Assembly (NCBI RefSeq): GCF_012843435.1
Contig: NZ_JABAFC010000017.1
Span: 1 to 64,000, forward strand
DNA length: 64,000 bases
Reading direction: 5' to 3'
DNA from: Psychrobacillus sp. BL-248-WT-3
GTDB taxonomy: Bacteria; Bacillota; Bacilli; Bacillales_A; Planococcaceae
In this document: positions 1 through 64,000 of the stretch, in pieces
Layout of the letters: each line of letters begins with the position of its first letter
Position numbering within the stretch: position 1 is the first letter of the stretch
Notes under the pieces: generated by a model
Told to the model about the DNA's origin: nothing
Databases searched by the model: none
The model's input: only the letters and a program-made list of their open reading frames with translations
Made by a program: the position numbers and the translations under genes

Positions 1-76
<76 letters not shown>

Positions 77-85
77 ATATATATA

Positions 86-162
86 CGGGAAGTAGCTCAG
101 CTTGGTAGAGCACTTGGTTTGGGACCAAGGGGTCGCAGGTTCGAATCCTGTCTTCCCGACCA
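86..162 (+). tRNA. tRNA-Pro (TGG)
   Basis: Acceptor CGGGAAG pairs with CTTCCCG. Anticodon stem CTTGG/CCAAG holds loop TTTGGGA, giving anticodon TGG. CCA is encoded. Confidence 0.96.
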
Positions 163-179
163 GTTATTAATAAAAATTT

Positions 180-255
180 GGGGCCTTAGCTCAGCTGGGA
201 GAGCGCCTGCCTTGCACGCAGGAGGTCAGCGGTTCGATCCCGCTAGGCTCCACCA
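180..255 (+). tRNA. tRNA-Ala (TGC)
   Basis: Acceptor GGGGCCT pairs with AGGCTCC. Anticodon stem CCTGC/GCAGG holds loop CTTGCAC, giving anticodon TGC. CCA is encoded. Confidence 0.96.
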
Positions 256-282
256 AATATAAAATTTTCTTTTAAAGTTCCT

Positions 283-356
283 GGCGGCGTAGCTCAGCTG
301 GCTAGAGCATTCGGTTCATACCCGAAAGGTCGTGGGTTCGACTCCCTCTGCCGCCA
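283..356 (+). tRNA. tRNA-Met (CAT), elongator
   Basis: Acceptor GGCGGCG pairs with TGCCGCC. Anticodon loop TTCATAC gives CAT. The full C-G closed acceptor and its place before the Ile2-like gene fit elongator Met, as in the B. subtilis trnB order. CCA is not encoded (the gene ends ...GCCGCCA then TCTT), so it must be added by the CCA enzyme. Confidence 0.9.
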
Positions 357-362
357 TCTTAA

Positions 363-439
363 GGACCTTTAGCTCAGTTGGTTAGAGCAGACGGCTCATA
401 ACCGTCCGGTCGCAGGTTCGAGTCCTGCAAGGTCCACCA
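363..439 (+). tRNA. tRNA with CAT anticodon, probably tRNA-Ile2 (lysidine-modified)
   Basis: Acceptor GGACCTT pairs with AAGGTCC. Anticodon loop CTCATAA has anticodon CAT. Body sequence and position between Met and Ser match the Bacillus tRNA-Ile(CAU) gene, whose C34 is converted to lysidine by TilS. This reading rests on remembered family sequence; elongator Met is the alternative. CCA is encoded. Confidence 0.85.
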
Positions 440-451
440 ACATAATTTTTC

Positions 452-544
452 GGAGGAATACCCAAGTCTGGCTGAAGGGATCGGTCTTGAAAACCGACAG
501 GCGGGTCATACCGCGCGGGGGTTCGAATCCCTCTTCCTCCTCCA
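452..544 (+). tRNA. tRNA-Ser (TGA)
   Basis: Class II tRNA with a long variable arm. Acceptor GGAGGAA pairs with TTCCTCC. Anticodon stem TCGGT/ACCGA holds loop CTTGAAA, giving anticodon TGA. CCA is encoded. Confidence 0.95.
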
Positions 545-651
545 TCTTATTGTTAGTGGGAAATTATACATAACGTCGACTTCAAGTAAGCTTGGAAGAC
601 GGAAAAGTTATTAAATACATAGTTGATTTAAATTTCAACTACTCTTATTGT

Positions 652-728
<77 letters not shown>

Positions 729-731
729 AAT

Positions 732-807
732 GGTCCCGTGGTGTAGCGGTTAACATGCCTGCCTGTCACGCAGGAGATCGCCGGTTCGATCCCGGTCGGG
801 ACCGCCA
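732..807 (+). tRNA. tRNA-Asp (GTC)
   Basis: Acceptor GGTCCCG pairs with CGGGACC. Anticodon stem CCTGC/GCAGG holds loop CTGTCAC, giving anticodon GTC. CCA is encoded. Confidence 0.96.
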
Positions 808-950
808 TTTATTATTCAATATGTTAGAGATTTAGGATAAGCAAGCAAATCGAGGATGCAATCGAACGAAAGAAGGAGCGTACTAAAGTACGTGACTGAA
901 TGAGTGAGTGAAGCTGACAAAGAGTTGTGCCGCTTAGCATAAATCGAAGA
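808..950. other. unusually long tRNA spacer with possible structured repeat
   Basis: This 143-base spacer between tRNA-Asp and tRNA-Phe is far longer than most spacers in the cluster. It contains a small inverted repeat (GCGTACTAAAGTACGT near 878) and runs such as GAATGAGTGAGTGAAGC. No reading frame with a ribosome binding site was seen. It may be processed leader RNA or a dispersed repeat; function unknown. Confidence 0.4.
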
Positions 951-1026
951 GGCTCAGTAGCTCAGTCGGTAGAGCAAAGGACTGAAAATCCTTGTGTCGG
1001 CGGTTCGATTCCGTCCTGAGCCACCA
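951..1026 (+). tRNA. tRNA-Phe (GAA)
   Basis: Acceptor GGCTCAG pairs with CTGAGCC. Anticodon stem AAGGA/TCCTT holds loop CTGAAAA, giving anticodon GAA. CCA is encoded. Confidence 0.96.
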
Positions 1027-1034
1027 TTTATCAC

Positions 1035-1108
1035 GCGGGTGTAGTTTAGTGGTAAAACCTCAGCCTTCCAAGCTGATGATGAGAGTTCGATTCTCTTCAC
1101 CCGCTCCA
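1035..1108 (+). tRNA. tRNA-Gly (TCC)
   Basis: Acceptor GCGGGTG pairs with CACCCGC. Anticodon stem TCAGC/GCTGA holds loop CTTCCAA, giving anticodon TCC. CCA is encoded. It directly follows Phe; the B. subtilis trnB order has His between them. Confidence 0.96.
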
Positions 1109-1114
1109 ATTAAT

Positions 1115-1191
<77 letters not shown>

Positions 1192-1195
1192 TTAT

Positions 1196-1270
1196 TCCGA
1201 AGTAGCTCAGTGGTAGAGCAATCGGCTGTTAACCGATTGGTCGTAGGTTCGAGTCCTACCTTCGGAGCCA
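1196..1270 (+). tRNA. tRNA-Asn (GTT)
   Basis: Acceptor TCCGAAG pairs with CTTCGGA. Anticodon stem ATCGG/CCGAT holds loop CTGTTAA, giving anticodon GTT. CCA is encoded. Confidence 0.96.
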
Positions 1271-1277
1271 TATATAT

Positions 1278-1368
1278 GGGGAAGTACTCAAGTGGCTGAA
1301 GAGGCGCCCCTGCTAAGGGTGTAGGTCGGGCAACCGGCGCGAGGGTTCAAATCCCTCCTTCTCCGCCA
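1278..1368 (+). tRNA. tRNA-Ser (GCT)
   Basis: Class II tRNA with a long variable arm. Acceptor GGGGAAG pairs with CTTCTCC through one G-T pair. Anticodon stem CGCCC/GGGTG holds loop CTGCTAA, giving anticodon GCT. CCA is encoded. Confidence 0.95.
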
Positions 1369-1375
1369 TATATAA

Positions 1376-1447
1376 GGCCCCTTGGTCAAGCGGTTAAGAC
1401 ACCGCCCTTTCACGGCGGTAACACGGGTTCGAATCCCGTAGGGGTCA
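1376..1447 (+). tRNA. tRNA-Glu (TTC)
   Basis: Acceptor GGCCCCT pairs with AGGGGTC. Anticodon stem CCGCC/GGCGG holds loop CTTTCAC, giving anticodon TTC. CCA is not encoded. It is the last gene of the cluster, directly followed by a terminator. Confidence 0.95.
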
Positions 1448-1454
1448 TAACTGT

Positions 1455-1488
1455 AAAAAGACAATCACTTCGGTGGTTGTCTTTTTTA
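1455..1488 (+). terminator. terminator of tRNA operon
   Basis: Stem GACAATCAC/GTGGTTGTC closed by a TTCG tetraloop and followed by a T run, 8 bases after tRNA-Glu. Confidence 0.85.
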
Positions 1489-1689
1489 TTGTGCCTTTAT
1501 GATATGTAAGGATTGTTATAACATTGTAAATCCAGGCGGGAAGAAGTATCAAGAAAAGTGAATCTATGCTGCACTTATTCGTGAATTTCCTTTCAAATAT
1601 TGTTAGCAGAACGATTACACTAAAGTGATCCATTATAGCATTTGGGCATTATCTTCTTGTGAAGAGATTTACTTCTAAAAGTTCTTCCA

Positions 1690-1815
1690 CCGACCGATTA
1701 TTGAAGAGAACCGTCCGATTATCAGGTAAAACCGACCGATTATTGAAGAGAACCAACCGATTATTTTGCCTAACCGACCGATTATTAAACAAAACCGTCC
1801 GATTCTAAAGAAACT
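1690..1815. repeat. six tandem units, exact 21-bp period (core CCGNCCGATTAT)
   Basis: Copies of the core CCGACCGATTAT or close variants start at 1690, 1711, 1732, 1753, 1774 and 1795, all exactly 21 bases apart. About 12 bases of each unit are conserved and the rest vary. The array sits in the noncoding gap between the tRNA terminator and the menA terminator. A minus-strand frame stays open across it (about 1808 to 1649) and would encode a seven-residue repeat, but it has no ATG or ribosome binding site. The rest of the gap 1489-1892 holds nothing recognisable. Confidence 0.85.
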
Positions 1816-1892
1816 ACGCGAAATCAATTATTTGGTTAGACTTTTCTTTCTTCGTTTACACTTCTGCAACCTCTAACTTAAACTTCACAAAT

Positions 1893-1922
1893 AAAAAAGC
1901 CAGGAAGGGTTAACTTCCTGAC
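1893..1922 (-). terminator. menA terminator
   Basis: On the minus strand, stem CAGGAAG/CTTCCTG with a six-base loop is followed by GCTTTTTT, just past the menA stop. Confidence 0.8.
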
Positions 1923-1928
1923 TGACCA

Positions 1929-2840
1929 TCATAGTAAAAATCCTATTAACAAGCCAATTCCTAAAAGAAATACGAAAATGGTATTCGTAAGAGCGGTGTT
2001 TTTCATTGCTAATCCGACTTCGAGGTGATTCTCTTTTGCTTTAAATAGTTTTATAGCATCTATTGGTTTCTTTGCACTTAGTAAGACTAGTAAAGCCCAA
2101 GGTGTAAGAATCTGAAGTATTACTAATAAGATGATCCATACATAAGAAACGATAAAAAATAGGGCTAACACATTAATAGCATTGTCTCTACCTATTAAGA
2201 TAGCCATTGTTTTTCTACCGCCTTTTGTATCCTCTACAATATCTCGAATATTATTAGAAAGCATAATAGCAGCGACAAGCAGAGTGCTAGGGATAGATAG
2301 GAACAAGGCAAAGTTTGGTATAGAACCTACCTGAATGTATGTAGCAATTAAAACAATAAACATTCCCATAACCACACCACTGAATAGTTCTCCAAACGGT
2401 GTATAAGCTATTGGGTAAGGTCCACCAGTATATAAGTATCCAATGAGCATACAAACGGCTCCAACGATCAATAAAAGCCAAGATGATTGGGAACAAATAT
2501 AAATACCTAACAGAGCGGCTAGGACGTATAGTACTAAGGCTAATTGAAGCACGGTCTTTGGTTTAACACCATTGCGGACTATCGCGCCACCAATGCCGAT
2601 AGATTCTTCACTATCTAGACCTCTTTCAAAGTCGTAGTACTCATTAAACATATTCGTAGCAGCTTGTATAAACAAGCACGCAATGAGCATTGCTAAGAAT
2701 AAAGGCCAATCAATATTTACGTAATAAAGGGCAATCATTGTACCTAAAAAGACAGGCGCAAACGATGCAGTTAACGTGTGTGGTCTTGTTAACTTCCACC
2801 ATATACGCCAGCCTTTATCAGCTTGTAGTTCTTGTGACAT
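1929..2840 (-). CDS. menA: 1,4-dihydroxy-2-naphthoate polyprenyltransferase MenA
   Basis: This UbiA-family integral membrane prenyltransferase joins a polyprenyl chain to 1,4-dihydroxy-2-naphthoate, giving demethylmenaquinone. The first Asp-rich site is visible at residues 66-76 (NEYYDFERGLD) and a second near residue 200 (DIVEDTKGGRKT). Much of the remaining 303 residues is hydrophobic, as expected for 8-9 membrane helices. ATG at 2840 is preceded by AAAGGAGAG. It is divergent from menF, so the intergenic region 2841-2992 probably drives both arms of the menaquinone locus. Confidence 0.93.
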   Translation of the reverse strand: MSQELQADKGWRIWWKLTRPHTLTASFAPVFLGTMIALYYVNIDWPLFLAMLIACLFIQAATNMFNEYYDFERGLDSEESIGIGGAIVRNGVKPKTVLQLALVLYVLAALLGIYICSQSSWLLLIVGAVCMLIGYLYTGGPYPIAYTPFGELFSGVVMGMFIVLIATYIQVGSIPNFALFLSIPSTLLVAAIMLSNNIRDIVEDTKGGRKTMAILIGRDNAINVLALFFIVSYVWIILLVILQILTPWALLVLLSAKKPIDAIKLFKAKENHLEVGLAMKNTALTNTIFVFLLGIGLLIGFLL

Positions 2841-2992
2841 ATAAATTTCTCTCCTTTTAAAGAATCAACTTCAATTTTAGCATACATTTGTAGCTAAATG
2901 TGTGCCGAAACGTGGAGAAAGTTGTATGATAAAGGGTAGAGTAATAAAACATGAACTTAAATTAGCAGGTAATTTATACGGAGGTCATATAT

Positions 2993-4354
2993 ATGCCGAA
3001 CACCACCGGGCAAAATAAATCAACATTACGTTTTTATACCGAAACAATAGAAGTATCTAGAATGTCTGCTCATGCTTTTTTTGAAGCTGGGGAGGATTAC
3101 TATAAAGGGAAACGATTCTTTTGGCAAAACAAAGAGAAAACGTTCACATTGGTTGGACTTGGACACGCCTATGTACTGTCTAATGATTTAGAGAAAAATA
3201 GATACAGCGATATAGCTCAAAAATGGGATGACCTTTGTGCTTGTTCATTAATAGAGAAAGCAGATGTGTCTCCAATTCTATTTGGTGGATTCTCTTTCGA
3301 TCCTTCAAACAATATATCATCGGAATGGAATAGCTTCCCGTCTAGTTTTTTTGCCGTGGCTACATTTCAATTAGTTATACAGGACGATCAGGCTTTTGTA
3401 AGTATTCATCATATTACAGAGGAAGAGGACAGCTCTGCTGCTTTTGAGCGCTTACGTATAGAAAGAGATACTTTAATCCATACAGCTCAAGTGAAAGAAC
3501 TGAAGGTCCATAAAAAGCCACAACTTCTTCAACGAGAAGATAGATTAAAGGAAGAATACTTATCAGCGGTTGAAACTGTAACGGAAAGAATTCGTAATAA
3601 GGAAGTAAACAAGGTAGTTATTGGGCGCTCCCTAAAGTTAACCTTTGATGATATCTTTTCACCATCTACAGCAATTTACAATGCATCGATGGAGCAACCT
3701 GAAAGTTATTTATTTGGTCTTGAGAAAGAAGACAAGACTTTCTTTGGGGCGACTCCAGAGAGATTAGTAAAATTGGAAAATGGCAAGGTTGAATCTGCTG
3801 GTTTGGCTGGATCCGTTCGAAGAGGAAAAGACCAAGTGGAAGATAAGAAGCTTGGAGATGCGCTATTATCGGATAATAAAAACTTAATGGAACATGAATA
3901 TGTTGTTCAGATGATTAGAAAAGTATTTGAGCAGTATTGTGAGCAGGTTAAGATTCCAGCTAGACCAAAGCTTATGAAAATAAGAGATATTCAGCATTTA
4001 TTTACACCTATAGAGGGGAAAATTAAAGGAAGCTCTTCTCTTTTCGAGTTTGTGGAAGCTATGCATCCGACACCAGCACTTGGTGGTGAACCTCGACAAG
4101 AGGCTATTGAGATTATTAGAGAATCTGAACAAATGAACCGTGGTTATTATGCCGCTCCAATCGGCTGGGTGAATGCCGAGGGAGATGGAGAGTTTGCGGT
4201 AGGTATTCGTTCTGCTCTCATAGAAAACCAATACGCGTACTTATATGCTGGGGGCGGTTTAGTTTCAGAATCTACCTCTTTTGAAGAGTTTGAAGAAACG
4301 AGAGTCAAATTCCGACCAATGCTTCGAACTTTGGGAGGAAATATGAATGACTAA
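2993..4354 (+). CDS. menF: isochorismate synthase MenF
   Basis: Converts chorismate to isochorismate, the first committed step of menaquinone synthesis. The chorismate-binding domain covers roughly residues 190-445, with GATPERLVK, ESAGLAGSVRRG, HPTPALGGEPR and the C-terminal IGWVNAEGDGEFAVGIRSA. Its 453 residues are usual for the family. The ATG follows GGAGG with a 7-base gap and opens the operon; its end overlaps menD by 8 bases. The men context separates it from DhbC or EntC siderophore paralogs. Confidence 0.93.
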   Translation: MPNTTGQNKSTLRFYTETIEVSRMSAHAFFEAGEDYYKGKRFFWQNKEKTFTLVGLGHAYVLSNDLEKNRYSDIAQKWDDLCACSLIEKADVSPILFGGFSFDPSNNISSEWNSFPSSFFAVATFQLVIQDDQAFVSIHHITEEEDSSAAFERLRIERDTLIHTAQVKELKVHKKPQLLQREDRLKEEYLSAVETVTERIRNKEVNKVVIGRSLKLTFDDIFSPSTAIYNASMEQPESYLFGLEKEDKTFFGATPERLVKLENGKVESAGLAGSVRRGKDQVEDKKLGDALLSDNKNLMEHEYVVQMIRKVFEQYCEQVKIPARPKLMKIRDIQHLFTPIEGKIKGSSSLFEFVEAMHPTPALGGEPRQEAIEIIRESEQMNRGYYAAPIGWVNAEGDGEFAVGIRSALIENQYAYLYAGGGLVSESTSFEEFEETRVKFRPMLRTLGGNMND

Positions 4355-6059
4355 CGCGAGCTTTCTAACATCTTATGTAAATCGATTTGTAGAAACTATT
4401 AGACAAGCGGGCATAGAGGATATCGTACTATGCCCAGGATCTAGATCCACTCCTTTAGCATATGGTTTTGCAAAATCGACAGGCTTTAACTTATATAGAC
4501 AAATTGATGAGCGTTCTGCTGGATATTTTGCTTTAGGAATTGCCAAAGCGAAAAAGAATCCTGTAGTTCTATTGTGTACTTCTGGAACTGCTGCTGCGAA
4601 TTTCTTTCCTGCGATAGTGGAAGCATACTATGCAAGAATACCATTACTTATTGTGACAGCGGATCGCCCACATGAACTTAGAGAGGTCGGCGCTCCTCAA
4701 GCGATAGACCAAATTCACCTATTTGGTAAGCATGTCAAATGGTCGGTCGATTTTCCTTTACCTGAGGAAAGAGAAGAAAGCCTTGCGTTTATAGAGAGAC
4801 ATATTCATCGTGCAGTTTCTTCTACAAGGACTGCACCGATGGGACCAGTTCATATCAACGTGCCGTTTCGGGAGCCGCTATTGTTAGAAATGGATCGGCC
4901 AGCTTCCTTGTCTCAAATGCAGCAAACAGAACTAGGGAGGCTTATGCCAAGTAAAGAATGCATCCATTGGTATACTCAGTTAATAACAGACACAGAGAAG
5001 GGACTTATTATTGTAGGGGATTCCCTAAATTCAACAGTAGGTTTCTGGGAGTTTGTGAAAGCTATACAATGGCCAGTACTAGCGGATCCATTGTCGACGC
5101 TTCGAAGTAATGTGCCAATGGATTGTATGCATTTATGTATAGACCAATATGACGCTATTTTAAAAAGTGAAGCGTTTATGCAATCAGCTATCCCTGATGC
5201 AGTCATTCGTTTTGGTGCTCAGCCGGTTTCTAAGCCGCTTATGAAGTTTCTTGAGGCAAACCCTCCTAAAACCTTTATAGCTGTGGATGAAAGCCCATTA
5301 TTTAGAGATTCTCTTCATGTCGTAACTCATCACTTACAAGTAGATCCGTCATCTCTTTGGTTACAGATAGAAGAAAAGCAATCATCTAGCTATCTAGAAA
5401 AATGGTCTAAGGCTAATGATATAGCAACGAATCATATTCAGACGTATATTTCAGAGCAAACCGACGAGGGTGCGTTAGCAGGAACATTATTTGAGGGACT
5501 TCCAGACAAAACGGATTTAATAGCAAGTAGCAGTATGCCTATACGTGATGTAGACACCTTTTTCAATAAAACCTATAAGGATGTCCATGTATATGCCAAT
5601 AGAGGGACAAACGGGATTGATGGAGTCGTATCTACGGCTTTAGGTATTCAAGCAGCAACTAAAAGACCTGGCTATCTATTAATCGGGGATTTGGCATTTC
5701 TCCATGACGTAAATGGATTAATTGTCACTCGTTTTAGCGAAACAGATTTAACCATTGTTATTATGAATAATGATGGAGGAGGCATATTCTCTTACTTGCC
5801 ACAATCTACGGAAACTAATTACTTTGAGCATTTGTTCGGGACACCTACAGGGCTTGAGTTTTCAGCTATTGCTACTATGTACGATGCTCAATATGATGTA
5901 GTACATACTAAGGAAGATTTTCAAGCTGTCTTAAGTAAGGATAAAACGAAGAATATACGTATGATTGAAGTTCGTACGGATCGACAAAACAATACAGAAA
6001 CTCATCGAAAGCTTTGGGCAGCAATCACTAAGGAGCTGGATGTCACTTGGAAAGCTTAA
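4347..6059 (+). CDS. menD: SEPHCHC synthase MenD
   Basis: Thiamine-diphosphate enzyme that adds the succinic semialdehyde unit from 2-oxoglutarate to isochorismate. The N-terminal PYR domain has CPGSRSTPLA near residue 30. The C-terminal PP domain has YANRGTNGIDG and the GDLAF...NNDGGG cofactor motif (about residues 415-480). Its 570 residues are typical. It overlaps menF by 8 bases and menH by 13, indicating tight translational coupling. Confidence 0.95.
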   Translation: MTNASFLTSYVNRFVETIRQAGIEDIVLCPGSRSTPLAYGFAKSTGFNLYRQIDERSAGYFALGIAKAKKNPVVLLCTSGTAAANFFPAIVEAYYARIPLLIVTADRPHELREVGAPQAIDQIHLFGKHVKWSVDFPLPEEREESLAFIERHIHRAVSSTRTAPMGPVHINVPFREPLLLEMDRPASLSQMQQTELGRLMPSKECIHWYTQLITDTEKGLIIVGDSLNSTVGFWEFVKAIQWPVLADPLSTLRSNVPMDCMHLCIDQYDAILKSEAFMQSAIPDAVIRFGAQPVSKPLMKFLEANPPKTFIAVDESPLFRDSLHVVTHHLQVDPSSLWLQIEEKQSSSYLEKWSKANDIATNHIQTYISEQTDEGALAGTLFEGLPDKTDLIASSSMPIRDVDTFFNKTYKDVHVYANRGTNGIDGVVSTALGIQAATKRPGYLLIGDLAFLHDVNGLIVTRFSETDLTIVIMNNDGGGIFSYLPQSTETNYFEHLFGTPTGLEFSAIATMYDAQYDVVHTKEDFQAVLSKDKTKNIRMIEVRTDRQNNTETHRKLWAAITKELDVTWKA

Positions 6060-6871
6060 TAACCGTTAGGTCCATTCAGATGAAAGTTAAAAGGTACAAT
6101 ACAGGCGCCAAGAAGAAGGCGGTCCTTCTGCATGGATTTACTGGATCTAGTAAGACATGGGAGGAAGTTATCGCTTCTCTAGGTCCTTCTATTGAACTGC
6201 TAACCATTGATTTAATTGGCCACGGGGAAAGTGACAAGCCTGAAAATGCGAGTCGTTACTTTGCTCAGGAGCAGGTGGAGGATCTACATGCACTAATCCA
6301 ACAGATAGGCTGGGATCATTTTACGCTTATAGGGTATTCTATGGGTGGTAGATTGGCACTTGCCTATGCAAGTAAGTATGAGGTCGACTGTTTAATACTT
6401 GAAAGCAGTTCTCCAGGCTTAAAGGATGAGGAAGCACGTATACAAAGAAAATCAGCGGATAGCAAGCTAGCTGAAAAAATTCTAGTAGACGGTGTTCTCG
6501 CATTTACAGATTACTGGGAGCAGATTCCTTTGTTTGATTCGCAAAAGAGTTTATCACTGAAGAAGCAGCAACAGATAAGAGAAGAGCGAATGTCTCAAAC
6601 AGCAATAGGCTTGTCGAATAGCTTGAAGGGCTTTAGCACTGGAGTGCAGCCTTCCTTATGGGATAAGCTAGTCTCTCTTGAATTTCCAGTAATCATGTTA
6701 ACGGGAGAGCTAGATAAGAAGTTCTGTGAAATTGCTAAAAAGATGTTAGCTATATTACCAAATGCTGACTGGAAAATAATAAATGGTGTGGGCCATGCAA
6801 TTCATGTGGAAAATCCCAAATTGTTTGCTACAATAGTAGAGGATATAATTTTGAAGGAGGATGTAAGATGA
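6047..6871 (+). CDS. menH: SHCHC synthase MenH (alpha/beta hydrolase)
   Basis: Alpha/beta-hydrolase fold enzyme that eliminates pyruvate from SEPHCHC. The nucleophile elbow GYSMGG places Ser at residue 98. The oxyanion region is LLHGFTGSS (about residues 27-35), the acid lies in LTGELDKKF, and the His in [10 protein letters not shown]. The start shown is TTG at 6047 behind AGGAG, overlapping menD; ATG at 6080 is possible but has only a weak ribosome binding site. It ends in an ATGA overlap with menB. Confidence 0.9.
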
Positions 6872-7686
6872 CTCGTGAATGGACAACATTACATACATAT
6901 GAGGACATTAAATATGAATTCTATAATGGAATTGCTAAAGTAACGATTAATCGCCCAGAAGTGCGAAATGCTTTCCGTCCTAAAACAGTGATGGAAATGA
7001 TCGACGCATTTTCTCGTGCTCGCGATGACAAAAACGTTGGAGTAATTATTTTAACTGGAGAAGGCGAAAAAGCTTTCTGTTCAGGCGGAGACCAAAAGGT
7101 TCGAGGTCATGGTGGATATGTAGGCGAGGATGAAATCCCACGTCTTAATGTTCTAGACCTACAACGTTTAATCCGTGTAATTCCTAAGCCAGTTGTAGCT
7201 ATGGTAGCTGGATATGCAATTGGTGGAGGTCATGTATTACACGTAGTTTGTGACTTAACAATCGCTGCGGACAATGCTATTTTTGGACAAACTGGTCCAA
7301 ACGTAGGCTCCTTTGATGCTGGATATGGTTCAGGCTATTTAGCTCGTATCATTGGTCACAAGAAAGCACGTGAAATTTGGTACCTATGCCGTCAATATGA
7401 TGCAAAACAAGCGTTAGATATGGGCTTAGTTAACACTGTTGTTCCTTATGAGCAATTAGAGGACGAGACTGTTCAATGGTGTGAGGAAATGCTAGAAAAG
7501 AGCCCAACCGCACTTCGTTTCTTAAAAGCAGCTATGAATGCTGATACAGATGGACTTGCTGGTCTTCAACAATTAGCTGGAGATGCAACACTTCTTTATT
7601 ACACAACTGAGGAAGCTAAAGAAGGTCGCGATGCGTTTAAAGAAAAACGTAAACCAGACTTCGGTCAATTCCCACGTTTCCCGTGA
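6868..7686 (+). CDS. menB: 1,4-dihydroxy-2-naphthoyl-CoA synthase MenB
   Basis: Crotonase-family enzyme that closes the second ring from o-succinylbenzoyl-CoA. The signature [15 protein letters not shown] (about residues 71-85), the [12 protein letters not shown] oxyanion segment and the [17 protein letters not shown] loop are all present. Its 272 residues are the standard length. The start is set by AAGGAGG eight bases upstream and by the ATGA overlap with menH. A terminator follows, so menE may be expressed at a lower level. Confidence 0.96.
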
Positions 7687-7713
7687 TTTAGTAAGATATT
7701 TTATGATTTCTCT

Positions 7714-7741
7714 AAGCTGTCCTTTAAGGGCAGCTTTTTTT
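7714..7741 (+). terminator. terminator between menB and menE
   Basis: Stem AAGCTGTCC/GGGCAGCTT with loop TTTAA is followed by a T7 run. It separates menE from the upstream men genes or attenuates read-through. Confidence 0.8.
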
Positions 7742-7794
7742 AAAAGATAGAAATGCATTTGCTTGTGCTTTACTTAATAAAGGAGTTGTTTATT

Positions 7795-9213
7795 ATGTAC
7801 CCTAATCTCTTGGTTAAACGAGCAAGTCTTACGCCAAATAGATTAGCTATCATATTTGAAGACCAACAATGGACATTCTCACAATTACAGCAGGAGGCAA
7901 TAGACTTTGCCGAGAAGCTACATAAATTAGGTGTTAACAAAGGGATGAGAATTGCCATATTGGCGTCGTCCAGCCCACAGCTAGTGACAGTTTTACATGG
8001 CTGCATGCAATTAGGCTGTGAGCTAGTCATGCTTAATGAACGTTTAACAGAGGACGAGCTGATTTATCAATTAAATGATAGTCAGTCTGACGTATTATTA
8101 GTCGATCGGTTAGATAGAAGTTTGATGTATGGTAACCGGATATCCTTTAATCAGGTTACAGGAGCCTCAAACAAGCAATTTCAAATAGACGCTGAATGGC
8201 CAAAGGATAGAACAATCACTATTATGTACACATCTGGTACGACAGGGAAGCCAAAGGGTGTTCGACAAACACTAGAAAATCATGTGATGAGTGCAATGGG
8301 ATCTGCTTTAAATTTAGGTGTTCAGCCTAATGATTGCTGGTTATGCGCAATGCCATTGTTTCATATTAGCGGATTTTCTATTCTAATGCGTTCCGTTCTA
8401 TATGGTATGACAGTCAGCCTCCATACAAAGTTTGATGCAAATAAGTCTATAGAGGAAATTTTAAATGGAACAGTTACTAGAATGTCTGTTGTCGCTGTAA
8501 CGTTAGAAAGATTGATTAGTGTGTTAGAGGAACGGAATCAAACATTCCCGGATACTTTCCAATCTATGCTAGTCGGTGGAGGGCCTGTTCCTCTCCATTA
8601 CTTGGAGCGAGCGATTAAATGTAAGATACCTGTTTTACAGACATATGGTATGACGGAAACGTCCTCACAAACTACGACATTGTCTAGTGAGGATGCTATT
8701 CGTAAGCTAGGCTCAGCAGGAAAGCCACTCTTTTTCGCAGAAATACGTATTTCAGGAGAAAAGGAGATAGGAGAAATTTGTATTAAAGGACCACATGTTA
8801 CGAAGGGTTATATTGGAGCAGCAGCTTCCACGGATCCACAGGATGATGGGTGGCTCCATACGGGAGATATGGGCTATATAGATGACGAAGGTTATTTATA
8901 CGTCGTCGACCGTAGATCAGATTTAATCATTTCGGGTGGGGAAAATATTTATCCTGCTGAAGTGGAGCAGGCCATAGTTAAGCATAGTGCTGTAAAAGAA
9001 GCCGGAGTAACTGGTATTCAGGATGATAAATGGGGACACGTACCGATTGCCTTTGTTGTGCTGAAGAGCGAGGTTACCGAAGAAGAATTAAAATCATTTA
9101 TGAAACCCCAGCTTGCTACATATAAACAGCCTGTCCGTTATTATTTTATCGAGGAGCTACCTAGAAATGCTTCCAATAAAATTTTAAGAAGAAAGCTTCA
9201 TGAATATTTATAA
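7795..9213 (+). CDS. menE: o-succinylbenzoate--CoA ligase MenE
   Basis: Acyl-adenylating enzyme that activates o-succinylbenzoate as its CoA thioester, the substrate of MenB. The ANL-superfamily P-loop YTSGTTGKPKG, the core TYGMTETSS, the GWLHTGDMG motif and the C-terminal DLIISGGENIYP and NKILRRKL segments are present. The start at 7795 follows AAAGGAG with a 9-base gap, giving 472 residues; an in-frame ATG at 7753 lacks a good ribosome binding site. menC, which follows menE in B. subtilis, is absent here. Confidence 0.94.
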   Translation: MYPNLLVKRASLTPNRLAIIFEDQQWTFSQLQQEAIDFAEKLHKLGVNKGMRIAILASSSPQLVTVLHGCMQLGCELVMLNERLTEDELIYQLNDSQSDVLLVDRLDRSLMYGNRISFNQVTGASNKQFQIDAEWPKDRTITIMYTSGTTGKPKGVRQTLENHVMSAMGSALNLGVQPNDCWLCAMPLFHISGFSILMRSVLYGMTVSLHTKFDANKSIEEILNGTVTRMSVVAVTLERLISVLEERNQTFPDTFQSMLVGGGPVPLHYLERAIKCKIPVLQTYGMTETSSQTTTLSSEDAIRKLGSAGKPLFFAEIRISGEKEIGEICIKGPHVTKGYIGAAASTDPQDDGWLHTGDMGYIDDEGYLYVVDRRSDLIISGGENIYPAEVEQAIVKHSAVKEAGVTGIQDDKWGHVPIAFVVLKSEVTEEELKSFMKPQLATYKQPVRYYFIEELPRNASNKILRRKLHEYL

Positions 9214-9245
9214 AGCCGAGAGAACAGCTTTCTCGGCTTTTTTTA
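9213..9245 (+). terminator. menE terminator
   Basis: Stem AAGCCGAGA/TCTCGGCTT followed by a T7 run directly after the menE stop. Confidence 0.85.
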
Positions 9246-9279
9246 CGGGTTATTCTTTTGCTATGAGGAGGGGAAACGT

Positions 9280-9837
9280 ATGAGAATTCAAATTATAGGT
9301 GGATCTGGAACGGGGAAGAGTACATTAGGTGAATATTTTGCACACCGAGAGCAAATAAAATGGATCGATACCGATTCCTATCTGTGGAAGGACGATACGT
9401 TTCTAGAAAATAACCCAATTGAAATAAGAAGAGAAATGTATCAGCGAGATATTACTTCTAACAAGTGTTATGTAGTCTCGGGCTCTATTTTTTCATGGCA
9501 TCCTGATGGCTTTTCCAATCGAGAACTTTTAGTCTTTCTGTCTTTACCGGAGAATGAAAGAATGGACCGCATAAGAAAAAGAGAAATTTCCCGTAAAACT
9601 AGTAAACAATCGTGGCTAGACGAGCATGGATTATATACGAACGACTTTATAGAATGGTGCAAAACCTACTTAACGGAAACCGATAAAAGTCAAGGAGGGA
9701 CATATGTGGCACAGCGCTATGAAATGGAACTATCCCAAAGTCCCATCCTGCGGCTAGATAGCTCAAAAGAAGTCGAAGCGTTATACGATGAAATAAAACA
9801 GTACTTACGGATTCATAACTTAGATAGACTTTCATAA
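9280..9837 (+). CDS. P-loop nucleotide kinase, adenylate-kinase-like (FlaR / topology-modulation family)
   Basis: A 185-residue cytosolic P-loop protein. Walker A is GGSGTGKS at residues 8-15, followed by an IDTDSYLW segment typical of small kinases. A basic lid-like segment (about residues 97-112) resembles the adenylate-kinase-like proteins annotated as topology modulation or FlaR. The substrate is unknown. ATG follows GAGGAGGGG. It lies alone between menE and the minus-strand znuA and occupies the place where menC is found in B. subtilis. Confidence 0.6.
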   Translation: MRIQIIGGSGTGKSTLGEYFAHREQIKWIDTDSYLWKDDTFLENNPIEIRREMYQRDITSNKCYVVSGSIFSWHPDGFSNRELLVFLSLPENERMDRIRKREISRKTSKQSWLDEHGLYTNDFIEWCKTYLTETDKSQGGTYVAQRYEMELSQSPILRLDSSKEVEALYDEIKQYLRIHNLDRLS

Positions 9838-9864
9838 TTAGAAAGTGGATGGCAATAAATTAGG

Positions 9865-9910
9865 AATCGGTCGGTTCTGCCATAAAATCGGTCGGTCACA
9901 CCAATAATAT
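9865..9910. repeat. two to three 21-bp units (core AATCGGTCGGT), inverted relative to 1690 array
   Basis: AATCGGTCGGT starts at 9865 and again at 9886, exactly 21 bases apart, with a degenerate third unit near 9906. The core is the reverse complement of the ACCGACCGATT core of the array at 1690-1815. It is noncoding; stop codons interrupt the units. Confidence 0.75.
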
Positions 9911-9948
9911 CAGTAGAGCAACTAATATAGGTGACTCTTCATAATAAA

Positions 9949-9990
9949 AGAAACGCGAGAATGTCGTTATATCAACATTCTCGCGTTTCT
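9949..9990. terminator. bidirectional terminator between convergent genes
   Basis: Perfect stem AAACGCGAGAATGT/ACATTCTCGCGTTT flanked by A and T runs. It serves the kinase gene on the plus strand and znuA on the minus strand. Confidence 0.85.
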
Positions 9991-10004
9991 AACTAGAAAA
10001 CTTT

Positions 10005-11042
10005 CTAATTTAAAGCTGTTTTTAAAATTTCTAGATTTTTTTGCATTAAAGTAAAGTAAGTTTCTTCATTTGCTATATCCTCTTTAGAAAGGACACCTAG
10101 ATTGTGGAGCACTAGGCTTTCTGCCCCAATTTCTTTTTGAATGACTTCTGTTAGCTTAGAGTTTACGTTTTGTTCAAAAAGAATATACTCTACATTTTTC
10201 TCTTTAGCCATGTCAATGATCTTAGTTAGCTCCTTTTGAGAAGGCTCCTGCTGAGAGTTTAAGCCCGCAATAGCAATTTGTTCTAGGCCATATGTGTCAG
10301 CTAAATAACCAAATGCTGCATGGGAAACAAAAAACGTTTTAGATGATGCAGCGTGAGACATTTCTTCAAAGTCAGTATCTAATTGTTGAAGCTCGCTAAC
10401 AAGTGCTTGATAGTTCTCTTCAAATAATTTTTCATTTTCTGGAGAAACTTCGACTAGCTTGTTTTTTACTGTTAAAGCTAGATCTTGACTGATTTTTGGA
10501 GAAATCCATACGTGTGGATCGGTATCTCCGTGTTCATGGCCTTCATGTCCATCTCCATTTTCCTCTGAATCATGATTATGTTCGTCTGCTTCTGCAGAAT
10601 CTTCCTCATGACCTTCGTGATCATGTTCATCTGTACCTTCCTTATCATGATGGTCATGCTCATCCTCGTTCACTTCTAAAGCACTGTCTGGCACGCCATC
10701 AATTACGGCTACCATTTCTACATTTTCCTCAGCTAAAGTCTTTTTTGCATTTTCTACAAATCCTTCTAGGCCCAAACCGATGTAAAAGAATAAATCAGCG
10801 TCAGCCAGAGCAATCATGTCCTTTTGAGTAGGTTCAAATGTATGCTCATTGGCACCTGGTGGATAAATAGATTGGACCTTTACTTCATTTCCTCCAATTC
10901 GTTCGGTGAAATATTGGAGCGGATAAACAGTTGTGTATATATCTAATTGGCCACCTTCTGCCGTGGTTGCTTCTTCTTGCTTCCCACAAGCAGTGATGAA
11001 TAAAATAAACGTTAATATGCATAATAGGAAAAGACGTTTCAA
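10005..11042 (-). CDS. znuA: zinc ABC transporter substrate-binding lipoprotein (ZnuA/AdcA type)
   Basis: Cluster A-I solute-binding protein that captures Zn(II) at the outer membrane face. An N-terminal signal ends in lipobox ITAC. Metal-binding segments are PGANEHTFEPT, DPHVWISP, SHAAFGYLA and ILFEQNVNSK. A long His/Asp/Glu-rich loop lies at about residues 125-175, typical of zinc binders. I prefer TTG at 11042 (345 residues), 9 bases after GAAAGG; TTG at 11051 would abut that site. A Zur-type operator lies upstream. The permease and ATPase genes are not adjacent. Confidence 0.88.
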   Translation of the reverse strand: MKRLFLLCILTFILFITACGKQEEATTAEGGQLDIYTTVYPLQYFTERIGGNEVKVQSIYPPGANEHTFEPTQKDMIALADADLFFYIGLGLEGFVENAKKTLAEENVEMVAVIDGVPDSALEVNEDEHDHHDKEGTDEHDHEGHEEDSAEADEHNHDSEENGDGHEGHEHGDTDPHVWISPKISQDLALTVKNKLVEVSPENEKLFEENYQALVSELQQLDTDFEEMSHAASSKTFFVSHAAFGYLADTYGLEQIAIAGLNSQQEPSQKELTKIIDMAKEKNVEYILFEQNVNSKLTEVIQKEIGAESLVLHNLGVLSKEDIANEETYFTLMQKNLEILKTALN

Positions 11043-11059
11043 ATTTATCAACCTTTCTA

Positions 11060-11079
11060 AATAGTAATGATTACGTTTT
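11060..11079 (-). promoter_or_regulatory. Zur-type operator upstream of znuA
   Basis: On the minus strand, AAAACGTAATCATTACTATT closely matches the Bacillus Zur box (AAATCGTAATNATTACGATTT), with inverted CGTAAT/ATTAC halves. It lies just upstream of the znuA ribosome binding site, so zinc-bound Zur probably represses this gene. Confidence 0.75.
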
Positions 11080-11145
11080 AATGGATAAGAACTTTATTAG
11101 CTTACAGTATTTTGTTCAAAAAGGCAAGAAAAAATAGCCTTTGAA

Positions 11146-11379
11146 TTATTTTTTCTTCAAAGGCCATTCTTCTGGAACTGGGTCAAATCCACCCTCATGA
11201 AATGGATGACATTTAGATATACGTTTAACCGTTAGGTAGCTACCTTTTATGGCACCATGTTTCTCTACTGCCTCCACTCCATAGTGAGAGCATGTTGGAT
11301 AGAAGCGACAGCTAGGTGGAGACAATGGTGATATAAATTTTTGATAGAAGCGAAAAATACTTAATAGGATTCGCTTCAT
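11146..11379 (-). CDS. yidD: membrane protein insertion efficiency factor YidD
   Basis: Short 77-residue YidD-family protein (B. subtilis YtjA), thought to assist YidC/Oxa1-type insertion at the inner membrane face. The diagnostic [20 protein letters not shown] and the [16 protein letters not shown] segments are intact. Its ATG overlaps the stop of the upstream 41-residue gene as ATGA, so the two are coupled. Confidence 0.93.
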
Positions 11380-11501
11380 GCGTCTGTATCCTTCGGTTTA
11401 GGGTCAATAGCGGATATATTTTCTTTTGTTGCTAATTTATATAGAAAGGTAAAACCAACAATACTGAATATAATTGCTATACCTAAGATCCAAAATACCA
11501 T
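11376..11501 (-). CDS. 41-residue single-pass membrane protein (YtzI-like)
   Basis: Reads [20 protein letters not shown] and then a polar tail, so one membrane helix with a charged C-terminus. ATG at 11501 follows GGAGTGA with 8-base spacing, and the stop overlaps the yidD start as ATGA. B. subtilis carries a small membrane protein, YtzI, in this neighbourhood; homology is inferred from context only. Confidence 0.7.
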
Positions 11502-11529
11502 ATTTGCTCACTCCATTTTAATGTCTTAT

Positions 11530-11555
11530 GTTTATTGTAAGAAAATAAGAGGTAT
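11530..11555 (+). promoter_or_regulatory. SigB-type promoter of dps
   Basis: GTTTAT, a 14-base spacer and AGGTAT match the SigB consensus GTTTAA-N12..14-GGGWAW with one mismatch in each box. Bacillus dps is a known general-stress gene. Confidence 0.6.
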
Positions 11556-11601
11556 ATGAAAAGAGAAAGCAATTATAATTCTAGAGGAGAGTGTCAAAAT
11601 T

Positions 11602-12051
11602 ATGTCAGCAGCATTAAATAAAGAACTAAATAATCTAGTAGCAACATTTTCAGTCATGTATACAAAATTACATAATTTTCATTGGTATGTAAAAGGACCG
11701 CAATTCTTTACATTACATGCAAAGTTTGAAGAACTATATAACGAAACAACTTTAAATATGGATGAAATAGCAGAACGCTTATTAACTTTAGGAGGAAAGC
11801 CAACTGCTACGTTAAAAGAGCATCTAGAGCTTTCTGAGGTGAAGGAAGCAAATAATAAAGAAACTGCTGAGGAAATGGTAGAAACAGTTGTGAAAGACTA
11901 TGATAAAATTATGAAATCCTTGAAAAAAGGGATGGAAGAGGCAGCTAAGGACGAGGATGATATGACAGAGGACATTCTAAATGCGATTTATCAAAAAATT
12001 GAGAAACACCAATGGATGCTAAATGCCTTTTTAGGGGATTCCAATAAATAA
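11602..12051 (+). CDS. dps: Dps-family DNA-protecting ferritin-like protein
   Basis: Forms a 12-mer shell that oxidises Fe(II) with peroxide and protects DNA during stress. The ferroxidase signature LHNFHWYVKGPQFF...HAKFEELY...MDEIAERLLTLGG (residues about 22-66) supplies the inter-subunit His and Asp/Glu ligands. Its 149 residues are typical. GGAGAG lies about 10 bases before ATG. A SigB-type promoter lies 50-70 bases upstream; a PerR box was sought but not convincing. Confidence 0.94.
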   Translation: MSAALNKELNNLVATFSVMYTKLHNFHWYVKGPQFFTLHAKFEELYNETTLNMDEIAERLLTLGGKPTATLKEHLELSEVKEANNKETAEEMVETVVKDYDKIMKSLKKGMEEAAKDEDDMTEDILNAIYQKIEKHQWMLNAFLGDSNK

Positions 12052-12101
12052 TGGAATAACTGAACTTTATGTCGATAATAAGCTTGTAAGGGGGAATTAT
12101 T

Positions 12102-12278
12102 TTGGATATTAACTCCATCATGTCTTCTCAGCTAGCACAGCTACAACAAACAGTTCAAATGAGTGTTATGAAAAATGCACTTAATATGGAAACTGTAGCA
12201 GCAGTGGAAATGCTAGAGAGTATGCCTCAACCTGCTACACATCCTTTTAAAGGGACAGTAGTAGACGTACAAGCGTAA
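12102..12278 (+). CDS. YjfB-like putative motility protein, 58 residues
   Basis: TTG at 12102 follows AAGGGGGAA. The product begins MDINSIMSSQLAQLQQTVQM and ends in HPFKGTVVDVQA. Length, amphipathic helices rich in Ala, Met and Gln, and the Pro/His C-terminal half resemble the YjfB_motility family, which is SigD-controlled in B. subtilis. A partial SigD-like -10 (GTCGATAA) lies at about 12071. Function is unknown. Confidence 0.75.
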   Translation: MDINSIMSSQLAQLQQTVQMSVMKNALNMETVAAVEMLESMPQPATHPFKGTVVDVQA

Positions 12279-12281
12279 GAG

Positions 12282-12316
12282 AAAAACATGTACCTTATAT
12301 GGTGCATGTTTTTTTG
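12282..12316 (+). terminator. terminator after yjfB-like gene
   Basis: Stem AACATGTACC/GGTGCATGTT with loop TTATAT, followed by a T run. Confidence 0.85.
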
Positions 12317-12351
12317 TTTTGGGAACATACTACACGAAAAGGATGTGTGAT

Positions 12352-12675
12352 ATGACAGAAATTAAAGCTTACGTTTCGTTGAGTCAACGGAGAGTATACT
12401 TGTATCCAGATGAATCGCCATGGGAATATGAAATAACAGCAAGGCAGGATATTATCCCAGTTTTTGAAACTTTGTTTTATCAGCTGTATCACAAAGACAT
12501 GAATACCTTTTGGAGAGCCCATGTGCCATTAAAGTATTATAGTAATGATTTTTCTAATGAAGAATATGACAACCGAATCAAGAAACTATATGCTCTAATC
12601 CACGAGTTTAGTGACAGAGAATCTCAAGCATTTATTGAACAGCTTCCATTTTTTAAAGAAAGTAGGCATCTGTAA
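12352..12675 (+). CDS. hypothetical 107-residue protein
   Basis: Not recognised. It is soluble and rich in aromatic and acidic residues (RRVYLYPDESPWEYEI near the start, FWRAHVPLKYYSNDFSNEEYD in the middle). ATG at 12352 has AAAAGG nine bases upstream; the in-frame ATG at 12319 has no ribosome binding site and lies inside the previous terminator. Its stop shares one base with the next start (TAATG), so the two small genes are probably co-translated. Confidence 0.7.
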   Translation: MTEIKAYVSLSQRRVYLYPDESPWEYEITARQDIIPVFETLFYQLYHKDMNTFWRAHVPLKYYSNDFSNEEYDNRIKKLYALIHEFSDRESQAFIEQLPFFKESRHL

Positions 12676-12842
12676 TGACTAAAAATGTTAATGGTAAAGG
12701 TAACGATACAACTACTTACCGCAATGCAAGCTCCCTTTTACATCTTTCTCCACAAGATAAGGCAAAGGTTAACGCTGGCCAAAACAGTCAAGAAGGCGGC
12801 AAAAATTATAAACAACAGGAGCAAGAAAAGTGGGAAGGTTAA
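12675..12842 (+). CDS. hypothetical hydrophilic 55-residue protein
   Basis: Starts MTKNVNGKGNDTTTYRNASS and ends EQEKWEG. It is rich in Asn, Gln, Lys and Gly, with no membrane helix and no cysteine, a composition seen in minor small acid-soluble spore proteins. No known family was recognised. It begins at the TAATG junction with the upstream gene and is followed at once by a terminator, which supports this frame over the longer open frame at 12685-12873. Confidence 0.65.
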   Translation: MTKNVNGKGNDTTTYRNASSLLHLSPQDKAKVNAGQNSQEGGKNYKQQEQEKWEG

Positions 12843-12871
12843 GACTTGGTGCATTGCCAAGTCTTTTTTCT
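12841..12871 (+). terminator. terminator after small-gene pair
   Basis: Stem AAGACTTGG/CCAAGTCTT followed by a T6 run, overlapping the stop codon at 12840-12842. Confidence 0.85.
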
Positions 12872-12902
12872 AATGATAAATTAGAAATAATTAGGAGGGT
12901 AT

Positions 12903-13544
12903 ATGGTTAAACAGCTGATTTTACTAATTGGACCTACTATCATGATCATTTTAGGTCTTGTCCTTATAAAGAATATAGCCATTACATTTTTGCTCTTCTA
13001 TGGTTGGTTACTGGTTGTTCCAATCCTAGTAAGCTATAGAAGGAAATCACGTACTCGTTTACTATTCCCTCAACCGAAGTACTCGATGACTGTGGGGATT
13101 ATAAGCGGAATTATTTGCTTAATAGCTATTTATAGTTTTGCCTACTTGCTTCAATCGATAGCTATAGATCAAGAAGGCTTGGAAGTAGCTCTTGTCCAAT
13201 GGGATTTTACAGGAGCGAAAGTAATTTTCCTTGTACTTTTCCTTATTTTCATTAACCCTATATTAGAAGAGTTTTATTGGAGAAGGTTTATGTATGACCG
13301 ATTACTACATCGACTTGGATCAAAGCTTACAATTATTATAACGGCATTTTTTTATGCCCTATATCATTTTGTAGTGGTCATGCCTATTTTCCATATACCT
13401 GTTTTCGCTACCTTGATGGTTTTCCTTGCAGGAATTATGTGGGGCATTTTTCGCTCAAGATTTCATACTATTGTTCCATCCATTGTCAGTCATAGTATAG
13501 CGGATTTAGGAATCATGCTTGTTTACTTGTTTATTATTATTTAG
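12903..13544 (+). CDS. CPBP-family intramembrane metalloprotease (Abi)
   Basis: Polytopic membrane protein of 213 residues. The CPBP signature is present: Glu-Glu and Arg at residues 122-127 in ILEEFYWRRF, a His in FYALYHF near residue 155, and a final His in SHSIADLG near 197. Family members resemble Rce1-type proteases and are often found near bacteriocin or stress genes; the substrate here is unknown. GGAGGG lies close before ATG. Confidence 0.85.
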   Translation: MVKQLILLIGPTIMIILGLVLIKNIAITFLLFYGWLLVVPILVSYRRKSRTRLLFPQPKYSMTVGIISGIICLIAIYSFAYLLQSIAIDQEGLEVALVQWDFTGAKVIFLVLFLIFINPILEEFYWRRFMYDRLLHRLGSKLTIIITAFFYALYHFVVVMPIFHIPVFATLMVFLAGIMWGIFRSRFHTIVPSIVSHSIADLGIMLVYLFIII

Positions 13545-13550
13545 ACTCCT

Positions 13551-13579
13551 GGTTTAGTTTTATGCTAAACCTTTTTTTA
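13551..13579 (+). terminator. terminator after CPBP gene
   Basis: Stem GGTTTAG/CTAAACC with a seven-base loop and a T7 run. Confidence 0.8.
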
Positions 13580-13658
13580 TTTGCCTATGATAAACTTTTA
13601 AAGTAAATATAAGTCAAACAGCAACATCAAGCAATGAAATACAAGGGAGAGTACATAC

Positions 13659-14132
13659 ATGATTTCTTTTAATGATTTAAATGGATATAGGGTGGATCTT
13701 AGTTTTGAAAAAGGTAACTTTTCAATAGAGCCTCAGCATGTGCTCGTTTTAGCACAGAAAGGTCATAAATGGTTGCTAACTAACCATCCTAAAAGAGGGA
13801 TAGAGTTTCCTGGTGGTAAAAAAGAGGTATATGAAACTATAGAGGAAGCTGCTATCCGAGAAACTTTAGAAGAAACGAATGTAGCAGTATACCGATTAGA
13901 ATGGTTTGCCGAATATGTAGTTCATGATGTGAAACCATTTTGTAAGGCGGTATTTATAGCAGAGGTGAAGGATATACATACAGAGACAGTACATTATGAA
14001 ACAGATGGAGCAGTCTGGCTCACGTCAAAAGATCTAGAAGCTTGTCCGAATTTAAGCTTTCATATGAAGGACAAAGGAATGGAAGCCATCCTTAAAGAGG
14101 TGATGAATTATGAAGAAAGATGGAACGATTGA
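13659..14132 (+). CDS. ytkD: Nudix hydrolase YtkD
   Basis: Nudix hydrolase related to B. subtilis YtkD, which cleaves 8-oxo-dGTP and other nucleoside triphosphates and can remove 5' RNA phosphates. The Nudix box runs from about Gly52 (PGGKKEVYETIEEAA) to RETLEETNV. Its 157 residues match YtkD (158). ATG follows AAGGGAG. Its last 23 bases overlap the next gene. Confidence 0.85.
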   Translation: MISFNDLNGYRVDLSFEKGNFSIEPQHVLVLAQKGHKWLLTNHPKRGIEFPGGKKEVYETIEEAAIRETLEETNVAVYRLEWFAEYVVHDVKPFCKAVFIAEVKDIHTETVHYETDGAVWLTSKDLEACPNLSFHMKDKGMEAILKEVMNYEERWND

Positions 14133-14901
14133 TAGAATTCGTGTGTATCCGTCTCCAAATCCGAACGTGTATTTAAAAGAAATTACATACTGGTCCTGTG
14201 GCTTACGGATAAAAGGAATGCTAGCATACCCGATTAAAGAGGGAAATTATGATGGAATGCTGTATTGCAGAGGAGGGATCCAAGGCGTTGGCATGGTTCG
14301 CCCTGCACGAATTGCTCAATTTGCTTCTCAAGGACTTGTTGTCTTTGCCCCTTATTACCGTGGAAATCGAGGCGGAGAAGGACGAGATGAGTTTGGTGGC
14401 GAGGATCGATGGGATGCCGTTTATGCGGTGGATGTATTAAAACAATTTTGCAACCCCGACAAAGTCCATCTATTTGCCTTTTCTAGGGGTGGCATGATGG
14501 CCTTATGGACAGCTGTTATAAGGGAAGACATCAGCTCGCTTGTTTCCTGGGCGGGAGTATCTGATATTTATCTCACATATGAGGAAAGACTGGATATGCG
14601 AAGAATGATGAAGCGCGTAATAGGTGGAACTCCCTCCAACCGTGAGGAAGAATATGAGGGAAGAAATGTATTAAATCAAATCGAAGAAATTCATGCACCT
14701 GTGTTAATCATTCATGGGAGAGAAGATGTGAATGTATCAATTGAGCATGCAAAAGTGTTAGAACAGGCTTTAATAGGGTATAACAAAATTGTAGAGACAT
14801 GGTATTATCCAGACTACACACATTACTTTCCTTCTAAAGTCAATCGACAAGTAGTGAAGGACGTGTGTATATGGATGAAAAAACATGGAGGAGGCAAATA
14901 A
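14110..14901 (+). CDS. alpha/beta hydrolase, S9/dienelactone-hydrolase type
   Basis: A 263-residue soluble alpha/beta hydrolase. The nucleophile elbow AFSRGG places Ser at residue 125, the acid lies in IHGREDVNV and the catalytic His in PDYTHYFP near the C-terminus. The fold resembles prolyl-oligopeptidase-like hydrolases without a propeller. The substrate is unknown. GAGGTG precedes ATG inside the ytkD end, so it is co-translated with ytkD. The next gene begins immediately after its stop. Confidence 0.8.
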   Translation: MKKDGTIDRIRVYPSPNPNVYLKEITYWSCGLRIKGMLAYPIKEGNYDGMLYCRGGIQGVGMVRPARIAQFASQGLVVFAPYYRGNRGGEGRDEFGGEDRWDAVYAVDVLKQFCNPDKVHLFAFSRGGMMALWTAVIREDISSLVSWAGVSDIYLTYEERLDMRRMMKRVIGGTPSNREEEYEGRNVLNQIEEIHAPVLIIHGREDVNVSIEHAKVLEQALIGYNKIVETWYYPDYTHYFPSKVNRQVVKDVCIWMKKHGGGK

Positions 14902-15351
14902 GTGGGTCAGTTAGTTGTTAAAGTAGAGTCAATGAGTTTAGAGGAGAAGACGGTGTTCCCAATAGATTTAAGCTTTTGGGAGGACTTATGGGATCAGTAT
15001 ACGAATGAGTATTCGGAAGTAGTGATACATTGCTGGGCTGAAGAAGAGGAAGTAGTCAATGAGCTTTCCGAAAAAAGCTTTGAGGCACTGAATGAAGGGT
15101 TAATGAAGGTTTTTACCGTAAATTTAAACGATGAGAACAGATTATTTTTCCGAAATTATTCTCAAGATCCAATCGGGGGACTGAAATGGTTCACCATGTT
15201 TTTCAACACAAATGGGGAAGAACAATTAGAGATTGGGCAATATGGAGCTGAAATCATTTTTTCAAACGTAGATGAAGAAAAGGCTGAAGAGATAAAAGCA
15301 ATATTCCCAATTTCAACTGAAATGGAATATCATGACGACTTTGAGGAATAG
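14902..15351 (+). CDS. hypothetical acidic 149-residue protein
   Basis: No family recognised. The product is strongly acidic, with no signal or membrane helix. GTG at 14902 follows GGAGGAGG inside the previous gene's end, so it is the third member of the ytkD operon. A terminator follows. Confidence 0.7.
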   Translation: MGQLVVKVESMSLEEKTVFPIDLSFWEDLWDQYTNEYSEVVIHCWAEEEEVVNELSEKSFEALNEGLMKVFTVNLNDENRLFFRNYSQDPIGGLKWFTMFFNTNGEEQLEIGQYGAEIIFSNVDEEKAEEIKAIFPISTEMEYHDDFEE

Positions 15352-15370
15352 TATTCCTTTATATATGGGG

Positions 15371-15411
15371 AGAGGTAATGGACTTAGTCTGTTACCTCTT
15401 ATTATTTTTTT
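15371..15411 (+). terminator. terminator of ytkD operon
   Basis: Stem AGAGGTAA/TTACCTCT with an inner GAC/GTC pairing and a T run after 15403. Confidence 0.75.
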
Positions 15412-15437
15412 CAGTTTATTACATATTAGTACGAGCT

Positions 15438-15821
15438 TTAATTTTCATTGAACAAAGAATGTAATTTCTCCAATATTTGCTCATTTTCATTGTAATAAAA
15501 ATCATTTATTTGTGTAGTAGAAAAGGAGAGGGTTAAATTTTTCCCGTTAAAAAGATCAACATTATATAGAGAACCAACTTGCCCCTCTTGGTTTGTAGAA
15601 GGTTCAAATACTATGTTTTTTATACTATCAAGCCAAGAGTTTATAATTGATTGATCTGTAATCTCTTTAAGTTCTCCATTACCGTGTCTAATCTCTATTT
15701 TGGATACTTCTGTTAAGTCTCCTGAGTAAATCTCCTCAAACGTCATAGGTTCAAGCTTGGAACAGCCTGTGATGACTAATATCAGCACCATTGTGAATAT
15801 TGCTAAGCAGAGTTTTTTCAA
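15438..15821 (-). CDS. hypothetical lipoprotein, 127 residues
   Basis: TTG at 15821 follows GGGGGGA with 6-base spacing and opens a signal peptide ending in lipobox ITGC. The mature part is small, acidic and unrecognised. Further upstream in-frame starts would run into the next gene and lack a ribosome binding site. It lies last in a minus-strand group of small envelope genes. Confidence 0.65.
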   Translation of the reverse strand: MKKLCLAIFTMVLILVITGCSKLEPMTFEEIYSGDLTEVSKIEIRHGNGELKEITDQSIINSWLDSIKNIVFEPSTNQEGQVGSLYNVDLFNGKNLTLSFSTTQINDFYYNENEQILEKLHSLFNEN

Positions 15822-15849
15822 TCGATTCCCCCCTTGTTCCACTAAAGTT

Positions 15850-16368
15850 TTATCTCCTAACAACCTCTGTTCCTGCCAGAATATCATAAAGAGATTGTTT
15901 TTTCTTAGTAAAAATGGCGGTCAAAATATATGCAAACATAAGTGTATAAATCAGTCCACCAACCAGATAGTAGGAGAGTGGTATTTCGCCATCACCTATA
16001 TAAACGAGCCGATAAACAAGGAAATGTGACAACTCCCATGGTAAAAATTTTAGGCCGGTTCTAAAAGTTGCTCGGAAGAGTGTTATTGCTTCTCCGTTTT
16101 TATAAACCACTTGTATACCAGTTTTTCTTTTTCCAATAGACTGCCCTCCAATAGGTGAGTCAAAAACTATAAAATATAGCGACACTGGAAAAGTTACCAT
16201 TAAAAAACCTGTAACCTGAGCTACTATTAAAGAACCATTGAAAAACGCTTGTAAAGATGGGAACAAGAATACATTGATCACAAAGAGAAGGGCTAAATAA
16301 ACTAGTATAAAAATGTAATCAATCATGAAGGCCTTAAAACGGAGTAGAAAGGTAGCATTCATTCTCAT
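15850..16368 (-). CDS. RDD-family membrane protein
   Basis: An integral membrane protein with three to four helices. The RDD signature is visible as RFKAFMIDYIF near the N-terminus and GGQSIGKRKTGIQVV in the middle. The ATG at 16368 has GAAAGAGG eight bases upstream, giving 172 residues; an earlier in-frame ATG at 16407 is less well supported. Function is unknown; some RDD proteins act in ion or osmotic homeostasis. Confidence 0.75.
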   Translation of the reverse strand: MRMNATFLLRFKAFMIDYIFILVYLALLFVINVFLFPSLQAFFNGSLIVAQVTGFLMVTFPVSLYFIVFDSPIGGQSIGKRKTGIQVVYKNGEAITLFRATFRTGLKFLPWELSHFLVYRLVYIGDGEIPLSYYLVGGLIYTLMFAYILTAIFTKKKQSLYDILAGTEVVRR

Positions 16369-16435
16369 TAACATAACCTCTTTCATATGGAGTTGTACGT
16401 ATGACAAAGACGATGGACATTCACACTGTTTTAAT

Positions 16436-16912
16436 TTAAATAGTAAGGGTCAAATAGAAGTATTTAGTGTCGTGTAATAAACTGCTTAAATCAAAAGACG
16501 CTTTAAAGGCAATATACACAGCAATGCCTACAAAAATAGTTATCATTGCGCTGCCATCTTTAAGCATCTTTCTATTTTTTTTATAAAGGATAAGCGTGGT
16601 AATAGTAACAATTAATAAATATGATACCGATGTAATAAGTTTTGCTAATACTAATTTACTGTCAATTACAGCATTCCTAAATTTTAATAAATCTTCTTTA
16701 TTGGCAGTACTCTCTTCGATAATCGTTATATCCTCTTTGTATCTAACCTTCCATAAGTTACTATTCTTCTCTTTTATTACAGTGTATTCATAACCCAAAA
16801 CTTTCCCCTCACTAATAACCCCCAAATATTCCTGTTTGTCTTCTTCACTTTGAGAACAAGCAGGTAGGATTAAGGTGATGCAAAATAACATTAGAAACAA
16901 CCATTTCTTCAT
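16436..16912 (-). CDS. hypothetical lipoprotein with two C-terminal membrane helices
   Basis: The signal peptide ends in lipobox LPAC, then an extracytoplasmic region of about 65 residues, then two hydrophobic segments (LITSVSYLLIVTITTLIL and ITIFVGIAVYIAF). The start at 16912 has GGGAG upstream; 158 residues. No family recognised. A neighbour of the RDD protein, so possibly one envelope operon. Confidence 0.6.
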   Translation of the reverse strand: MKKWLFLMLFCITLILPACSQSEEDKQEYLGVISEGKVLGYEYTVIKEKNSNLWKVRYKEDITIIEESTANKEDLLKFRNAVIDSKLVLAKLITSVSYLLIVTITTLILYKKNRKMLKDGSAMITIFVGIAVYIAFKASFDLSSLLHDTKYFYLTLTI

Positions 16913-17261
16913 TTTTGCGACTCCCATCTTTTGATAATTTTAAGAGATTAGTATAGATCTATAAAGGCCCCTGATTAAGAGAACCACCTATTCATTGGTA
17001 TATATTCTGCCGTTTGGTTTCTTCAAATTCTATGGAAAATAATCTAATTAAGATGTAGTGCTTAGGTTTATGATCGGAGTCCAAGCATAAGCGACTCAGG
17101 AGAGGGGATTTCCTAGGAAATAGTTAGCTGTGTATAGAGGATAATTGGCTTAAACAGCAGATATTTCTACAATGTAATCTCTATATGAAAACAGTAAAGA
17201 CGCTCAGAATTTAAGCGCTTTTTTCTTTAGTTATACAGGTGTTTAAAAGAATATTCTTATC
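16913..17261. other. noncoding stretch with perfect 14-bp palindrome
   Basis: No credible gene in these 349 bases. It holds the perfect palindrome ATTTCCTAGGAAAT at 17108-17121 and a weak hairpin (AAAGACGCT...AGCGCTTT) near 17197-17220 that could end the minus-strand gene at 17262. Confidence 0.4.
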
Positions 17262-17468
17262 TTATTGGGTATTAGTAGTAAAACTGAATAAAGCGCTAAG
17301 TGAAATGCTCCATACAATTAGAATAAAAGATGTTGTCATCCAAAATGTATTTTTAGTAGTAGATTCATCCTTCTTTACTTTTTTTATTATTTCTATTAGG
17401 TTAAGACAAAAAATAATAGCTAATATCGGCATTAAAAAAGCTCCAATAATTATTAAGATTGTCAACAT
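17262..17468 (-). CDS. hypothetical two-helix membrane protein, 68 residues
   Basis: Two hydrophobic helices (about residues 2-23 and 44-63) joined by a Lys-rich loop. The ATG follows the strong site GGAGGTGAAA, which supports it over the plus-strand overlap frame. No family recognised. Confidence 0.65.
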   Translation of the reverse strand: MLTILIIIGAFLMPILAIIFCLNLIEIIKKVKKDESTTKNTFWMTTSFILIVWSISLSALFSFTTNTQ

Positions 17469-17629
17469 AGATTAATTTCACCTCCAAATTAATTAAAATC
17501 TTAAATATATACTATCATAAATTTCTCAATATTTCTAAAAATATCCAATAATAGAAACACTTCAAAACGGCACTGTGTTTTTCGTTTTTCTCTCCAACAC
17601 AAACCCATTAGACATATTTAACTTTAATC

Positions 17630-17681
17630 AAAAAAAGCTCCGTCAATTTTACATTCAGAGTAAAATTGCAGAGCTTTTTGT
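17630..17681 (-). terminator. pckA terminator (bidirectional)
   Basis: Long stem AAAAAGCTC...TCAATTTTAC / GTAAAATTG...GAGCTTTTT with loop ATTCAGA, beyond the pckA stop. Confidence 0.8.
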
Positions 17682-17729
17682 TTTTAGAAGTAGGCTTTTT
17701 TTGCATTAGCCGCTTAAGTTTTAATTGAA

Positions 17730-19316
17730 TTAAGCAGTAGGACCGCCTTTTAGTGATATCTCTTCAGAGACGCTTCCAAACTTTTGGAAGTTTTCGCGGA
17801 AGGATTGAGCTAGCTCAGATGCTTTTTGATCATAAGCCGCTTTATCTTCCCATGCGTTACGAGGGATTAATACCTCAGAAGGAACTCCGTCAATGCTAGT
17901 AGGAATATCTAATCCAAATACTGCATCTTTAGTTGTTTCTACATCAGTTAATTTACCTTCGATTGCTGCACGAACCATCGTACGTGTGTAAGAAAGCTTC
18001 ATACGGCTTCCTACACCATATTCTCCACCAGTCCAACCAGTGTTTACTAAGAATACTTGAGCACCGTGCTCATCGATTTTCTTCCCAAGCATTTCAGCAT
18101 ACACAGTTGCATGTAATGGTAGGAATGGAGAACCGAAGCATGTTGAGAATGCAGGTTGTGGAGAAGTAATTCCACGCTCTGTACCAGCAAGCTTAGAAGT
18201 AAATCCACTCAAGAAGTGATACATTGCTTGCTCTTTAGTAAGCTTACTGATTGGAGGTAATACTCCAAATGCATCTGCAGTTAAGAAGATGATTGTATTT
18301 GGGTGACCAGCAACAGATGGATCCACAATATTATCTATATATTGAATTGGATAAGCTGCACGAGTATTTTCAGTTAAAGAGCTATCAGTATAATCAGCAG
18401 TACGAGTAGTAGGGTCTACAACTACGTTTTCTAAAACAGTACCAAATTTGATAGCGTCAAAAATTTGTGGTTCATTTTCTCTTGTTAGGTCGATACATTT
18501 TGCATAGCAGCCGCCTTCGATATTAAATACGCCATTATCAGACCAGCCGTGCTCATCATCACCGATTAGTTTTCTTCCAGCATCAGCAGATAATGTAGTT
18601 TTTCCAGTACCTGATAGACCGAAGAATAATGTTACATCGCCTTTTTCTCCAACGTTAGCAGAGCAGTGCATTGGCAAAATATTTTGTTCAGGCAATAAAT
18701 AGTTCATAATAGAGAATATAGACTTTTTCATTTCTCCTGCGTATTCCGTACCACCGATTAAAACGATGCGTTTTTCCATAGATACAATGATAAAAGTTTC
18801 TGAATTAGTTCCGTCAACAGCAGGATTTGCTTTGAAGTTCGGAGCACTAATGACAGTGAAGTCTGCTTTATGAGATATTAACTCCTCTTCAGAAGGACGA
18901 ATGAATAATTGGTGAGCAAACAGGTTATGCCACGCGTATTCGTTGATTACTTGAATGCTTAAACGTGAATCCTTGTCTGCACCAGCGTATCCTTTAAAGA
19001 CGAATAGTTCATTTTTTTCCTTTAAATAGTTCATAACCTTTGAATATAATGCTTCAAAGTGCGAAGATGAGATAGGTTGGTTTACAGATCCCCAATCGAT
19101 TTTGTCTTTTGAGATAGGTTCATCAACAATATACTTGTCTTTTGGAGAACGTCCTGTATATTTGCCCGTCTCTGCTTTAACAGCTCCAGTGGAAGTTAGT
19201 ACTGCTTCTCCTCTTGACGTAGCTTTTTCCACTAATTGTGGTACTGATAATTGCAGGCTAATGTTGTTACCAGCTAACAATTCGTTCAGTTCGCTCACAG
19301 TATCGATTGAATTCAT
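17730..19316 (-). CDS. pckA: ATP-dependent phosphoenolpyruvate carboxykinase
   Basis: Gluconeogenic enzyme converting oxaloacetate and ATP to PEP, CO2 and ADP. Present are the kinase-1a P-loop [11 protein letters not shown], the metal site [20 protein letters not shown] near the N-terminus and the adenine-binding NTGWTGG motif. Its 528 residues are standard for the ATP family. ATG follows AAAGGATGG. A consensus-like promoter lies upstream, and the gene is divergent from metK as in B. subtilis. Confidence 0.97.
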
Positions 19317-19397
19317 ATAGTATTACCATCCTTTATTTAAAGTTTTTAGCTCTTCACGGAAACATCATAAAGAGGATTTTTCGTTGATATGTGAAAT

Positions 19398-19425
19398 AGT
19401 ATAACACATTAAACTAAATAGTCTA
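19398..19425 (-). promoter_or_regulatory. SigA-type promoter of pckA
   Basis: On the minus strand, TAGACT and TATACT are separated by 16 bases, with a transcript leader of about 75 bases before the pckA start. Confidence 0.55.
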
Positions 19426-19488
19426 CACTAATTAAAGCTCAAAAAATGATTTTTTTTAGTAATTGTGAATAAATAACAAATTTACCTG

Positions 19489-19517
19489 TTGACTTATTTT
19501 GCTAATATACGTATGAT
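19489..19517 (+). promoter_or_regulatory. SigA-type promoter of S-box/metK
   Basis: TTGACT, a 17-base spacer and TATGAT, ending 15 bases before the riboswitch aptamer begins. Confidence 0.75.
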
Positions 19518-19532
19518 GGTGAATTGAACGGA

Positions 19533-19717
19533 TACTCTTATTCCGAGCGTGTGGAGGGGTTCAGGCCCTATGAAACCCGGCAACCTGTAATTATACTTAC
19601 GTTACAAAGGTGCCAAACCTGATACAAGGTGAAATTCCTTGATTGATAAGAGTGAAAGGTGTTTATGATATTAATCCCTTTCCTCATGTAACTACGTGAG
19701 TGAGAGGTTTTTTTATA
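19533..19717 (+). promoter_or_regulatory. SAM-I (S-box) riboswitch with terminator, upstream of metK
   Basis: P1 strands ACTCTTAT (19534) and ATAAGAGT (19646) enclose the conserved S-box core: GTGGAGGG, GGCCCTATGAAACCCGGCAA, AAGGTGCCAA and CCTGA. The expression platform is a 14-pair stem at about 19676-19710 followed by a T7 run. High SAM should stop transcription before metK, giving feedback control of SAM synthesis. Confidence 0.95.
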
Positions 19718-19776
19718 TTACATCGCCCTAAATCCTTGTGTGCCAAGTCCGAAACGGCTTCAAGTTTACTATAGGC

Positions 19777-19826
19777 TTGACATGGGAATGAGTACCGTAT
19801 CAATTCCTGAGAGAAATCTCGCAGGA
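19777..19826 (+). promoter_or_regulatory. post-terminator metK leader: perfect -35 box and hairpin next to RBS
   Basis: Downstream of the riboswitch terminator is a perfect TTGACA (19777) with poor -10 candidates (TATCAA at 15 bases, TCAATT at 17). It is followed by hairpin TCCTG-GAGA/TCTC-CAGGA (19805-19826), five bases before the metK ribosome binding site. It may be a second, SAM-independent promoter or a translation-level or RNA-stability element; neither is proven. Confidence 0.35.
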
Positions 19827-19843
19827 CATAGGAGGGAATTTTT

Positions 19844-21040
19844 TTGACACAAAGACGATTATTTACATCGGAATCAGTAACAGAAGGTCATCCAGATAAA
19901 ATTTGTGACCAAATATCAGATGCTATCTTAGATGCGATTTTAACGGAAGATCCAAACGCTCGTGTAGCTTGTGAAACAACAGTTACTACAGGTTTGGTTT
20001 TAGTTGCTGGAGAAATCACAACCTCTACTTATGTAGACATTCCAAAAGTAGTGCGAGCTACTATTCAAGAAATTGGATATACGCGAGCTAAATATGGTTT
20101 TGACTCAGAAACGTCAGCAGTTCTTACAGCTATCGATGAGCAATCGGTTGATATCGCTATGGGAGTTGACCAAGCACTAGAAGCTCGAGAAGGTTCGATG
20201 TCTGATTCTGATATTGAAGCAATCGGAGCTGGGGACCAAGGTTTAATGTTTGGCTATGCTTGTAATGAAACACCAGAGCTTATGCCACTTCCAATTAGCC
20301 TAGCCCACAAATTAGCTCGCCGATTAGCTGAGGTTCGTAAAGACGAAACATTAGATTACTTACGACCAGATGGTAAAACACAAGTAACAGTAGAATATGA
20401 CGAAAATAACAATCCAGTTCATATCGATACGATTGTTATTTCCACACAGCATCATCCGGAAGTAACGTTAGAACAAATTCAAAAAGATTTAAAAGAGCAT
20501 GTGATTAAACCAGTAGTTCCTACTAATTTAATAACAGACGAAACAAAGTACTTTATCAACCCGACTGGTCGCTTTGTTATCGGTGGTCCGCAAGGGGATG
20601 CAGGTTTGACAGGTCGTAAAATTATCGTAGATACTTACGGTGGGTATGCTCGTCATGGAGGAGGAGCTTTCTCTGGTAAGGATCCAACAAAAGTAGACCG
20701 TTCTGCAGCTTATGCAGCTCGTTATGTGGCAAAGAATATTGTTGCAGCTGGTCTTGCTGATCGTTGTGAGGTACAGCTTGCTTATGCAATCGGTGTAGCA
20801 CAGCCTGTATCAATTGCTATTGATACATTTGAAACAGGTAAAGTATCCGAAGCAGATTTGGTAACTTATATCCGTGAGCTATTTGACCTTCGCCCAGCTG
20901 GCATTATTAAAATGTTAGACCTTCGTCGCCCAATCTACAAGCAAACTGCTGCTTACGGACATTTTGGACGTACAGATATTGATGCACCATGGGAAAGAAC
21001 AGACAAAGCAGAGCTATTAAAGCAAAAGGCTGGTCTATAA
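19844..21040 (+). CDS. metK: S-adenosylmethionine synthetase MetK
   Basis: Makes SAM from methionine and ATP. Signatures: [14 protein letters not shown] at the N-terminus, [12 protein letters not shown] in the middle and [19 protein letters not shown]. Its 398 residues are typical. The start is TTG with GGAGGG eight bases upstream. Controlled by the SAM riboswitch in its leader; followed by a strong terminator. Confidence 0.97.
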
Positions 21041-21073
21041 AAGAGTCTTCTATTACAGAATGCCTCTTATAAA

Positions 21074-21123
21074 AACAGAAGGTATTAAGAGATTGATCTC
21101 TTAATACCTTCTGTTCTTTTTAT
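21074..21123 (+). terminator. metK terminator
   Basis: Perfect 19-pair stem AACAGAAGGTATTAAGAGA against its complement, loop TTGA, then CTTTTTAT. Confidence 0.9.
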
Positions 21124-21252
21124 ACTTTTATACAGATGATCTGAGAACTAAGTGTATTTAAAGGAGATTAATAATTGGGTGCGTTTACTCTTAATGGATT
21201 AATGAGTATAAATTATATAAAATATAAGAATACTTTAGTTTCTTAAACATTT

Positions 21253-21777
21253 TTAAATTGGTTTTACTGATTTATAGTATTGTCCTTTTTCCGCATACTC
21301 ATGAATAATTCGTTGGACATCTTTTTTATCTTCCTCATTTAATTCTCGTATAACCTTTGCTGGACTTCCAAAAGCAAGCGTATTAGGTGGAATTTTTTTG
21401 CCTTGGGGAACCAAGCTTCCTGCTCCAATAAAAGCACCCTCACCTATTTCAGCGCCATCTAATATAATGGAACCCATGCCAATTAAAGCACCTTTTCGGA
21501 TTGTGCAGCTATGTAAAGTGACCTGATGGCCGACAGTGACCTCATCTTCAATGATTAGTGGGTTATTGGGACTTTGGTGTAGGCAACTTAAATCTTGAAT
21601 GCTTACTCTACTTCCGATCACAGTAGGGGCAACGTCCCCTCTAATTACCGTATTAAACCAAATTGTAGTCTCTGGTCCGATTGTAACATCCCCTGTAATT
21701 GTGACATAATCAGCAATATAAACTGATTCATCGATCGAAGGTTTTTTATCTTTGTAAGGATAAATCAAAATAGACAC
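21253..21777 (-). CDS. ytoA: gamma-carbonic-anhydrase-like hexapeptide protein YtoA
   Basis: A left-handed beta-helix protein of 174 residues with repeated hexapeptides. Metal-site His residues are in SCLHQSPNN and GHQVTLHSC, as in gamma-class carbonic anhydrase-like proteins (B. subtilis YtoA). Whether it is an active anhydrase is not known from sequence. It lies between metK and a divergent hydrolase gene. ATG at 21777 is preceded by AGGAGTGTG. Confidence 0.85.
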   Translation of the reverse strand: MSILIYPYKDKKPSIDESVYIADYVTITGDVTIGPETTIWFNTVIRGDVAPTVIGSRVSIQDLSCLHQSPNNPLIIEDEVTVGHQVTLHSCTIRKGALIGMGSIILDGAEIGEGAFIGAGSLVPQGKKIPPNTLAFGSPAKVIRELNEEDKKDVQRIIHEYAEKGQYYKSVKPI

Positions 21778-21878
21778 ACTCCTTTATTTTATTAGAATAT
21801 AATTAATCCTATCAAACAAATGGGAAGAAGGAAATAAATAGTACGTGGAGAGTGTTTTAGAAATGAGGTATGTTGAAC

Positions 21879-22670
21879 ATGTGGAAATGGGAATCAGATG
21901 AAAAAGCAAAAGCAGTAGTAATAATTGTTCATAGTGCCTATGAGCATCACAGACGCTATGCTTGGTTAATCGAAAAATTGAGAAGCTCTAATTGCCATAT
22001 AGTAATGGGAGATCTACCTGGACATGGGGAGTTGGTGAGAGCTAAAACGATCCATGATGAATCTTTTGATCTTTACAAAGAATACATAAAACAAGCAGTA
22101 CAGGTGGCAGTTTCCTATGATCTTCCTATATTCATCATTGGACATGGTCTTGGGGCAACGCTGGTGATGAAAATGTTACATAAAATAGAGGTCCAGTATG
22201 CAGGTGTTATCTTGACATCGCCATGGCTACAGTTAAACAAGCTTCCATCTAAATGGACGAAGACTTTAGCTAAAATCTCCGTACAGCAAAAGATAAACCA
22301 CGATATTCAGCTCAAGGAACTCACTAGAAACTACGGCGCTTATCAAAATCTAGTTGATGATCCTTATTATCGAACAATAATTTCACATGGCTGGTATAAA
22401 GAGCTGGAAAATGAGATGAAAACGGTAAGTCAATATCATGAATCTATTCCTAATGTTCCTTTACTATTGATGACAGGGGAAAGAGATAAAATTACGGATA
22501 CAGCAGCTGCTAAAGTATGGCTGAAAAAACAAGAGCTTTCGGATTATCAATTTAAGGAATGGAAGAATTGCTTTCATGACTTGTATCTAGAGCCAGAAAG
22601 GGAAGAAATATTTACGTATTCCCACTCCTTCATTAATAATGTATTACGATCCATCGGGTATATCGTGTAA
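21879..22670 (+). CDS. YtpA-like alpha/beta hydrolase with Gly at the nucleophile position
   Basis: A 263-residue alpha/beta hydrolase of the monoacylglycerol-lipase/YtpA type (B. subtilis YtpA is linked to bacilysocin synthesis). The nucleophile elbow reads GHGLGA: residue 90 (codon GGT at 22146-22148) is Gly where family members carry Ser. The acid (MTGERDKITD) and His (NCFHDLYLEP) are kept. It is either a pseudoenzyme, a differently acting protein or a point change of AGT. Start at 21879 chosen because GAGG lies 10 bases upstream; ATG at 21870 is too close to it. Confidence 0.8.
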   Translation: MWKWESDEKAKAVVIIVHSAYEHHRRYAWLIEKLRSSNCHIVMGDLPGHGELVRAKTIHDESFDLYKEYIKQAVQVAVSYDLPIFIIGHGLGATLVMKMLHKIEVQYAGVILTSPWLQLNKLPSKWTKTLAKISVQQKINHDIQLKELTRNYGAYQNLVDDPYYRTIISHGWYKELENEMKTVSQYHESIPNVPLLLMTGERDKITDTAAAKVWLKKQELSDYQFKEWKNCFHDLYLEPEREEIFTYSHSFINNVLRSIGYIV

Positions 22671-22796
22671 TAATTAACTGGCCACTAGAAACTGAAGTAC
22701 AAATAGAAATGCTTCAATCGAAACGAAGGACATGTATAATTTGAATTACAATTCCTTAAAATATACAAACGAATAATCCATCATTTGAAAAAAATA

Positions 22797-23184
22797 GGCT
22801 ATGTTAAAGGTTAGGGTTGATTTATGATGCAAAGAAATCTTAAATCAGTGAGTAGAATTGATCTCCGCACCAGCCGGACGCTTTCCTCGGGGTGAGCGAT
22901 AAGCCATCACCCATCGCTAACGCGCGTGGTTGTGATGTCTTATCTGTCTCACTCATCCCGTAGGAGTCGCCGTCTGGCGCTCCAATCAATAAATGGAACA
23001 GCTTTAGCATCGATAAATCGCTAAAAAATTTACTCGCATAAACAAAGCTGAAAAACTGTCACCAACCCCAATTACATCATCTATTTATGTTCTTAATAGT
23101 CATTTGAAAGTACCTTTGTTTATGTTTACAGTCACTATAAAAAATTTTTTTCAGTCAAAATCAACCAATAACTTTAACAAAGTT
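22797..23184 (+). mobile_element. MITE-like element, copy 1 (~388 bp)
   Basis: Near-identical along its length to 29630-30014. The left end TGTTAAAGGTTAGGGTTGAT is an imperfect inverted repeat of the right end (ATCAACCAATAACTTTAACA). The interior has no credible gene. The core 22851-22990 is a long imperfect palindrome centred on GATAAGCCATCAC / GTGATGTCTTATC. No transposase is encoded, so movement, if any, needs a helper in trans. The rest of the 22671-23382 gap holds one terminator. Confidence 0.8.
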
Positions 23185-23236
23185 AAAAAATATAATAAAC
23201 CTTAATAAGTGACTAGAACAAAGCCACCTTAGAAAT

Positions 23237-23283
23237 AAAAAACCACTAAAATTTTACGAACAGTAGAATTTTAGTGGTTTTTC
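23237..23283. terminator. bidirectional terminator
   Basis: Perfect stem AAAAACCACTAAAATT / AATTTTAGTGGTTTTT with a 13-base loop, past the MITE-like element and before the minus-strand gene end. Confidence 0.8.
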
Positions 23284-23382
23284 TTCGCTATGGTTCTTCG
23301 CTCGAACAAGTTTTTACCTCTATATCAAAGATATGCTTACTATTTCAAGACCTGAAAGGGAGACTAATTATGTTCAGTGTTT

Positions 23383-23571
23383 CTATTTTGAATATTTATT
23401 GTCTTCTAACAGCATGATAATTTTGTCCAATTTTTTATCAATATCTGATTCAGAAGAGGTATGAAACGATCTTGGTGTGGTATTTATTAATAGTCTTCTT
23501 ATAAAAAGTGTGAATGATATTACTCCTAGCATGATTAAACTCAAAATAATGATTAACGTAATAATATCCAT
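23383..23571 (-). CDS. DUF4083-like small membrane protein, 62 residues
   Basis: One N-terminal membrane helix (about residues 2-25), then FIRRLLIN and a C-terminal helix DIDKKLDKIIMLLEDN. This layout matches the DUF4083 family of Bacillus small membrane proteins as I recall it. ATG follows GGAGGTCATT. Function unknown. Confidence 0.65.
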   Translation of the reverse strand: MDIITLIIILSLIMLGVISFTLFIRRLLINTTPRSFHTSSESDIDKKLDKIIMLLEDNKYSK

Positions 23572-23722
23572 AATGACCTCCTATATTTTCCTAATTATAC
23601 CACTTTGTGATTGCGGAAAAAGTAATTTTAAAGAGAAGGGTTACATATATGAGGAAAGTACTTACTTAACTATCACTTTTATCTATATTAAATGTTTCAT
23701 TATCAAACAAATAGAATTTTTG

Positions 23723-23731
23723 TGTTATAAT
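23723..23731 (+). promoter_or_regulatory. extended -10 promoter of malic enzyme gene
   Basis: TGTTATAAT, a perfect TATAAT with an extended TG one base upstream, lies 39 bases before the malic enzyme start. No good -35 is present, which the extended -10 could offset. Confidence 0.5.
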
Positions 23732-23769
23732 CATATAATTCAAAAATAGTGAGAGATTAGGAGAAAACT

Positions 23770-25086
23770 ATGGAAAACCAACATATTATTCGTAATATAA
23801 TAGTAGAAACACCTTCTAAACCTGGTAACTTTGCTAAGGTAGCAACTGCCATTGGAATGGGAGAAGGCGATATAGGGGATATTACAACTTTAAAAAGTGG
23901 TGCTTTAACTACTATTCGCGACATATCTGTTACAAGCAAGTCTAAAAAAGATTTTGAAAAAATTATAAGTAATATAGAAGCTATTGGAAACGGTGTGAAA
24001 ATTCAAGCAATCAGTGATGATGTGTTGAAAGCGCATGAAGGTGGAAAGATTGCGATGAAGAGCAGATATGACGTTCGTTCACTAGGGGACCTTCAAAGAA
24101 TCTACACACCTGGTGTTGCTAGTGTTTGCATGGAGATTGTCAATGAACCAGACAAGGCTCAATATTTTACTTCTATCGGAAATTCAGTAGCTATTGTTAC
24201 GGATGGAACTGCTATATTAGGGTTAGGTAACATCGGTTCTGTTGCAGGTATGCCAGTAATGGAGGGGAAATCTGTACTGTTAGATCAGTTTGTAGGATTG
24301 AGCGGTATACCGATTCTATTAGATACGAGCGATCCGGACGAAGTAGTAGAAACTATTAAGCATATTCACCAAGGATTTGGTGCAATATTGCTTGAAGATA
24401 TCGGTTCACCACATTGCTTTGAAATAGAAGAAAGATTAAAAGCAGAGCTTCCGATCCCTGTTATGCATGATGACCAGCATGGAACTGCAGTGGTAGCATT
24501 GTCTGCTATACTTTCTGCATGTCGAGCTACCGAGGTAGACATCAAAAAGGCAAGGATTGGTCAGATAGGCTTAGGAGCAGCTGGATTAGCTATATGCCGT
24601 ATGTTAATGGCCTATGGAGTAGAAGATGTATATGGATTGGATCGTCAGGAAGCGGCAAAAGAGCGTCTGCTTCAGTACGGTGGTCAGACAATGAATTCTT
24701 TAGAAGAAATGATGGAGAACTGTGATATTATCGTAGCTACTACTGGTGTTCAAGGTTTGATAAAACCGGAGATGGTGCGAAAAGGTCAAATCATATTAGC
24801 GCTTTCTAACCCTAATCCAGAAATCCTTCCATCTGAAGCGATTGCAGCTGGAGCAGCTTTTGCTGCAGATGGTCGCTCAGTAAATAATGTAATAGGATTC
24901 CCAGGAATTTTTAAAGGTGCTTTAAACGCTGGAGCTAAAGAAATCACGTATCCAATGCTGATTGCAGCGGCGAAGGCAATTGTGGATTATACAAGACCGG
25001 GTGAGCTAATACCAAACCCATTAGATCCTGCAGTCCATTATATTGTCGCTCGCGCAGTCGAAGAGGCTGTAACGAAACAAGCTTAA
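23770..25086 (+). CDS. NAD(P)-dependent malic enzyme with N-terminal ACT domain
   Basis: Oxidatively decarboxylates malate to pyruvate. Residues about 8-80 form an ACT regulatory domain (IVETPSKPGNFAKVATAIG). The malic domain has YTPGVASVC, VTDGTAILGLGNIG, LEDIGSPHCFEIE and MHDDQHGTAVV; the NAD-binding part has IGQIGLGAAGLA. At 438 residues with the ACT domain it resembles B. subtilis MleA/MaeA rather than the shorter YtsJ. Cofactor preference is not decided. Confidence 0.88.
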   Translation: MENQHIIRNIIVETPSKPGNFAKVATAIGMGEGDIGDITTLKSGALTTIRDISVTSKSKKDFEKIISNIEAIGNGVKIQAISDDVLKAHEGGKIAMKSRYDVRSLGDLQRIYTPGVASVCMEIVNEPDKAQYFTSIGNSVAIVTDGTAILGLGNIGSVAGMPVMEGKSVLLDQFVGLSGIPILLDTSDPDEVVETIKHIHQGFGAILLEDIGSPHCFEIEERLKAELPIPVMHDDQHGTAVVALSAILSACRATEVDIKKARIGQIGLGAAGLAICRMLMAYGVEDVYGLDRQEAAKERLLQYGGQTMNSLEEMMENCDIIVATTGVQGLIKPEMVRKGQIILALSNPNPEILPSEAIAAGAAFAADGRSVNNVIGFPGIFKGALNAGAKEITYPMLIAAAKAIVDYTRPGELIPNPLDPAVHYIVARAVEEAVTKQA

Positions 25087-25096
25087 TCTAAAAAGC

Positions 25097-25143
25097 AAAA
25101 AGAAGAAGATACCAGCTAGGAAGCTGAAATCTTCTTCTTTTTT
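25097..25143. terminator. bidirectional terminator, malic enzyme / bpsB
   Basis: Outer stem AAAAAGAAGAAGAT / ATCTTCTTCTTTTT with an inner CAGCT/AGCTG hairpin. It overlaps the bpsB stop codon (25116-25118). Confidence 0.8.
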
Positions 25144-25661
25144 AATGCTTCTTCATAATCTGTTGCTTCTATTAAAGCCTTCTCTTCTAATGGAATCCGA
25201 ACGGAAAGCATTGCAAGGTTTAATAGCGTGAACGCAAGTGCTGTAAAATATGCCTGGAACATCAGGGGAAGTAACAGGATTTCGGTACAAACAACAATAT
25301 AGTTAGGGTGTCTGAAATATAGATATGGACCTTTTGTAACTACGTTAGCGCCAGGAAGTATAATTATTTTGGTATTCCAAAACTTTCCGAGAGATGTCAG
25401 GCACCACACGCGAAGTAATTGGACTAACAAGAAAACGAATAAAAATACTGGGAATAATGGAGAAATTCCTCGATCCAGTAAAACAACCTCTGCAATTAGA
25501 AAAAGAAAGAAGCTTATATGAAGTGCTAGCATGTAAGGGTAATGGGAAGCTCCCACTTCGTAGGCCCCTTGAGCTAGCATTCGTTTCTCGTTTCTCTTAG
25601 CAACAGCTACTTCGACTAATCTCTGAATTATGACTAGTGCTATAACGATGAAAAATAACAT
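25116..25661 (-). CDS. bpsB: isoprenylcysteine-carboxyl-methyltransferase-family protein BpsB
   Basis: A 181-residue membrane methyltransferase; the family signature RHPNYIVVCTEILLLP is present. In B. subtilis the homolog (YpbQ/BpsB) O-methylates alkylpyrones made by BpsA. Start directly after the bpsA stop (TGATATG) behind GGAGGG, so it is translationally coupled to bpsA. Confidence 0.88.
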   Translation of the reverse strand: MLFFIVIALVIIQRLVEVAVAKRNEKRMLAQGAYEVGASHYPYMLALHISFFLFLIAEVVLLDRGISPLFPVFLFVFLLVQLLRVWCLTSLGKFWNTKIIILPGANVVTKGPYLYFRHPNYIVVCTEILLLPLMFQAYFTALAFTLLNLAMLSVRIPLEEKALIEATDYEEALKKKKISAS

Positions 25662-25662
25662 A

Positions 25663-26745
25663 TCAATCCCTCCAATTTAATAGCACTGCTTCGCCACAAA
25701 AACCAGGGCCTAGAGCGACTAGCATGCCATAGTCATTAGGAGCGCTTTCTTTAAGCATAAATTGTTCTAATACATAGAGAACCGTTGGAGAAGACATATT
25801 TCCATGATTTTTTAGCACTTCTCTTGAGGTAGCGGTTTGGTCTTCGGATAGATGAAGGGTATCCTCATACGCCTTTAACACTTTTTTTCCTCCTGGATGA
25901 GCAACAAAGTTAACGATATCCTCACTCGTAATCTTTTCCTCGCTCAAGAATTCGTGCATAAACGGGCCAAGCCATTTGGAGATAATCGTCGGTATGCTTT
26001 TCGAGAATACTACATGTAAGCCACTATTTTTTACTTCCCAGCCCATAACATCTTCAGAATCTGGCATCCATTTGGACGCTGTATTAATGATATGAGGTAC
26101 GGGTCTTTTGGTTCCAATTTCCACATCGTCCCCGCAAACTAACACGCAGGCCGCTCCATCTGCAAAAAGAGAGGCACCGACTAGATTACTCTTAGAATAA
26201 TCATTAGGTTGGAAGGTAAGGCTACATAGCTCAACACAAACAACGAGCACCTTGTCAGAAGGATGTGCCTTGCAGTAATCAAATGCTCTGCTTATGCCTG
26301 ATGCCCCGCCTGCACAGCCTAGTCCCCACAATGGAATACGTTTTAGCCTGTCTGAGAAGGGAAGATGATTCATCACCCGCGCATCGATACTTGGAGTAGA
26401 TATTCCAGTGCTGCTTACAAAGATAATAGCATCAATTTCTTCAGGGGAGACGTTCTTCTCTAGGAAAGAACTGTTTTGAAGGCAGGCTTGGATTACTTCT
26501 ACACTATATTTGGTAGTAAGCTCAATATACAGAGAATTTCTCTCTTCAAATGAATGATTCGTTTGATGCCACTCTAGTGGTACACAAAAATTTCTCGATT
26601 TGATATCACCGTTTTCAAATACTTTTAGCAAGCGTTCAAGCTGTGGGATTTTATCTTGAAAAAGCTCTTTCGTTAATTGTTCTATGTTGGATTGTTCTAG
26701 GGAGTATGGAGGTTTATATGTACTAACGGAAGCAATTTTTGGCAT
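25663..26745 (-). CDS. bpsA: type III polyketide synthase BpsA
   Basis: Chalcone/stilbene-synthase-family enzyme that extends fatty acyl-CoA with malonyl-CoA to alkylpyrones or resorcinols. The catalytic Cys is residue 144 in WGLGCAGGASG; the His and Asn of the triad lie in NFVAHPGGKK and LKNHGNMSSPT. Its 360 residues are typical. AAGGAG precedes ATG. With bpsB it forms a two-gene operon for methylated alkylpyrone products, which may act in the membrane. Confidence 0.9.
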   Translation of the reverse strand: MPKIASVSTYKPPYSLEQSNIEQLTKELFQDKIPQLERLLKVFENGDIKSRNFCVPLEWHQTNHSFEERNSLYIELTTKYSVEVIQACLQNSSFLEKNVSPEEIDAIIFVSSTGISTPSIDARVMNHLPFSDRLKRIPLWGLGCAGGASGISRAFDYCKAHPSDKVLVVCVELCSLTFQPNDYSKSNLVGASLFADGAACVLVCGDDVEIGTKRPVPHIINTASKWMPDSEDVMGWEVKNSGLHVVFSKSIPTIISKWLGPFMHEFLSEEKITSEDIVNFVAHPGGKKVLKAYEDTLHLSEDQTATSREVLKNHGNMSSPTVLYVLEQFMLKESAPNDYGMLVALGPGFCGEAVLLNWRD

Positions 26746-26791
26746 GGTAATCTCCTTTTTATGTTAGTTTCTCCACCCTTCATCCATATAT

Positions 26792-27361
26792 TCACCTGTC
26801 CTTCATTTTTTCTATGGCAATGATAAATGGAGGGTCATTTTCTTGGTTTAGAAATTGGTAGCATAATACATGAACGAAAGATTGAGGGAGTTGTTGAACA
26901 AAAGAAATGACTTCATCTTTTTCTTGTTTACCACCCTCATGTCCATGATAAACTACTAAAACAATGAGACCTCCAATTTTTAGAAGATCTAATAAGGATG
27001 TAATTGCTTGAATAGTGGAGTTACCTCTAGTAACTACCTCATGGTTACTACCAGGTAGGTAGCCTAAATTGAAGACAGCTGCTGAAATCTGTTCATCAAT
27101 ATAATTACTTACATTGCCGTGACTATCTAAAATTAGAGAGACACGATCTCTGACAGCCGCATTACTCAGTCTTTCAGAGGTCGATTCAATTGCTTCTGTT
27201 TGGACATCGAATGCAAATACATGTCCCTGATTGCCAACTAAGCTGGCAAGGAATAAGGTGTCATGACCATTTCCAGCAGTTGCATCAACTACCGTATCTC
27301 CTTCTTTTATCACATCCTGAAGAAGCTCCTTTGCATAGGGAAGAATTCTTTTTAGCTTCAT
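26792..27361 (-). CDS. ytqB: tRNA mnm5(s2)U34 methyltransferase-type YtqB (MnmM)
   Basis: A 189-residue class I SAM methyltransferase. Motif I is DATAGNGHDTLFLA (about residues 26-39), the acidic motif II FAFDVQ, then the family motif FNLGYLPGSNHEVVT. B. subtilis YtqB has been reported as MnmM, the last methylation step at the tRNA wobble uridine in Gram-positives. Overlaps ytqA by ATGA, so both are co-expressed. Confidence 0.88.
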   Translation of the reverse strand: MKLKRILPYAKELLQDVIKEGDTVVDATAGNGHDTLFLASLVGNQGHVFAFDVQTEAIESTSERLSNAAVRDRVSLILDSHGNVSNYIDEQISAAVFNLGYLPGSNHEVVTRGNSTIQAITSLLDLLKIGGLIVLVVYHGHEGGKQEKDEVISFVQQLPQSFVHVLCYQFLNQENDPPFIIAIEKMKDR

Positions 27362-28314
27362 AATAACTCACCAGTCTTCGTAAATAGTTTTCCTTGATAG
27401 CTTTCTCTCTTAGCGAGTTCAGCATCGATTCCATTCAACACTTCCCATTTGTTGGCACTCCACATTGGCCCAATCATTAAATCAATAGGACCATCTCCTG
27501 TAATACGATGAATAATCATCTCAGGCGGGAGAACTTCTAATTGGTCAGCTACCAGCTGGATATATTCATCTCGTCCCATAAACTCGACCATGCCTTTCTC
27601 ATACTGCTTGACCATAGGAGTTCCTTTTAATAGGTGCAGAAGGTGAATCTTAATCCCTTGAACATCTAGCTTAGCTACCTCTCTGGCTGTTTCCATCATC
27701 ATCTCTCTATTTTCTAATGGCAACCCGTTTATAATGTGAGTACAAATACGGATACCATGCTTTCTTAGTTTAGAGACTCCTTCTATATAAGTATTAAAAT
27801 CATGGGCTCTGTTAACTAGCCTTGCTGTACTTTCATGGACTGTTTGAAGTCCGAGCTCAACCCAAAGAAACGTTCGTTCATTTAACTCTGCCAAATATTC
27901 TACTACGTCATCTGGTAAACAGTCAGGTCTAGTCGCAATAGAAATCCCCACAACTCCTTCTAGTGCTAGAGCAGCTTCAAACTTTTCTTTTAACACAGGG
28001 AGGGGGGCATGTGTATTCGTATAAGCCTGAAAGTAAGCAATATATTTTCCTTTCTTCCATTTCTCATGCATTTTATCTCGAATTTTTTCAAACTGCACTG
28101 GTATAGGATCTACTTTGTCACCTGCAAAATCGCCACTACCAGCAACACTGCAAAATGTACATCCACCATAAGCAACCGTGCCATCTCGATTTGGACAATC
28201 AAACCCTGCATCAAGCGCCACCTTGAAAATTTTCATATCAAAGGTATCGCGCAAATATCGGTTCCATGTAAAGTATCTCTTCCCGTCTGAAGGGAATGGA
28301 AAGTTATTGTTCAT
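27358..28314 (-). CDS. ytqA: radical SAM protein YtqA (MnmL-type)
   Basis: Radical SAM enzyme with an atypical cysteine spacing: Cys40, Cys52 and Cys55 in CPNRDGTVAYGGCTFC. It belongs to the family of B. subtilis YtqA, reported to work with YtqB in tRNA wobble uridine modification. I choose ATG at 28314 (318 residues), 8 bases after AAGGAG; GTG at 28323 would overlap that site. Stop overlaps the ytqB start. Confidence 0.87.
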   Translation of the reverse strand: MNNNFPFPSDGKRYFTWNRYLRDTFDMKIFKVALDAGFDCPNRDGTVAYGGCTFCSVAGSGDFAGDKVDPIPVQFEKIRDKMHEKWKKGKYIAYFQAYTNTHAPLPVLKEKFEAALALEGVVGISIATRPDCLPDDVVEYLAELNERTFLWVELGLQTVHESTARLVNRAHDFNTYIEGVSKLRKHGIRICTHIINGLPLENREMMMETAREVAKLDVQGIKIHLLHLLKGTPMVKQYEKGMVEFMGRDEYIQLVADQLEVLPPEMIIHRITGDGPIDLMIGPMWSANKWEVLNGIDAELAKRESYQGKLFTKTGELL

Positions 28315-28437
28315 TATTTTCACTCCTTAACAGGATTATTTTATCATGAAACTTTGACTTGGTAGATTTAATTATCTTGAAGTGCAGTTTAAAAAAAGCT
28401 ACAATATTTTGAGTGTCTAAGGAAATGAGGAATATTG

Positions 28438-29622
28438 ATGCCAAAAGCAGTCTGGCTTTTAATTATTGGAATGTTTATTAATACACTGGGGAATTCATTT
28501 TTATGGCCCTTACATACAATCTATATGCATGACTACCTTGGTCAATCGTTAACGATGGCGGGGTTAGTGTTGATGCTAAACGCTGGAACCGGTGTGATCG
28601 GTAATTTGTTAGGCGGATTTTTATTTGACAGAATAGGCGGCTATAAATCTATAGTGTTTGGAATTCTGTTATCCATACTCTCGTTAGCAGCGCTAACCGT
28701 TTGGCATGATTGGCCAGAATATGTATGGCTAGTCGCTATTCTCGGATTTAGTGGTGGTATCATCTTCCCAAGCATGTATGCGATGGTGGGGAATGTATGG
28801 CCGGAAGGTGGACGTAAAGCATTTAATGCTATTTATTTAGCTCAAAACTTAGGTGTTGCTATTGGTCCAGCCTTAGCTGGAATAGTTGCAGATCATAATA
28901 TAAATAATATTTTTGGAGCAAATCTACTCGCCTATGTGTTCTTTTTTGTTATCGCTCGTCAGTTCTATGGAAACATGTCTAACGTTTCAAACCATCAGGC
29001 CTCTATTTTAGGAGAAGAGAAGAAAATTAAACAAATGGCACCTTTTTATGCAATGATGATTGTAACATTTGGTTATATGCTTACTTGGATCATTTATGTT
29101 CAATGGACTTCGACTATATCAACCTATGTACTAGATTTAGGAATTACATTAAAGCAGTATAGTCTTTTATGGACGGTCAATGGGATACTGATCTTGGTTG
29201 CGCAGCCGATTATTAAACCAATTATTAATCGTTTAGAACATAAGATAAAAACGCAGATGATTTTAGGGCTTGTCATATTCATGATTTCCTTTATAGTGGT
29301 AGCATTTGCGGAAGACTATACGATGTTTGTCACGGCAATGGTTATTCTAACTTTTGGGGAAATGTTCGTTTGGCCAGCAGTTCCAACTATTGCTAGCCAG
29401 CTGGCTCCAAAAGGCAGGGAAGGCTTCTACCAAGGCATTGTAAATAGTATGGCGACCGTGGGACGTATGATTGGACCATTAATAGGAGGAGTTTTAGTTG
29501 AAGCGCATGGCACTCCAGTCATGATATTAATTTTAGCCAGTCTAATATTTATTTCAATTATTACCAGCTTACTATACGATATACCATTAAAAAAACAAGC
29601 AGCCTTGAATGAGAAAGGTTAA
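28438..29622 (+). CDS. MFS transporter, drug-efflux type (YttB-like)
   Basis: About twelve membrane helices in 394 residues. The MFS motif A is GNLLGGFLFDRIGGYKS between helices 2 and 3, and motif C-like GVAIGPALAG lies in helix 5. DHA1-type efflux pumps look like this; the substrate is unknown. ATG at 28438 has GAGG seven bases upstream. Divergent from ytqA; its 3' end abuts the second MITE-like element. Confidence 0.85.
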   Translation: MPKAVWLLIIGMFINTLGNSFLWPLHTIYMHDYLGQSLTMAGLVLMLNAGTGVIGNLLGGFLFDRIGGYKSIVFGILLSILSLAALTVWHDWPEYVWLVAILGFSGGIIFPSMYAMVGNVWPEGGRKAFNAIYLAQNLGVAIGPALAGIVADHNINNIFGANLLAYVFFFVIARQFYGNMSNVSNHQASILGEEKKIKQMAPFYAMMIVTFGYMLTWIIYVQWTSTISTYVLDLGITLKQYSLLWTVNGILILVAQPIIKPIINRLEHKIKTQMILGLVIFMISFIVVAFAEDYTMFVTAMVILTFGEMFVWPAVPTIASQLAPKGREGFYQGIVNSMATVGRMIGPLIGGVLVEAHGTPVMILILASLIFISIITSLLYDIPLKKQAALNEKG

Positions 29623-29629
29623 AAATATT

Positions 29630-30014
29630 GGCTATGTTAAAGGTTATGGTTGATTTAGGATGCAAAGAAATATTAAATCAGAGAGTAGAATTGATTTCCG
29701 CCCCAGCCGGACGCTTTCCGTGGGGTGAGCGATAAGCCATCACCCGTCGCTAACGCGCGCGGTTGTGATGTCTTATCTGTCTCACTCATCCCACTGGAGT
29801 CGCCGTCTGGCGCTCCAATCAATAAATGGGAACAGCTTTAGGATCGATAAAGCGCTAATCAATTTACTCGCATAAACAAAGCTGAAAAACTGTCACCAAC
29901 CCCATTTACATCATCTATTTATGTTTTTAGGCATTTGAAAGTTCCTTTTTTAATGTTTACAGTAACTATAAAAAAGAATGGTTAGTCAAAATCAACCAAT
30001 AACTTTAACAAAGC
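29630..30014 (+). mobile_element. MITE-like element, copy 2 (~385 bp)
   Basis: Same orientation and overall sequence as 22797-23184. Left end GGCTATGTTAAAGGTTATGG and right end CCAATAACTTTAACAAAGC are imperfect inverted repeats. Palindromic core at 29684-29827. It begins seven bases after the MFS gene stop, within the likely transcript end. Flanks are A/T rich (TAAAAATATT left, TAAAATATT right), so a target duplication is possible but not certain. The rest of the gap to 30176 holds one terminator. Confidence 0.8.
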
Positions 30015-30024
30015 TAAAATATTT

Positions 30025-30057
30025 TAGACCTAAGTCCTTAGTGGCTTAGGCCTTTTT
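30025..30057 (+). terminator. terminator beyond MITE-like copy 2
   Basis: Stem CCTAAG/CTTAGG extended by AG/CT with an eight-base loop and a T5 run. Confidence 0.6.
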
Positions 30058-30176
30058 CGAATATAAAGATAAACTTTGGAAATAAAATGAAAGGTTATTT
30101 AGTCCACAAGTCGAATAAGTAGGTGAGAGGAATCTATGAAGTAACTGATAAATTATGTTGAAGGGTGATGTAGAAT

Positions 30177-30488
30177 ATGGATATACAAACGGTTGTGAAT
30201 ATATTTTTCATAATTTTATTGGTCATAGGTATTATTAGTTTTTTTTCAGGTTTTGCAATTATGAAAATCTCTAAAAACCACAAAAACGGCTTTTTCTTTA
30301 TGTTTGTTCTTAGTCTTATATTGCTCCTTTTTCTTTTGGATTGGTTCCAATCTGTTGGAGCAGAAGTATTTTTAGCAACTATACCATGGTTATTAAATCA
30401 AGCAATTGCCATCTTCTTGTACGTTCTCTATTTAATCGTTGCTTGGTTTATTTTAAAAAGGCTGAATAAGCGAAATTTGGTAAGCTAA
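30177..30488 (+). CDS. hypothetical membrane protein, 103 residues
   Basis: Three hydrophobic helices (about residues 6-29, 36-53 and 68-93) and a basic tail KRLNKRN. GGGTGAT lies upstream of ATG. No family recognised. Confidence 0.6.
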   Translation: MDIQTVVNIFFIILLVIGIISFFSGFAIMKISKNHKNGFFFMFVLSLILLLFLLDWFQSVGAEVFLATIPWLLNQAIAIFLYVLYLIVAWFILKRLNKRNLVS

Positions 30489-30524
30489 CGGTTATTTTAC
30501 TGCAAGGAGAGAAATGACTTTTAA

Positions 30525-30623
30525 AACACTGTTCTTATATCATTTCTTAATAATCAACACCGACCTGAGCAAAGCTTTATAGACTTTTTTTCGATAGCCC
30601 AAATGTTATTAAAAAAGAGCTAG
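30525..30623 (+). pseudogene. possible remnant of a C-terminal coding end
   Basis: An open frame without a start codon reads NNQHRPEQSFIDFFSIAQML and ends LLKKS-stop. Its composition looks protein-like rather than random. An alternative 22-codon frame (30514-30582) has a good AAGGAG site. Either a decayed gene end or a very short ORF; weak evidence. Confidence 0.25.
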
Positions 30624-30634
30624 GGGGATTACTA

Positions 30635-31096
30635 GTGAGAGGTATATCATTTAAAATTCCAAATTCTTATGGCAAACATTTATGGGAAATATTAGAGTGT
30701 ATTAATATTAGGGAATTAACTTGGAAAATAGGTGATGGAGAATCATATTTTATTGAAAATAATACTTTAGGAAACCCTCTGTTTCCAAATAGCTCCTCAA
30801 TAAATGGTGAAGAATTATGGAAACAAATTTCAAAAAAAGATTATTACCTTATATTTGTTGATTTAAAGGGATTTCCAAAAAGGGCTGATGTAAGGGAAGT
30901 CGCAACTTATCAAGAATTTATGGAAAGTGAATGTCAGTTTTTAATCCTGCTGGTAGATTGCTCAGACGTAATCATTTATTCAAAGGATCAACTAGCCATT
31001 CAGCATATATTCTCCAAGGCATTAGCTACTGGCTACACAAACATAGAATATATAACTGATGAAAATGATACTAACTCAACGCTAATAGCTTTCTAA
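30635..31096 (+). CDS. DUF2691-family protein
   Basis: A 153-residue soluble protein; MRGISFKIPNSYGKHLWEIL and the following WKIGDGESYF fit the DUF2691 family of Firmicutes as I recall it. GTG start behind AGGGGG. Function unknown. Lies in an accessory block after the MITE-like element. Confidence 0.65.
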   Translation: MRGISFKIPNSYGKHLWEILECINIRELTWKIGDGESYFIENNTLGNPLFPNSSSINGEELWKQISKKDYYLIFVDLKGFPKRADVREVATYQEFMESECQFLILLVDCSDVIIYSKDQLAIQHIFSKALATGYTNIEYITDENDTNSTLIAF

Positions 31097-31132
31097 ATGG
31101 TTAAATCACTAATGACAAGGGGAGAAACGATT

Positions 31133-31699
31133 GTGACTCAAAAACATAAAGAGCTATCATCGGAACAACGTGAAGAGCTACTCCAAATATTAAAATATCG
31201 TTTTGAGGCAAATATGAATCGTCATACAGAAATGGAATGGTCTAAAGTTCAAAAAAGGCTGGAAGCTCATACAGAAAAACTGTGGTCTCTTAATGAGATG
31301 GAAAGAACAGGTGGAGAGCCGGATGTCGTTGGATACGATATGAAACACGACGAATATATTTTCTATGATTGTGCATCAGAAAGTCCAAAAGGTCGTCGAA
31401 GTGTTTGTTACGACCGGGAAGCACTAGAGTCAAGAAAAAAACATAAACCTGAAAATAGCGCAGTAGAAATGGCTGCAGACATGGGTATTGAGCTTTTAAC
31501 AGAAGAACAATACCGAGATTTGCAGAAACTTGGAAATTTCGATTTAAAGACTTCTAGTTGGGTAAAAACACCTGACAATATTAGAAAACTTGGTGGAGCT
31601 ATCTTTTGTGATTGTCGCTATGATACTGTCTTTATGTACCACAATGGAGCAGATTCCTACTATGGATCTAGGGGGTTCCGAGGCTGGCTAAGAGTCTAA
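31133..31699 (+). CDS. DUF4256-family protein
   Basis: A 188-residue soluble protein. The segment GGEPDVVGYDMKHDEYIFYD, then SPKGRRSVCYDREAL, matches the DUF4256 family. GTG at 31133 is eight bases after GGGGAG; earlier in-frame ATGs at 31097 and 31112 lack a site. Function unknown. Confidence 0.75.
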   Translation: MTQKHKELSSEQREELLQILKYRFEANMNRHTEMEWSKVQKRLEAHTEKLWSLNEMERTGGEPDVVGYDMKHDEYIFYDCASESPKGRRSVCYDREALESRKKHKPENSAVEMAADMGIELLTEEQYRDLQKLGNFDLKTSSWVKTPDNIRKLGGAIFCDCRYDTVFMYHNGADSYYGSRGFRGWLRV

Positions 31700-31767
31700 T
31701 ATTGAAAGAGCTCTATATCAACTTTATAAACTAAGAAACTTATTAAAGTAATGTTAGGGGGGATTTA

Positions 31768-32163
31768 ATGAACATAAGTAAATATGTAACATGCGTCATT
31801 TGCCTAATGTTGTTGTTCGGATGTTCACCATCGATTAACGATGCTAGCGGTTATAAAAAAGCAGGAATAAATGAAGAGATTCCAGTACCAGCTAATGCAC
31901 AATCAAGCACAGATCAATTTGACAATCCTAATATTAAAAAGGGTGAAAAGTATATTTTAAAGAATATTGGTGGGGAACAAGGACTTTATCGACCTAAAGA
32001 ATACTTTGAGGAAATTAAAAATTGGGGTTGGGAAGAGCTAAAAAGTGAACAAAATGGGCATGTCCATTTTTTTAGTAAAGGGGAAACTATTATCTCAATT
32101 GTGATTAAGGAGGATTATTTTCAGCTATATGAAATGAAGGAAGACTTCGAGTTTAGTGATTAA
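31768..32163 (+). CDS. hypothetical lipoprotein, 131 residues
   Basis: Signal peptide ending in lipobox LFGC (Cys19), then a polar secreted part. GGGGGG precedes ATG. No family recognised. The following 287 bases up to scoA hold only short broken frames, perhaps gene debris (for example a frame ending LMEQLRRW near 32270). Confidence 0.65.
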   Translation: MNISKYVTCVICLMLLFGCSPSINDASGYKKAGINEEIPVPANAQSSTDQFDNPNIKKGEKYILKNIGGEQGLYRPKEYFEEIKNWGWEELKSEQNGHVHFFSKGETIISIVIKEDYFQLYEMKEDFEFSD

Positions 32164-32450
32164 GAGATTTAGCAACACGTAATATCTTTGGTGAATGGCA
32201 TGGAATAGACTTGAATGCTTGATCTTGAAGAAAATTTAAATTTAATGGAACAGTTACGTAGATGGTAAGAAGATAGTGAGAGACTCCGATTTATTTTAAT
32301 TAGTATTATTCGAAAAATGAGGTTTTTACTCCTATTTTAATGTTATAGAAATCGACTGTAAAATTAGAGATTAATGTAAAAAATTTGCGGAGTTGTTGGA
32401 TTTTTGAGAATATAATAGAGTAGTAATTATTTTGAGAGGGGATGGGGAGC

Positions 32451-33140
32451 ATGAAACCAATATACAATTCAGCAAAAGATGCCGTTGCAGGTATTGAAGA
32501 TGGCATGACGTTGATGGTAGGTGGTTTTGGACTTGTTGGTATTCCAGAACAGTTAATTTTAGCGTTAGTTGAAAAAGGGGTAAAGGATTTAACCGTAATT
32601 TCTAATAACTGTGGAGTAGATGACTGGGGTCTAGGCCTTTTACTTAAAAATAAACAGATAAAAAAAATGATAGGCTCTTATGTAGGGGAAAATAAAGAGT
32701 TTGAAAGACAAGTAATTTCAGGAGAGATTGAAGTAGAGTTGACTCCTCAAGGTACTTTAGCAGAAAAAATTCGTGCTGGTGGAGCAGGAATACCTGCGTT
32801 CTTTACTCCTGCAGGTGTAGGGACGGTTGTTGCAGAGGGGAAAGAGGTACGAATGTATGACGGCAAGGAATACGTTCTAGAAGAAGCACTTAGAGCAGAT
32901 TTTGCGTTGATTCGCGCAGCTAAGGCAGATAAATTTGGTAACCTAATCTATAACAAAACAGCTCAAAATTTCAATCCAATGATGGCTGCTGCAGGGAAAA
33001 TTACAATTGCTGAGGTAGAAGAAATCGTTGAGACAGGCGATTTAGATCCAGCTCAAATACATACGCCAAGTATTTATGTCCAAGGTCTGTTCCAAGCAGA
33101 ACAGGAAAAAAGAATCGAACGTCTAACGACACGTTCATAA
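32451..33140 (+). CDS. scoA: 3-oxoacid CoA-transferase subunit A (ScoA)
   Basis: Alpha subunit of a succinyl-CoA:3-ketoacid CoA-transferase used in ketone-body or short-chain acid metabolism. The glycine-rich [19 protein letters not shown] marks family I CoA-transferases. ATG at 32451 has GAGAGGGG nine bases upstream; ATG at 32442 would touch it. 229 residues. scoB follows after 13 bases. Confidence 0.9.
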
Positions 33141-33153
33141 GGGGGAGATTCGG

Positions 33154-33807
33154 ATGAATACACGAGAAAAAATTGCGAGAAGAGCAGAAAAAGAAATTGA
33201 AAATGGGAACTACGTGAATTTAGGAATAGGTATTCCAACCTTAGTTGCCAACTTTATATCTCCAGATAAAACAGTTGTGCTTCAATCAGAAAATGGTCTT
33301 TTAGGTATCGGGCCATATCCAACTGAGCAAGAAGTCGATCCAGATCTTATCAACGCCGGGAAGGAAACAGTTACTACCATTCCGGGTTCTTCCTTCTTTT
33401 CAAGTGCTGAGTCATTTGCCATGATACGCGGGGGGCACGTAGACGTTGCAATTTTAGGGGCAATGGAGGTTTCCGAAAAGGGAGACTTAGCTAACTGGAT
33501 GATTCCAGGTAAGATGATTAAAGGAATGGGCGGCGCAATGGATTTAGTGCATGGTGCCAAAAAAATTATCGTAATTATGGACCACTGCGCGAAGGATGGT
33601 TCTGCAAAAATTAAAAAACAATGTGAGCTTCCTTTAACAGGTAAAGCCGTTGTGAATAAAATCATAACAGAACGGGCAATGATTGAAGTAACAGAAGATG
33701 GGCTAGAATTAAAAGAAGTATTTGAGGGATATTCTGTGCAAGATATTATAGATGCTACGGAAGCTGATTTAATCATTAAAGACGTAAAAGAGAATGTAGC
33801 TATTTAA
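33154..33807 (+). CDS. scoB: 3-oxoacid CoA-transferase subunit B (ScoB)
   Basis: Beta subunit carrying the catalytic Glu in the SENG motif ([13 protein letters not shown], about residues 46-58). [14 protein letters not shown] and the [14 protein letters not shown] segments fit the family. 217 residues. GGGGGAGA precedes ATG. It forms a two-gene operon with scoA. Confidence 0.92.
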
Positions 33808-33843
33808 TTTTCTAATTTCTACGATATTTGATGAGAGTGCATC

Positions 33844-33872
33844 TTGTGTTTTCTTTTCATTTCAATTAGAAT
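33844..33872 (+). promoter_or_regulatory. candidate SigA promoter of the leuS leader
   Basis: TTGTGT, a 17-base spacer and TAGAAT, about 20 bases before the T-box leader begins. Confidence 0.45.
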
Positions 33873-33892
33873 TAATGCAATAACCATAAATA

Positions 33893-34131
33893 ATTTTCGA
33901 CTAAGACAAGGAATAGTAAATAACACTCGTTTCTAAAGAGAGCTAACGTATGGTGCAAGTTAGTGTTACGAATTATTGAACTCGCCTTTGAGTCTGTATA
34001 AGTGAACGATTAGTAGCTTATACCGTTTTCCGCGTTAAGGAGACAAGTTGAGTGGAATTTTCCACTAATTTGGGTGGTACCGCGTGAGTATATCTCTCGT
34101 CCCTTAAGTTTTTTAAGGGGCGAGTTTTTTT
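33893..34131 (+). promoter_or_regulatory. T-box riboswitch (leucine) upstream of leuS
   Basis: The T-box sequence TGGGTGGTACCGCG lies at 34071-34084. The stem I specifier is CTC (33981-33983) in the context GAA-CTC, a leucine codon. The terminator CTCGTCCCTTAAG/TTTAAGGGGCGAG with a T7 run is at 34096-34131. Uncharged tRNA-Leu should favour read-through into leuS. Confidence 0.92.
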
Positions 34132-34198
34132 ATTTGGTGTTGTTTTTATTGGTAAAATGACGGTTTAGACAACATCATTACCTGAAGGAGGAAGAAAA

Positions 34199-36610
34199 AT
34201 GAGCTTTAATCATGAAGCAATTGAGCAAAAGTGGCAAAGGTATTGGAAAGAAAATAAAACATATAAAATGATTGACGATCCTTCCAAACCAAAATTTTAT
34301 GCATTAGATATGTTCCCATATCCATCTGGAGTTGGACTGCATGTTGGACATCCGCTTGGATATATAGCAACAGATATTTTAAGTGCATATAAACGCAAAC
34401 AAGGATATAACGTACTTCACCCAATGGGCTGGGATGCTTTTGGTCTTCCTGCTGAGCAATATGCAATTGATACTGGTAATGATCCAGCGGAGTTCACTGC
34501 AAAAAATATTGCAACATTCAAACGTCAAATGATGGATCTTGGATTCTCCTATGATTGGGATCGTGAAATTAATACTACGGACCCTTCCTACTACAAATGG
34601 ACACAATGGATTTTCATTCAGCTTTATAAAAAAGGCTTAGCTTATGTGGATGAGGTGCCGGTAAACTGGTGTCCAGCATTAGGTACAGTACTAGCAAATG
34701 AAGAGGTAATCGATGGGCTATCCGAGCGCGGAGGACATCCAGTAGAACGTCGTCCAATGCGTCAATGGGTTCTTCGTATTACGGCTTATGCAGATAGATT
34801 GTTAGAGGATTTAGATGACCTTGATTGGCCTGAGAGCTTAAAGGAAATGCAACGTAACTGGATTGGACGTTCAGAAGGTGCAGAGCTTACATTTGAAGTT
34901 GCGGATACTGATCAATCATTCCAAGCATTTACAACTCGTCCCGATACGATTTTTGGTGCAACGTATGCGGTATTGGCACCTGAGCATAAATTAGTGGATA
35001 CTATTACAACTCCAGAGCAAATGGAGGCAGTGCAAGCATATAAAGATCAAGTTAAATTGAAAAGTGATTTAGAGCGTACCGATCTTGCTAAGCATAAAAC
35101 AGGTGTATTCACTGGTGCTTATGCAATTAATCCAGTTAGTGGTGAAAAAATGCCAATCTGGATCGCTGATTACGTTTTAGCGACATATGGAACTGGTGCT
35201 ATTATGGCAGTTCCAGCACATGATGAGCGTGATTATGAGTTCGCAAAACAATTTGATCTTCCAATTGTAGAAGTAGTTTCTGGTGGAAATGTTGAAGAAG
35301 CTGCCTACACAGAGGATGGCGTACTTGTTAATTCGGATTTCTTAAATGGACTTAATAAACAAGACGCAATCGCTAAAGCAATTGAATGGTTTGAAGCAAA
35401 TGGAAAAGGTGAGAAGAAAATTACTTACCGTCTACGTGACTGGTTATTTAGCCGTCAGCGTTATTGGGGAGAGCCAATTCCAATCATTCATTGGGAAGAT
35501 GGAACTTCTACTCCAGTAGACGAATCAGAGCTTCCGCTTATGCTTCCTGTGACTACTGACATTAAGCCAAGTGGAACAGGAGAGTCTCCATTAGCTAATA
35601 TTGAAGAATGGGTAAATGTAGTAGATCCAGTCACTGGTAAAAAAGGACGTCGTGAAACAAATACTATGCCTCAATGGGCAGGTAGCTGCTGGTATTATAT
35701 TCGCTATATCGATCCACATAATGACGAAGCGCTTATTGACCCTGAGCTAGTAAAACGATGGTTGCCAGTGGATCTTTATGTAGGTGGAGCAGAGCATGCT
35801 GTACTTCACTTGCTATATGCACGTTTCTGGCATAAATTCCTTTATGATATCGGTGTTGTAGCAACAAAAGAGCCATTCCAAAAGTTATTCAATCAAGGAA
35901 TGATCTTAGGGGAAAATCACGAGAAAATGTCCAAGTCAAAAGGAAATGTAGTAAATCCTGATGATATCGTGAAAAGCCATGGAGCAGATTCACTTCGTTT
36001 ATATGAAATGTTCATGGGACCACTTGATTCTTCTAAACCATGGTCCACAAACGGCTTAGACGGCTCACGTCGATTCCTAGATCGTATTTGGAGACTATTC
36101 GTAACAGAGGAAGGAACGCTAAGCCCTAAAGTAAGCGATACTTCATCTGACAACATGGAAAAGGTATATCACCAAACGGTTAAAAAGGTAACAGAGGATT
36201 ACGAAGGAATGCACTATAATACAGCAATCTCTCAAATGATGGTATTCATCAATGAAGGATATAAAGCTGAGAAAATTTCTAAAGAATATGTAGAGGGCTT
36301 CATTAAGCTTATTTCTCCTATCGTACCTCATATTTCTGAAGAGCTTTGGAGCATACTAGGTCATGAGGGGTCTGTCGCTTATGAATCTTGGCCGACGTTT
36401 GATGAGTCGAAGCTAGTGGACAATGAAGTTGAAATCCCGGTCCAAATTAAAGGGAAGGTTCGTGCGAAGCTTGTCGTTTCTAAGGATGCTACGAAGGATG
36501 AGCTAGAAGCATTAGCCTTAGCATCTGAACAGGTTCAACAATGGATTGATGGCAATGAGATCAAAAAAATCATCGCAATACCTGGTAAAATGGTGAACAT
36601 CGTAATTTAA
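34199..36610 (+). CDS. leuS: leucyl-tRNA synthetase
   Basis: Class I synthetase of 803 residues, the usual bacterial length. The HIGH-type motif appears as HVGHPLGY (about residues 48-55) and KMSKS as KMSKSKGN (about residue 578). The CP1 editing domain has [13 protein letters not shown] and [22 protein letters not shown] precedes ATG. Controlled by the upstream T-box. Confidence 0.98.
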
Positions 36611-36619
36611 TAAATAATA

Positions 36620-36657
36620 AAGCTGCTTAATCTCCTCGTGAGATAAGCAGCTTTTTT
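36620..36657 (+). terminator. leuS terminator
   Basis: Stem AAGCTGCTTA/TAAGCAGCTT with inner TCTC/GAGA and a T6 run. Confidence 0.85.
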
Positions 36658-36673
36658 GTATTGGCTTGATAAA

Positions 36674-37141
36674 CTAATTATCAATTACAATTTCTCCTTC
36701 ACCTATTGGTACTTCGAATCCATTAAGGTAGGAAGTTAAAATTTCTTCTGTAATAGGAAAAGCATTAGCATCAAAGCGTTTGTTTCGAATTTTAAGCCGT
36801 TCACGCAAATCATCAGCGTGAACTTTTAAATAAATAAGCTTCCATTTACCGCCGGACTTTTCAATTAGTTGCTTATATTCATTCCTTCTTGCACGATCCC
36901 AAAAACTGAAGTCAATTACTACCTGCCGATTATCGTGAATTAACTTAATTAAATAATTCCGCAGTTTCCTTTCAGCATCTTTCTTGTATTCTTCAATCTT
37001 TTCCATCGGGAAATCGATCCCATACCGACCATTAGTGGCCCATATTTCCTCATCAATAGAAAGACGCACAAAGCCTTCTTTTTCTAATTGTTGTGAGAAT
37101 GTAGTTTTGCCGGAACCAGCTACACCACACATCATGACCAC
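36674..37141 (-). CDS. AAA_33/zeta-toxin-like P-loop kinase, start unclear
   Basis: Small P-loop kinase with Walker A GVAGSGKTT at the N-terminus, then RLSIDEEIWA and a lid segment RERLKIRNKRFDANA; similar to AAA_33/zeta-toxin-like kinases that phosphorylate small molecules. GTG at 37141 has no ribosome binding site. The same frame stays open upstream and reads IFEKFNFDIIYSERDDFTPL before it; an AGGGGG lies exactly 9 bases before ATA at 37201. The natural start may be this ATA (a changed ATG), giving about 176 residues. Confidence 0.65.
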   Translation of the reverse strand: MVMMCGVAGSGKTTFSQQLEKEGFVRLSIDEEIWATNGRYGIDFPMEKIEEYKKDAERKLRNYLIKLIHDNRQVVIDFSFWDRARRNEYKQLIEKSGGKWKLIYLKVHADDLRERLKIRNKRFDANAFPITEEILTSYLNGFEVPIGEGEIVIDN

Positions 37142-37268
37142 TAGAGGAGTGAAATCATCGCGTTCACTATAAATTATATCGAAATTAAACTTCTCAAATA
37201 TTTGAATGGTCCCCCTAACTTATAGATATAGTTCAATAATAAAAAGAGATTTCTAAGCACCCAAGAAT

Positions 37269-37667
37269 TCAATAATTTTTATGCCTTTTTATTTTTATTG
37301 AGTTAGTAGTAGCGAAGCTCTCTAAGTATTCATCAAAATTATCTGGTTGAAAACGAAAAACTTTCCATGTAAATCCTTTTTTTAACCTAACAAACACTGA
37401 CTTTTGGTGCCAGCCTATTCTTTTAAATTCAATTAATTTTATATTTTCTTTATTCACCTTTCTTTGGGAAATATCTAAGCCAAATAGAGAAACTATAAAA
37501 GACAAGTGATGATCATTTATAACAAATTGGTATTTTAGCTGTGTAGAAATAAGAAACATGAAAGCTAAGACCAAGAAAATCAACCATTTAGATAATATAA
37601 AAACAACTAACATGATAAAGAAATTAAAAAATAATGGAAATTTCAAATCCACTGCATTAAATCGCAT
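37269..37667 (-). CDS. hypothetical membrane protein with PH-like domain
   Basis: One or two hydrophobic segments (about residues 10-43), then a beta-rich region with alternating polar and hydrophobic residues, the layout of bacterial PH-domain membrane proteins. AGGGG lies about 10 bases before ATG. 132 residues. Family assignment is tentative. Confidence 0.5.
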   Translation of the reverse strand: MRFNAVDLKFPLFFNFFIMLVVFILSKWLIFLVLAFMFLISTQLKYQFVINDHHLSFIVSLFGLDISQRKVNKENIKLIEFKRIGWHQKSVFVRLKKGFTWKVFRFQPDNFDEYLESFATTNSIKIKRHKNY

Positions 37668-37772
37668 TTTATATAAACCCCTTAAATATTATGGTTGTCC
37701 ATCGTTTCTGTTTTATATATACCATTGCTTTCACTATTAACGTTTTACTTATTAAACACGAGCATTCACAGG

Positions 37773-37914
37773 TTATTGATTGTAGCGACAGGCGACGACT
37801 CCAGCGGGAGGAGGGAGACAGATAAGACATCACAACCACGCGCGTATGCGATGGGTGATGGCTTATCGCTCCCCCCGCTAAAAAGCGTCCGCCGAAAGCG
37901 AAAATCAATTCTAC
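37773..37914 (-). repeat. core-only, inverted third copy of the MITE-like element
   Basis: The reverse complement matches the palindromic core of 22851-22990 and 29684-29827 (GTAGAATTGATT, GCGATAAGCCATCACCC, CAACCACGCGCG, GATAAGACATCACAAC), but the terminal inverted repeats are missing on both sides. It is a decayed element or an independently mobile core. Confidence 0.75.
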
Positions 37915-37987
37915 TTCCCTTATATAAAAGCATTTAATTTTTCATAGCTTCTATTCATATTTCTATGTCTGTTTTTCCTATAAAAAA

Positions 37988-38077
37988 TTAGGATGCGCCT
38001 TCTTCATTTCGAAACATGAATTTCAATGAAAGTAACCCAACAACATGAACAATAATAATACCAATCGCAGCTACCAT
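37988..38077 (-). CDS. 29-residue membrane peptide downstream of trpG
   Basis: Reads MVAAIGIIIVHVVGLLSLKF, then MFRNEEGAS-stop: one hydrophobic helix and a short acidic tail. AGGGAG lies 7 bases before ATG, and the gene starts 20 bases after the trpG stop, so it is likely the third gene of the T-box(Trp) operon. No homolog recognised. Confidence 0.55.
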   Translation of the reverse strand: MVAAIGIIIVHVVGLLSLKFMFRNEEGAS

Positions 38078-38096
38078 TAAAATCTCCCTTCGAAGG

Positions 38097-38669
38097 TTAA
38101 TTTAACGTATCTATAAAACCTTTCATCAGTAGAGTCCCTTGCTCAGTTCCGATAGACTCTGGATGAAATTGTAATCCATACAGAGGGTAGTCACTGTGTT
38201 TAATAGCCATTATTTCCAGGTCGTCCTCAGCTCTAGCCAGTACCTCAAAGCAATCTTGTAGGCTGTTCTCTTCAATTACTAGAGAGTGATAACGCATGAC
38301 GGAGATAGGGCTATCAAAGACGGAAAATAATTCATTTTGTGTATGCGATATAGTGGAGGTTTTACCGTGCATAATTGTTCTAGCCTGCACTATATTTGCT
38401 CCAAATGCAGCCCCAATAGATTGGTGACCTAGGCAGATTCCTAGGATAGGATACTTCTTATATAATGCTTGAATCACTTCAATAGAAACACCTGCATCTA
38501 ATGGATTACCTGGACCAGGAGAGATGACAATTGCTTCTGGATGAAGCTCATCTATATCTGAAATGGTAATAGCGTCGTTTCTGACAACCATAACATCTTT
38601 CCCAAGCATTCCTAATTGTTGATAAAGGTTGTACGTAAAGGAATCATAATTATCTATTAGAAGGATCAT
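38097..38669 (-). CDS. trpG: anthranilate synthase component II (glutamine amidotransferase) TrpG
   Basis: Class I glutamine amidotransferase supplying ammonia to TrpE. The catalytic Cys lies in ILGICLGHQSIG and the His/Glu in LQFHPESIGTEQG; VISPGPGNP is also present. 190 residues. The start overlaps the trpE stop as ATGA. In Bacillus this subunit is often shared with PabB and sits in the folate operon; here it is with trpE. Confidence 0.93.
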   Translation of the reverse strand: MILLIDNYDSFTYNLYQQLGMLGKDVMVVRNDAITISDIDELHPEAIVISPGPGNPLDAGVSIEVIQALYKKYPILGICLGHQSIGAAFGANIVQARTIMHGKTSTISHTQNELFSVFDSPISVMRYHSLVIEENSLQDCFEVLARAEDDLEIMAIKHSDYPLYGLQFHPESIGTEQGTLLMKGFIDTLN

Positions 38670-40054
38670 CGAATCACCTCCAATAGTGCTTTTGCTTTGT
38701 TTAAGGTTTCGTCATATTCATTTTCCGGAATGGAATCATATACTATTCCTGCACCTGCCTGAACATGAGCCATCTGGTCTTTTACAATCATTGTTCGGAT
38801 GGCCAAGGCGAGGTCCATATCTCCTGTAACTGAAATATAACCAACTGCTCCTGCATATACTCCGCGCTTTATAGATTCTAATTCGTTTATAATTTGCATG
38901 GCACGGATTTTAGGAGCTCCTGAAACGGTACCAGCGGGTAAACAGGCAGCCAAAACGTCTAACGCATGAGTGTCTTTTCTTAAACGACCAGTTACTTCTG
39001 AAACTATATGCATGACGTACTTGTACAATTCAATCTGCATATACTTGTTTACTTGGACCGTACCAATTTCTGATATTTTACCTATATCATTTCTTCCCAA
39101 GTCAACAAGCATCCGATGCTCTGCTACTTCCTTTTCGTCTATCAATAAACTAGCAGCATTTTGCTGATCTTCTTCGGGAGATTTTCCACGAGGCTTTGTA
39201 CCAGCAATAGGGTTTGTCGTGACATATCCATTCTTTACTTTTACAAGACTTTCGGGAGAGGTGCCGAAAACGACGTACGTTCCGAAATCCATATAAAACA
39301 TGTAAGGTGACGGATTAGAAGTTCTAAGCTGTCGATAAAGAGAGAAAGGATTCCCAGTGAAAGGGGAGCTAAAACGCTGAGAAATCACTACTTGAAATAT
39401 GTCGCCTTGTACAATATGTTGCTTAGCTTTCTCTACCATTTGTTTAAATTCTTCTTTCTGAATCGAAGGCTTAAAAGAAAGCTTCTGTGCTAACTCCTCC
39501 TCTTGGTGGGAAGCACTTGCTTGAAGATCCTCATATATTTCATTAATCGAATCCATCATATTTTTAGAAGTGCGACCGTTCTGGAACAAATCGATTGCTG
39601 CAATAGTTATGGTTTGTTTCAAATGATCGTAAACAAGAAAGGTATCATAAAACAAAGCATGTATATCAGGCATATTTAAATCATCGGGGAGATACTCTCC
39701 AATCTGTTCACTGTAAAATGCGGTTTCATAACCAAAATAACCTAGCATTCCTCCAAAAAAAGAGAAGGGGTATTGCTCCTTGTGTTCAGGGAGAATGGTT
39801 TTTAGTTTTTCTAAAATACCATGTCCTGTGTGTTCTTTTCTGTGTTCATCTGTAAAGACATAGTGATACTGGTTACCTATTATTTCTGCAACCGGATTAA
39901 GTACGATAAACGAATACCGACCGCTCTCCTCATGCTTAGCAGAGGATTCAAATAGCATTTTCTTTTTTCCTTTTAGTGCATGGTAAATGGAGATGGGAGT
40001 CATCATATCTCCTTGGATTTCTTTCATTTCATAGCTTCTCGTCTCAACTGTCAT
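38666..40054 (-). CDS. trpE: anthranilate synthase component I TrpE
   Basis: Converts chorismate to anthranilate with TrpG. The N-terminal segment LFESSAKHEESGRYSF carries the LLES-like element used in tryptophan feedback inhibition. The chorismate-binding domain has GTSPESLVKV, NPIAGTKPRGKSPEED, LVDLGRNDIG and PAGTVSGAPKIRAM. 462 residues. A tryptophan T-box lies upstream, which favours TrpE over PabB. ATG follows GAGGAGAG. Confidence 0.93.
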   Translation of the reverse strand: MTVETRSYEMKEIQGDMMTPISIYHALKGKKKMLFESSAKHEESGRYSFIVLNPVAEIIGNQYHYVFTDEHRKEHTGHGILEKLKTILPEHKEQYPFSFFGGMLGYFGYETAFYSEQIGEYLPDDLNMPDIHALFYDTFLVYDHLKQTITIAAIDLFQNGRTSKNMMDSINEIYEDLQASASHQEEELAQKLSFKPSIQKEEFKQMVEKAKQHIVQGDIFQVVISQRFSSPFTGNPFSLYRQLRTSNPSPYMFYMDFGTYVVFGTSPESLVKVKNGYVTTNPIAGTKPRGKSPEEDQQNAASLLIDEKEVAEHRMLVDLGRNDIGKISEIGTVQVNKYMQIELYKYVMHIVSEVTGRLRKDTHALDVLAACLPAGTVSGAPKIRAMQIINELESIKRGVYAGAVGYISVTGDMDLALAIRTMIVKDQMAHVQAGAGIVYDSIPENEYDETLNKAKALLEVIR

Positions 40055-40103
40055 TCTCTACACTCTCCTCTTTCTCAGCTCGGCTCATTTACAAAAGAAT
40101 ACA

Positions 40104-40352
40104 AAAAGGCTCTCTATCCAAAAAGGACGGAGAGCCGTGGTGCCACCTTCATTGATTACTATTGTAATCCACTTGTTTGCAGTGATTAGCTGCTAGTCCT
40201 ATAACGTAGACAAACGCCAAGGCCTACTGCCATTTCGGCCTTGGAACTCAGAAGCCCATTCATCATATGCTTTGCACTGACTTGCACCAATCGTCAGCTC
40301 TCTATGGCGTCACATATGATTACTACTCTTCGTCATCGCTCATTAAAGACCA
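40104..40352 (-). promoter_or_regulatory. T-box riboswitch (tryptophan) upstream of trpEG
   Basis: On the minus strand: stem I near 40350, specifier TGG at 40256-40258 in GAA-TGG context, the T-box AAGGTGGCACCACGG near 40137-40151, then terminator GGCTCTC...GAGAGCC with a T5 run at 40104-40137. Uncharged tRNA-Trp should allow read-through into trpE. Confidence 0.92.
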
Positions 40353-40414
40353 TTGTATTATAAATAATTTAAAAATTCAATGCATTCTTATAAAAGAATC
40401 CAAATTTTATCCAA

Positions 40415-41674
40415 TTAATTTAGAAGGCTTTTTGCAGCACTCATCCCGGCTAGCTTCCCAGTAACAAGGGCAGAGGTGATATTGTAGCCACCAGTATATC
40501 CATGTATGTCTAAAATTTCACCACAGAAATATAATCCTTCTTTTTTCTTAGATGCCATCGTTTTTGGCTCAATTTCCTTGATGGAAACTCCACCGCCTGT
40601 AACAAAAGCTTTCTCTAGTGGCTGGGTGCCGTGAACGTTAACGATAAATTGTTTAAAAAGATGGGCAAGAGATCTTATCTTCTCGTGAGAAAGATTTTGG
40701 CCATCCTCACTTTCTTGAATTTTCGCTTGCTCTAACAAAAACAATAGCCACCTTTCAGGAACTAATCCTTTCCAGACGTTTTTAACTGCTTTTTTAGGCT
40801 CGTCTTTAATAGAAGACAGAAGTGTTTGGAATGTTTCTTCCTCGTTCAAGTGGGGAAGGCTATCAATTCTTACAGAAACCGGGCCACCATTTTTCTTTAT
40901 TTCCTTTACAACAAATTGGCTGCAACGTAGAATAGCAGGTCCGCTTAAGCCGAAATGTGTAAAGAGCATGTCCATTTGATGGGTAATGATTACTTTTCCT
41001 TTTTTATTTAGAACAGAAACAGCTACATCTCTTAAGGCTAAGCCTTGGAGCTCCTTCGATTTGATGAAGGTCTCACTAGATAACAGAGGCACCTCCGTTG
41101 GATATAAATCAGTTACCGTATGACCAGCCTTCTCTGCCCACGGGTAGCCATCTCCTGTAGAGCCGGTTTGAGGAACAGCTTTACCGCCAACAGCCACTAC
41201 TACTGCTCCAGCAGTAATTTCCTCGCCTGTTGCCAATCGAATTCCGATTATCTTTTCTTCGTTCATTAATAATTTAGCAACGGGAGCGTTTAGCTTAATA
41301 TCTACCTTCAATCTTTTTAATTCGTCCAGAAGGGCATTCACAACATCCATTGCCTTGTTAGAGACCGGGAACATTCTACCATGGTCTTCCTCTTTTAATG
41401 GGACACCTAAATTCTCAAAGAATGCGATAATATCCTCATTGTTAAAAACGGAAAACGGGGAAAATAAAAAACGACCGTTTCCGGGAATGTTCTTAACAAT
41501 TTCCTCCTGAGGAAGCCTATTTGTAACATTGCATCGTCCTCCGCCAGATATTGCTAATTTCTTTCCTAGCTTGTTGCCTTTTTCGATCAATAAAACCTTT
41601 TTGTTTTCAGCACCTGCTGCAGCAGCGGCCATAAGTCCTGAGGGACCCCCACCAATTATTATTACGTCATACAT
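40415..41674 (-). CDS. ytfP: HI0933/BaiN-family flavoprotein (YtfP)
   Basis: FAD-dependent oxidoreductase of 419 residues. The dinucleotide fold [16 protein letters not shown] starts at residue 5; [17 protein letters not shown] is diagnostic for HI0933-like proteins, and the C-terminal [12 protein letters not shown] closes the FAD site. The substrate is unknown. Divergent from the murJ-like gene. Confidence 0.88.
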
Positions 41675-41778
41675 AGTATATTCACACTTTCACTTTTTTC
41701 TTTATTATACATGATTGTAGTTTTGATGAGACAGTTGTAAACTGTAATATAGACATTTTAAAGGATTGGACGGGTTAG

Positions 41779-43404
41779 ATGGCATCGAATTTACTAAAAG
41801 GGACAATGATTTTAACGGTTGGTCTCTTATTATCCAGGATTTTAGGAGTTCTTTATGTAATTCCTTTTTATCAGATAATCGGCGAAGAGTACATTGCCCT
41901 TTATCAATACGCTTATACTCCCTATTCAATCATGCTAGCAATAGCAGTTTCAGGGGTACCGGTTGCGGTTTCCAAGTTTGTATCGAAATACAATGCATTA
42001 GGGGACTATGCGACAGGTAGGAAGCTAATGAAATCCAGCATGCTTTTAATGAGTATCACTGGTATTTTAGGATTTCTACTGCTTTTCTTTTTAGCAGATC
42101 CTATTGCACATATGATTATTAAGGATGATGAAGCTGATTTTTCTGTAGGTGACGTAGCTTCAGTGATAAAATATGTCAGCTTTGCGGTTATAGTTGTTCC
42201 ACTTATGAGTTTAATAAGAGGTTTCTTCCAAGGCTATCAGCGTATGACACCTACTGCGATTTCACAGCTTTGGGAACAAATTGTACGTATTCTGTTTGTG
42301 TTAGCTGGAGGTTTTTTTGTAGTATACATAATGAAGGGCACAGAAAAGACAGCAGTTTCCTTTGCAGTATTTGCAGCCTTCCTTGGTGCATTGGCGAGCA
42401 TGGTCGTTCTATATTGGTATTGGAAGAAGCTTAGACCTGAATTTAATGTAATGATGAATGATTCTGGTAAAACGAGCTCGGATGTTTCTCTTAGAAATAT
42501 TTACAAGGAAATCTTAGTTTATACGGTTCCATTTGCTCTAGTTGGGGTTATTAACCCACTTTTCCAATTCATCGATATGATCACCTTTAACAGTGCTATG
42601 TCTATTATCGGTATAAGCGGGGATATTTCCAATATTTTATTAGGAATGTTGAATTTCTCTGCACATAAATTGGTAATGATTCCCGTGATGTTGGCTACTG
42701 GATTTAGCATGGCTTTAATACCTTACATTACGAGCTATTATGCAAAACGAGATTTTCTTCAAGTGAGAAAATCGCTCGATCAGTCATTTCAAATATTATT
42801 ATTTCTTACTGTTCCAGCAGCCCTGGGAATTGCTGTATTATCAGGGGAGTTTTATCATTTATTTTATGAACAGAGTGAAACCGGTTCAACGGTGTTAGCA
42901 CACTATGCTCCGGTAGCCATTTTATTTGCCTTGTATCCAGTGACTACTGCAATCCTACAAGGTATTGATCGTCAAAAGCTGATCATTTTAAATCTTTTAT
43001 TAGGTATTTTGACAAAGCTGTTGTTAAACACACCTTTCATCAAAGCATTTGAAACAGATGGTGCAATTATGGCGACTGCATGTGGTTATTTAGTAGCTAT
43101 AGGATTGAACTTGTTTGCGATACGAAAAACGTTGCATTATAAGTCTACGATGGTAGCAAGAAGAATTCTTCTCATCCTCATCATCAATGCTGTTATGCTT
43201 GTACTTGTGTATGTAGTAAAGTCAGGGTTACAAAACCTATTTGTAATCGATAGTAAAATGGAGGCGCTGCTAGTTATTATAGTTTGTGCTGGTGTGGGAG
43301 CAGCCTTTTATGGCTATGTGACGCTTCGACTTGGATTAGCTCAGAAATTACTAGGTGAGAAAGTTACACGTATTGCGAAAAAATTAGGCTTTAAGGAGAA
43401 ATAA
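41779..43404 (+). CDS. ytgP: MurJ-type lipid II flippase (YtgP, SpoVB family)
   Basis: Polytopic MOP-superfamily protein of 541 residues with about 14 membrane helices. B. subtilis YtgP is one of its lipid II flippases. GLLLSRILGVLYVIPF and the GVPVAVSKFVSKYNA segments fit the SpoVB/YtgP branch. The stop is followed directly by the next start with no gap, so it is co-translated with the pseudouridine synthase. Confidence 0.9.
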   Translation: MASNLLKGTMILTVGLLLSRILGVLYVIPFYQIIGEEYIALYQYAYTPYSIMLAIAVSGVPVAVSKFVSKYNALGDYATGRKLMKSSMLLMSITGILGFLLLFFLADPIAHMIIKDDEADFSVGDVASVIKYVSFAVIVVPLMSLIRGFFQGYQRMTPTAISQLWEQIVRILFVLAGGFFVVYIMKGTEKTAVSFAVFAAFLGALASMVVLYWYWKKLRPEFNVMMNDSGKTSSDVSLRNIYKEILVYTVPFALVGVINPLFQFIDMITFNSAMSIIGISGDISNILLGMLNFSAHKLVMIPVMLATGFSMALIPYITSYYAKRDFLQVRKSLDQSFQILLFLTVPAALGIAVLSGEFYHLFYEQSETGSTVLAHYAPVAILFALYPVTTAILQGIDRQKLIILNLLLGILTKLLLNTPFIKAFETDGAIMATACGYLVAIGLNLFAIRKTLHYKSTMVARRILLILIINAVMLVLVYVVKSGLQNLFVIDSKMEALLVIIVCAGVGAAFYGYVTLRLGLAQKLLGEKVTRIAKKLGFKEK

Positions 43405-44106
43405 ATGCGATTAGATAAATTTCTATCTCATATGGGATACGGTACAAGAAGTGAAGTAAAGGTTCTTATTAAATCAAAGGCAATTGAAGTAAACGATGTA
43501 GTTGCTAAAAATGGATCTAATCACGTCAATGAATTAGAGGATAAAGTAACAGTTTATGGAGAGATAGTGGAATATAGAGAGTTTATCTACTTAATGATGA
43601 ACAAGCCACCAGGAGTAGTTTCTGCAACGGAGGATTCTAGAGATCAAACTGTAATTGACCTATTAGATGATGATGTTAAGCATTTTGAGCCCTATCCTGT
43701 CGGAAGACTTGATAAGGATACGGTTGGACTGTTGCTTTTAACTAATGATGGAGCGCTAACACATCGATTATTGTCTCCTAAGAAGGATGTCCCTAAAGTA
43801 TATTATGCGAAAGTAGCAGGTAGAGTAACAGAAGAAGATATAGTAGCATTCAAAGAAGGAGTCATTTTGGATGATGGGTATCACACGAAGCCAGGCTACC
43901 TGACTATTTTAAAGAGTGACCAAATTTCTGAAATTGAGTTAACCATCACAGAAGGTAAATTCCATCAAGTGAAAAGAATGTTCCAGGCAGTAGATAAGGA
44001 AGTCGTATATTTAAAACGGTTGTCTATGGGTGCTTTGAAGCTAGATGAGTCATTGGAAGAAGGGTCCTACAGAGAGCTAACGGAAGAGGAATTATTAAGT
44101 CTATAA
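43405..44106 (+). CDS. ytzG: 16S rRNA pseudouridine synthase, RsuA family (YtzG)
   Basis: An N-terminal S4 RNA-binding domain (MRLDKFLSHMGYGTRSEVKV) precedes the catalytic domain with Asp in GRLDKDTVGLLLLTNDG. RsuA-type enzymes modify 16S rRNA U516. 233 residues. AAGGAG lies 7 bases before ATG inside the flippase gene end. Confidence 0.9.
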   Translation: MRLDKFLSHMGYGTRSEVKVLIKSKAIEVNDVVAKNGSNHVNELEDKVTVYGEIVEYREFIYLMMNKPPGVVSATEDSRDQTVIDLLDDDVKHFEPYPVGRLDKDTVGLLLLTNDGALTHRLLSPKKDVPKVYYAKVAGRVTEEDIVAFKEGVILDDGYHTKPGYLTILKSDQISEIELTITEGKFHQVKRMFQAVDKEVVYLKRLSMGALKLDESLEEGSYRELTEEELLSL

Positions 44107-44107
44107 C

Positions 44108-44145
44108 AAAAGAATGACCATGCCTAGGCGTGGTCATTCTTTTTC
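44108..44145. terminator. terminator after ytzG, facing ytzE
   Basis: Stem AAAGAATGACCATGCC/GGCGTGGTCATTCTTT with A and T flanks; works for both directions. Confidence 0.85.
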
Positions 44146-44156
44146 ATATGGTGTAT

Positions 44157-44378
44157 CTAAGATGTCATTTTAACTCGTTTGTTCGTCGTGGTCCATTTGC
44201 CTCTTGTTGGGCTAATGATTAAATCATTAAACGCAAGTACATTCAAATCTCTCTGAATAGTTCGAGGAGTGATGCCAAATTCATCGACCAGATCTTGTGT
44301 AGTAACAGTTCCGTTGTTTCGGATGAACATATACATATCTTTGATTCGAGTGAGCATCCGATCAGTAGTAGGTTTCAA
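44157..44378 (-). CDS. ytzE: DeoR-type HTH protein YtzE
   Basis: A 73-residue DeoR-like winged-helix protein matching B. subtilis YtzE (TVTTQDLVDEFGITPRTIQR, then RGKWTTTNKRVKMTS). TTG at 44378 has AAGGAG nine bases upstream. The frame stays open upstream to 44528 but without a site, so the short form is preferred. Confidence 0.8.
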   Translation of the reverse strand: MKPTTDRMLTRIKDMYMFIRNNGTVTTQDLVDEFGITPRTIQRDLNVLAFNDLIISPTRGKWTTTNKRVKMTS

Positions 44379-44810
44379 AAATAACCACTCCTTCATCTTG
44401 ATATCTCGTGGCAAGACTAGCGGACGACTTGGGCGAAAAGCAACAGTAGTATTGCAAATGACAGCCCCTTTACAATTTTGGTAGTCAGAATTATATTGTC
44501 TGACAATTTTATTATAGTAGAATTGCAAAGAAATTTCTATAAAAATTACTGATTATTTACAAAAAAATACATGAAATTTATATGAAACTAGTAGAAAAAG
44601 CCGTTATAACTGAATTTTCTATGTAACAAAATAAAATTATATTGATAAATGAATAACCACAAATAGGTGGAGTATTGTATGGTTCTATTGGTTAATGAGA
44701 ACAAATAATGTAGTAACTTAACAGCAGTCAAAAAAACCTTCTTTTTACTGTGTGTTTGAATAAAATAAGTGTAAAATAAGAAATATGCAATAGTACATAG
44801 GAGGATTACA
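44379..44810. other. intergenic region without a supported gene
   Basis: Holds the open upstream extension of the ytzE frame and AT-rich sequence leading to pepV. A nine-codon ATG frame at about 44679 behind GGTGGAG is too short to call. No terminator or riboswitch recognised. Confidence 0.4.
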
Positions 44811-46202
44811 ATGAACTGGTTAGATATAGCAGAACAAAGAAAGACGGATATTATAAAAGAGCTTCAAGCCTTAATTCAAATACCTAGTGTTTTAGATGAA
44901 AAAGAGGCTACAGAGCAAGCTCCCTTCGGTGTAAAACCACTAGAGGCACTACAATATATGTTAAACGAAGGGGAAAAAGAAGGTTTTGTTACAAAAAATA
45001 TAGACAATATGGCTGGTCACATTGAAATGGGCAGTGGCGAGGAATTGTTAGGAATACTTTGTCATGTGGATGTAGTACCTGAAGGGACAGGGTGGACTTA
45101 CCCTCCATTTGAAGGTGTTGTTGCAGATGATCGCATTTACGGTCGAGGAGCAATTGATGATAAAGGTCCTACGATTGCGGCGTGGATGGCGATGAAGCTA
45201 GTAAAAGAATCTGGGATTGAGCTTTCGAAACGTGTAAGGCTGATCATAGGTTCAGACGAAGAAAGTGGATTTAGATGTGTGACTCGTTATTTTGAGAAAG
45301 AAGAGATGCCTGACCTAGGCTTTGCTCCGGATGCTGACTTTCCGATTATCAATGCAGAAAAAGGAATTGCTAATTTAATCTTTTCTCAGACAGGTTCTTC
45401 TGAGACCGAAACAATCCAGTTTTTCCAGGCTGGTAAGCGTACAAATATGGTTCCAGATGAAGCATTCGCTTATATTTTTGGAGGGGTTCATTCTATTAAA
45501 GAAAAATTTAATAACTTTGCAAGTGAACACGGAATTACTGGCGAAGTCCTTCCAGAAGGCCCAGTTGTTAAGGTGCTAGTTCGTGGTAAATCTGCTCATG
45601 CTATGGAGCCAGACCATGGAGTAAACGCTGGAATCCTCCTTGCTAAATTTTTGTTGTCATTGCCTTTAACCGCACATTCTAAAGCATTCTGTGAGTTCCT
45701 TGTTATGGCTTTCGGGGAAGAAAGCAGAGGTCATGCATTAGGCTTAAACTATGCAGATGAAGTGTCTGGTGAAACTACATTAAATGCAGGAGTTATTCAT
45801 TATGCACCTGCCCAAGGCTCTTGTACTCAAGTAAGTCTACGTTATTCAGTTAGCTATCCATTTGAGGAAAAACTAAGTGCTTGTAGAGAAAAGTTACAAA
45901 ATACAGGTATAACACTTGATTTAGGCTCTAACTCTACGCCACATTATGTCGATAAAGAGGATATACTGATTCAAACCCTTCAAAAGGTATATGAGCGTCA
46001 AACAGGAGAAAAGGCAGAACTATTATCTATCGGTGGTGGAACATACGCGCGAGTGCTAAAAAAAGGCGTTGCGTTTGGGATGTTGTTTCCAGGCAGACCA
46101 GATATAGCTCACCAGGTAGATGAGTATGTGGACATTGAGGATTTGATAAAAGCCACTGCGATTTATGCAGATGCAATAGTGGAGCTTGCTGGTAAAAAAT
46201 AA
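44811..46202 (+). CDS. pepV: dipeptidase PepV (M20 metallopeptidase)
   Basis: Zinc dipeptidase of 463 residues. Metal and catalytic residues are in GILCHVDVVPEG, YGRGAIDDKGPT and GSDEESGFRC. The PepV-type lid domain is present. GGAGG precedes ATG. It is followed after 17 bases by dat, as in related Bacillales. Confidence 0.92.
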   Translation: MNWLDIAEQRKTDIIKELQALIQIPSVLDEKEATEQAPFGVKPLEALQYMLNEGEKEGFVTKNIDNMAGHIEMGSGEELLGILCHVDVVPEGTGWTYPPFEGVVADDRIYGRGAIDDKGPTIAAWMAMKLVKESGIELSKRVRLIIGSDEESGFRCVTRYFEKEEMPDLGFAPDADFPIINAEKGIANLIFSQTGSSETETIQFFQAGKRTNMVPDEAFAYIFGGVHSIKEKFNNFASEHGITGEVLPEGPVVKVLVRGKSAHAMEPDHGVNAGILLAKFLLSLPLTAHSKAFCEFLVMAFGEESRGHALGLNYADEVSGETTLNAGVIHYAPAQGSCTQVSLRYSVSYPFEEKLSACREKLQNTGITLDLGSNSTPHYVDKEDILIQTLQKVYERQTGEKAELLSIGGGTYARVLKKGVAFGMLFPGRPDIAHQVDEYVDIEDLIKATAIYADAIVELAGKK

Positions 46203-46219
46203 GGAGAGGATGAATAATT

Positions 46220-47071
46220 ATGACAAAAATTTTGTGGAACGACCAAATCGTAGAAAAAAATGAAGTGAAGATTGGATTTGAAGACCGAGGCTATCAATTT
46301 GGCGATGGTATTTATGAAGTTATTAAAATTTATAACGGAGATTTATTTACTGCGACTGAGCATATTGATCGTCTGTATTCCAGTGCTGATAAAATTAACT
46401 TAGTCATTCCTTATACGAAAGACAAACTTCATCAAATGATACATGAGCTAATTGAAACGAATGAAGTTCAAAATGGTCAAATCTATTTACAAGTAACACG
46501 TGGGGATAGCCCTCGTATTCATAACTTTCCTAATCCAGCAGTTAGCTCCGTGCTGACAGCTTATACGAAAGAAACAACACGTCCACTTGCTCAGCTTGAA
46601 AGTGGGATTAAGGCTTGTTTTGTAGAGGATGTTCGTTGGTTAAGATGTGATATTAAATCATTAAACCTACTTGGCAATGTACTCGCTAAACAGGAAGCTG
46701 TTACGAAAGATTGCTTTGAGGCTATTTTACATCGTGGTGATACGGTAACAGAGGGTTCTTCCTCAAACATGTACGGCATTAAAGATGGTGTTTTGTATAC
46801 ACATCCAGTGAGCAACCTGATTTTAAATGGTATTACTAGAAAAGTATTGTTAGATTGCTGTGAAGAGATTGGATTAAAGGTAGTGGAAGAGGCGTTTACT
46901 AAAGAAGAAGCACTGAAAATGGATGAATTCATCATGTCCTCAACTAGTGCAGAGGTGATGCCAGTTATCTCAATCGATGGGAATGTTATTGGAAACGGAA
47001 AACCTGGAGAGTTAACAAGAAAGCTCCAGAAAGCCTTTGAACAAAAAATTCCTACGACTTTAAATGTATGA
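46220..47071 (+). CDS. dat: D-amino acid aminotransferase Dat
   Basis: PLP fold-IV transaminase that interconverts D-alanine and D-glutamate, feeding peptidoglycan synthesis. The PLP Lys lies in RCDIKSLNLLGNVLAKQEA (about residue 145) and the conserved Glu in TVTEGSSSNMYG. 283 residues. The stop overlaps the thpR start as ATGA. Confidence 0.93.
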   Translation: MTKILWNDQIVEKNEVKIGFEDRGYQFGDGIYEVIKIYNGDLFTATEHIDRLYSSADKINLVIPYTKDKLHQMIHELIETNEVQNGQIYLQVTRGDSPRIHNFPNPAVSSVLTAYTKETTRPLAQLESGIKACFVEDVRWLRCDIKSLNLLGNVLAKQEAVTKDCFEAILHRGDTVTEGSSSNMYGIKDGVLYTHPVSNLILNGITRKVLLDCCEEIGLKVVEEAFTKEEALKMDEFIMSSTSAEVMPVISIDGNVIGNGKPGELTRKLQKAFEQKIPTTLNV

Positions 47072-47601
47072 GCAACCATTATTTCATAGGTATTAAAGTT
47101 CCTGAGGTAATAGGAAGGTCTATTATAGAGGCTAGAAAGGCAACTAATATGCATGAAACACATAAAACGTTGCCTCTTCTTGAGGACCTTCATATTACGC
47201 TGGCATACTTAGCTGCAGTAGATGAATCTATATTAGCAGACTTAATCGAATCCTTGAAAGAGATAAAGTGGGAAGCATTTACTTTAACAACAGCGGGACT
47301 AGCCCATTTTGGGAGTGCTAAAACCCCTCGAGTAGTTTATGTCGCTGTCGATGAAAATGAGGAATTGCAAAGACTTCAGCATGCAGTTGTGCAAAAAGTT
47401 CTGGGGTATATAGAGTTAAACGTTTCAAAGGACTTCCATGCCCATGTAACCGTTGCGAAAAAATGGAAGTCAACTGAGACCTGTATGTACGATTCGTTTA
47501 ACCTGGAGAAACAGTCCTTTGAAGTTCGCGATTTTATCATTTACAAAATAAATCCTGCAAGCACTCCACGTTACGAGCAATTTGCCAGTATAAACGTGTG
47601 A
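47068..47601 (+). CDS. thpR: RNA 2',3'-cyclic phosphodiesterase ThpR (YtlP)
   Basis: 2H phosphoesterase opening 2',3'-cyclic phosphates on RNA. The two HxT/S motifs are HITLAYL (about residue 42) and HAHVTVAKK (about residue 123). 177 residues. Overlaps dat by 4 bases. Confidence 0.9.
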   Translation: MSNHYFIGIKVPEVIGRSIIEARKATNMHETHKTLPLLEDLHITLAYLAAVDESILADLIESLKEIKWEAFTLTTAGLAHFGSAKTPRVVYVAVDENEELQRLQHAVVQKVLGYIELNVSKDFHAHVTVAKKWKSTETCMYDSFNLEKQSFEVRDFIIYKINPASTPRYEQFASINV

Positions 47602-47616
47602 GAGGGAGGTAATGGA

Positions 47617-48597
47617 ATGGCTCAGTTAGTCAAATTACAGGATTATATATCCCGCTATCAAATTGATTTAAAGCGGTATCCTACTCAATTTGTTCGTTTA
47701 AAAAAACAACAATGGGAGCGAGTCAACGCTTCTTATGAAAGAGGAGCTCTAGATACATCGTGGATGGAGAAGGAGCAGGAGGAGGATTTAGAGGTAGAGG
47801 AAAAAAAATCCTTTATCTCTAAATTGTTTTCTCGAAACAAAGAAGAAACCTCTACAGAGATATTGGATGAAAAGGAGGTAGAGGATCAAGAAGTTCCAGA
47901 AGAATCTACTACTCTTTTTTTCGAACCTAATATTGTTTATAACCCGAGTTCTAAAGAAGAGCTACGACGAATGTATTTAGACCAATTATTTCATTTTCAA
48001 TTAAAATGGGCTAGCTCTACTTTAATGGAAAAATCCTATGTAGATCCAAAGTATATGAGAGATAGCTTGTTACGACTTCTCACACTACAATTACCTGATA
48101 ATTATTTTCTGTTTTATTACCCAATCCTTAAACTGAAAAAAGCCCCTGTGGAATTAGATGTTATTATCGTTTTGCCTACTGAAATTATATGTATAGTCAT
48201 GTTAGAAGGCAGAGACTTGGATGCATTTATCGGAAGTGGGGATCGTTTTTGGGTGAAGAAAAGTGGAAAGAGCGAAAGTAAGGTATTAAGTCCGATTATC
48301 AGTCTTAATAGAATGGAATCTATTCTATTGCAGGTTTTTAAAAAGGAAGATATTGATTTGCCTATCCGAAAAGTAGTTCTATCCAGAAATGGTTACATCG
48401 ATTATCCAGGCTCTGCCTATCAGACTCAATTAGTAGATACTAGAAGCTTTCCTGCATGGTTTCAAGCTTTAAAATCGTCTCCATCTCCGATGAAGCATAT
48501 GCAGTTTAAGGCAGCGCAGGCATTACTTAATCTGGTTCAGACAACCTCCTATTCTAGGGCAAGCTGGGAGCTGGAAAGCGAGATAGAAAATGAATGA
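47617..48597 (+). CDS. ytlQ: NERD-like protein (YtlQ)
   Basis: A 326-residue soluble protein at the ytlQ position. An acidic linker (about residues 50-105) is followed by a region with VELDVIIVLPTEIICIVMLEG, which resembles the PD-(D/E)XK-like core of NERD nuclease-related domains; the catalytic Lys is not obvious. Function unknown. Overlaps ytlR by 8 bases. Confidence 0.65.
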   Translation: MAQLVKLQDYISRYQIDLKRYPTQFVRLKKQQWERVNASYERGALDTSWMEKEQEEDLEVEEKKSFISKLFSRNKEETSTEILDEKEVEDQEVPEESTTLFFEPNIVYNPSSKEELRRMYLDQLFHFQLKWASSTLMEKSYVDPKYMRDSLLRLLTLQLPDNYFLFYYPILKLKKAPVELDVIIVLPTEIICIVMLEGRDLDAFIGSGDRFWVKKSGKSESKVLSPIISLNRMESILLQVFKKEDIDLPIRKVVLSRNGYIDYPGSAYQTQLVDTRSFPAWFQALKSSPSPMKHMQFKAAQALLNLVQTTSYSRASWELESEIENE

Positions 48598-49528
48598 TGT
48601 ACTAATTGTTGTTAATGAAATAGCAGGTCAGGGGAGAGCTAAAAAGCTTTGGGAGTCATGGCAAGACCATCTCCCTTTCGCTTTTACGCTTCTTAAAACT
48701 GAATATAGTGGGCATGCAACCGATATAGCGAAAAAATATGCAGAAGCTAGCCAAGACCCTCTTCTTATTATAGCAATCGGTGGAGACGGTACCGCGCACG
48801 AAATCCTCTCAGGTACTATAGGGTATAATCATGTTCGAGTTGGAGTTGTTTCTGCTGGAAGTGGAAATGATTTTGCTCGGGCTTTTTTTGTGTTTCAAAC
48901 ACTCGAGCAGCTAACAGAATATGTTTTAGAGTATCAGACAGCAGAACAGATGGACATCGGTGTATTACACACTAATTCAGATACGTTTCATTTCATAAAT
49001 AATGCGGGCTTTGGCTTTGATGCACATGTTGTATACGCAGCCAATCAATCTAAATGGAAAAAGTGGTTAAATAGACTAGGATTAGGTAAATTAGTGTACA
49101 TTCTGTATCTTGTGAAAGAGTTATTTAAGTTTAAAAAATTCTCTTTCTCTTTACTAAATCAAGGAGATACGATAAAGTTTGAAGATGTTTGGTTTATTAC
49201 TGTGTGTAATCAACCCTATTTTGGAGGAGGCATGAAAATCTCTCCTTCCTCTATACCAAACGATGCTTTAATTGAACTAACCGTTGTGCATCATTTGAAG
49301 CGGGCTAAGCTGTTATTTATATTTGGCACAGTGTTTTATGGCAAACATACGGCTTATAAAGAAGTTAAACAAATTCAGGCAAGCGAGTTTGCCATTCAAA
49401 TGAATGATCAAGTGTATGGGCACGTTGACGGAGAATTTTCCTGTATGACAATTCCTGGAAGCATCTATACATTTAGAGTAGAGCATAATGCATGGAAATT
49501 AGCAAAACCACCAAGTAAAAGGAGTTAA
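48590..49528 (+). CDS. ytlR: diacylglycerol-kinase-family lipid kinase (YtlR)
   Basis: DAGK catalytic domain with the ATP motif [15 protein letters not shown] (about residues 62-76) and [11 protein letters not shown]. The C-terminal beta-sandwich carries GHVDGEF. 312 residues. B. subtilis YtlR is the homolog; DgkB is a separate gene. Overlaps ytlQ, and trmB starts 4 bases after its stop. Confidence 0.85.
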
Positions 49529-49532
49529 GGTA

Positions 49533-50183
49533 ATGAGATTAAGAAACAAACCTTGGGCCGAGGATTTTATAAATTCTCATCCAGAAATAGTGATTCCAAA
49601 TCCGGAAGAACAAAAAGGAAAATGGAATTTAGTGTTCGATAACGAAAATCCACTTCATATAGAAGTAGGAACTGGGAAAGGCCAATTTGTAACTGGAATG
49701 GCAAAACAAAATCCCGACATCAATTATATAGGAATCGAGCTTTATGACAGTGTCATTGTCTCTGCATTAGAAAATGCAATAGAAGCTCAGCCTTTACCAA
49801 ATTTGCGTCTATTAAAAGTTAATGGTGCGGACTTAGCAAAATATTTTCAAAAAAATGATGTCCACCGCGTCTATTTAAACTTCTCTGATCCATGGCCAAA
49901 AATTAGACATGCAAAGCGACGTTTAACTCATGAAGGCTTTTTAAAGCTTTATGAATCTATTTTAGTAGACAATGCTGAGATTCATTTCAAAACAGACAAT
50001 CGAGGTCTATTCGAATATTCTCTAACAAGCATGTCAGCCTATGGAATGCTATTGACGTATGTATCGCTTGATTTACATGCGAATATGCCAGAAGATAATA
50101 TTATGACTGAATATGAAGAGAAATTCTCTGCAAAAGGTCAACCAATCTATCGTCTAGAGGCTAGATTTATTAGCCAAAAATAA
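49533..50183 (+). CDS. trmB: tRNA (guanine-46-N7)-methyltransferase TrmB
   Basis: SAM-dependent methyltransferase with [11 protein letters not shown] (about residues 38-48) and the family signature [16 protein letters not shown] (about residues 112-127). 216 residues. AAGGAG precedes ATG across the ytlR end. B. subtilis has ytmP and ytzH between these genes; they are absent here. Confidence 0.95.
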
Positions 50184-50214
50184 AAGATCAATACTATTCA
50201 AAGGGGATGAAAGT

Positions 50215-51063
50215 ATGGATACGTATAAATTTCACGAGATGACATTAACTTGGTTAAAAGGTGGTACGACACATATGGACGGGGGAGCCATGTTTGGAGT
50301 AGTGCCAAAGCCTTTATGGGAAAAGAAATATCCGGTCAATGAAAAAAATCAAATTGAACTTCCTTCCGATCCAATATTGATTCAACATAAAGGGAAGAAC
50401 ATTTTGCTAGAAGCGGGCCTAGGATTTGGAAAGTTCTCAGACAAGCAAATCAGAAATTATGGCATTACAGATGAGTCAGTGGTAGATGACAATCTGGTCG
50501 AGCTAGGTCTGCTTGCAGAGGATGTAGACATCATTTTAATGACTCATTTACATTTCGATCATGCTTGTGGACTAACTAAATGGGTAAATGGAGAATTAGT
50601 TTCCAGTTTTCCGAATGCTTCCATCTATGTTTCAGAGGTAGAGTGGAATGAAATGAAGAACCCAAATGTCCGTTCAAGCAATACATATTGGAAGGAAAAC
50701 TGGGAGCCCATTCAATCACAGGTCATTACATTCAAGGATTCTATTAAGCTTTTAGAAGATATTGAGATGATTCATACAGGTGGTCATAGTGATGGTCATA
50801 GTATTGTGCTATTAAAGCAAAAGGATGAAACAATCATCCATATGGCAGACCTTATGCCAACACATGCACATCAAAATCCATTATGGGTATTGGCTTACGA
50901 TGACTACCCAATGACCTCGGTATTTGCTAAGCAAAAATGGGTCCACGAAGCATTACAAAACAATTATTGGTTCAGCTTCTACCATGATGCCTATCACCGT
51001 ATGATTAAATGGTCCACGGATGGCAAGGAAGTTCTAGAAAAATTAGAGAGAACGCGTTCCTAA
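50215..51063 (+). CDS. ytnP: metallo-beta-lactamase-fold lactonase YtnP
   Basis: MBL-fold hydrolase of 282 residues. The metal site HLHFDH (about residues 108-113), the HTGGHSDGH motif and the [11 protein letters not shown] motif are intact. B. subtilis YtnP is a quorum-quenching lactonase. AAGGGG precedes ATG. It ends the pepV-ytnP run and is followed by a strong terminator. Confidence 0.88.
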
Positions 51064-51070
51064 AAATACA

Positions 51071-51111
51071 CCAGCTATAAATGTCTATTGGCATTTATAG
51101 CTGGTTTTTTT
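51071..51111 (+). terminator. ytnP terminator
   Basis: Perfect stem CCAGCTATAAATG/CATTTATAGCTGG followed by a T7 run. Confidence 0.9.
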
Positions 51112-51122
51112 GAGTGAAGATC

Positions 51123-51317
51123 TTATTCTCCTACAACTGTTTTTTCAGAAAATAGTTTTCCAAACAAAGAAACAGCAGAGAGTGTCAAACCAATTATGAT
51201 GAACCCGGTGATTAAGTTCGATGTGTTTAAACCATAGTGAGCAAATGCTGATGATAAAATGTAACTGATCACAAAACTCAGAAGGACTACAAAAATTATA
51301 TTTGTACTTTTACCCAT
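51123..51317 (-). CDS. hypothetical two-helix membrane protein, 64 residues
   Basis: Two hydrophobic segments (about residues 7-26 and 34-53). GAGGTGA lies about 10 bases before ATG. No family recognised. It ends 12 bases after the ytnP terminator. Confidence 0.6.
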   Translation of the reverse strand: MGKSTNIIFVVLLSFVISYILSSAFAHYGLNTSNLITGFIIIGLTLSAVSLFGKLFSEKTVVGE

Positions 51318-51430
51318 TTTGAAAAATTCACCTCGCTTTCTAATAAGGGATACGTTAGAAAGAGAAGGAATGTTTCAATTATTTGGATAATAATTCCGGT
51401 GTAATGGCGCGCACCCTCTTAAGGACTCTG

Positions 51431-51661
51431 CAAGACTTGAAGTATTATGCGCAACACTTTGTGAATTAGTGCAACACTTTCCGTATGCGCAACACTTGAA
51501 GCAATACTCGCAACACTTACCCAAATTAGCGCAACACTTCACTCATTTCTCGCAACACTTTGGAGTATAGGCGCAACACTTTTGATATATGCAACACTTG
51601 GAGCTAAGGCGCAACACTTCACCCAATTCCCGCAATACTTCGCCTCATATGCGCAACACTT
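51431..51661. repeat. twelve-unit array, mainly 21-bp period (core GCGCAACACTT)
   Basis: The core CAACACTT (variants CAAGACTT, CAATACTT) starts at 51431, 51452, 51472, 51490, 51511, 51532, 51553, 51574, 51592, 51612, 51633 and 51654. Seven of eleven steps are exactly 21 bases; the others are 18 or 20. Most cores are preceded by GCG or GC. Stops occur in all frames I followed, so it is not a repeat protein. Its core is unrelated to the 1690 and 9865 arrays. Confidence 0.85.
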
Positions 51662-51670
51662 CCACAATTA

Positions 51671-51700
51671 AAAAAAGGTGAGTTATTAAACTCACCTTTG
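51671..51700 (-). terminator. terminator of the 54-residue gene
   Basis: On the minus strand, stem AAAGGTGAG/CTCACCTTT is followed by a T run, directly after the stop codon at 51703. Confidence 0.8.
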
Positions 51701-51702
51701 CA

Positions 51703-51867
51703 TTATTTATTCGATTCTTTTGTAATATGTTTTGTCACCTTATTTTTAGAGACTTCGGCAAAGTCTATCCCGAGTTCTGTATCGGGGTTAACTGTAGGAT
51801 TTTTGTATAGCTCCTGGCTGTTATGTGTTCTTTTATTCATGGTTTTTTTGTTGTTCTTACTACTCAT
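51703..51867 (-). CDS. hypothetical hydrophilic 54-residue protein
   Basis: Starts MSSKNNKKTMNKRTHNSQEL and ends VTKHITKESNK. It is Lys/Asn/Thr-rich, without Cys or a membrane helix, a composition like minor spore-core proteins. ATG at 51867 follows the strong site AGGAGGTGATG and the stop is directly followed by a terminator, so this minus-strand frame is preferred to the plus-strand frame at 51698. No family recognised. Confidence 0.75.
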   Translation of the reverse strand: MSSKNNKKTMNKRTHNSQELYKNPTVNPDTELGIDFAEVSKNKVTKHITKESNK

Positions 51868-51937
51868 GAAACATCACCTCCTACGGATAATTTACACCTA
51901 ATAAGAGGTTTTATGCTTTATAACTAAAAGGACATGA

Positions 51938-52252
51938 TTAAACCTTTGCTATGTCTACTACAGCACCTGTTTTAGAGTCAGCTGCAAATTCAAATTGCTC
52001 TAGTTCTCCATTTTTAATTCTAGATATTCCGCCCTTATACACTTCAAAACGGATTGCTTCTTTTTGGAACGGCTCTGGGCTCATATAAATCCAGGACCCA
52101 TCGATTGGACCTTCTTCTTTAAAGGAGTTCTTTATATTATTAAGCACTAGATCTGCTGGTTTGTTTGGATTTATTTTAGTGGCAGCCTGACTTGCAACAA
52201 TACCTAATACAACTCCTGTACCTAATCCCATCATATAGTCTCTTAATTTCAT
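51938..52252 (-). CDS. ytzB: YtzB-like small secreted/PepSY-type protein
   Basis: A 104-residue protein with an N-terminal hydrophobic segment (DYMMGLGTGVVLGIVASQAA) and a polar domain. It sits next to ytoP, where B. subtilis has ytzB, a predicted small secreted PepSY-like protein. GGGAGG precedes ATG. Function unknown. Confidence 0.7.
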   Translation of the reverse strand: MKLRDYMMGLGTGVVLGIVASQAATKINPNKPADLVLNNIKNSFKEEGPIDGSWIYMSPEPFQKEAIRFEVYKGGISRIKNGELEQFEFAADSKTGAVVDIAKV

Positions 52253-52422
52253 TCTAATTCCTCCCTTGTGTTTATTTTAGTTTATCATATAAATGGAATT
52301 CGTAAAATTTTTCGTATGTCGAAATTTATTAGTAGTAAACCCTTCAATCTTTTATTACAATAGAGAGGGAATGTATTTAAAGAGTGAATATTAACTTTAC
52401 GAGGCTTTAGGAGGCTTTAATA

Positions 52423-53496
52423 ATGAATGAAGAAACACGCGCGTTATTTAAAACGTTAACTGAGTTACCAGGAGCGCCAGGAAATGAGCATGCGGTTCGT
52501 GCCTTTATGCGAAGTGAACTAACTAAATATTCAGATGAAATTGTACAGGATAATTTAGGTGGAATATTCGGGGTAAAAAAAGGTGACGAAAATGGACCGA
52601 AGATTTTAGTTGCTGGACACATGGATGAGGTAGGATTTATGGTTTCCGGTATTACGGATAACGGTATGATTCGTTTTCAGCCACTGGGAGGCTGGTGGAA
52701 CCAAGTTTTACTTGCTCAACGTGTAGAAATCATTGCGTATAACCAAGCAATTCCAGGAGTAATAGGCTCCATTCCACCTCATTTGTTGAGTGATGAGGTT
52801 CGTAATAGACCAATGGATATTAAAAATATGCTAATTGATGTGGGTGCAGATGACAAAGAGGATGTTAAACGTATGGGTATCAAGCCTGGCGATCAAATTG
52901 TCCCTGTCTGCCCATTCACTCCAATGGCAAATGATAAGAAAATAATGGCGAAGGCTTGGGACAACCGTTATGGCTGTGGTCTGGCAATCGAATTATTAAA
53001 AGAAGTTCAAAATGAACAATTACCGAACATGCTATATTCCGGTGCAAACGTAATGGAAGAGGTTGGACTTCGCGGTGCACAAGCTTCGACAAATATGATT
53101 AAGCCGGATCTATTCTTTGCTTTAGACGCTAGTCCAGCAAATGATGCTTCTGGTAATAAAAATGAGTTTGGTCAATTAGGGAAAGGTACACTTCTACGTA
53201 TTTTTGACCGATCTATGATTACTCATCGAGGTATGAGAGAATTTGTATTAGATATGGCTGAAACGAATAACATACCTTATCAGTACTTTATCTCCCAAGG
53301 TGGTACAGACGCAGGACGTGTCCATACTTCACTAGAAGGAGTTCCGAGCGCAGTTATTGGTATTTGTTCACGTTATATTCATACATCATCATCTATCATT
53401 CATACTGATGACTACGCTGCAGCGAAAGAATTAATCGTGAAGCTAGTTAAGGCGTGTGACCGCACTACTCTAGAAACGATTAAAGCTAATGTATAA
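52423..53496 (+). CDS. ytoP: M42-family aminopeptidase YtoP
   Basis: M42 metallo-aminopeptidase of 357 residues, once called cellulase M. Metal ligands and catalytic Glu are in [37 protein letters not shown] and [17 protein letters not shown] lies upstream of ATG. A terminator follows. Confidence 0.92.
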
Positions 53497-53524
53497 AAAA
53501 ATGCCCTTGTGGCATTTTTTTTTT
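53495..53524 (+). terminator. ytoP terminator
   Basis: Stem AAAAAATGCC/GGCATTTTTT with loop CTTGT and a T10 run. Confidence 0.85.
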
Positions 53525-53570
53525 AGAGTTATGGCCAAGACAGTTTCTGTTTTAAAGAAGGAGAAATGAA

Positions 53571-54122
53571 ATGATGCATAAAATACTGATTGCAACTAAT
53601 AATAGAGCTAAAACTAAGGCAGTAGAAACAGTAGGGAGATTATATTATCCCAATGCTATTTTTATAAATCAGGACGTGCCCTCTTTAGTGTCCGACCAAC
53701 CAATGAGTAATGAGGTGACTAGACAAGGTGCTATCAACCGAGCCAAACATGCAATGGATATTTTAGATGGAACATTCAGTATTGGATTAGAGGGTGGAGT
53801 ACAAGAAATCGATGGAACTATGTACATTTGCAACTGGGGAGCACTAGCAATCAAAACAGGGGAAGTGTTTACTGCTACTGGAGCTGGTGTACCATTACCC
53901 GTGGAAATTGCAGAGCAGCTGAGAGCTGGAGGGGAACTAGGTCCTATAATGGACGTCTATACCAACAAGCAGGGGATTCGTCACAACGAAGGAGCTATTG
54001 GTGTATTTACTAATGGTATAATAAAAAGAAATGATATGTTTGAGCACATCATGTTATTACTTATAGGTCAATATGAACTCTTTTTAAAGCTAAAGCATGA
54101 TAAAATAGATTTATATGAATGA
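53571..54122 (+). CDS. DUF84 inosine/xanthosine triphosphatase-like protein
   Basis: A 183-residue protein of the YjjX/DUF84 family, which removes damaged purine nucleoside triphosphates. ATNNRAKTKAVE near the start, FSIGLEGGVQEIDG in the middle and GAIGVFTNGIIKRN near the end are characteristic. AAGGAG lies 7 bases before the first of two ATGs. Confidence 0.82.
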   Translation: MMHKILIATNNRAKTKAVETVGRLYYPNAIFINQDVPSLVSDQPMSNEVTRQGAINRAKHAMDILDGTFSIGLEGGVQEIDGTMYICNWGALAIKTGEVFTATGAGVPLPVEIAEQLRAGGELGPIMDVYTNKQGIRHNEGAIGVFTNGIIKRNDMFEHIMLLLIGQYELFLKLKHDKIDLYE

Positions 54123-54215
54123 AATCCTATCTAGAACAATAAGCTATACTAGTTGCAAGTAAATTAAATCATCGATAAAATATATAGCAGTTATGCTTTG
54201 AATGGAGGAACGAAA

Positions 54216-54728
54216 TTGACGAGAAAATGGATGCGAGGAATTCTCGCGTCACTAGTTGTCATTTTATGTGCAGGCTGTGCATCTTTAGATGAACAAGCTG
54301 TTAAAGGCCTAGAAAAAGCAGAGAAGGCTTTTACGGAGGATGCTGAAGATCCTAACAAAGAAGTAAATGACATTAAACTATTTTTACCAAGTGGATATTC
54401 TGTTGAAGAAGATTCTGATGAAACTAATATTCTACTATCAAAAGGAAAAGACTCTTATATCTTGTTTATAAACCCAAATGAATTGTCTACGAGTAAATTG
54501 TATTACGACTTAATGATGTCTAATAAGAATATAAATATTATTAAGGAAGAGACCTTTGAAGCGGACAATCGTTTTGGTTATGCAGCGATTCTGAAGAATA
54601 GTGAAGATAGATATGAGTTGGTATCCAGTATAGGTGGAACTAAGTTAACTACGATTTCCAAAGAGAAAGACGTATCAGATAATCTAGAACAGATGATGAC
54701 GATTGTAAGATCTATTCAAACGAAGTAG
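54216..54728 (+). CDS. hypothetical lipoprotein, 170 residues
   Basis: TTG at 54216 has GGAGG seven bases upstream. The signal peptide ends in lipobox CAGC. The mature part is small and unrecognised. It is ten bases upstream of ytpP and probably starts that operon. Confidence 0.7.
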   Translation: MTRKWMRGILASLVVILCAGCASLDEQAVKGLEKAEKAFTEDAEDPNKEVNDIKLFLPSGYSVEEDSDETNILLSKGKDSYILFINPNELSTSKLYYDLMMSNKNINIIKEETFEADNRFGYAAILKNSEDRYELVSSIGGTKLTTISKEKDVSDNLEQMMTIVRSIQTK

Positions 54729-54738
54729 GAGGGGTAAC

Positions 54739-55050
54739 ATGGAAAATCTAAATTCTATAGAACAATTTAAACAATTGAGAGACAATGAAAGAGTTGTATT
54801 TAAATTTACCGCTGACTGGTGTCCTGATTGTCATTTTATTGATCCTTTTATGGGGGAAATCGAAGAACAATTTTCTGAATTTCAATTTATTTCAGTTGAT
54901 CGGGACAAGTTTATAGATTTATGCGTGGAGTTAGATATTCTAGGTATTCCGAGCTTTGTCGCCTATGACCGTGGTAAAGAGGTAGGTCGTTTTGTAAGCA
55001 AGGATCGCAAAACAAGAGAAGAAATTGAATCATTTCTTCAATCTATTTAA
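54739..55050 (+). CDS. ytpP: thioredoxin-like protein YtpP
   Basis: A 103-residue thioredoxin fold protein. The active site is WCPDC (residues 27-31), a CxxC with Pro-Asp. The cis-Pro lies in LGIPSFV. AGGAGG precedes ATG. A terminator separates it from ytpQ. Confidence 0.88.
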   Translation: MENLNSIEQFKQLRDNERVVFKFTADWCPDCHFIDPFMGEIEEQFSEFQFISVDRDKFIDLCVELDILGIPSFVAYDRGKEVGRFVSKDRKTREEIESFLQSI

Positions 55051-55053
55051 TAG

Positions 55054-55083
55054 AAAACGGTTCACATTTGTGAACCGTTTTTA
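55054..55083 (+). terminator. ytpP terminator
   Basis: Stem AAAACGGTTCAC/GTGAACCGTTTT with loop ATTT and a T run. Confidence 0.85.
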
Positions 55084-55189
55084 CATTTTGTAAATAGGAG
55101 TAGTACTTAGTACATAATAGTTGTTTTTATATGCTCCCCAAAGATAGAATGCACATAGGTAGCGAAAGAATTGTGAAAGGAAGGATACT

Positions 55190-56005
55190 TTGAAAGCTCT
55201 TGAGTTAATAAACATATTTAAAACAAAAATTTCAGAAGATAAATATACGTATGATTACAATCGTGAAACAAACAAACTGCGCCTAACGCATAAGGAACTA
55301 GGAAAAGGAATAGATCTATCCATTCCTCCGATTTTGGCAAGATATGAGACCAAAAAAGAAAAGGCAATAGATGAGGTAGTTTACACGATATTAGAAACGT
55401 TTTTAGCGATGGAAAAGGAGATGGAGGGACTGCTGGACCCGAATTTTGCTGTGTACCCAGTTATTCGTTCAACATCCTTTCCTTTAAAATCAAATGAGGG
55501 CAATCGTTTTGTTACGAAGGATCATACAGCAGAAACAAGAATCTATTATGTATTAGATTTAGGTAACACGTATCGTTTAATAGATGAGAAAATGTTATCA
55601 GGCTGGGGCTTGCGTGAGACTGAAATACGTGAGAGAGCTCTTTTCCAAGTCAGAAACTTAAAAACAAATTATAAGACAGATGAAGTTGCCGGTAATACTT
55701 TTTACTTTTTTAACAATAATGATGGCTATGATGCAAGCAGAATATTGAACGAATCGCTTCTAAAAGATATGAAAAAACAGATTTCTGGAGATATGACTGT
55801 TTCTGTACCCCATCAAGATGTTATGATTATTGGTGATATAAGAAATGAGACAGGCTACGATGTATTAGCTCAAATGACTATGCATTTCTTTACAGTAGGA
55901 ACTGTGCCGATCACCTCATTATCTTTTATATACGAAAAGGGAGATTTAGAGCCTATTTTTATCTTGGCTAAAAATCGAGTAACAAAGGAGAAAGAAGACA
56001 AATGA
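55190..56005 (+). CDS. ytpQ: DUF1444 protein YtpQ
   Basis: A 271-residue cytosolic DUF1444 protein (B. subtilis YtpQ). TTG start behind AAGGAAGG. Function unknown. It is tightly linked to ytpR, overlapping it by 4 bases. Confidence 0.82.
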   Translation: MKALELINIFKTKISEDKYTYDYNRETNKLRLTHKELGKGIDLSIPPILARYETKKEKAIDEVVYTILETFLAMEKEMEGLLDPNFAVYPVIRSTSFPLKSNEGNRFVTKDHTAETRIYYVLDLGNTYRLIDEKMLSGWGLRETEIRERALFQVRNLKTNYKTDEVAGNTFYFFNNNDGYDASRILNESLLKDMKKQISGDMTVSVPHQDVMIIGDIRNETGYDVLAQMTMHFFTVGTVPITSLSFIYEKGDLEPIFILAKNRVTKEKEDK

Positions 56006-56607
56006 ATATTTTTTACAACGCAGCTGGTGTAGGTGACGTTTTGTTAATCCAAATCACGCCTGAAAAAACAGAAAAGGTTACTACTGACATTATTGGAGAT
56101 GTGACGCTTGTCAAGGACGCGCAAACTTCTGAGATTCTTGCCATTAACATATTTGGCTTCAGTAAATATGCACCTTTAGAAGCAAACGGACAAGTTGATC
56201 TAAATGAAGCGCTTGTGGCTAAAATTCAAGAGGTATTGAATACTAATAATGTAAACTACCAATTAGAGGTCGATTTATCTCCTAAGTTTGTAGTTGGTTT
56301 AGTCGAATCATTAGAACAACATCCAAACGCCGATAAACTAAAGGTGTGTCAAGTAAACGTGGGCAACGAAACGCTACAAATTGTATGTGGAGCTCCAAAC
56401 GTGGATGCTGGACAAAAGGTAGTAGTAGCTAAAGTAGGAGCAGTCATGCCGTCTGGTATGGTGATCAAGGATGCAGAGCTTCGTGGCATCGCTTCTAGTG
56501 GTATGCTTTGCTCTGCAAGAGAGCTAGCTTTACCGAACGCTCCAGAAGTAAAAGGGATTCTTGTTTTGGAAGATAACAATGAAATAGGAAGTGCCTTTGT
56601 ATCATAA
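56002..56607 (+). CDS. ytpR: tRNA-binding-domain protein YtpR
   Basis: An N-terminal DUF4479 part and a C-terminal EMAP/PheT-N-like tRNA-binding OB fold (about residues 95-195: VVGLVESLEQHPNADKL, ASSGMLCSARELAL). 201 residues. Function unknown; found with ytpQ and sftA in Bacillales. Confidence 0.88.
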   Translation: MNIFYNAAGVGDVLLIQITPEKTEKVTTDIIGDVTLVKDAQTSEILAINIFGFSKYAPLEANGQVDLNEALVAKIQEVLNTNNVNYQLEVDLSPKFVVGLVESLEQHPNADKLKVCQVNVGNETLQIVCGAPNVDAGQKVVVAKVGAVMPSGMVIKDAELRGIASSGMLCSARELALPNAPEVKGILVLEDNNEIGSAFVS

Positions 56608-56624
56608 AAGTAAGAAGAAGTTCT

Positions 56625-56654
56625 TAAGCATGCCTAATAGGTATGCTTTTTTTC
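56625..56654 (+). terminator. ytpR terminator
   Basis: Stem AAGCATGCC/GGTATGCTT with loop TAATA and a T run. Confidence 0.85.
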
Positions 56655-56732
56655 TACTATCTTTTATTTTTTAACAGACGTATACCTTAATTATTGGTAA
56701 AATAGAGGTATCGAGTAGAAAGAGTGATGTAA

Positions 56733-59387
56733 ATGAATTGGTTTAAAAAGTTATTTTCTAATAATGAGGAAGAACATATAGAAGAACAGGAAGTAGAGGA
56801 GATATCTCCAAGAGAACCACGTACTCCTTTCCGTTTTCCATTAATATCGGACAGCGAAAAAAATGAATTTTTGTACGGGTCAAAGGAAGAAAAGGAAATT
56901 ATAGAGCCTGAGCCGATAAAGCCTGAGAAGAAAATATATGAAGCACCTCCCATTTATGAGGGATGGCAGCAACGAAAATTACAACCAACTACTAAAAGAG
57001 TGGAAAAAGTAATAGTGGACGAGCCTATTATAGAAAAGAAAAAACGGCCTTTCACTCCTACGCAGGTGCCTTCTCCTGTGTACGGCTATAATAAGCCAAA
57101 AGGTAATCTTCGTAACAGCTACCAGCAGGAACAAGTTGATAAAGAAGAAGTTACTATTTTAACGAATAAAAAAGTAGAACCAATTGTTCCTATTTTGAAA
57201 GAAGAAAAACCGGAACAATTAGTAACGACTACAGAATTATACGAGCCAAAAGGTGATGTGATCGTAGAGCCAGAAGTTCCTGTTTTAGACGAACTTACAA
57301 AAAAAGAAGAACCTACGTCAACGAGTATAGAAGTAGAAAGTTATGTACCTACACCAAAAGAAAAAGAGCAAGCGGTGGAAATGGTAACAACATCAGACGA
57401 AATATTGGAGAAGAAAACTGACAATATAGAAGAATATGCTGTTTCTGAGCTAGAGCAGCAAGGTAAAAAAGAAGAACTGGAGCCGATGAATAACGAAATA
57501 GAAAGCTATGTTCCTAGCTTAAAAGAAGAACAAACGGTGGAACTGATAGCAGCTACAGAAGTATTAGAGAAAGAGGACGCTGTTGAAATACTAGATTCTC
57601 CTTCGTCCGTTATAGAAGGTCCATTAGAGGAAGTGCGAGAACAAGAAGTTGAAGTAGAGGACCTGAAAGAACAGGTATTAGAGGACGAAAATCAGCCACA
57701 ATATATGGAAGTAGAGAAACTGCAACCACAACAAGAAGACGTTAAAGTCACTGAAACTAAGTCAAAAGAAAAAATTAGACCTTTTAACGTATTGATGCTG
57801 AAGTCAGATAAGGAAAAGTTGAATAAACTAGAAAATAAAATAATCCCTCTTTATCAAAGTCCAACATCTAACCGTTCTGTCGTGGAAGAAAAACCAATGG
57901 AAGCTCCTACACAGGAGAAAGTAGTCATTGAGGAAACAATTGCTGTTAATCCACCATTAGAGGAGGAACCTCAATCTACGTATGAAAAACCTTCCTTTAG
58001 TTACCTGTTACCACCCGAAATTAAGGATGAGGATAAAGAATGGATGGAAAATCAAGCTTTTACATTAGTAGAAGCACTTTCGTACTTTCAAGTAAGTGGA
58101 GAGATTGTCCAAATGGTCCAAGGTCCAGCAGTTACACAGTTTGAAATCACAGTTGGACATGGTACGAAGGTTAGTAAAATCCGTAATCTGGCAGATGATT
58201 TAAAGCTTGCACTAGCTGCTAAGGATATTCGTATACAAGCTCCTATTCCGGGGAAGCGTTCTATTGGTATTGAAATACCTAATAGAAAATCACGTGCTGT
58301 TCGAATCTCGGAGGTACTTAATACAGATGTCTTTAAGGAATCAGATTCTCCTTTAGAATCAGCGCTTGGTTTAGATTTGACTGGTAAACCAGTGACTATT
58401 GATTTAAGAAAAATGCCACATGGTTTAATTGCAGGTGCAACAGGATCAGGGAAATCTGTATTTATTAATTCCTTACTTGTAAGCCTCCTTTATAAAGCAA
58501 CACCTAATGAGCTTAAGTTATTGTTAATTGATCCAAAAATGGTAGAGCTTGCTCCATTTAACCATATTCCTCATTTAGTGAGCCCTGTTATTACAGATGT
58601 TAAGGCAGCAACAGCAGCACTTAAATGGGCAGTCGAGGAGATGGAACGACGTTATCAGTTATTTGCTCATATTGGTGTGCGTGACATTAGCAGATATAAT
58701 ACTTTGGCGACTGAAAAAAGACAGTTTGCTCAAAAACTGCCATACCTAGTAATTGTTATAGATGAGTTGGCTGATTTAATGATGATGGCGCCAACAGAAG
58801 TCGAGGATGCTATATGCCGTATTGCACAGAAAGCTAGAGCCTGTGGTATTCATCTCGTTTTGGCAACTCAACGTCCTTCCGTGGATGTCATTACAGGTCT
58901 GATCAAAGCGAATATACCGACTCGAATTGCTTTTTCGGTATCTTCTCAAATTGATTCACGTACTATTTTAGATCAACAGGGTGCCGAACGATTGCTTGGT
59001 CGCGGGGATATGCTATATCAAGGAAATGGTATGTCAAGTCCAGTCCGTATTCAAGGTACCTATGTAACGGATGAGGAAATTGAAAGTGTTATTGAATTTG
59101 CTAGAAGTCAAGGTACTCCTGAATATATATTTGAGCAGGATGAGTTAATTCAAAAGTCTGAGGTTGCAGCTGAGCAAGATGATTTATTTGAGGAAGCCTG
59201 CCGATTTGTTGTAGAACAGGGCACTGCTTCGACGTCCTTGCTTCAAAGAAAATTCCATTTAGGCTATAACCGAGCTGCTAGACTAATCGATGCTATGCAT
59301 GAGGCTGGATTCATTTCGGAGCAAAGAGGCAGTAAGGCGAGAGAAGTGTTACTGAAAAACGACACTTTAGACCAAATTTTTAGTTAA
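56733..59387 (+). CDS. sftA: SftA DNA translocase (YtpS, FtsK/SpoIIIE family)
   Basis: Soluble FtsK-family motor that clears DNA from the division septum. No membrane helices are visible. After a basic head, a long acidic linker (about residues 45-420) contains four related segments beginning VEPIVPILKEEK, VEPEVPVLDELT, VESYVPTPKEKE and IESYVPSLKEEQ. The motor has Walker A GATGSGKSV and Walker B VIDELADLMMM, and a C-terminal winged-helix gamma domain (SLLQRKFHLGYNRAARLIDAM). 884 residues. Confidence 0.92.
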   Translation: MNWFKKLFSNNEEEHIEEQEVEEISPREPRTPFRFPLISDSEKNEFLYGSKEEKEIIEPEPIKPEKKIYEAPPIYEGWQQRKLQPTTKRVEKVIVDEPIIEKKKRPFTPTQVPSPVYGYNKPKGNLRNSYQQEQVDKEEVTILTNKKVEPIVPILKEEKPEQLVTTTELYEPKGDVIVEPEVPVLDELTKKEEPTSTSIEVESYVPTPKEKEQAVEMVTTSDEILEKKTDNIEEYAVSELEQQGKKEELEPMNNEIESYVPSLKEEQTVELIAATEVLEKEDAVEILDSPSSVIEGPLEEVREQEVEVEDLKEQVLEDENQPQYMEVEKLQPQQEDVKVTETKSKEKIRPFNVLMLKSDKEKLNKLENKIIPLYQSPTSNRSVVEEKPMEAPTQEKVVIEETIAVNPPLEEEPQSTYEKPSFSYLLPPEIKDEDKEWMENQAFTLVEALSYFQVSGEIVQMVQGPAVTQFEITVGHGTKVSKIRNLADDLKLALAAKDIRIQAPIPGKRSIGIEIPNRKSRAVRISEVLNTDVFKESDSPLESALGLDLTGKPVTIDLRKMPHGLIAGATGSGKSVFINSLLVSLLYKATPNELKLLLIDPKMVELAPFNHIPHLVSPVITDVKAATAALKWAVEEMERRYQLFAHIGVRDISRYNTLATEKRQFAQKLPYLVIVIDELADLMMMAPTEVEDAICRIAQKARACGIHLVLATQRPSVDVITGLIKANIPTRIAFSVSSQIDSRTILDQQGAERLLGRGDMLYQGNGMSSPVRIQGTYVTDEEIESVIEFARSQGTPEYIFEQDELIQKSEVAAEQDDLFEEACRFVVEQGTASTSLLQRKFHLGYNRAARLIDAMHEAGFISEQRGSKAREVLLKNDTLDQIFS

Positions 59388-59499
59388 ATATATTTATTAA
59401 TATTACGTACTAAAAAGTGATATAATGGGGAATACGTCTAATAGACGAACGTTTAGACAATGTATATAAGTGGGAATAATCCCAGGAGGTTTACAACGT

Positions 59500-60801
59500 A
59501 TGACAAAGTATCATTTTACAGGGATTAAAGGATCGGGTATGAGCCCGTTGGCACAAATCCTTCATGATGAAGGTCATGAAGTGCAAGGATCAGATATTGA
59601 AAAGTACTTTTTTACAGAAAAACCATTACATGAACGCAATATAAATGTGTTGCTTTTTGATGAGAATAACATTTCAGAAGATATGACAATCATCGCTGGG
59701 AACGCATTCCCTGATACTCACCCAGAAATCGTCAAAGCGAAGGAATTAGGATTGGAAGTAGTCCGTTATCATAAATTCTTAGGGGAATATATGAACCAGT
59801 TTACATCCATAGCTGTCACTGGTGCTCATGGGAAAACATCAACTACAGGGCTTTTGGCGCATGTTTTAAGTGGATATAGTCCAACAGCGTATCTAATTGG
59901 TGATGGTACAGGTAAAGGGATTGAAAACGCCTCTAATTTTGTATTTGAAGCTTGTGAGTATCGCAGACATTTCTTGGCATATAGCCCAGACTATGCCATT
60001 ATGACCAATATCGATTTTGATCATCCAGATTATTTTAGCGATATTGAAGACGTATTTAATGCTTTTCAGGAAATGGCTATGCAGGTTAAAAAATGTATTA
60101 TAGCGTGTGGGGATGATGCTCATCTTCAACGTATTAAAGCATCTGTGCCAGTAGTCTACTACGGATTTGGCGAACACAATGATTTTGCTGCTCGTAATAT
60201 TGAAAAGACGACAGAGGGAACTTCCTTTGACGTATTTGTAAGAAACGAGTTCTATCATCGCTTCACCATCCCAATGTACGGAGATCATGTTATTTTAAAT
60301 ACACTATCAGTTATTTCTCTATGTCATTATGAAGGAGTACCTGCAGAGGTAATTCAGAGCGGCTTGGAGTCATTTGAAGGTGTAAAACGCCGTTTCACTG
60401 AGACTGTTATAGAAAATCGTGTGATAATTGATGACTATGCTCATCATCCTACAGAAATTTCAGTAACGATCCAAGGAGCTCGTCAAAAGTATCCAGACCG
60501 AGAGCTTGTAGTAATATTCCAGCCTCATACGTACACTAGAACACAAAAGTTCTTAAATGAATTTAAGGAAAGCTTAAGCCTGGCTGATGAAGTATACCTA
60601 TGTGACATATTTGGCTCTGCTAGAGAAAATACTGGTACATTAACGATTGAAACGCTGGGTGATCTTATAGAAGGTAGTCATATCCTTCAGGAAGACAACG
60701 TGGAGCAATTACTTAATCATGAAAATGCGGTGTATATGTTTATGGGCGCAGGAGATGTCCAAAAATATCAACAAGCATTTGAAAAAAAACTAAATAATTA
60801 A
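59500..60801 (+). CDS. murC: UDP-N-acetylmuramate--L-alanine ligase MurC
   Basis: Adds L-Ala to UDP-MurNAc in peptidoglycan synthesis. The glycine-rich N-terminus [11 protein letters not shown], the ATP motif [10 protein letters not shown] and the [10 protein letters not shown] motif are present. ATG at 59500 has GGAGG ten bases upstream, giving 433 residues; an in-frame start at 59470 lies before the site. A terminator follows. Confidence 0.93.
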
Positions 60802-60802
60802 T

Positions 60803-60840
60803 AAAAATGCTTAATCTCTTATGTAGATTAAGCATTTTTT
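60803..60840 (+). terminator. murC terminator
   Basis: Stem AAAAATGCTTAATCT/AGATTAAGCATTTTT with loop CTTATGT. Confidence 0.85.
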
Positions 60841-60884
60841 AGAGGAGTTTTCAAAAAAAAGTAGTATAGTATATAGAGTAAGAA

Positions 60885-60909
60885 GTTTAGTTTGATTCAT
60901 TTGGGGTAA
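60885..60909 (+). promoter_or_regulatory. SigB-type promoter of ytxGH
   Basis: GTTTAG, a 13-base spacer and GGGTAA match the SigB consensus well. B. subtilis ytxGHJ is a known SigB-dependent operon, so gene and promoter agree. Confidence 0.7.
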
Positions 60910-60943
60910 AAATATTACATAACAAGAAATGGGGAGTGTCCAC

Positions 60944-61402
60944 ATGGAAAATCTTTTATACATAGCGGCAATTGTAGCAGCCATTGCTTTTTTAATCTTA
61001 TGTATAAGCCTGGCGGTAACTTTGTCTTCCGTGAAAAAGACCTTAAACAATGTTGCAGAAACATTGGATGGCTTAGAAACGCATTTACAAAATGTGACAA
61101 AAGAAACAGCAGAGCTTTTGCATAAAACGAATGAATTAGCTGTAGATATTCAAGATAAATCTGAAAAGCTAAATACTGTGGTAGACGCAGTTAAGAACGT
61201 AGGAGTATCTGTTAATGGCTTCAACAATTCGATTCAACGTTTATCTACTTCTGTTACAACAGAGGTAGAAAAAAACGAAGATAAAATCGCTCAGGTTGTT
61301 CAGTGGAGTAGTATTTTCTTAGGTATCCGCGACAAATGGAAAGAGCGAAAAGCAATGGAGCAAGCAGGCTTTTATACATTTGAAAAAGATAATGTAAAAT
61401 AA
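60944..61402 (+). CDS. ytxG: DUF948 stress protein YtxG
   Basis: One N-terminal membrane helix (LLYIAAIVAAIAFLILCISLAV) and a long coiled-coil-like polar part, as in DUF948/YtxG. ATG at 60944 has GGGGAG seven bases upstream. 152 residues. Probably in the general-stress regulon with ytxH. Confidence 0.85.
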   Translation: MENLLYIAAIVAAIAFLILCISLAVTLSSVKKTLNNVAETLDGLETHLQNVTKETAELLHKTNELAVDIQDKSEKLNTVVDAVKNVGVSVNGFNNSIQRLSTSVTTEVEKNEDKIAQVVQWSSIFLGIRDKWKERKAMEQAGFYTFEKDNVK

Positions 61403-61422
61403 TCTTACTGGAGGAATGGAAT

Positions 61423-62016
61423 ATGACAAATTACGAATCAAACAAACCGAATTACAATGATGCAAAATTTAATCAAGAGTACTATGCAAACCAATCTTCA
61501 TATGATCGACAAGGACAGCCTAGCTATCCACCAATGCCTTCCTATAACGAGAGTCGTCACAATGTTTATAAGGACGAAGAAGTAAACGGTAAAGACTTTA
61601 TCATGGGTGTAGTAATTGGTGGTATTATCGGTGCTACAACTGCTCTATTATTAGCACCAAAGACTGGGACTGAGCTTCGTGGTACGTTAAGCACACAAGC
61701 AGGTCAGTTGAAGGATAAAACAATGGATCTTTCTTCTACTGCTAAAGAGAAAACAACTCAGCTATCTAAACAGCTACAGGAGCAATCTGGACAGCTTGTA
61801 GAAAAAGTGAAAAACATTAAAGGTTCTCCTGCTTCTCCGTTAGATGATGGCACTGCTTCCTCCGAGGGCGAAGAGCCAATGGAATTCATGGAAACCATTT
61901 CTAAAACGACAGAAGAGCTAACAGATGAGGAAGAAAATGCGACAGCAGTAGCGGAAGCTATTAAAGAAGCAATTGCAGAAGAAACTTCAGATTCTAAAAC
62001 TAATACAAAAAAATAA
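61423..62016 (+). CDS. ytxH: general stress protein YtxH
   Basis: A disordered N-terminal part, then one membrane segment (FIMGVVIGGIIGATTALLLAP, about residues 60-80) typical of YtxH, then a repeated Lys/Gln/Ser-rich tail. 197 residues, longer than the B. subtilis protein as I recall it. ytxJ, which follows in B. subtilis, is absent; a terminator follows. Confidence 0.85.
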   Translation: MTNYESNKPNYNDAKFNQEYYANQSSYDRQGQPSYPPMPSYNESRHNVYKDEEVNGKDFIMGVVIGGIIGATTALLLAPKTGTELRGTLSTQAGQLKDKTMDLSSTAKEKTTQLSKQLQEQSGQLVEKVKNIKGSPASPLDDGTASSEGEEPMEFMETISKTTEELTDEEENATAVAEAIKEAIAEETSDSKTNTKK

Positions 62017-62056
62017 TCAAAAGATGAGGCCGGAGATTTTTAATCTCATGCCATAC

Positions 62057-62091
62057 AAAAAGTGAAATTGCATATTGCAGTTTCACTTTTG
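62057..62091. terminator. terminator between ytxH and FtsA-like gene
   Basis: Stem AAAAGTGAAATTGCA/TGCAGTTTCACTTTT, loop TAT. Serves convergent genes. Confidence 0.8.
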
Positions 62092-62130
62092 TGTTTTTAT
62101 AGGGTTTATGCCATCCATTATATTTCTTCT

Positions 62131-64000
62131 TTAATTAAAGCGTATTTCTAAATGATCCCCACCGAAGATTTCTTCATCAAATCGAGAGTGCTGTCCATTT
62201 CTTAAGATTTGAAAAGAACCGGCATTCTCGGGAAGGGTCCACTCCGAGAATCGAAAAACGTCCTGGAAAATCCATGGTGTAGTATTTATTTCTTCCCATA
62301 CAAGTATTGAACCCGTACGCACAACCTCATTTGCATGAATTGTGACTTCACCGATCTTAACAATTGAGCACTCCTTATAAAGTTTTACTTTTTCGTTTTG
62401 AAAGGTGATTTCTATTTGAGCATCTAATTTTTTATCTAATGCATTAGCAAGCATTTCTAAAGTCGGAGCTTCACTAGAGCTAATTGTGATTACATCATTG
62501 TCCTTTATGGGACTTTCCAGTTTTCCTTTTACTCCGTTAATGAGAAGTGTAGGAGTTAAAGTAGGGATATAATGATTCTTTTCATTTATCGTTATGGTGT
62601 ATGGTTTTAACTTATGAATATACATTTCTTTGCCAATAGAATGTAAAAGCTGTTCGACTGTTTGAACAGTCTCTATAGTAATTTTGTCTCTTTCCTTCAA
62701 TTCAGTGTCAGCGGAAGATGGTACCCCGTTGATAAAAATCCTTGGCTCTACTATATGAGTTTCACCTTCAAAGCTAAAGGATTGAGCTACTGCCTCATCC
62801 AGTAGGTCTCGTACCGTTGCAGTTCCTGGAGTTCCATCCTTACCTTCCATTAGTTCTATGATGTCCAAATTTTTAATAATTGTTTTCGTATTAGCTTCCA
62901 TGCCATTCACTTTGACTATTGCAGCCTGACCATGACCACCAGGAATATGGATTGTTTGGTTGTTCAGCTGAATGGATAAGGCCACCCCTGGTCTCCCATA
63001 AAGCTTTCTCGTAGAGATATTAGCGGCTAAAAGTGCATCACCCACTGTCATTTCCTTTAGTTCAAATAAACGAACAACCTGCTCGTTCACTTTTACTGAC
63101 ATATACTGAATAGGAGACTTTTTGGCAGCAATAGCAATTCCAATAGGTGTAACTAGCTCAGGAGAGACAGGGATATGTTCTTCCTTCGTTAAATTTTGTA
63201 TCGCATCAATACCTCTTACAGCAACTCGGTTAGTTGGCAGACTCAAAGCCTGTTCCAGCGAAGTGGTAATGGTAGGTGTTAAGCTACCACCCCCTACAAG
63301 CATGACAGCCTTTGGTGATCGATTATTATTTAACCTTAAAATTTCTTTTGATATTTCACTAGCAAGTTCTGTGATCGTTGGTTTTAAGGCTGCAATTACC
63401 TCATCTTTTGCTACGTCCTGTTCAAAGCCAAGTATGTCCTGAATTTGTATGTATTCATTATTATTAATCGCTCGTTTAGCTTTTTCAGCAAGAGGGAAGT
63501 CTAACAAATAATGCTCACTTAATGCTTCCGTGATTTCATCTCCAGCATACGGAACCATGCCGTAAGCAACGACAGTTCCAAAATCAGTTATAGCGATATC
63601 TGATGTTCCTGCCCCAATATCCACTAGTGCTACGTTCAGTCGTCGCATAGAAGGGGGGATTAAAACATTAATAGCAGCAATTGGCTCGAGTGTTAATGCT
63701 TCCATCTCAAGATTTGCACGCTTTAAAGCTGATATAAGGGACTCTACAACTACTCTGGGTAGGAAGGTAGCAATTACTTCTACTGAAGCCTCATCACCTT
63801 GCTGGTCTACGAGGCTGCCAATTTCATCACCATCTAACCTGTAATAAAGTACACTGTAGCCAACACAATAGTAATGGCTGGATTGTTTATCGATATCAGG
63901 ATGCACCAAACTATTCTGTGCATGCTGCACTGCAGAGAGTTCCAGCCTGCTCACGTCCTCTTCAGAGAAAATTGGACGATTTTTTATATCCATTTTCACT
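62131..64000 (-). CDS. FtsA/PilM-like ATPase with repeated C-terminal modules (5' end outside window)
   Basis: Actin-fold ATPase of the FtsA/PilM type. Visible parts are an SHS2-like segment, the phosphate-2 and adenosine motifs VALVDIGAGTSDIAI and AVMLVGGGSLTP. About the last 330 residues hold at least four modules of the form NG...(L/I)xxxDxI/L, for example VKVNGMEANTKTIIKNLDII and INGVPSSADTELKERDKI, resembling beta-grasp or ThiS-like folds. The N-terminal part with phosphate-1 lies beyond base 64000, so the GTG at the edge is not the true start. Function and partners are unknown; it is distinct from the main ftsA, which sits with ftsZ in these bacteria. Confidence 0.75.
   Translation of the reverse strand, partial: VKMDIKNRPIFSEEDVSRLELSAVQHAQNSLVHPDIDKQSSHYYCVGYSVLYYRLDGDEIGSLVDQQGDEASVEVIATFLPRVVVESLISALKRANLEMEALTLEPIAAINVLIPPSMRRLNVALVDIGAGTSDIAITDFGTVVAYGMVPYAGDEITEALSEHYLLDFPLAEKAKRAINNNEYIQIQDILGFEQDVAKDEVIAALKPTITELASEISKEILRLNNNRSPKAVMLVGGGSLTPTITTSLEQALSLPTNRVAVRGIDAIQNLTKEEHIPVSPELVTPIGIAIAAKKSPIQYMSVKVNEQVVRLFELKEMTVGDALLAANISTRKLYGRPGVALSIQLNNQTIHIPGGHGQAAIVKVNGMEANTKTIIKNLDIIELMEGKDGTPGTATVRDLLDEAVAQSFSFEGETHIVEPRIFINGVPSSADTELKERDKITIETVQTVEQLLHSIGKEMYIHKLKPYTITINEKNHYIPTLTPTLLINGVKGKLESPIKDNDVITISSSEAPTLEMLANALDKKLDAQIEITFQNEKVKLYKECSIVKIGEVTIHANEVVRTGSILVWEEINTTPWIFQDVFRFSEWTLPENAGSFQILRNGQHSRFDEEIFGGDHLEIRFN

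What the first reader, a model, noticed from the sequence alone, without database searches (positions are those of the whole stretch)
51431..51661. Second 21-bp-period family with an unrelated core (GCGCAACACTT)
Twelve units with 7 of 11 spacings at exactly 21 bases but a completely different core. Two independent cores with one period suggests a shared mechanism that sets unit length, for example a DNA-wrapping protein or a common slippage or amplification process.
Basis: partly seen in the sequence, partly recalled or inferred. Interest (0 to 1): 0.6.

Follow-up and report, generated by a model that had tools for sequence, protein, structure and literature searches.

The report
Nuclease-linked 21-base repeat arrays
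The stretch is one of many short-repeat arrays scattered between genes of a Psychrobacillus bacterium, and each repeat type appears to be paired with its own DNA-cutting-type protein whose DNA-reading end seems to match the repeat, which would give these unexplained 'constant-length' bacterial repeats a testable partner.

Summary
In detail: 12 units of GCAACACTT at 51430-51661, mostly 21 bases apart. It is not alone. The genome (Psychrobacillus) has about 10 loci of this core, about 18 of ACCGACCGATTAT (also at 1689-1806) and several other core families, all with ~21-base pitch, intergenic, not coding, and with unit numbers that differ between two strains. Bacterial repeats of constant 20-21 nt size and varying sequence are already described (Subirana & Messeguer) without a known function or partner. 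New here: each core family is paired with a NERD-domain protein gene lying beside or inside one of its arrays (36 of 51 such genes have an array within 300 bp, against 40 of 527 other genes). These proteins keep an intact D..ExK nuclease motif, a four-cysteine zinc ribbon and a variable C-terminal, probably winged-helix, domain. At one locus in two strains of the species the C-terminal domain and the adjoining core switch together. ACCGACCGATTAT arrays occur only in the two of 19 Psychrobacillus genomes that carry the matching protein. The system works like RAYT-REP, with an unrelated enzyme and direct repeats. Direct binding, cutting and spread are inferred, not shown.

The parts
51430..51661 (+). 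B-family array: 12 units of core GCAACACTT (TTnCCGCAACACTT), pitch 21/20/18
51669..51699 (-). intrinsic-terminator-like hairpin (aaaggtgag..ctcaccttt, T-run on the minus strand) abutting the array; array begins about 8 bases beyond it
   Evidence: sequence; same arrangement in G061 and G001
51703..51867 (-). 54-aa ORF (MSSKNNKKTMNKRTHNSQELYKNPTVNPDTELGIDFAEVSK...) upstream of the terminator; conserved in G061 and G001
   Evidence: no Pfam match
51123..51317 (-). 64-aa small membrane-type ORF on the far side of the array
   Evidence: no Pfam match
1689..1806 (+). A-family array: 6 units of core ACCGACCGATTAT, pitch exactly 21; between the tRNA cluster and a minus-strand gene (4 units at the same place in strain G061)
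9866..9896 (-). A-family two-unit array (5 units at what appears to be the corresponding place in strain G061)

Best explanation
The array is a dispersed set of recognition sites (13-15 bp on a 21-bp, two-helical-turn pitch) for a cognate NERD-family protein: a D..ExK nuclease domain, a four-cysteine zinc ribbon and a C-terminal, probably winged-helix, domain that reads the core. Each genome has several such proteins. Each protein's gene lies next to or inside a 'master' array of its own core, and further arrays of that core are scattered over the chromosome at promoter-free places such as just past terminators and between convergent genes. I propose that it works like a RAYT-REP system: the protein binds the core and nicks or cuts there, which promotes gain, loss and spread of units, and the arrays persist as largely selfish elements. 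SHOWN: the arrays, their shared pitch, the neighbourhood with NERD genes, intact catalytic residues, one core per NERD gene, co-occurrence of protein and core, joint switching of C-terminal domain and core, and strain differences in unit number. INFERRED: direct binding by the C-terminal domain, cutting or nicking in the cell, and the mode of spread.
For: NERD genes have an array within 300 bp in 36 of 51 cases against 40 of 527 other genes of the same genomes (Fisher p=2.7e-24); NERD proteins of other subfamilies 1 of 12. All 52 proteins keep D70, E83, K85, Q115 and four cysteines. At one locus of the same species, flanks are 95-100% identical, the N-terminal domain ~95%, but residues 260-306 only 30-43%, and the adjoining core switches from GCAACACTT (G061) to GCAAGGTT (G000); the sister species with the GCAACACTT core matches the G061 C-terminus at 65-70% but the G000 one at 30-50%. 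Two other strain pairs with an unchanged core show no such drop. Among 47 pairs with N-domain identity above 45%, core similarity follows C-terminal identity (rho 0.55) more than N-domain identity (rho 0.36). A-core arrays occur only in the two of 19 genomes with a >90% identical A-type NERD. 67 of 86 arrays carry a core found beside a NERD gene of the same genome, against 20.7 expected from other genomes' cores. Arrays favour convergent and avoid divergent intergenic regions. Unit numbers differ between strains. Cores vary less than the bases between them.
Against: No binding or cutting data exist. The C-terminal coding end adjoins the 3' array, so part of the joint switch could be simple linkage. 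In the window's own strain the locus carries the GCAAGGTT allele, so the GCAACACTT arrays here have no exact partner gene, yet they show no more core decay than in the strain that has it. E-core arrays persist in G000 without an E-type NERD gene. No usable structure model was obtained, and the winged-helix assignment rests on weak matches in one member. Some NERD genes have only degenerate arrays or none detected.
Confidence: 0.68

Rival explanations
1. The arrays are host-useful docking sites: NERD-family proteins bind them to organise the nucleoid, insulate convergent genes or assist repair, and spread is a by-product.
For: Same positions kept between strains; enriched between convergent genes (11 of 27 array sites in G000 against 61 of 474 other regions); near family-wide presence of such arrays.
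Against: Orientation relative to genes and along the chromosome is mixed; unit numbers and whole families change quickly between close species; an invariant nuclease motif is not needed for mere docking.
Confidence: 0.25
2. Part of a defence or self-recognition system: the nuclease attacks incoming DNA, and the arrays titrate it or mark self.
For: NERD domains occur in known defence proteins (weak matches to MAD6, PglW and a NERD+UvrD defence model); paralogues turn over and some are broken by stops.
Against: No defence genes seen recurrently next to the arrays; no relatives found in the phage or plasmid records searched.
Confidence: 0.12
3. Neutral minisatellites made by replication slippage; the neighbourhood with NERD genes is incidental.
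For: Whole units and super-units (e.g. 41 and 80 bases) are gained and lost between strains; arrays avoid promoters.
Against: Spacers diverge while cores stay identical; unrelated cores share the pitch; neighbourhood p=2.7e-24 and co-occurrence of protein and core.
Confidence: 0.08
4. RNA-level function: arrays act as transcribed small RNAs, sponges or Rho-loading sites.
For: Proposed for constant-size repeats in general (PMC8161180); the B and D strand is pyrimidine-rich.
Against: Array strand is not fixed relative to neighbouring genes; the window array lies beyond a terminator; no credible Rfam match.
Confidence: 0.07

Closest known systems
Bacterial tandem repeats of constant 20-21 nt size and variable sequence (Subirana & Messeguer, PMC8161180 and PMC6749651)
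   Same: 20-21 nt pitch, several unrelated families per genome, species-specific, non-coding, short conserved sequence in each unit, unit number varies between strains
   Different: Those papers name no partner protein (NERD and nuclease do not occur in either text) and suggest small RNA or nucleoid proteins; here a candidate cognate protein family and its variable domain are identified
RAYT-REP / REPIN systems (PMC2817692, PMC3116915)
   Same: An endonuclease-type gene flanked by its own intergenic repeat, cognate copies dispersed over the genome, species-specific repeats, presence of the gene correlates with abundance of the repeat
   Different: RAYTs are IS200/IS605-type tyrosine transposases acting on palindromic REPs; here a PD-(D/E)XK NERD protein with zinc ribbon and direct, non-palindromic repeats on a fixed 21-bp pitch
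STAR elements of Staphylococcus (PMC3532100)
   Same: Intergenic arrays of a ~14-bp conserved core with other sequence between, expanding and contracting at fixed loci
   Different: One GC-rich core with 40 bp or more between copies; no partner protein described
Plasmid iterons (general knowledge)
   Same: Direct repeats at two-helical-turn spacing bound by a protein
   Different: Dispersed at many chromosomal loci; no Rep gene among the neighbours

Membership tests
Constant-size 20-21 nt bacterial tandem repeats | Unit length 20-21 nt constant across unrelated sequences | tested here: met
   A 21 in 133 of 134; B 21/20/18; D 21/19; C mostly 22/21
Constant-size 20-21 nt bacterial tandem repeats | At least four units, several families per genome, non-coding | tested here: met
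Constant-size 20-21 nt bacterial tandem repeats | Species-specific sequence | tested here: met
RAYT-REP | Partner is a tyrosine (IS200/IS605-like) transposase | tested here: not met
   Partner matches PF08378 NERD in 22 of 22; no transposase catalytic domain found
RAYT-REP | Repeat is a palindrome | tested here: not met
   Cores are asymmetric direct repeats; no short inverted repeats within the array
RAYT-REP | Partner gene flanked by cognate repeat, cognates dispersed | tested here: met
NERD domain family (PF08378) | Match above curated cut-off with conserved D..ExK | tested here: met
NERD domain family (PF08378) | Nuclease activity | not testable with these tools
   residue conservation only
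CRISPR array | Repeats of ~20-50 bp with unique spacers of ~20 bp or more, cas genes | tested here: not met
   9-14 bp core with 6-12 bp between; no cas genes seen among the neighbours
Coding minisatellite | Open frame across units | tested here: not met
   20- and 19-base steps break the frame

The most novel reading that the evidence does not exclude
A new class of nuclease-satellite system: NERD (PD-(D/E)XK)-zinc ribbon-winged helix proteins with an exchangeable DNA-reading domain, each coupled to its own genome-wide family of 21-bp direct-repeat arrays, an independent counterpart of RAYT-REP that could explain constant-size bacterial satellites in general.
Probability: 0.55. Interest if true: 0.88.

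Novelty: new variant of a known kind. Interest (0 to 1): 0.78.

Why it matters
Bacterial tandem repeats of constant 20-21 nt size have been described for several years with no function or partner. If NERD-family proteins read these cores, the puzzle becomes testable with one protein and one short DNA. The protein family would also offer a natural series of DNA-reading domains whose targets can be read off the neighbouring array, much as the targets of RAYTs can be read off their flanking REPs.

Tried and rejected
Translated repeat: rejected, because 20/19-base steps break the frame. Rfam RNA: no credible match. Replication-oriented motif (KOPS or Chi type): A-array strands are mixed along the closed G061 chromosome. 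Orientation relative to genes: not fixed. Core decay where the matching NERD allele is missing: tested, no difference for B (p=0.76) or D (p=0.66), so it gives no support. Core against spacer divergence between strains is partly inflated by misaligned units, so I do not lean on it alone. NERD relatives in viral contigs, plasmids and phages: none found. C-terminal domain against PDB sequences: nothing useful. The whole genome was not available as a file, so family counts rest on searches and about 0.8 Mb of stretches, most of them chosen around A and B arrays.

Full report
What is there. The window holds 12 units of GCAACACTT at 51430-51661 with spacings 21, 20, 18, 21, 21, 21, 21, 18, 20, 21, 21. 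No 9-mer clusters more than four times in simulated windows. On the minus strand the array starts about 8 bases past the intrinsic terminator of a 54-aa gene and ends 112 bases before a 64-aa gene. A second family, ACCGACCGATTAT on an exact 21-base pitch, lies at 1689-1806 and as a two-unit remnant at 9866-9896.

It is genome-wide. The host genome is a Psychrobacillus: besides scattered single hits, the only named organism with repeated array-type matches to the paired core that sits among the close relatives is P. faecigallinarum, which appears to be the same genome as the same-genus handle G001. The core GCAACACTT ('B') has about 10 loci and ACCGACCGATTAT ('A') about 18. An unguided scan of about 0.8 Mb of this genome, mostly around known arrays but including 13 stretches not chosen for arrays, found further families: C (CCCATAAA), D (GCAAGGTT), E (TTTATCAC) and others, against zero arrays in shuffled sequence. 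A keeps 21 in 133 of 134 spacings, B uses 21/20/18, D 21/19, C 22/21/19. Logos show a conserved footprint of 13-15 bp and 6-8 free bases.

It varies between strains. A second strain of the species (G061, closed genome) has arrays at nearly all the places that could be compared, but unit numbers differ: 12 against 5-6 for the window array, 12 against 8, 18 against 14, 15 against 19, 28 against 15. The sister species has a decayed B array at the same place, and another species (G009) has there an array of a different core, GCAAGTAA. Arrays lie between convergent genes more often than expected (11 of 27 in G000, p=0.0005) and rarely between divergent ones (1 of 27, p=0.009).

It is family-wide. 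A pattern asking only for GCAA every 21 bases, four times, hits 75 of 151 genomes and 17 of 19 genera of the family, with species-specific cores such as GARTGTTAAGCAA, TTCTATCGTGCAACTTT or AATTCGCGCAATA. Some of these hits are coding or short perfect repeats, and the reversed control also hits in some genomes, because other cores share the pitch. Sampled stretches from other families of the class, about 170 kb, showed none.

The partner. Three different core families turned out to adjoin genes for NERD-domain proteins. Looking at NERD genes in 12 genomes, 36 of 51 of the roughly 280-440 aa type have an array within 300 bp, usually directly 3', against 40 of 527 other genes in the same genomes; NERD proteins of other subfamilies 1 of 12. 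The lead came from G000 and G061, but the other ten genomes carry most of the count. The control stretches were partly chosen at arrays, which makes the comparison conservative. Several genes have the same core on both sides. All 52 proteins keep the nuclease motif D70, E83-x-K85 with Q115 and a C221xxC224...C238xxC241 zinc ribbon. The C-terminal part reads ITNxECRxFLxLxSxxxAxRxLxxMNL..G....TxY, which I take for a winged helix; database support is weak.

Protein and core go together. At one locus the two strains carry the same gene with flanks 95-100% identical and residues 20-180 almost identical, but residues 260-306 drop to 30-43% and the adjoining core changes from GCAACACTT (G061) to GCAAGGTT (G000). 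The sister species, with the GCAACACTT core, resembles the G061 C-terminus (65-70%) and not the G000 one (30-50%). The two other strain pairs keep both core and C-terminus. Across 47 pairs with N-domain identity above 45%, core similarity follows the C-terminal domain (rho 0.55) more than the N-domain (rho 0.36). A-core arrays are found in G000 (93 hits) and G061 (69 hits) and hardly at all in 17 other Psychrobacillus genomes (none in 15, a single diverged hit in two), and only those two carry an A-type NERD above 90% identity, the next best being 57%. 67 of 86 arrays bear a core seen next to a NERD gene of the same genome, against 20.7 expected from other genomes' cores; outside Psychrobacillus 18 of 26 against about 2.4.

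Limits. The C-terminal coding end lies next to the 3' array, so linkage could cause part of the joint switch; the genome-wide co-occurrence is the independent argument. In the window's strain the B/D locus carries the GCAAGGTT allele, so its GCAACACTT arrays have no exact partner; they show no extra decay. G000 also has about ten matches to the E array without an E-type NERD gene. So the protein is not needed for short-term persistence of the arrays. No binding, cutting or structure data were obtained.

Comparison. Constant 20-21 nt bacterial repeats are known (PMC8161180, PMC6749651); neither paper mentions NERD or nucleases, and literature searches found no paper linking NERD to such repeats. 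The closest working analogue is RAYT-REP, where a gene flanked by its repeat has dispersed cognates, but enzyme and repeat architecture differ, so this is not a member of that family.

Noticed in passing
window 47617-48597 (+): 326-aa protein with a weak NERD match (26 bits) conserved through the genus; by eye it lacks the D..ExK and zinc-ribbon features, so it is probably a degenerate relative and not the partner of the array.
   Followed up: partly
L149, L151, L156, L031, L026: B and D arrays lie side by side in the same intergenic regions, in both strains; A and C do so in L144. The intergenic places seem to be shared landing sites.
   Followed up: partly
G002:C7:136780-137091 and G002:C4:184782-185090: Short matches (~106-125 aa open frames) covering only the zinc ribbon and C-terminal part of the NERD protein: possible stand-alone DNA-reading proteins.
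   Followed up: no
L313 3912-4253; G000:C37:1-175: The E-type NERD gene, and apparently the A-type one, lie next to the ends of rRNA operons (5S sequence), and A arrays also occur near such places.
   Followed up: partly
L264, L266, L268, L308: Short palindromes of the type TTTTCGC..GCGAAAA recur around several NERD genes, possibly a separate REP-like repeat.
   Followed up: no
   Followed up: no
L226 4025-4224: Five near-identical 42-bp repeats (TGCGACGAGCGAGCGAAGCGGCGCAGGAGCACTTGTATTGTA) in an intergenic region, twice the usual pitch.
   Followed up: no
window 1-1446: Dense tRNA cluster directly upstream of the A-family array at 1689-1806.
   Followed up: no
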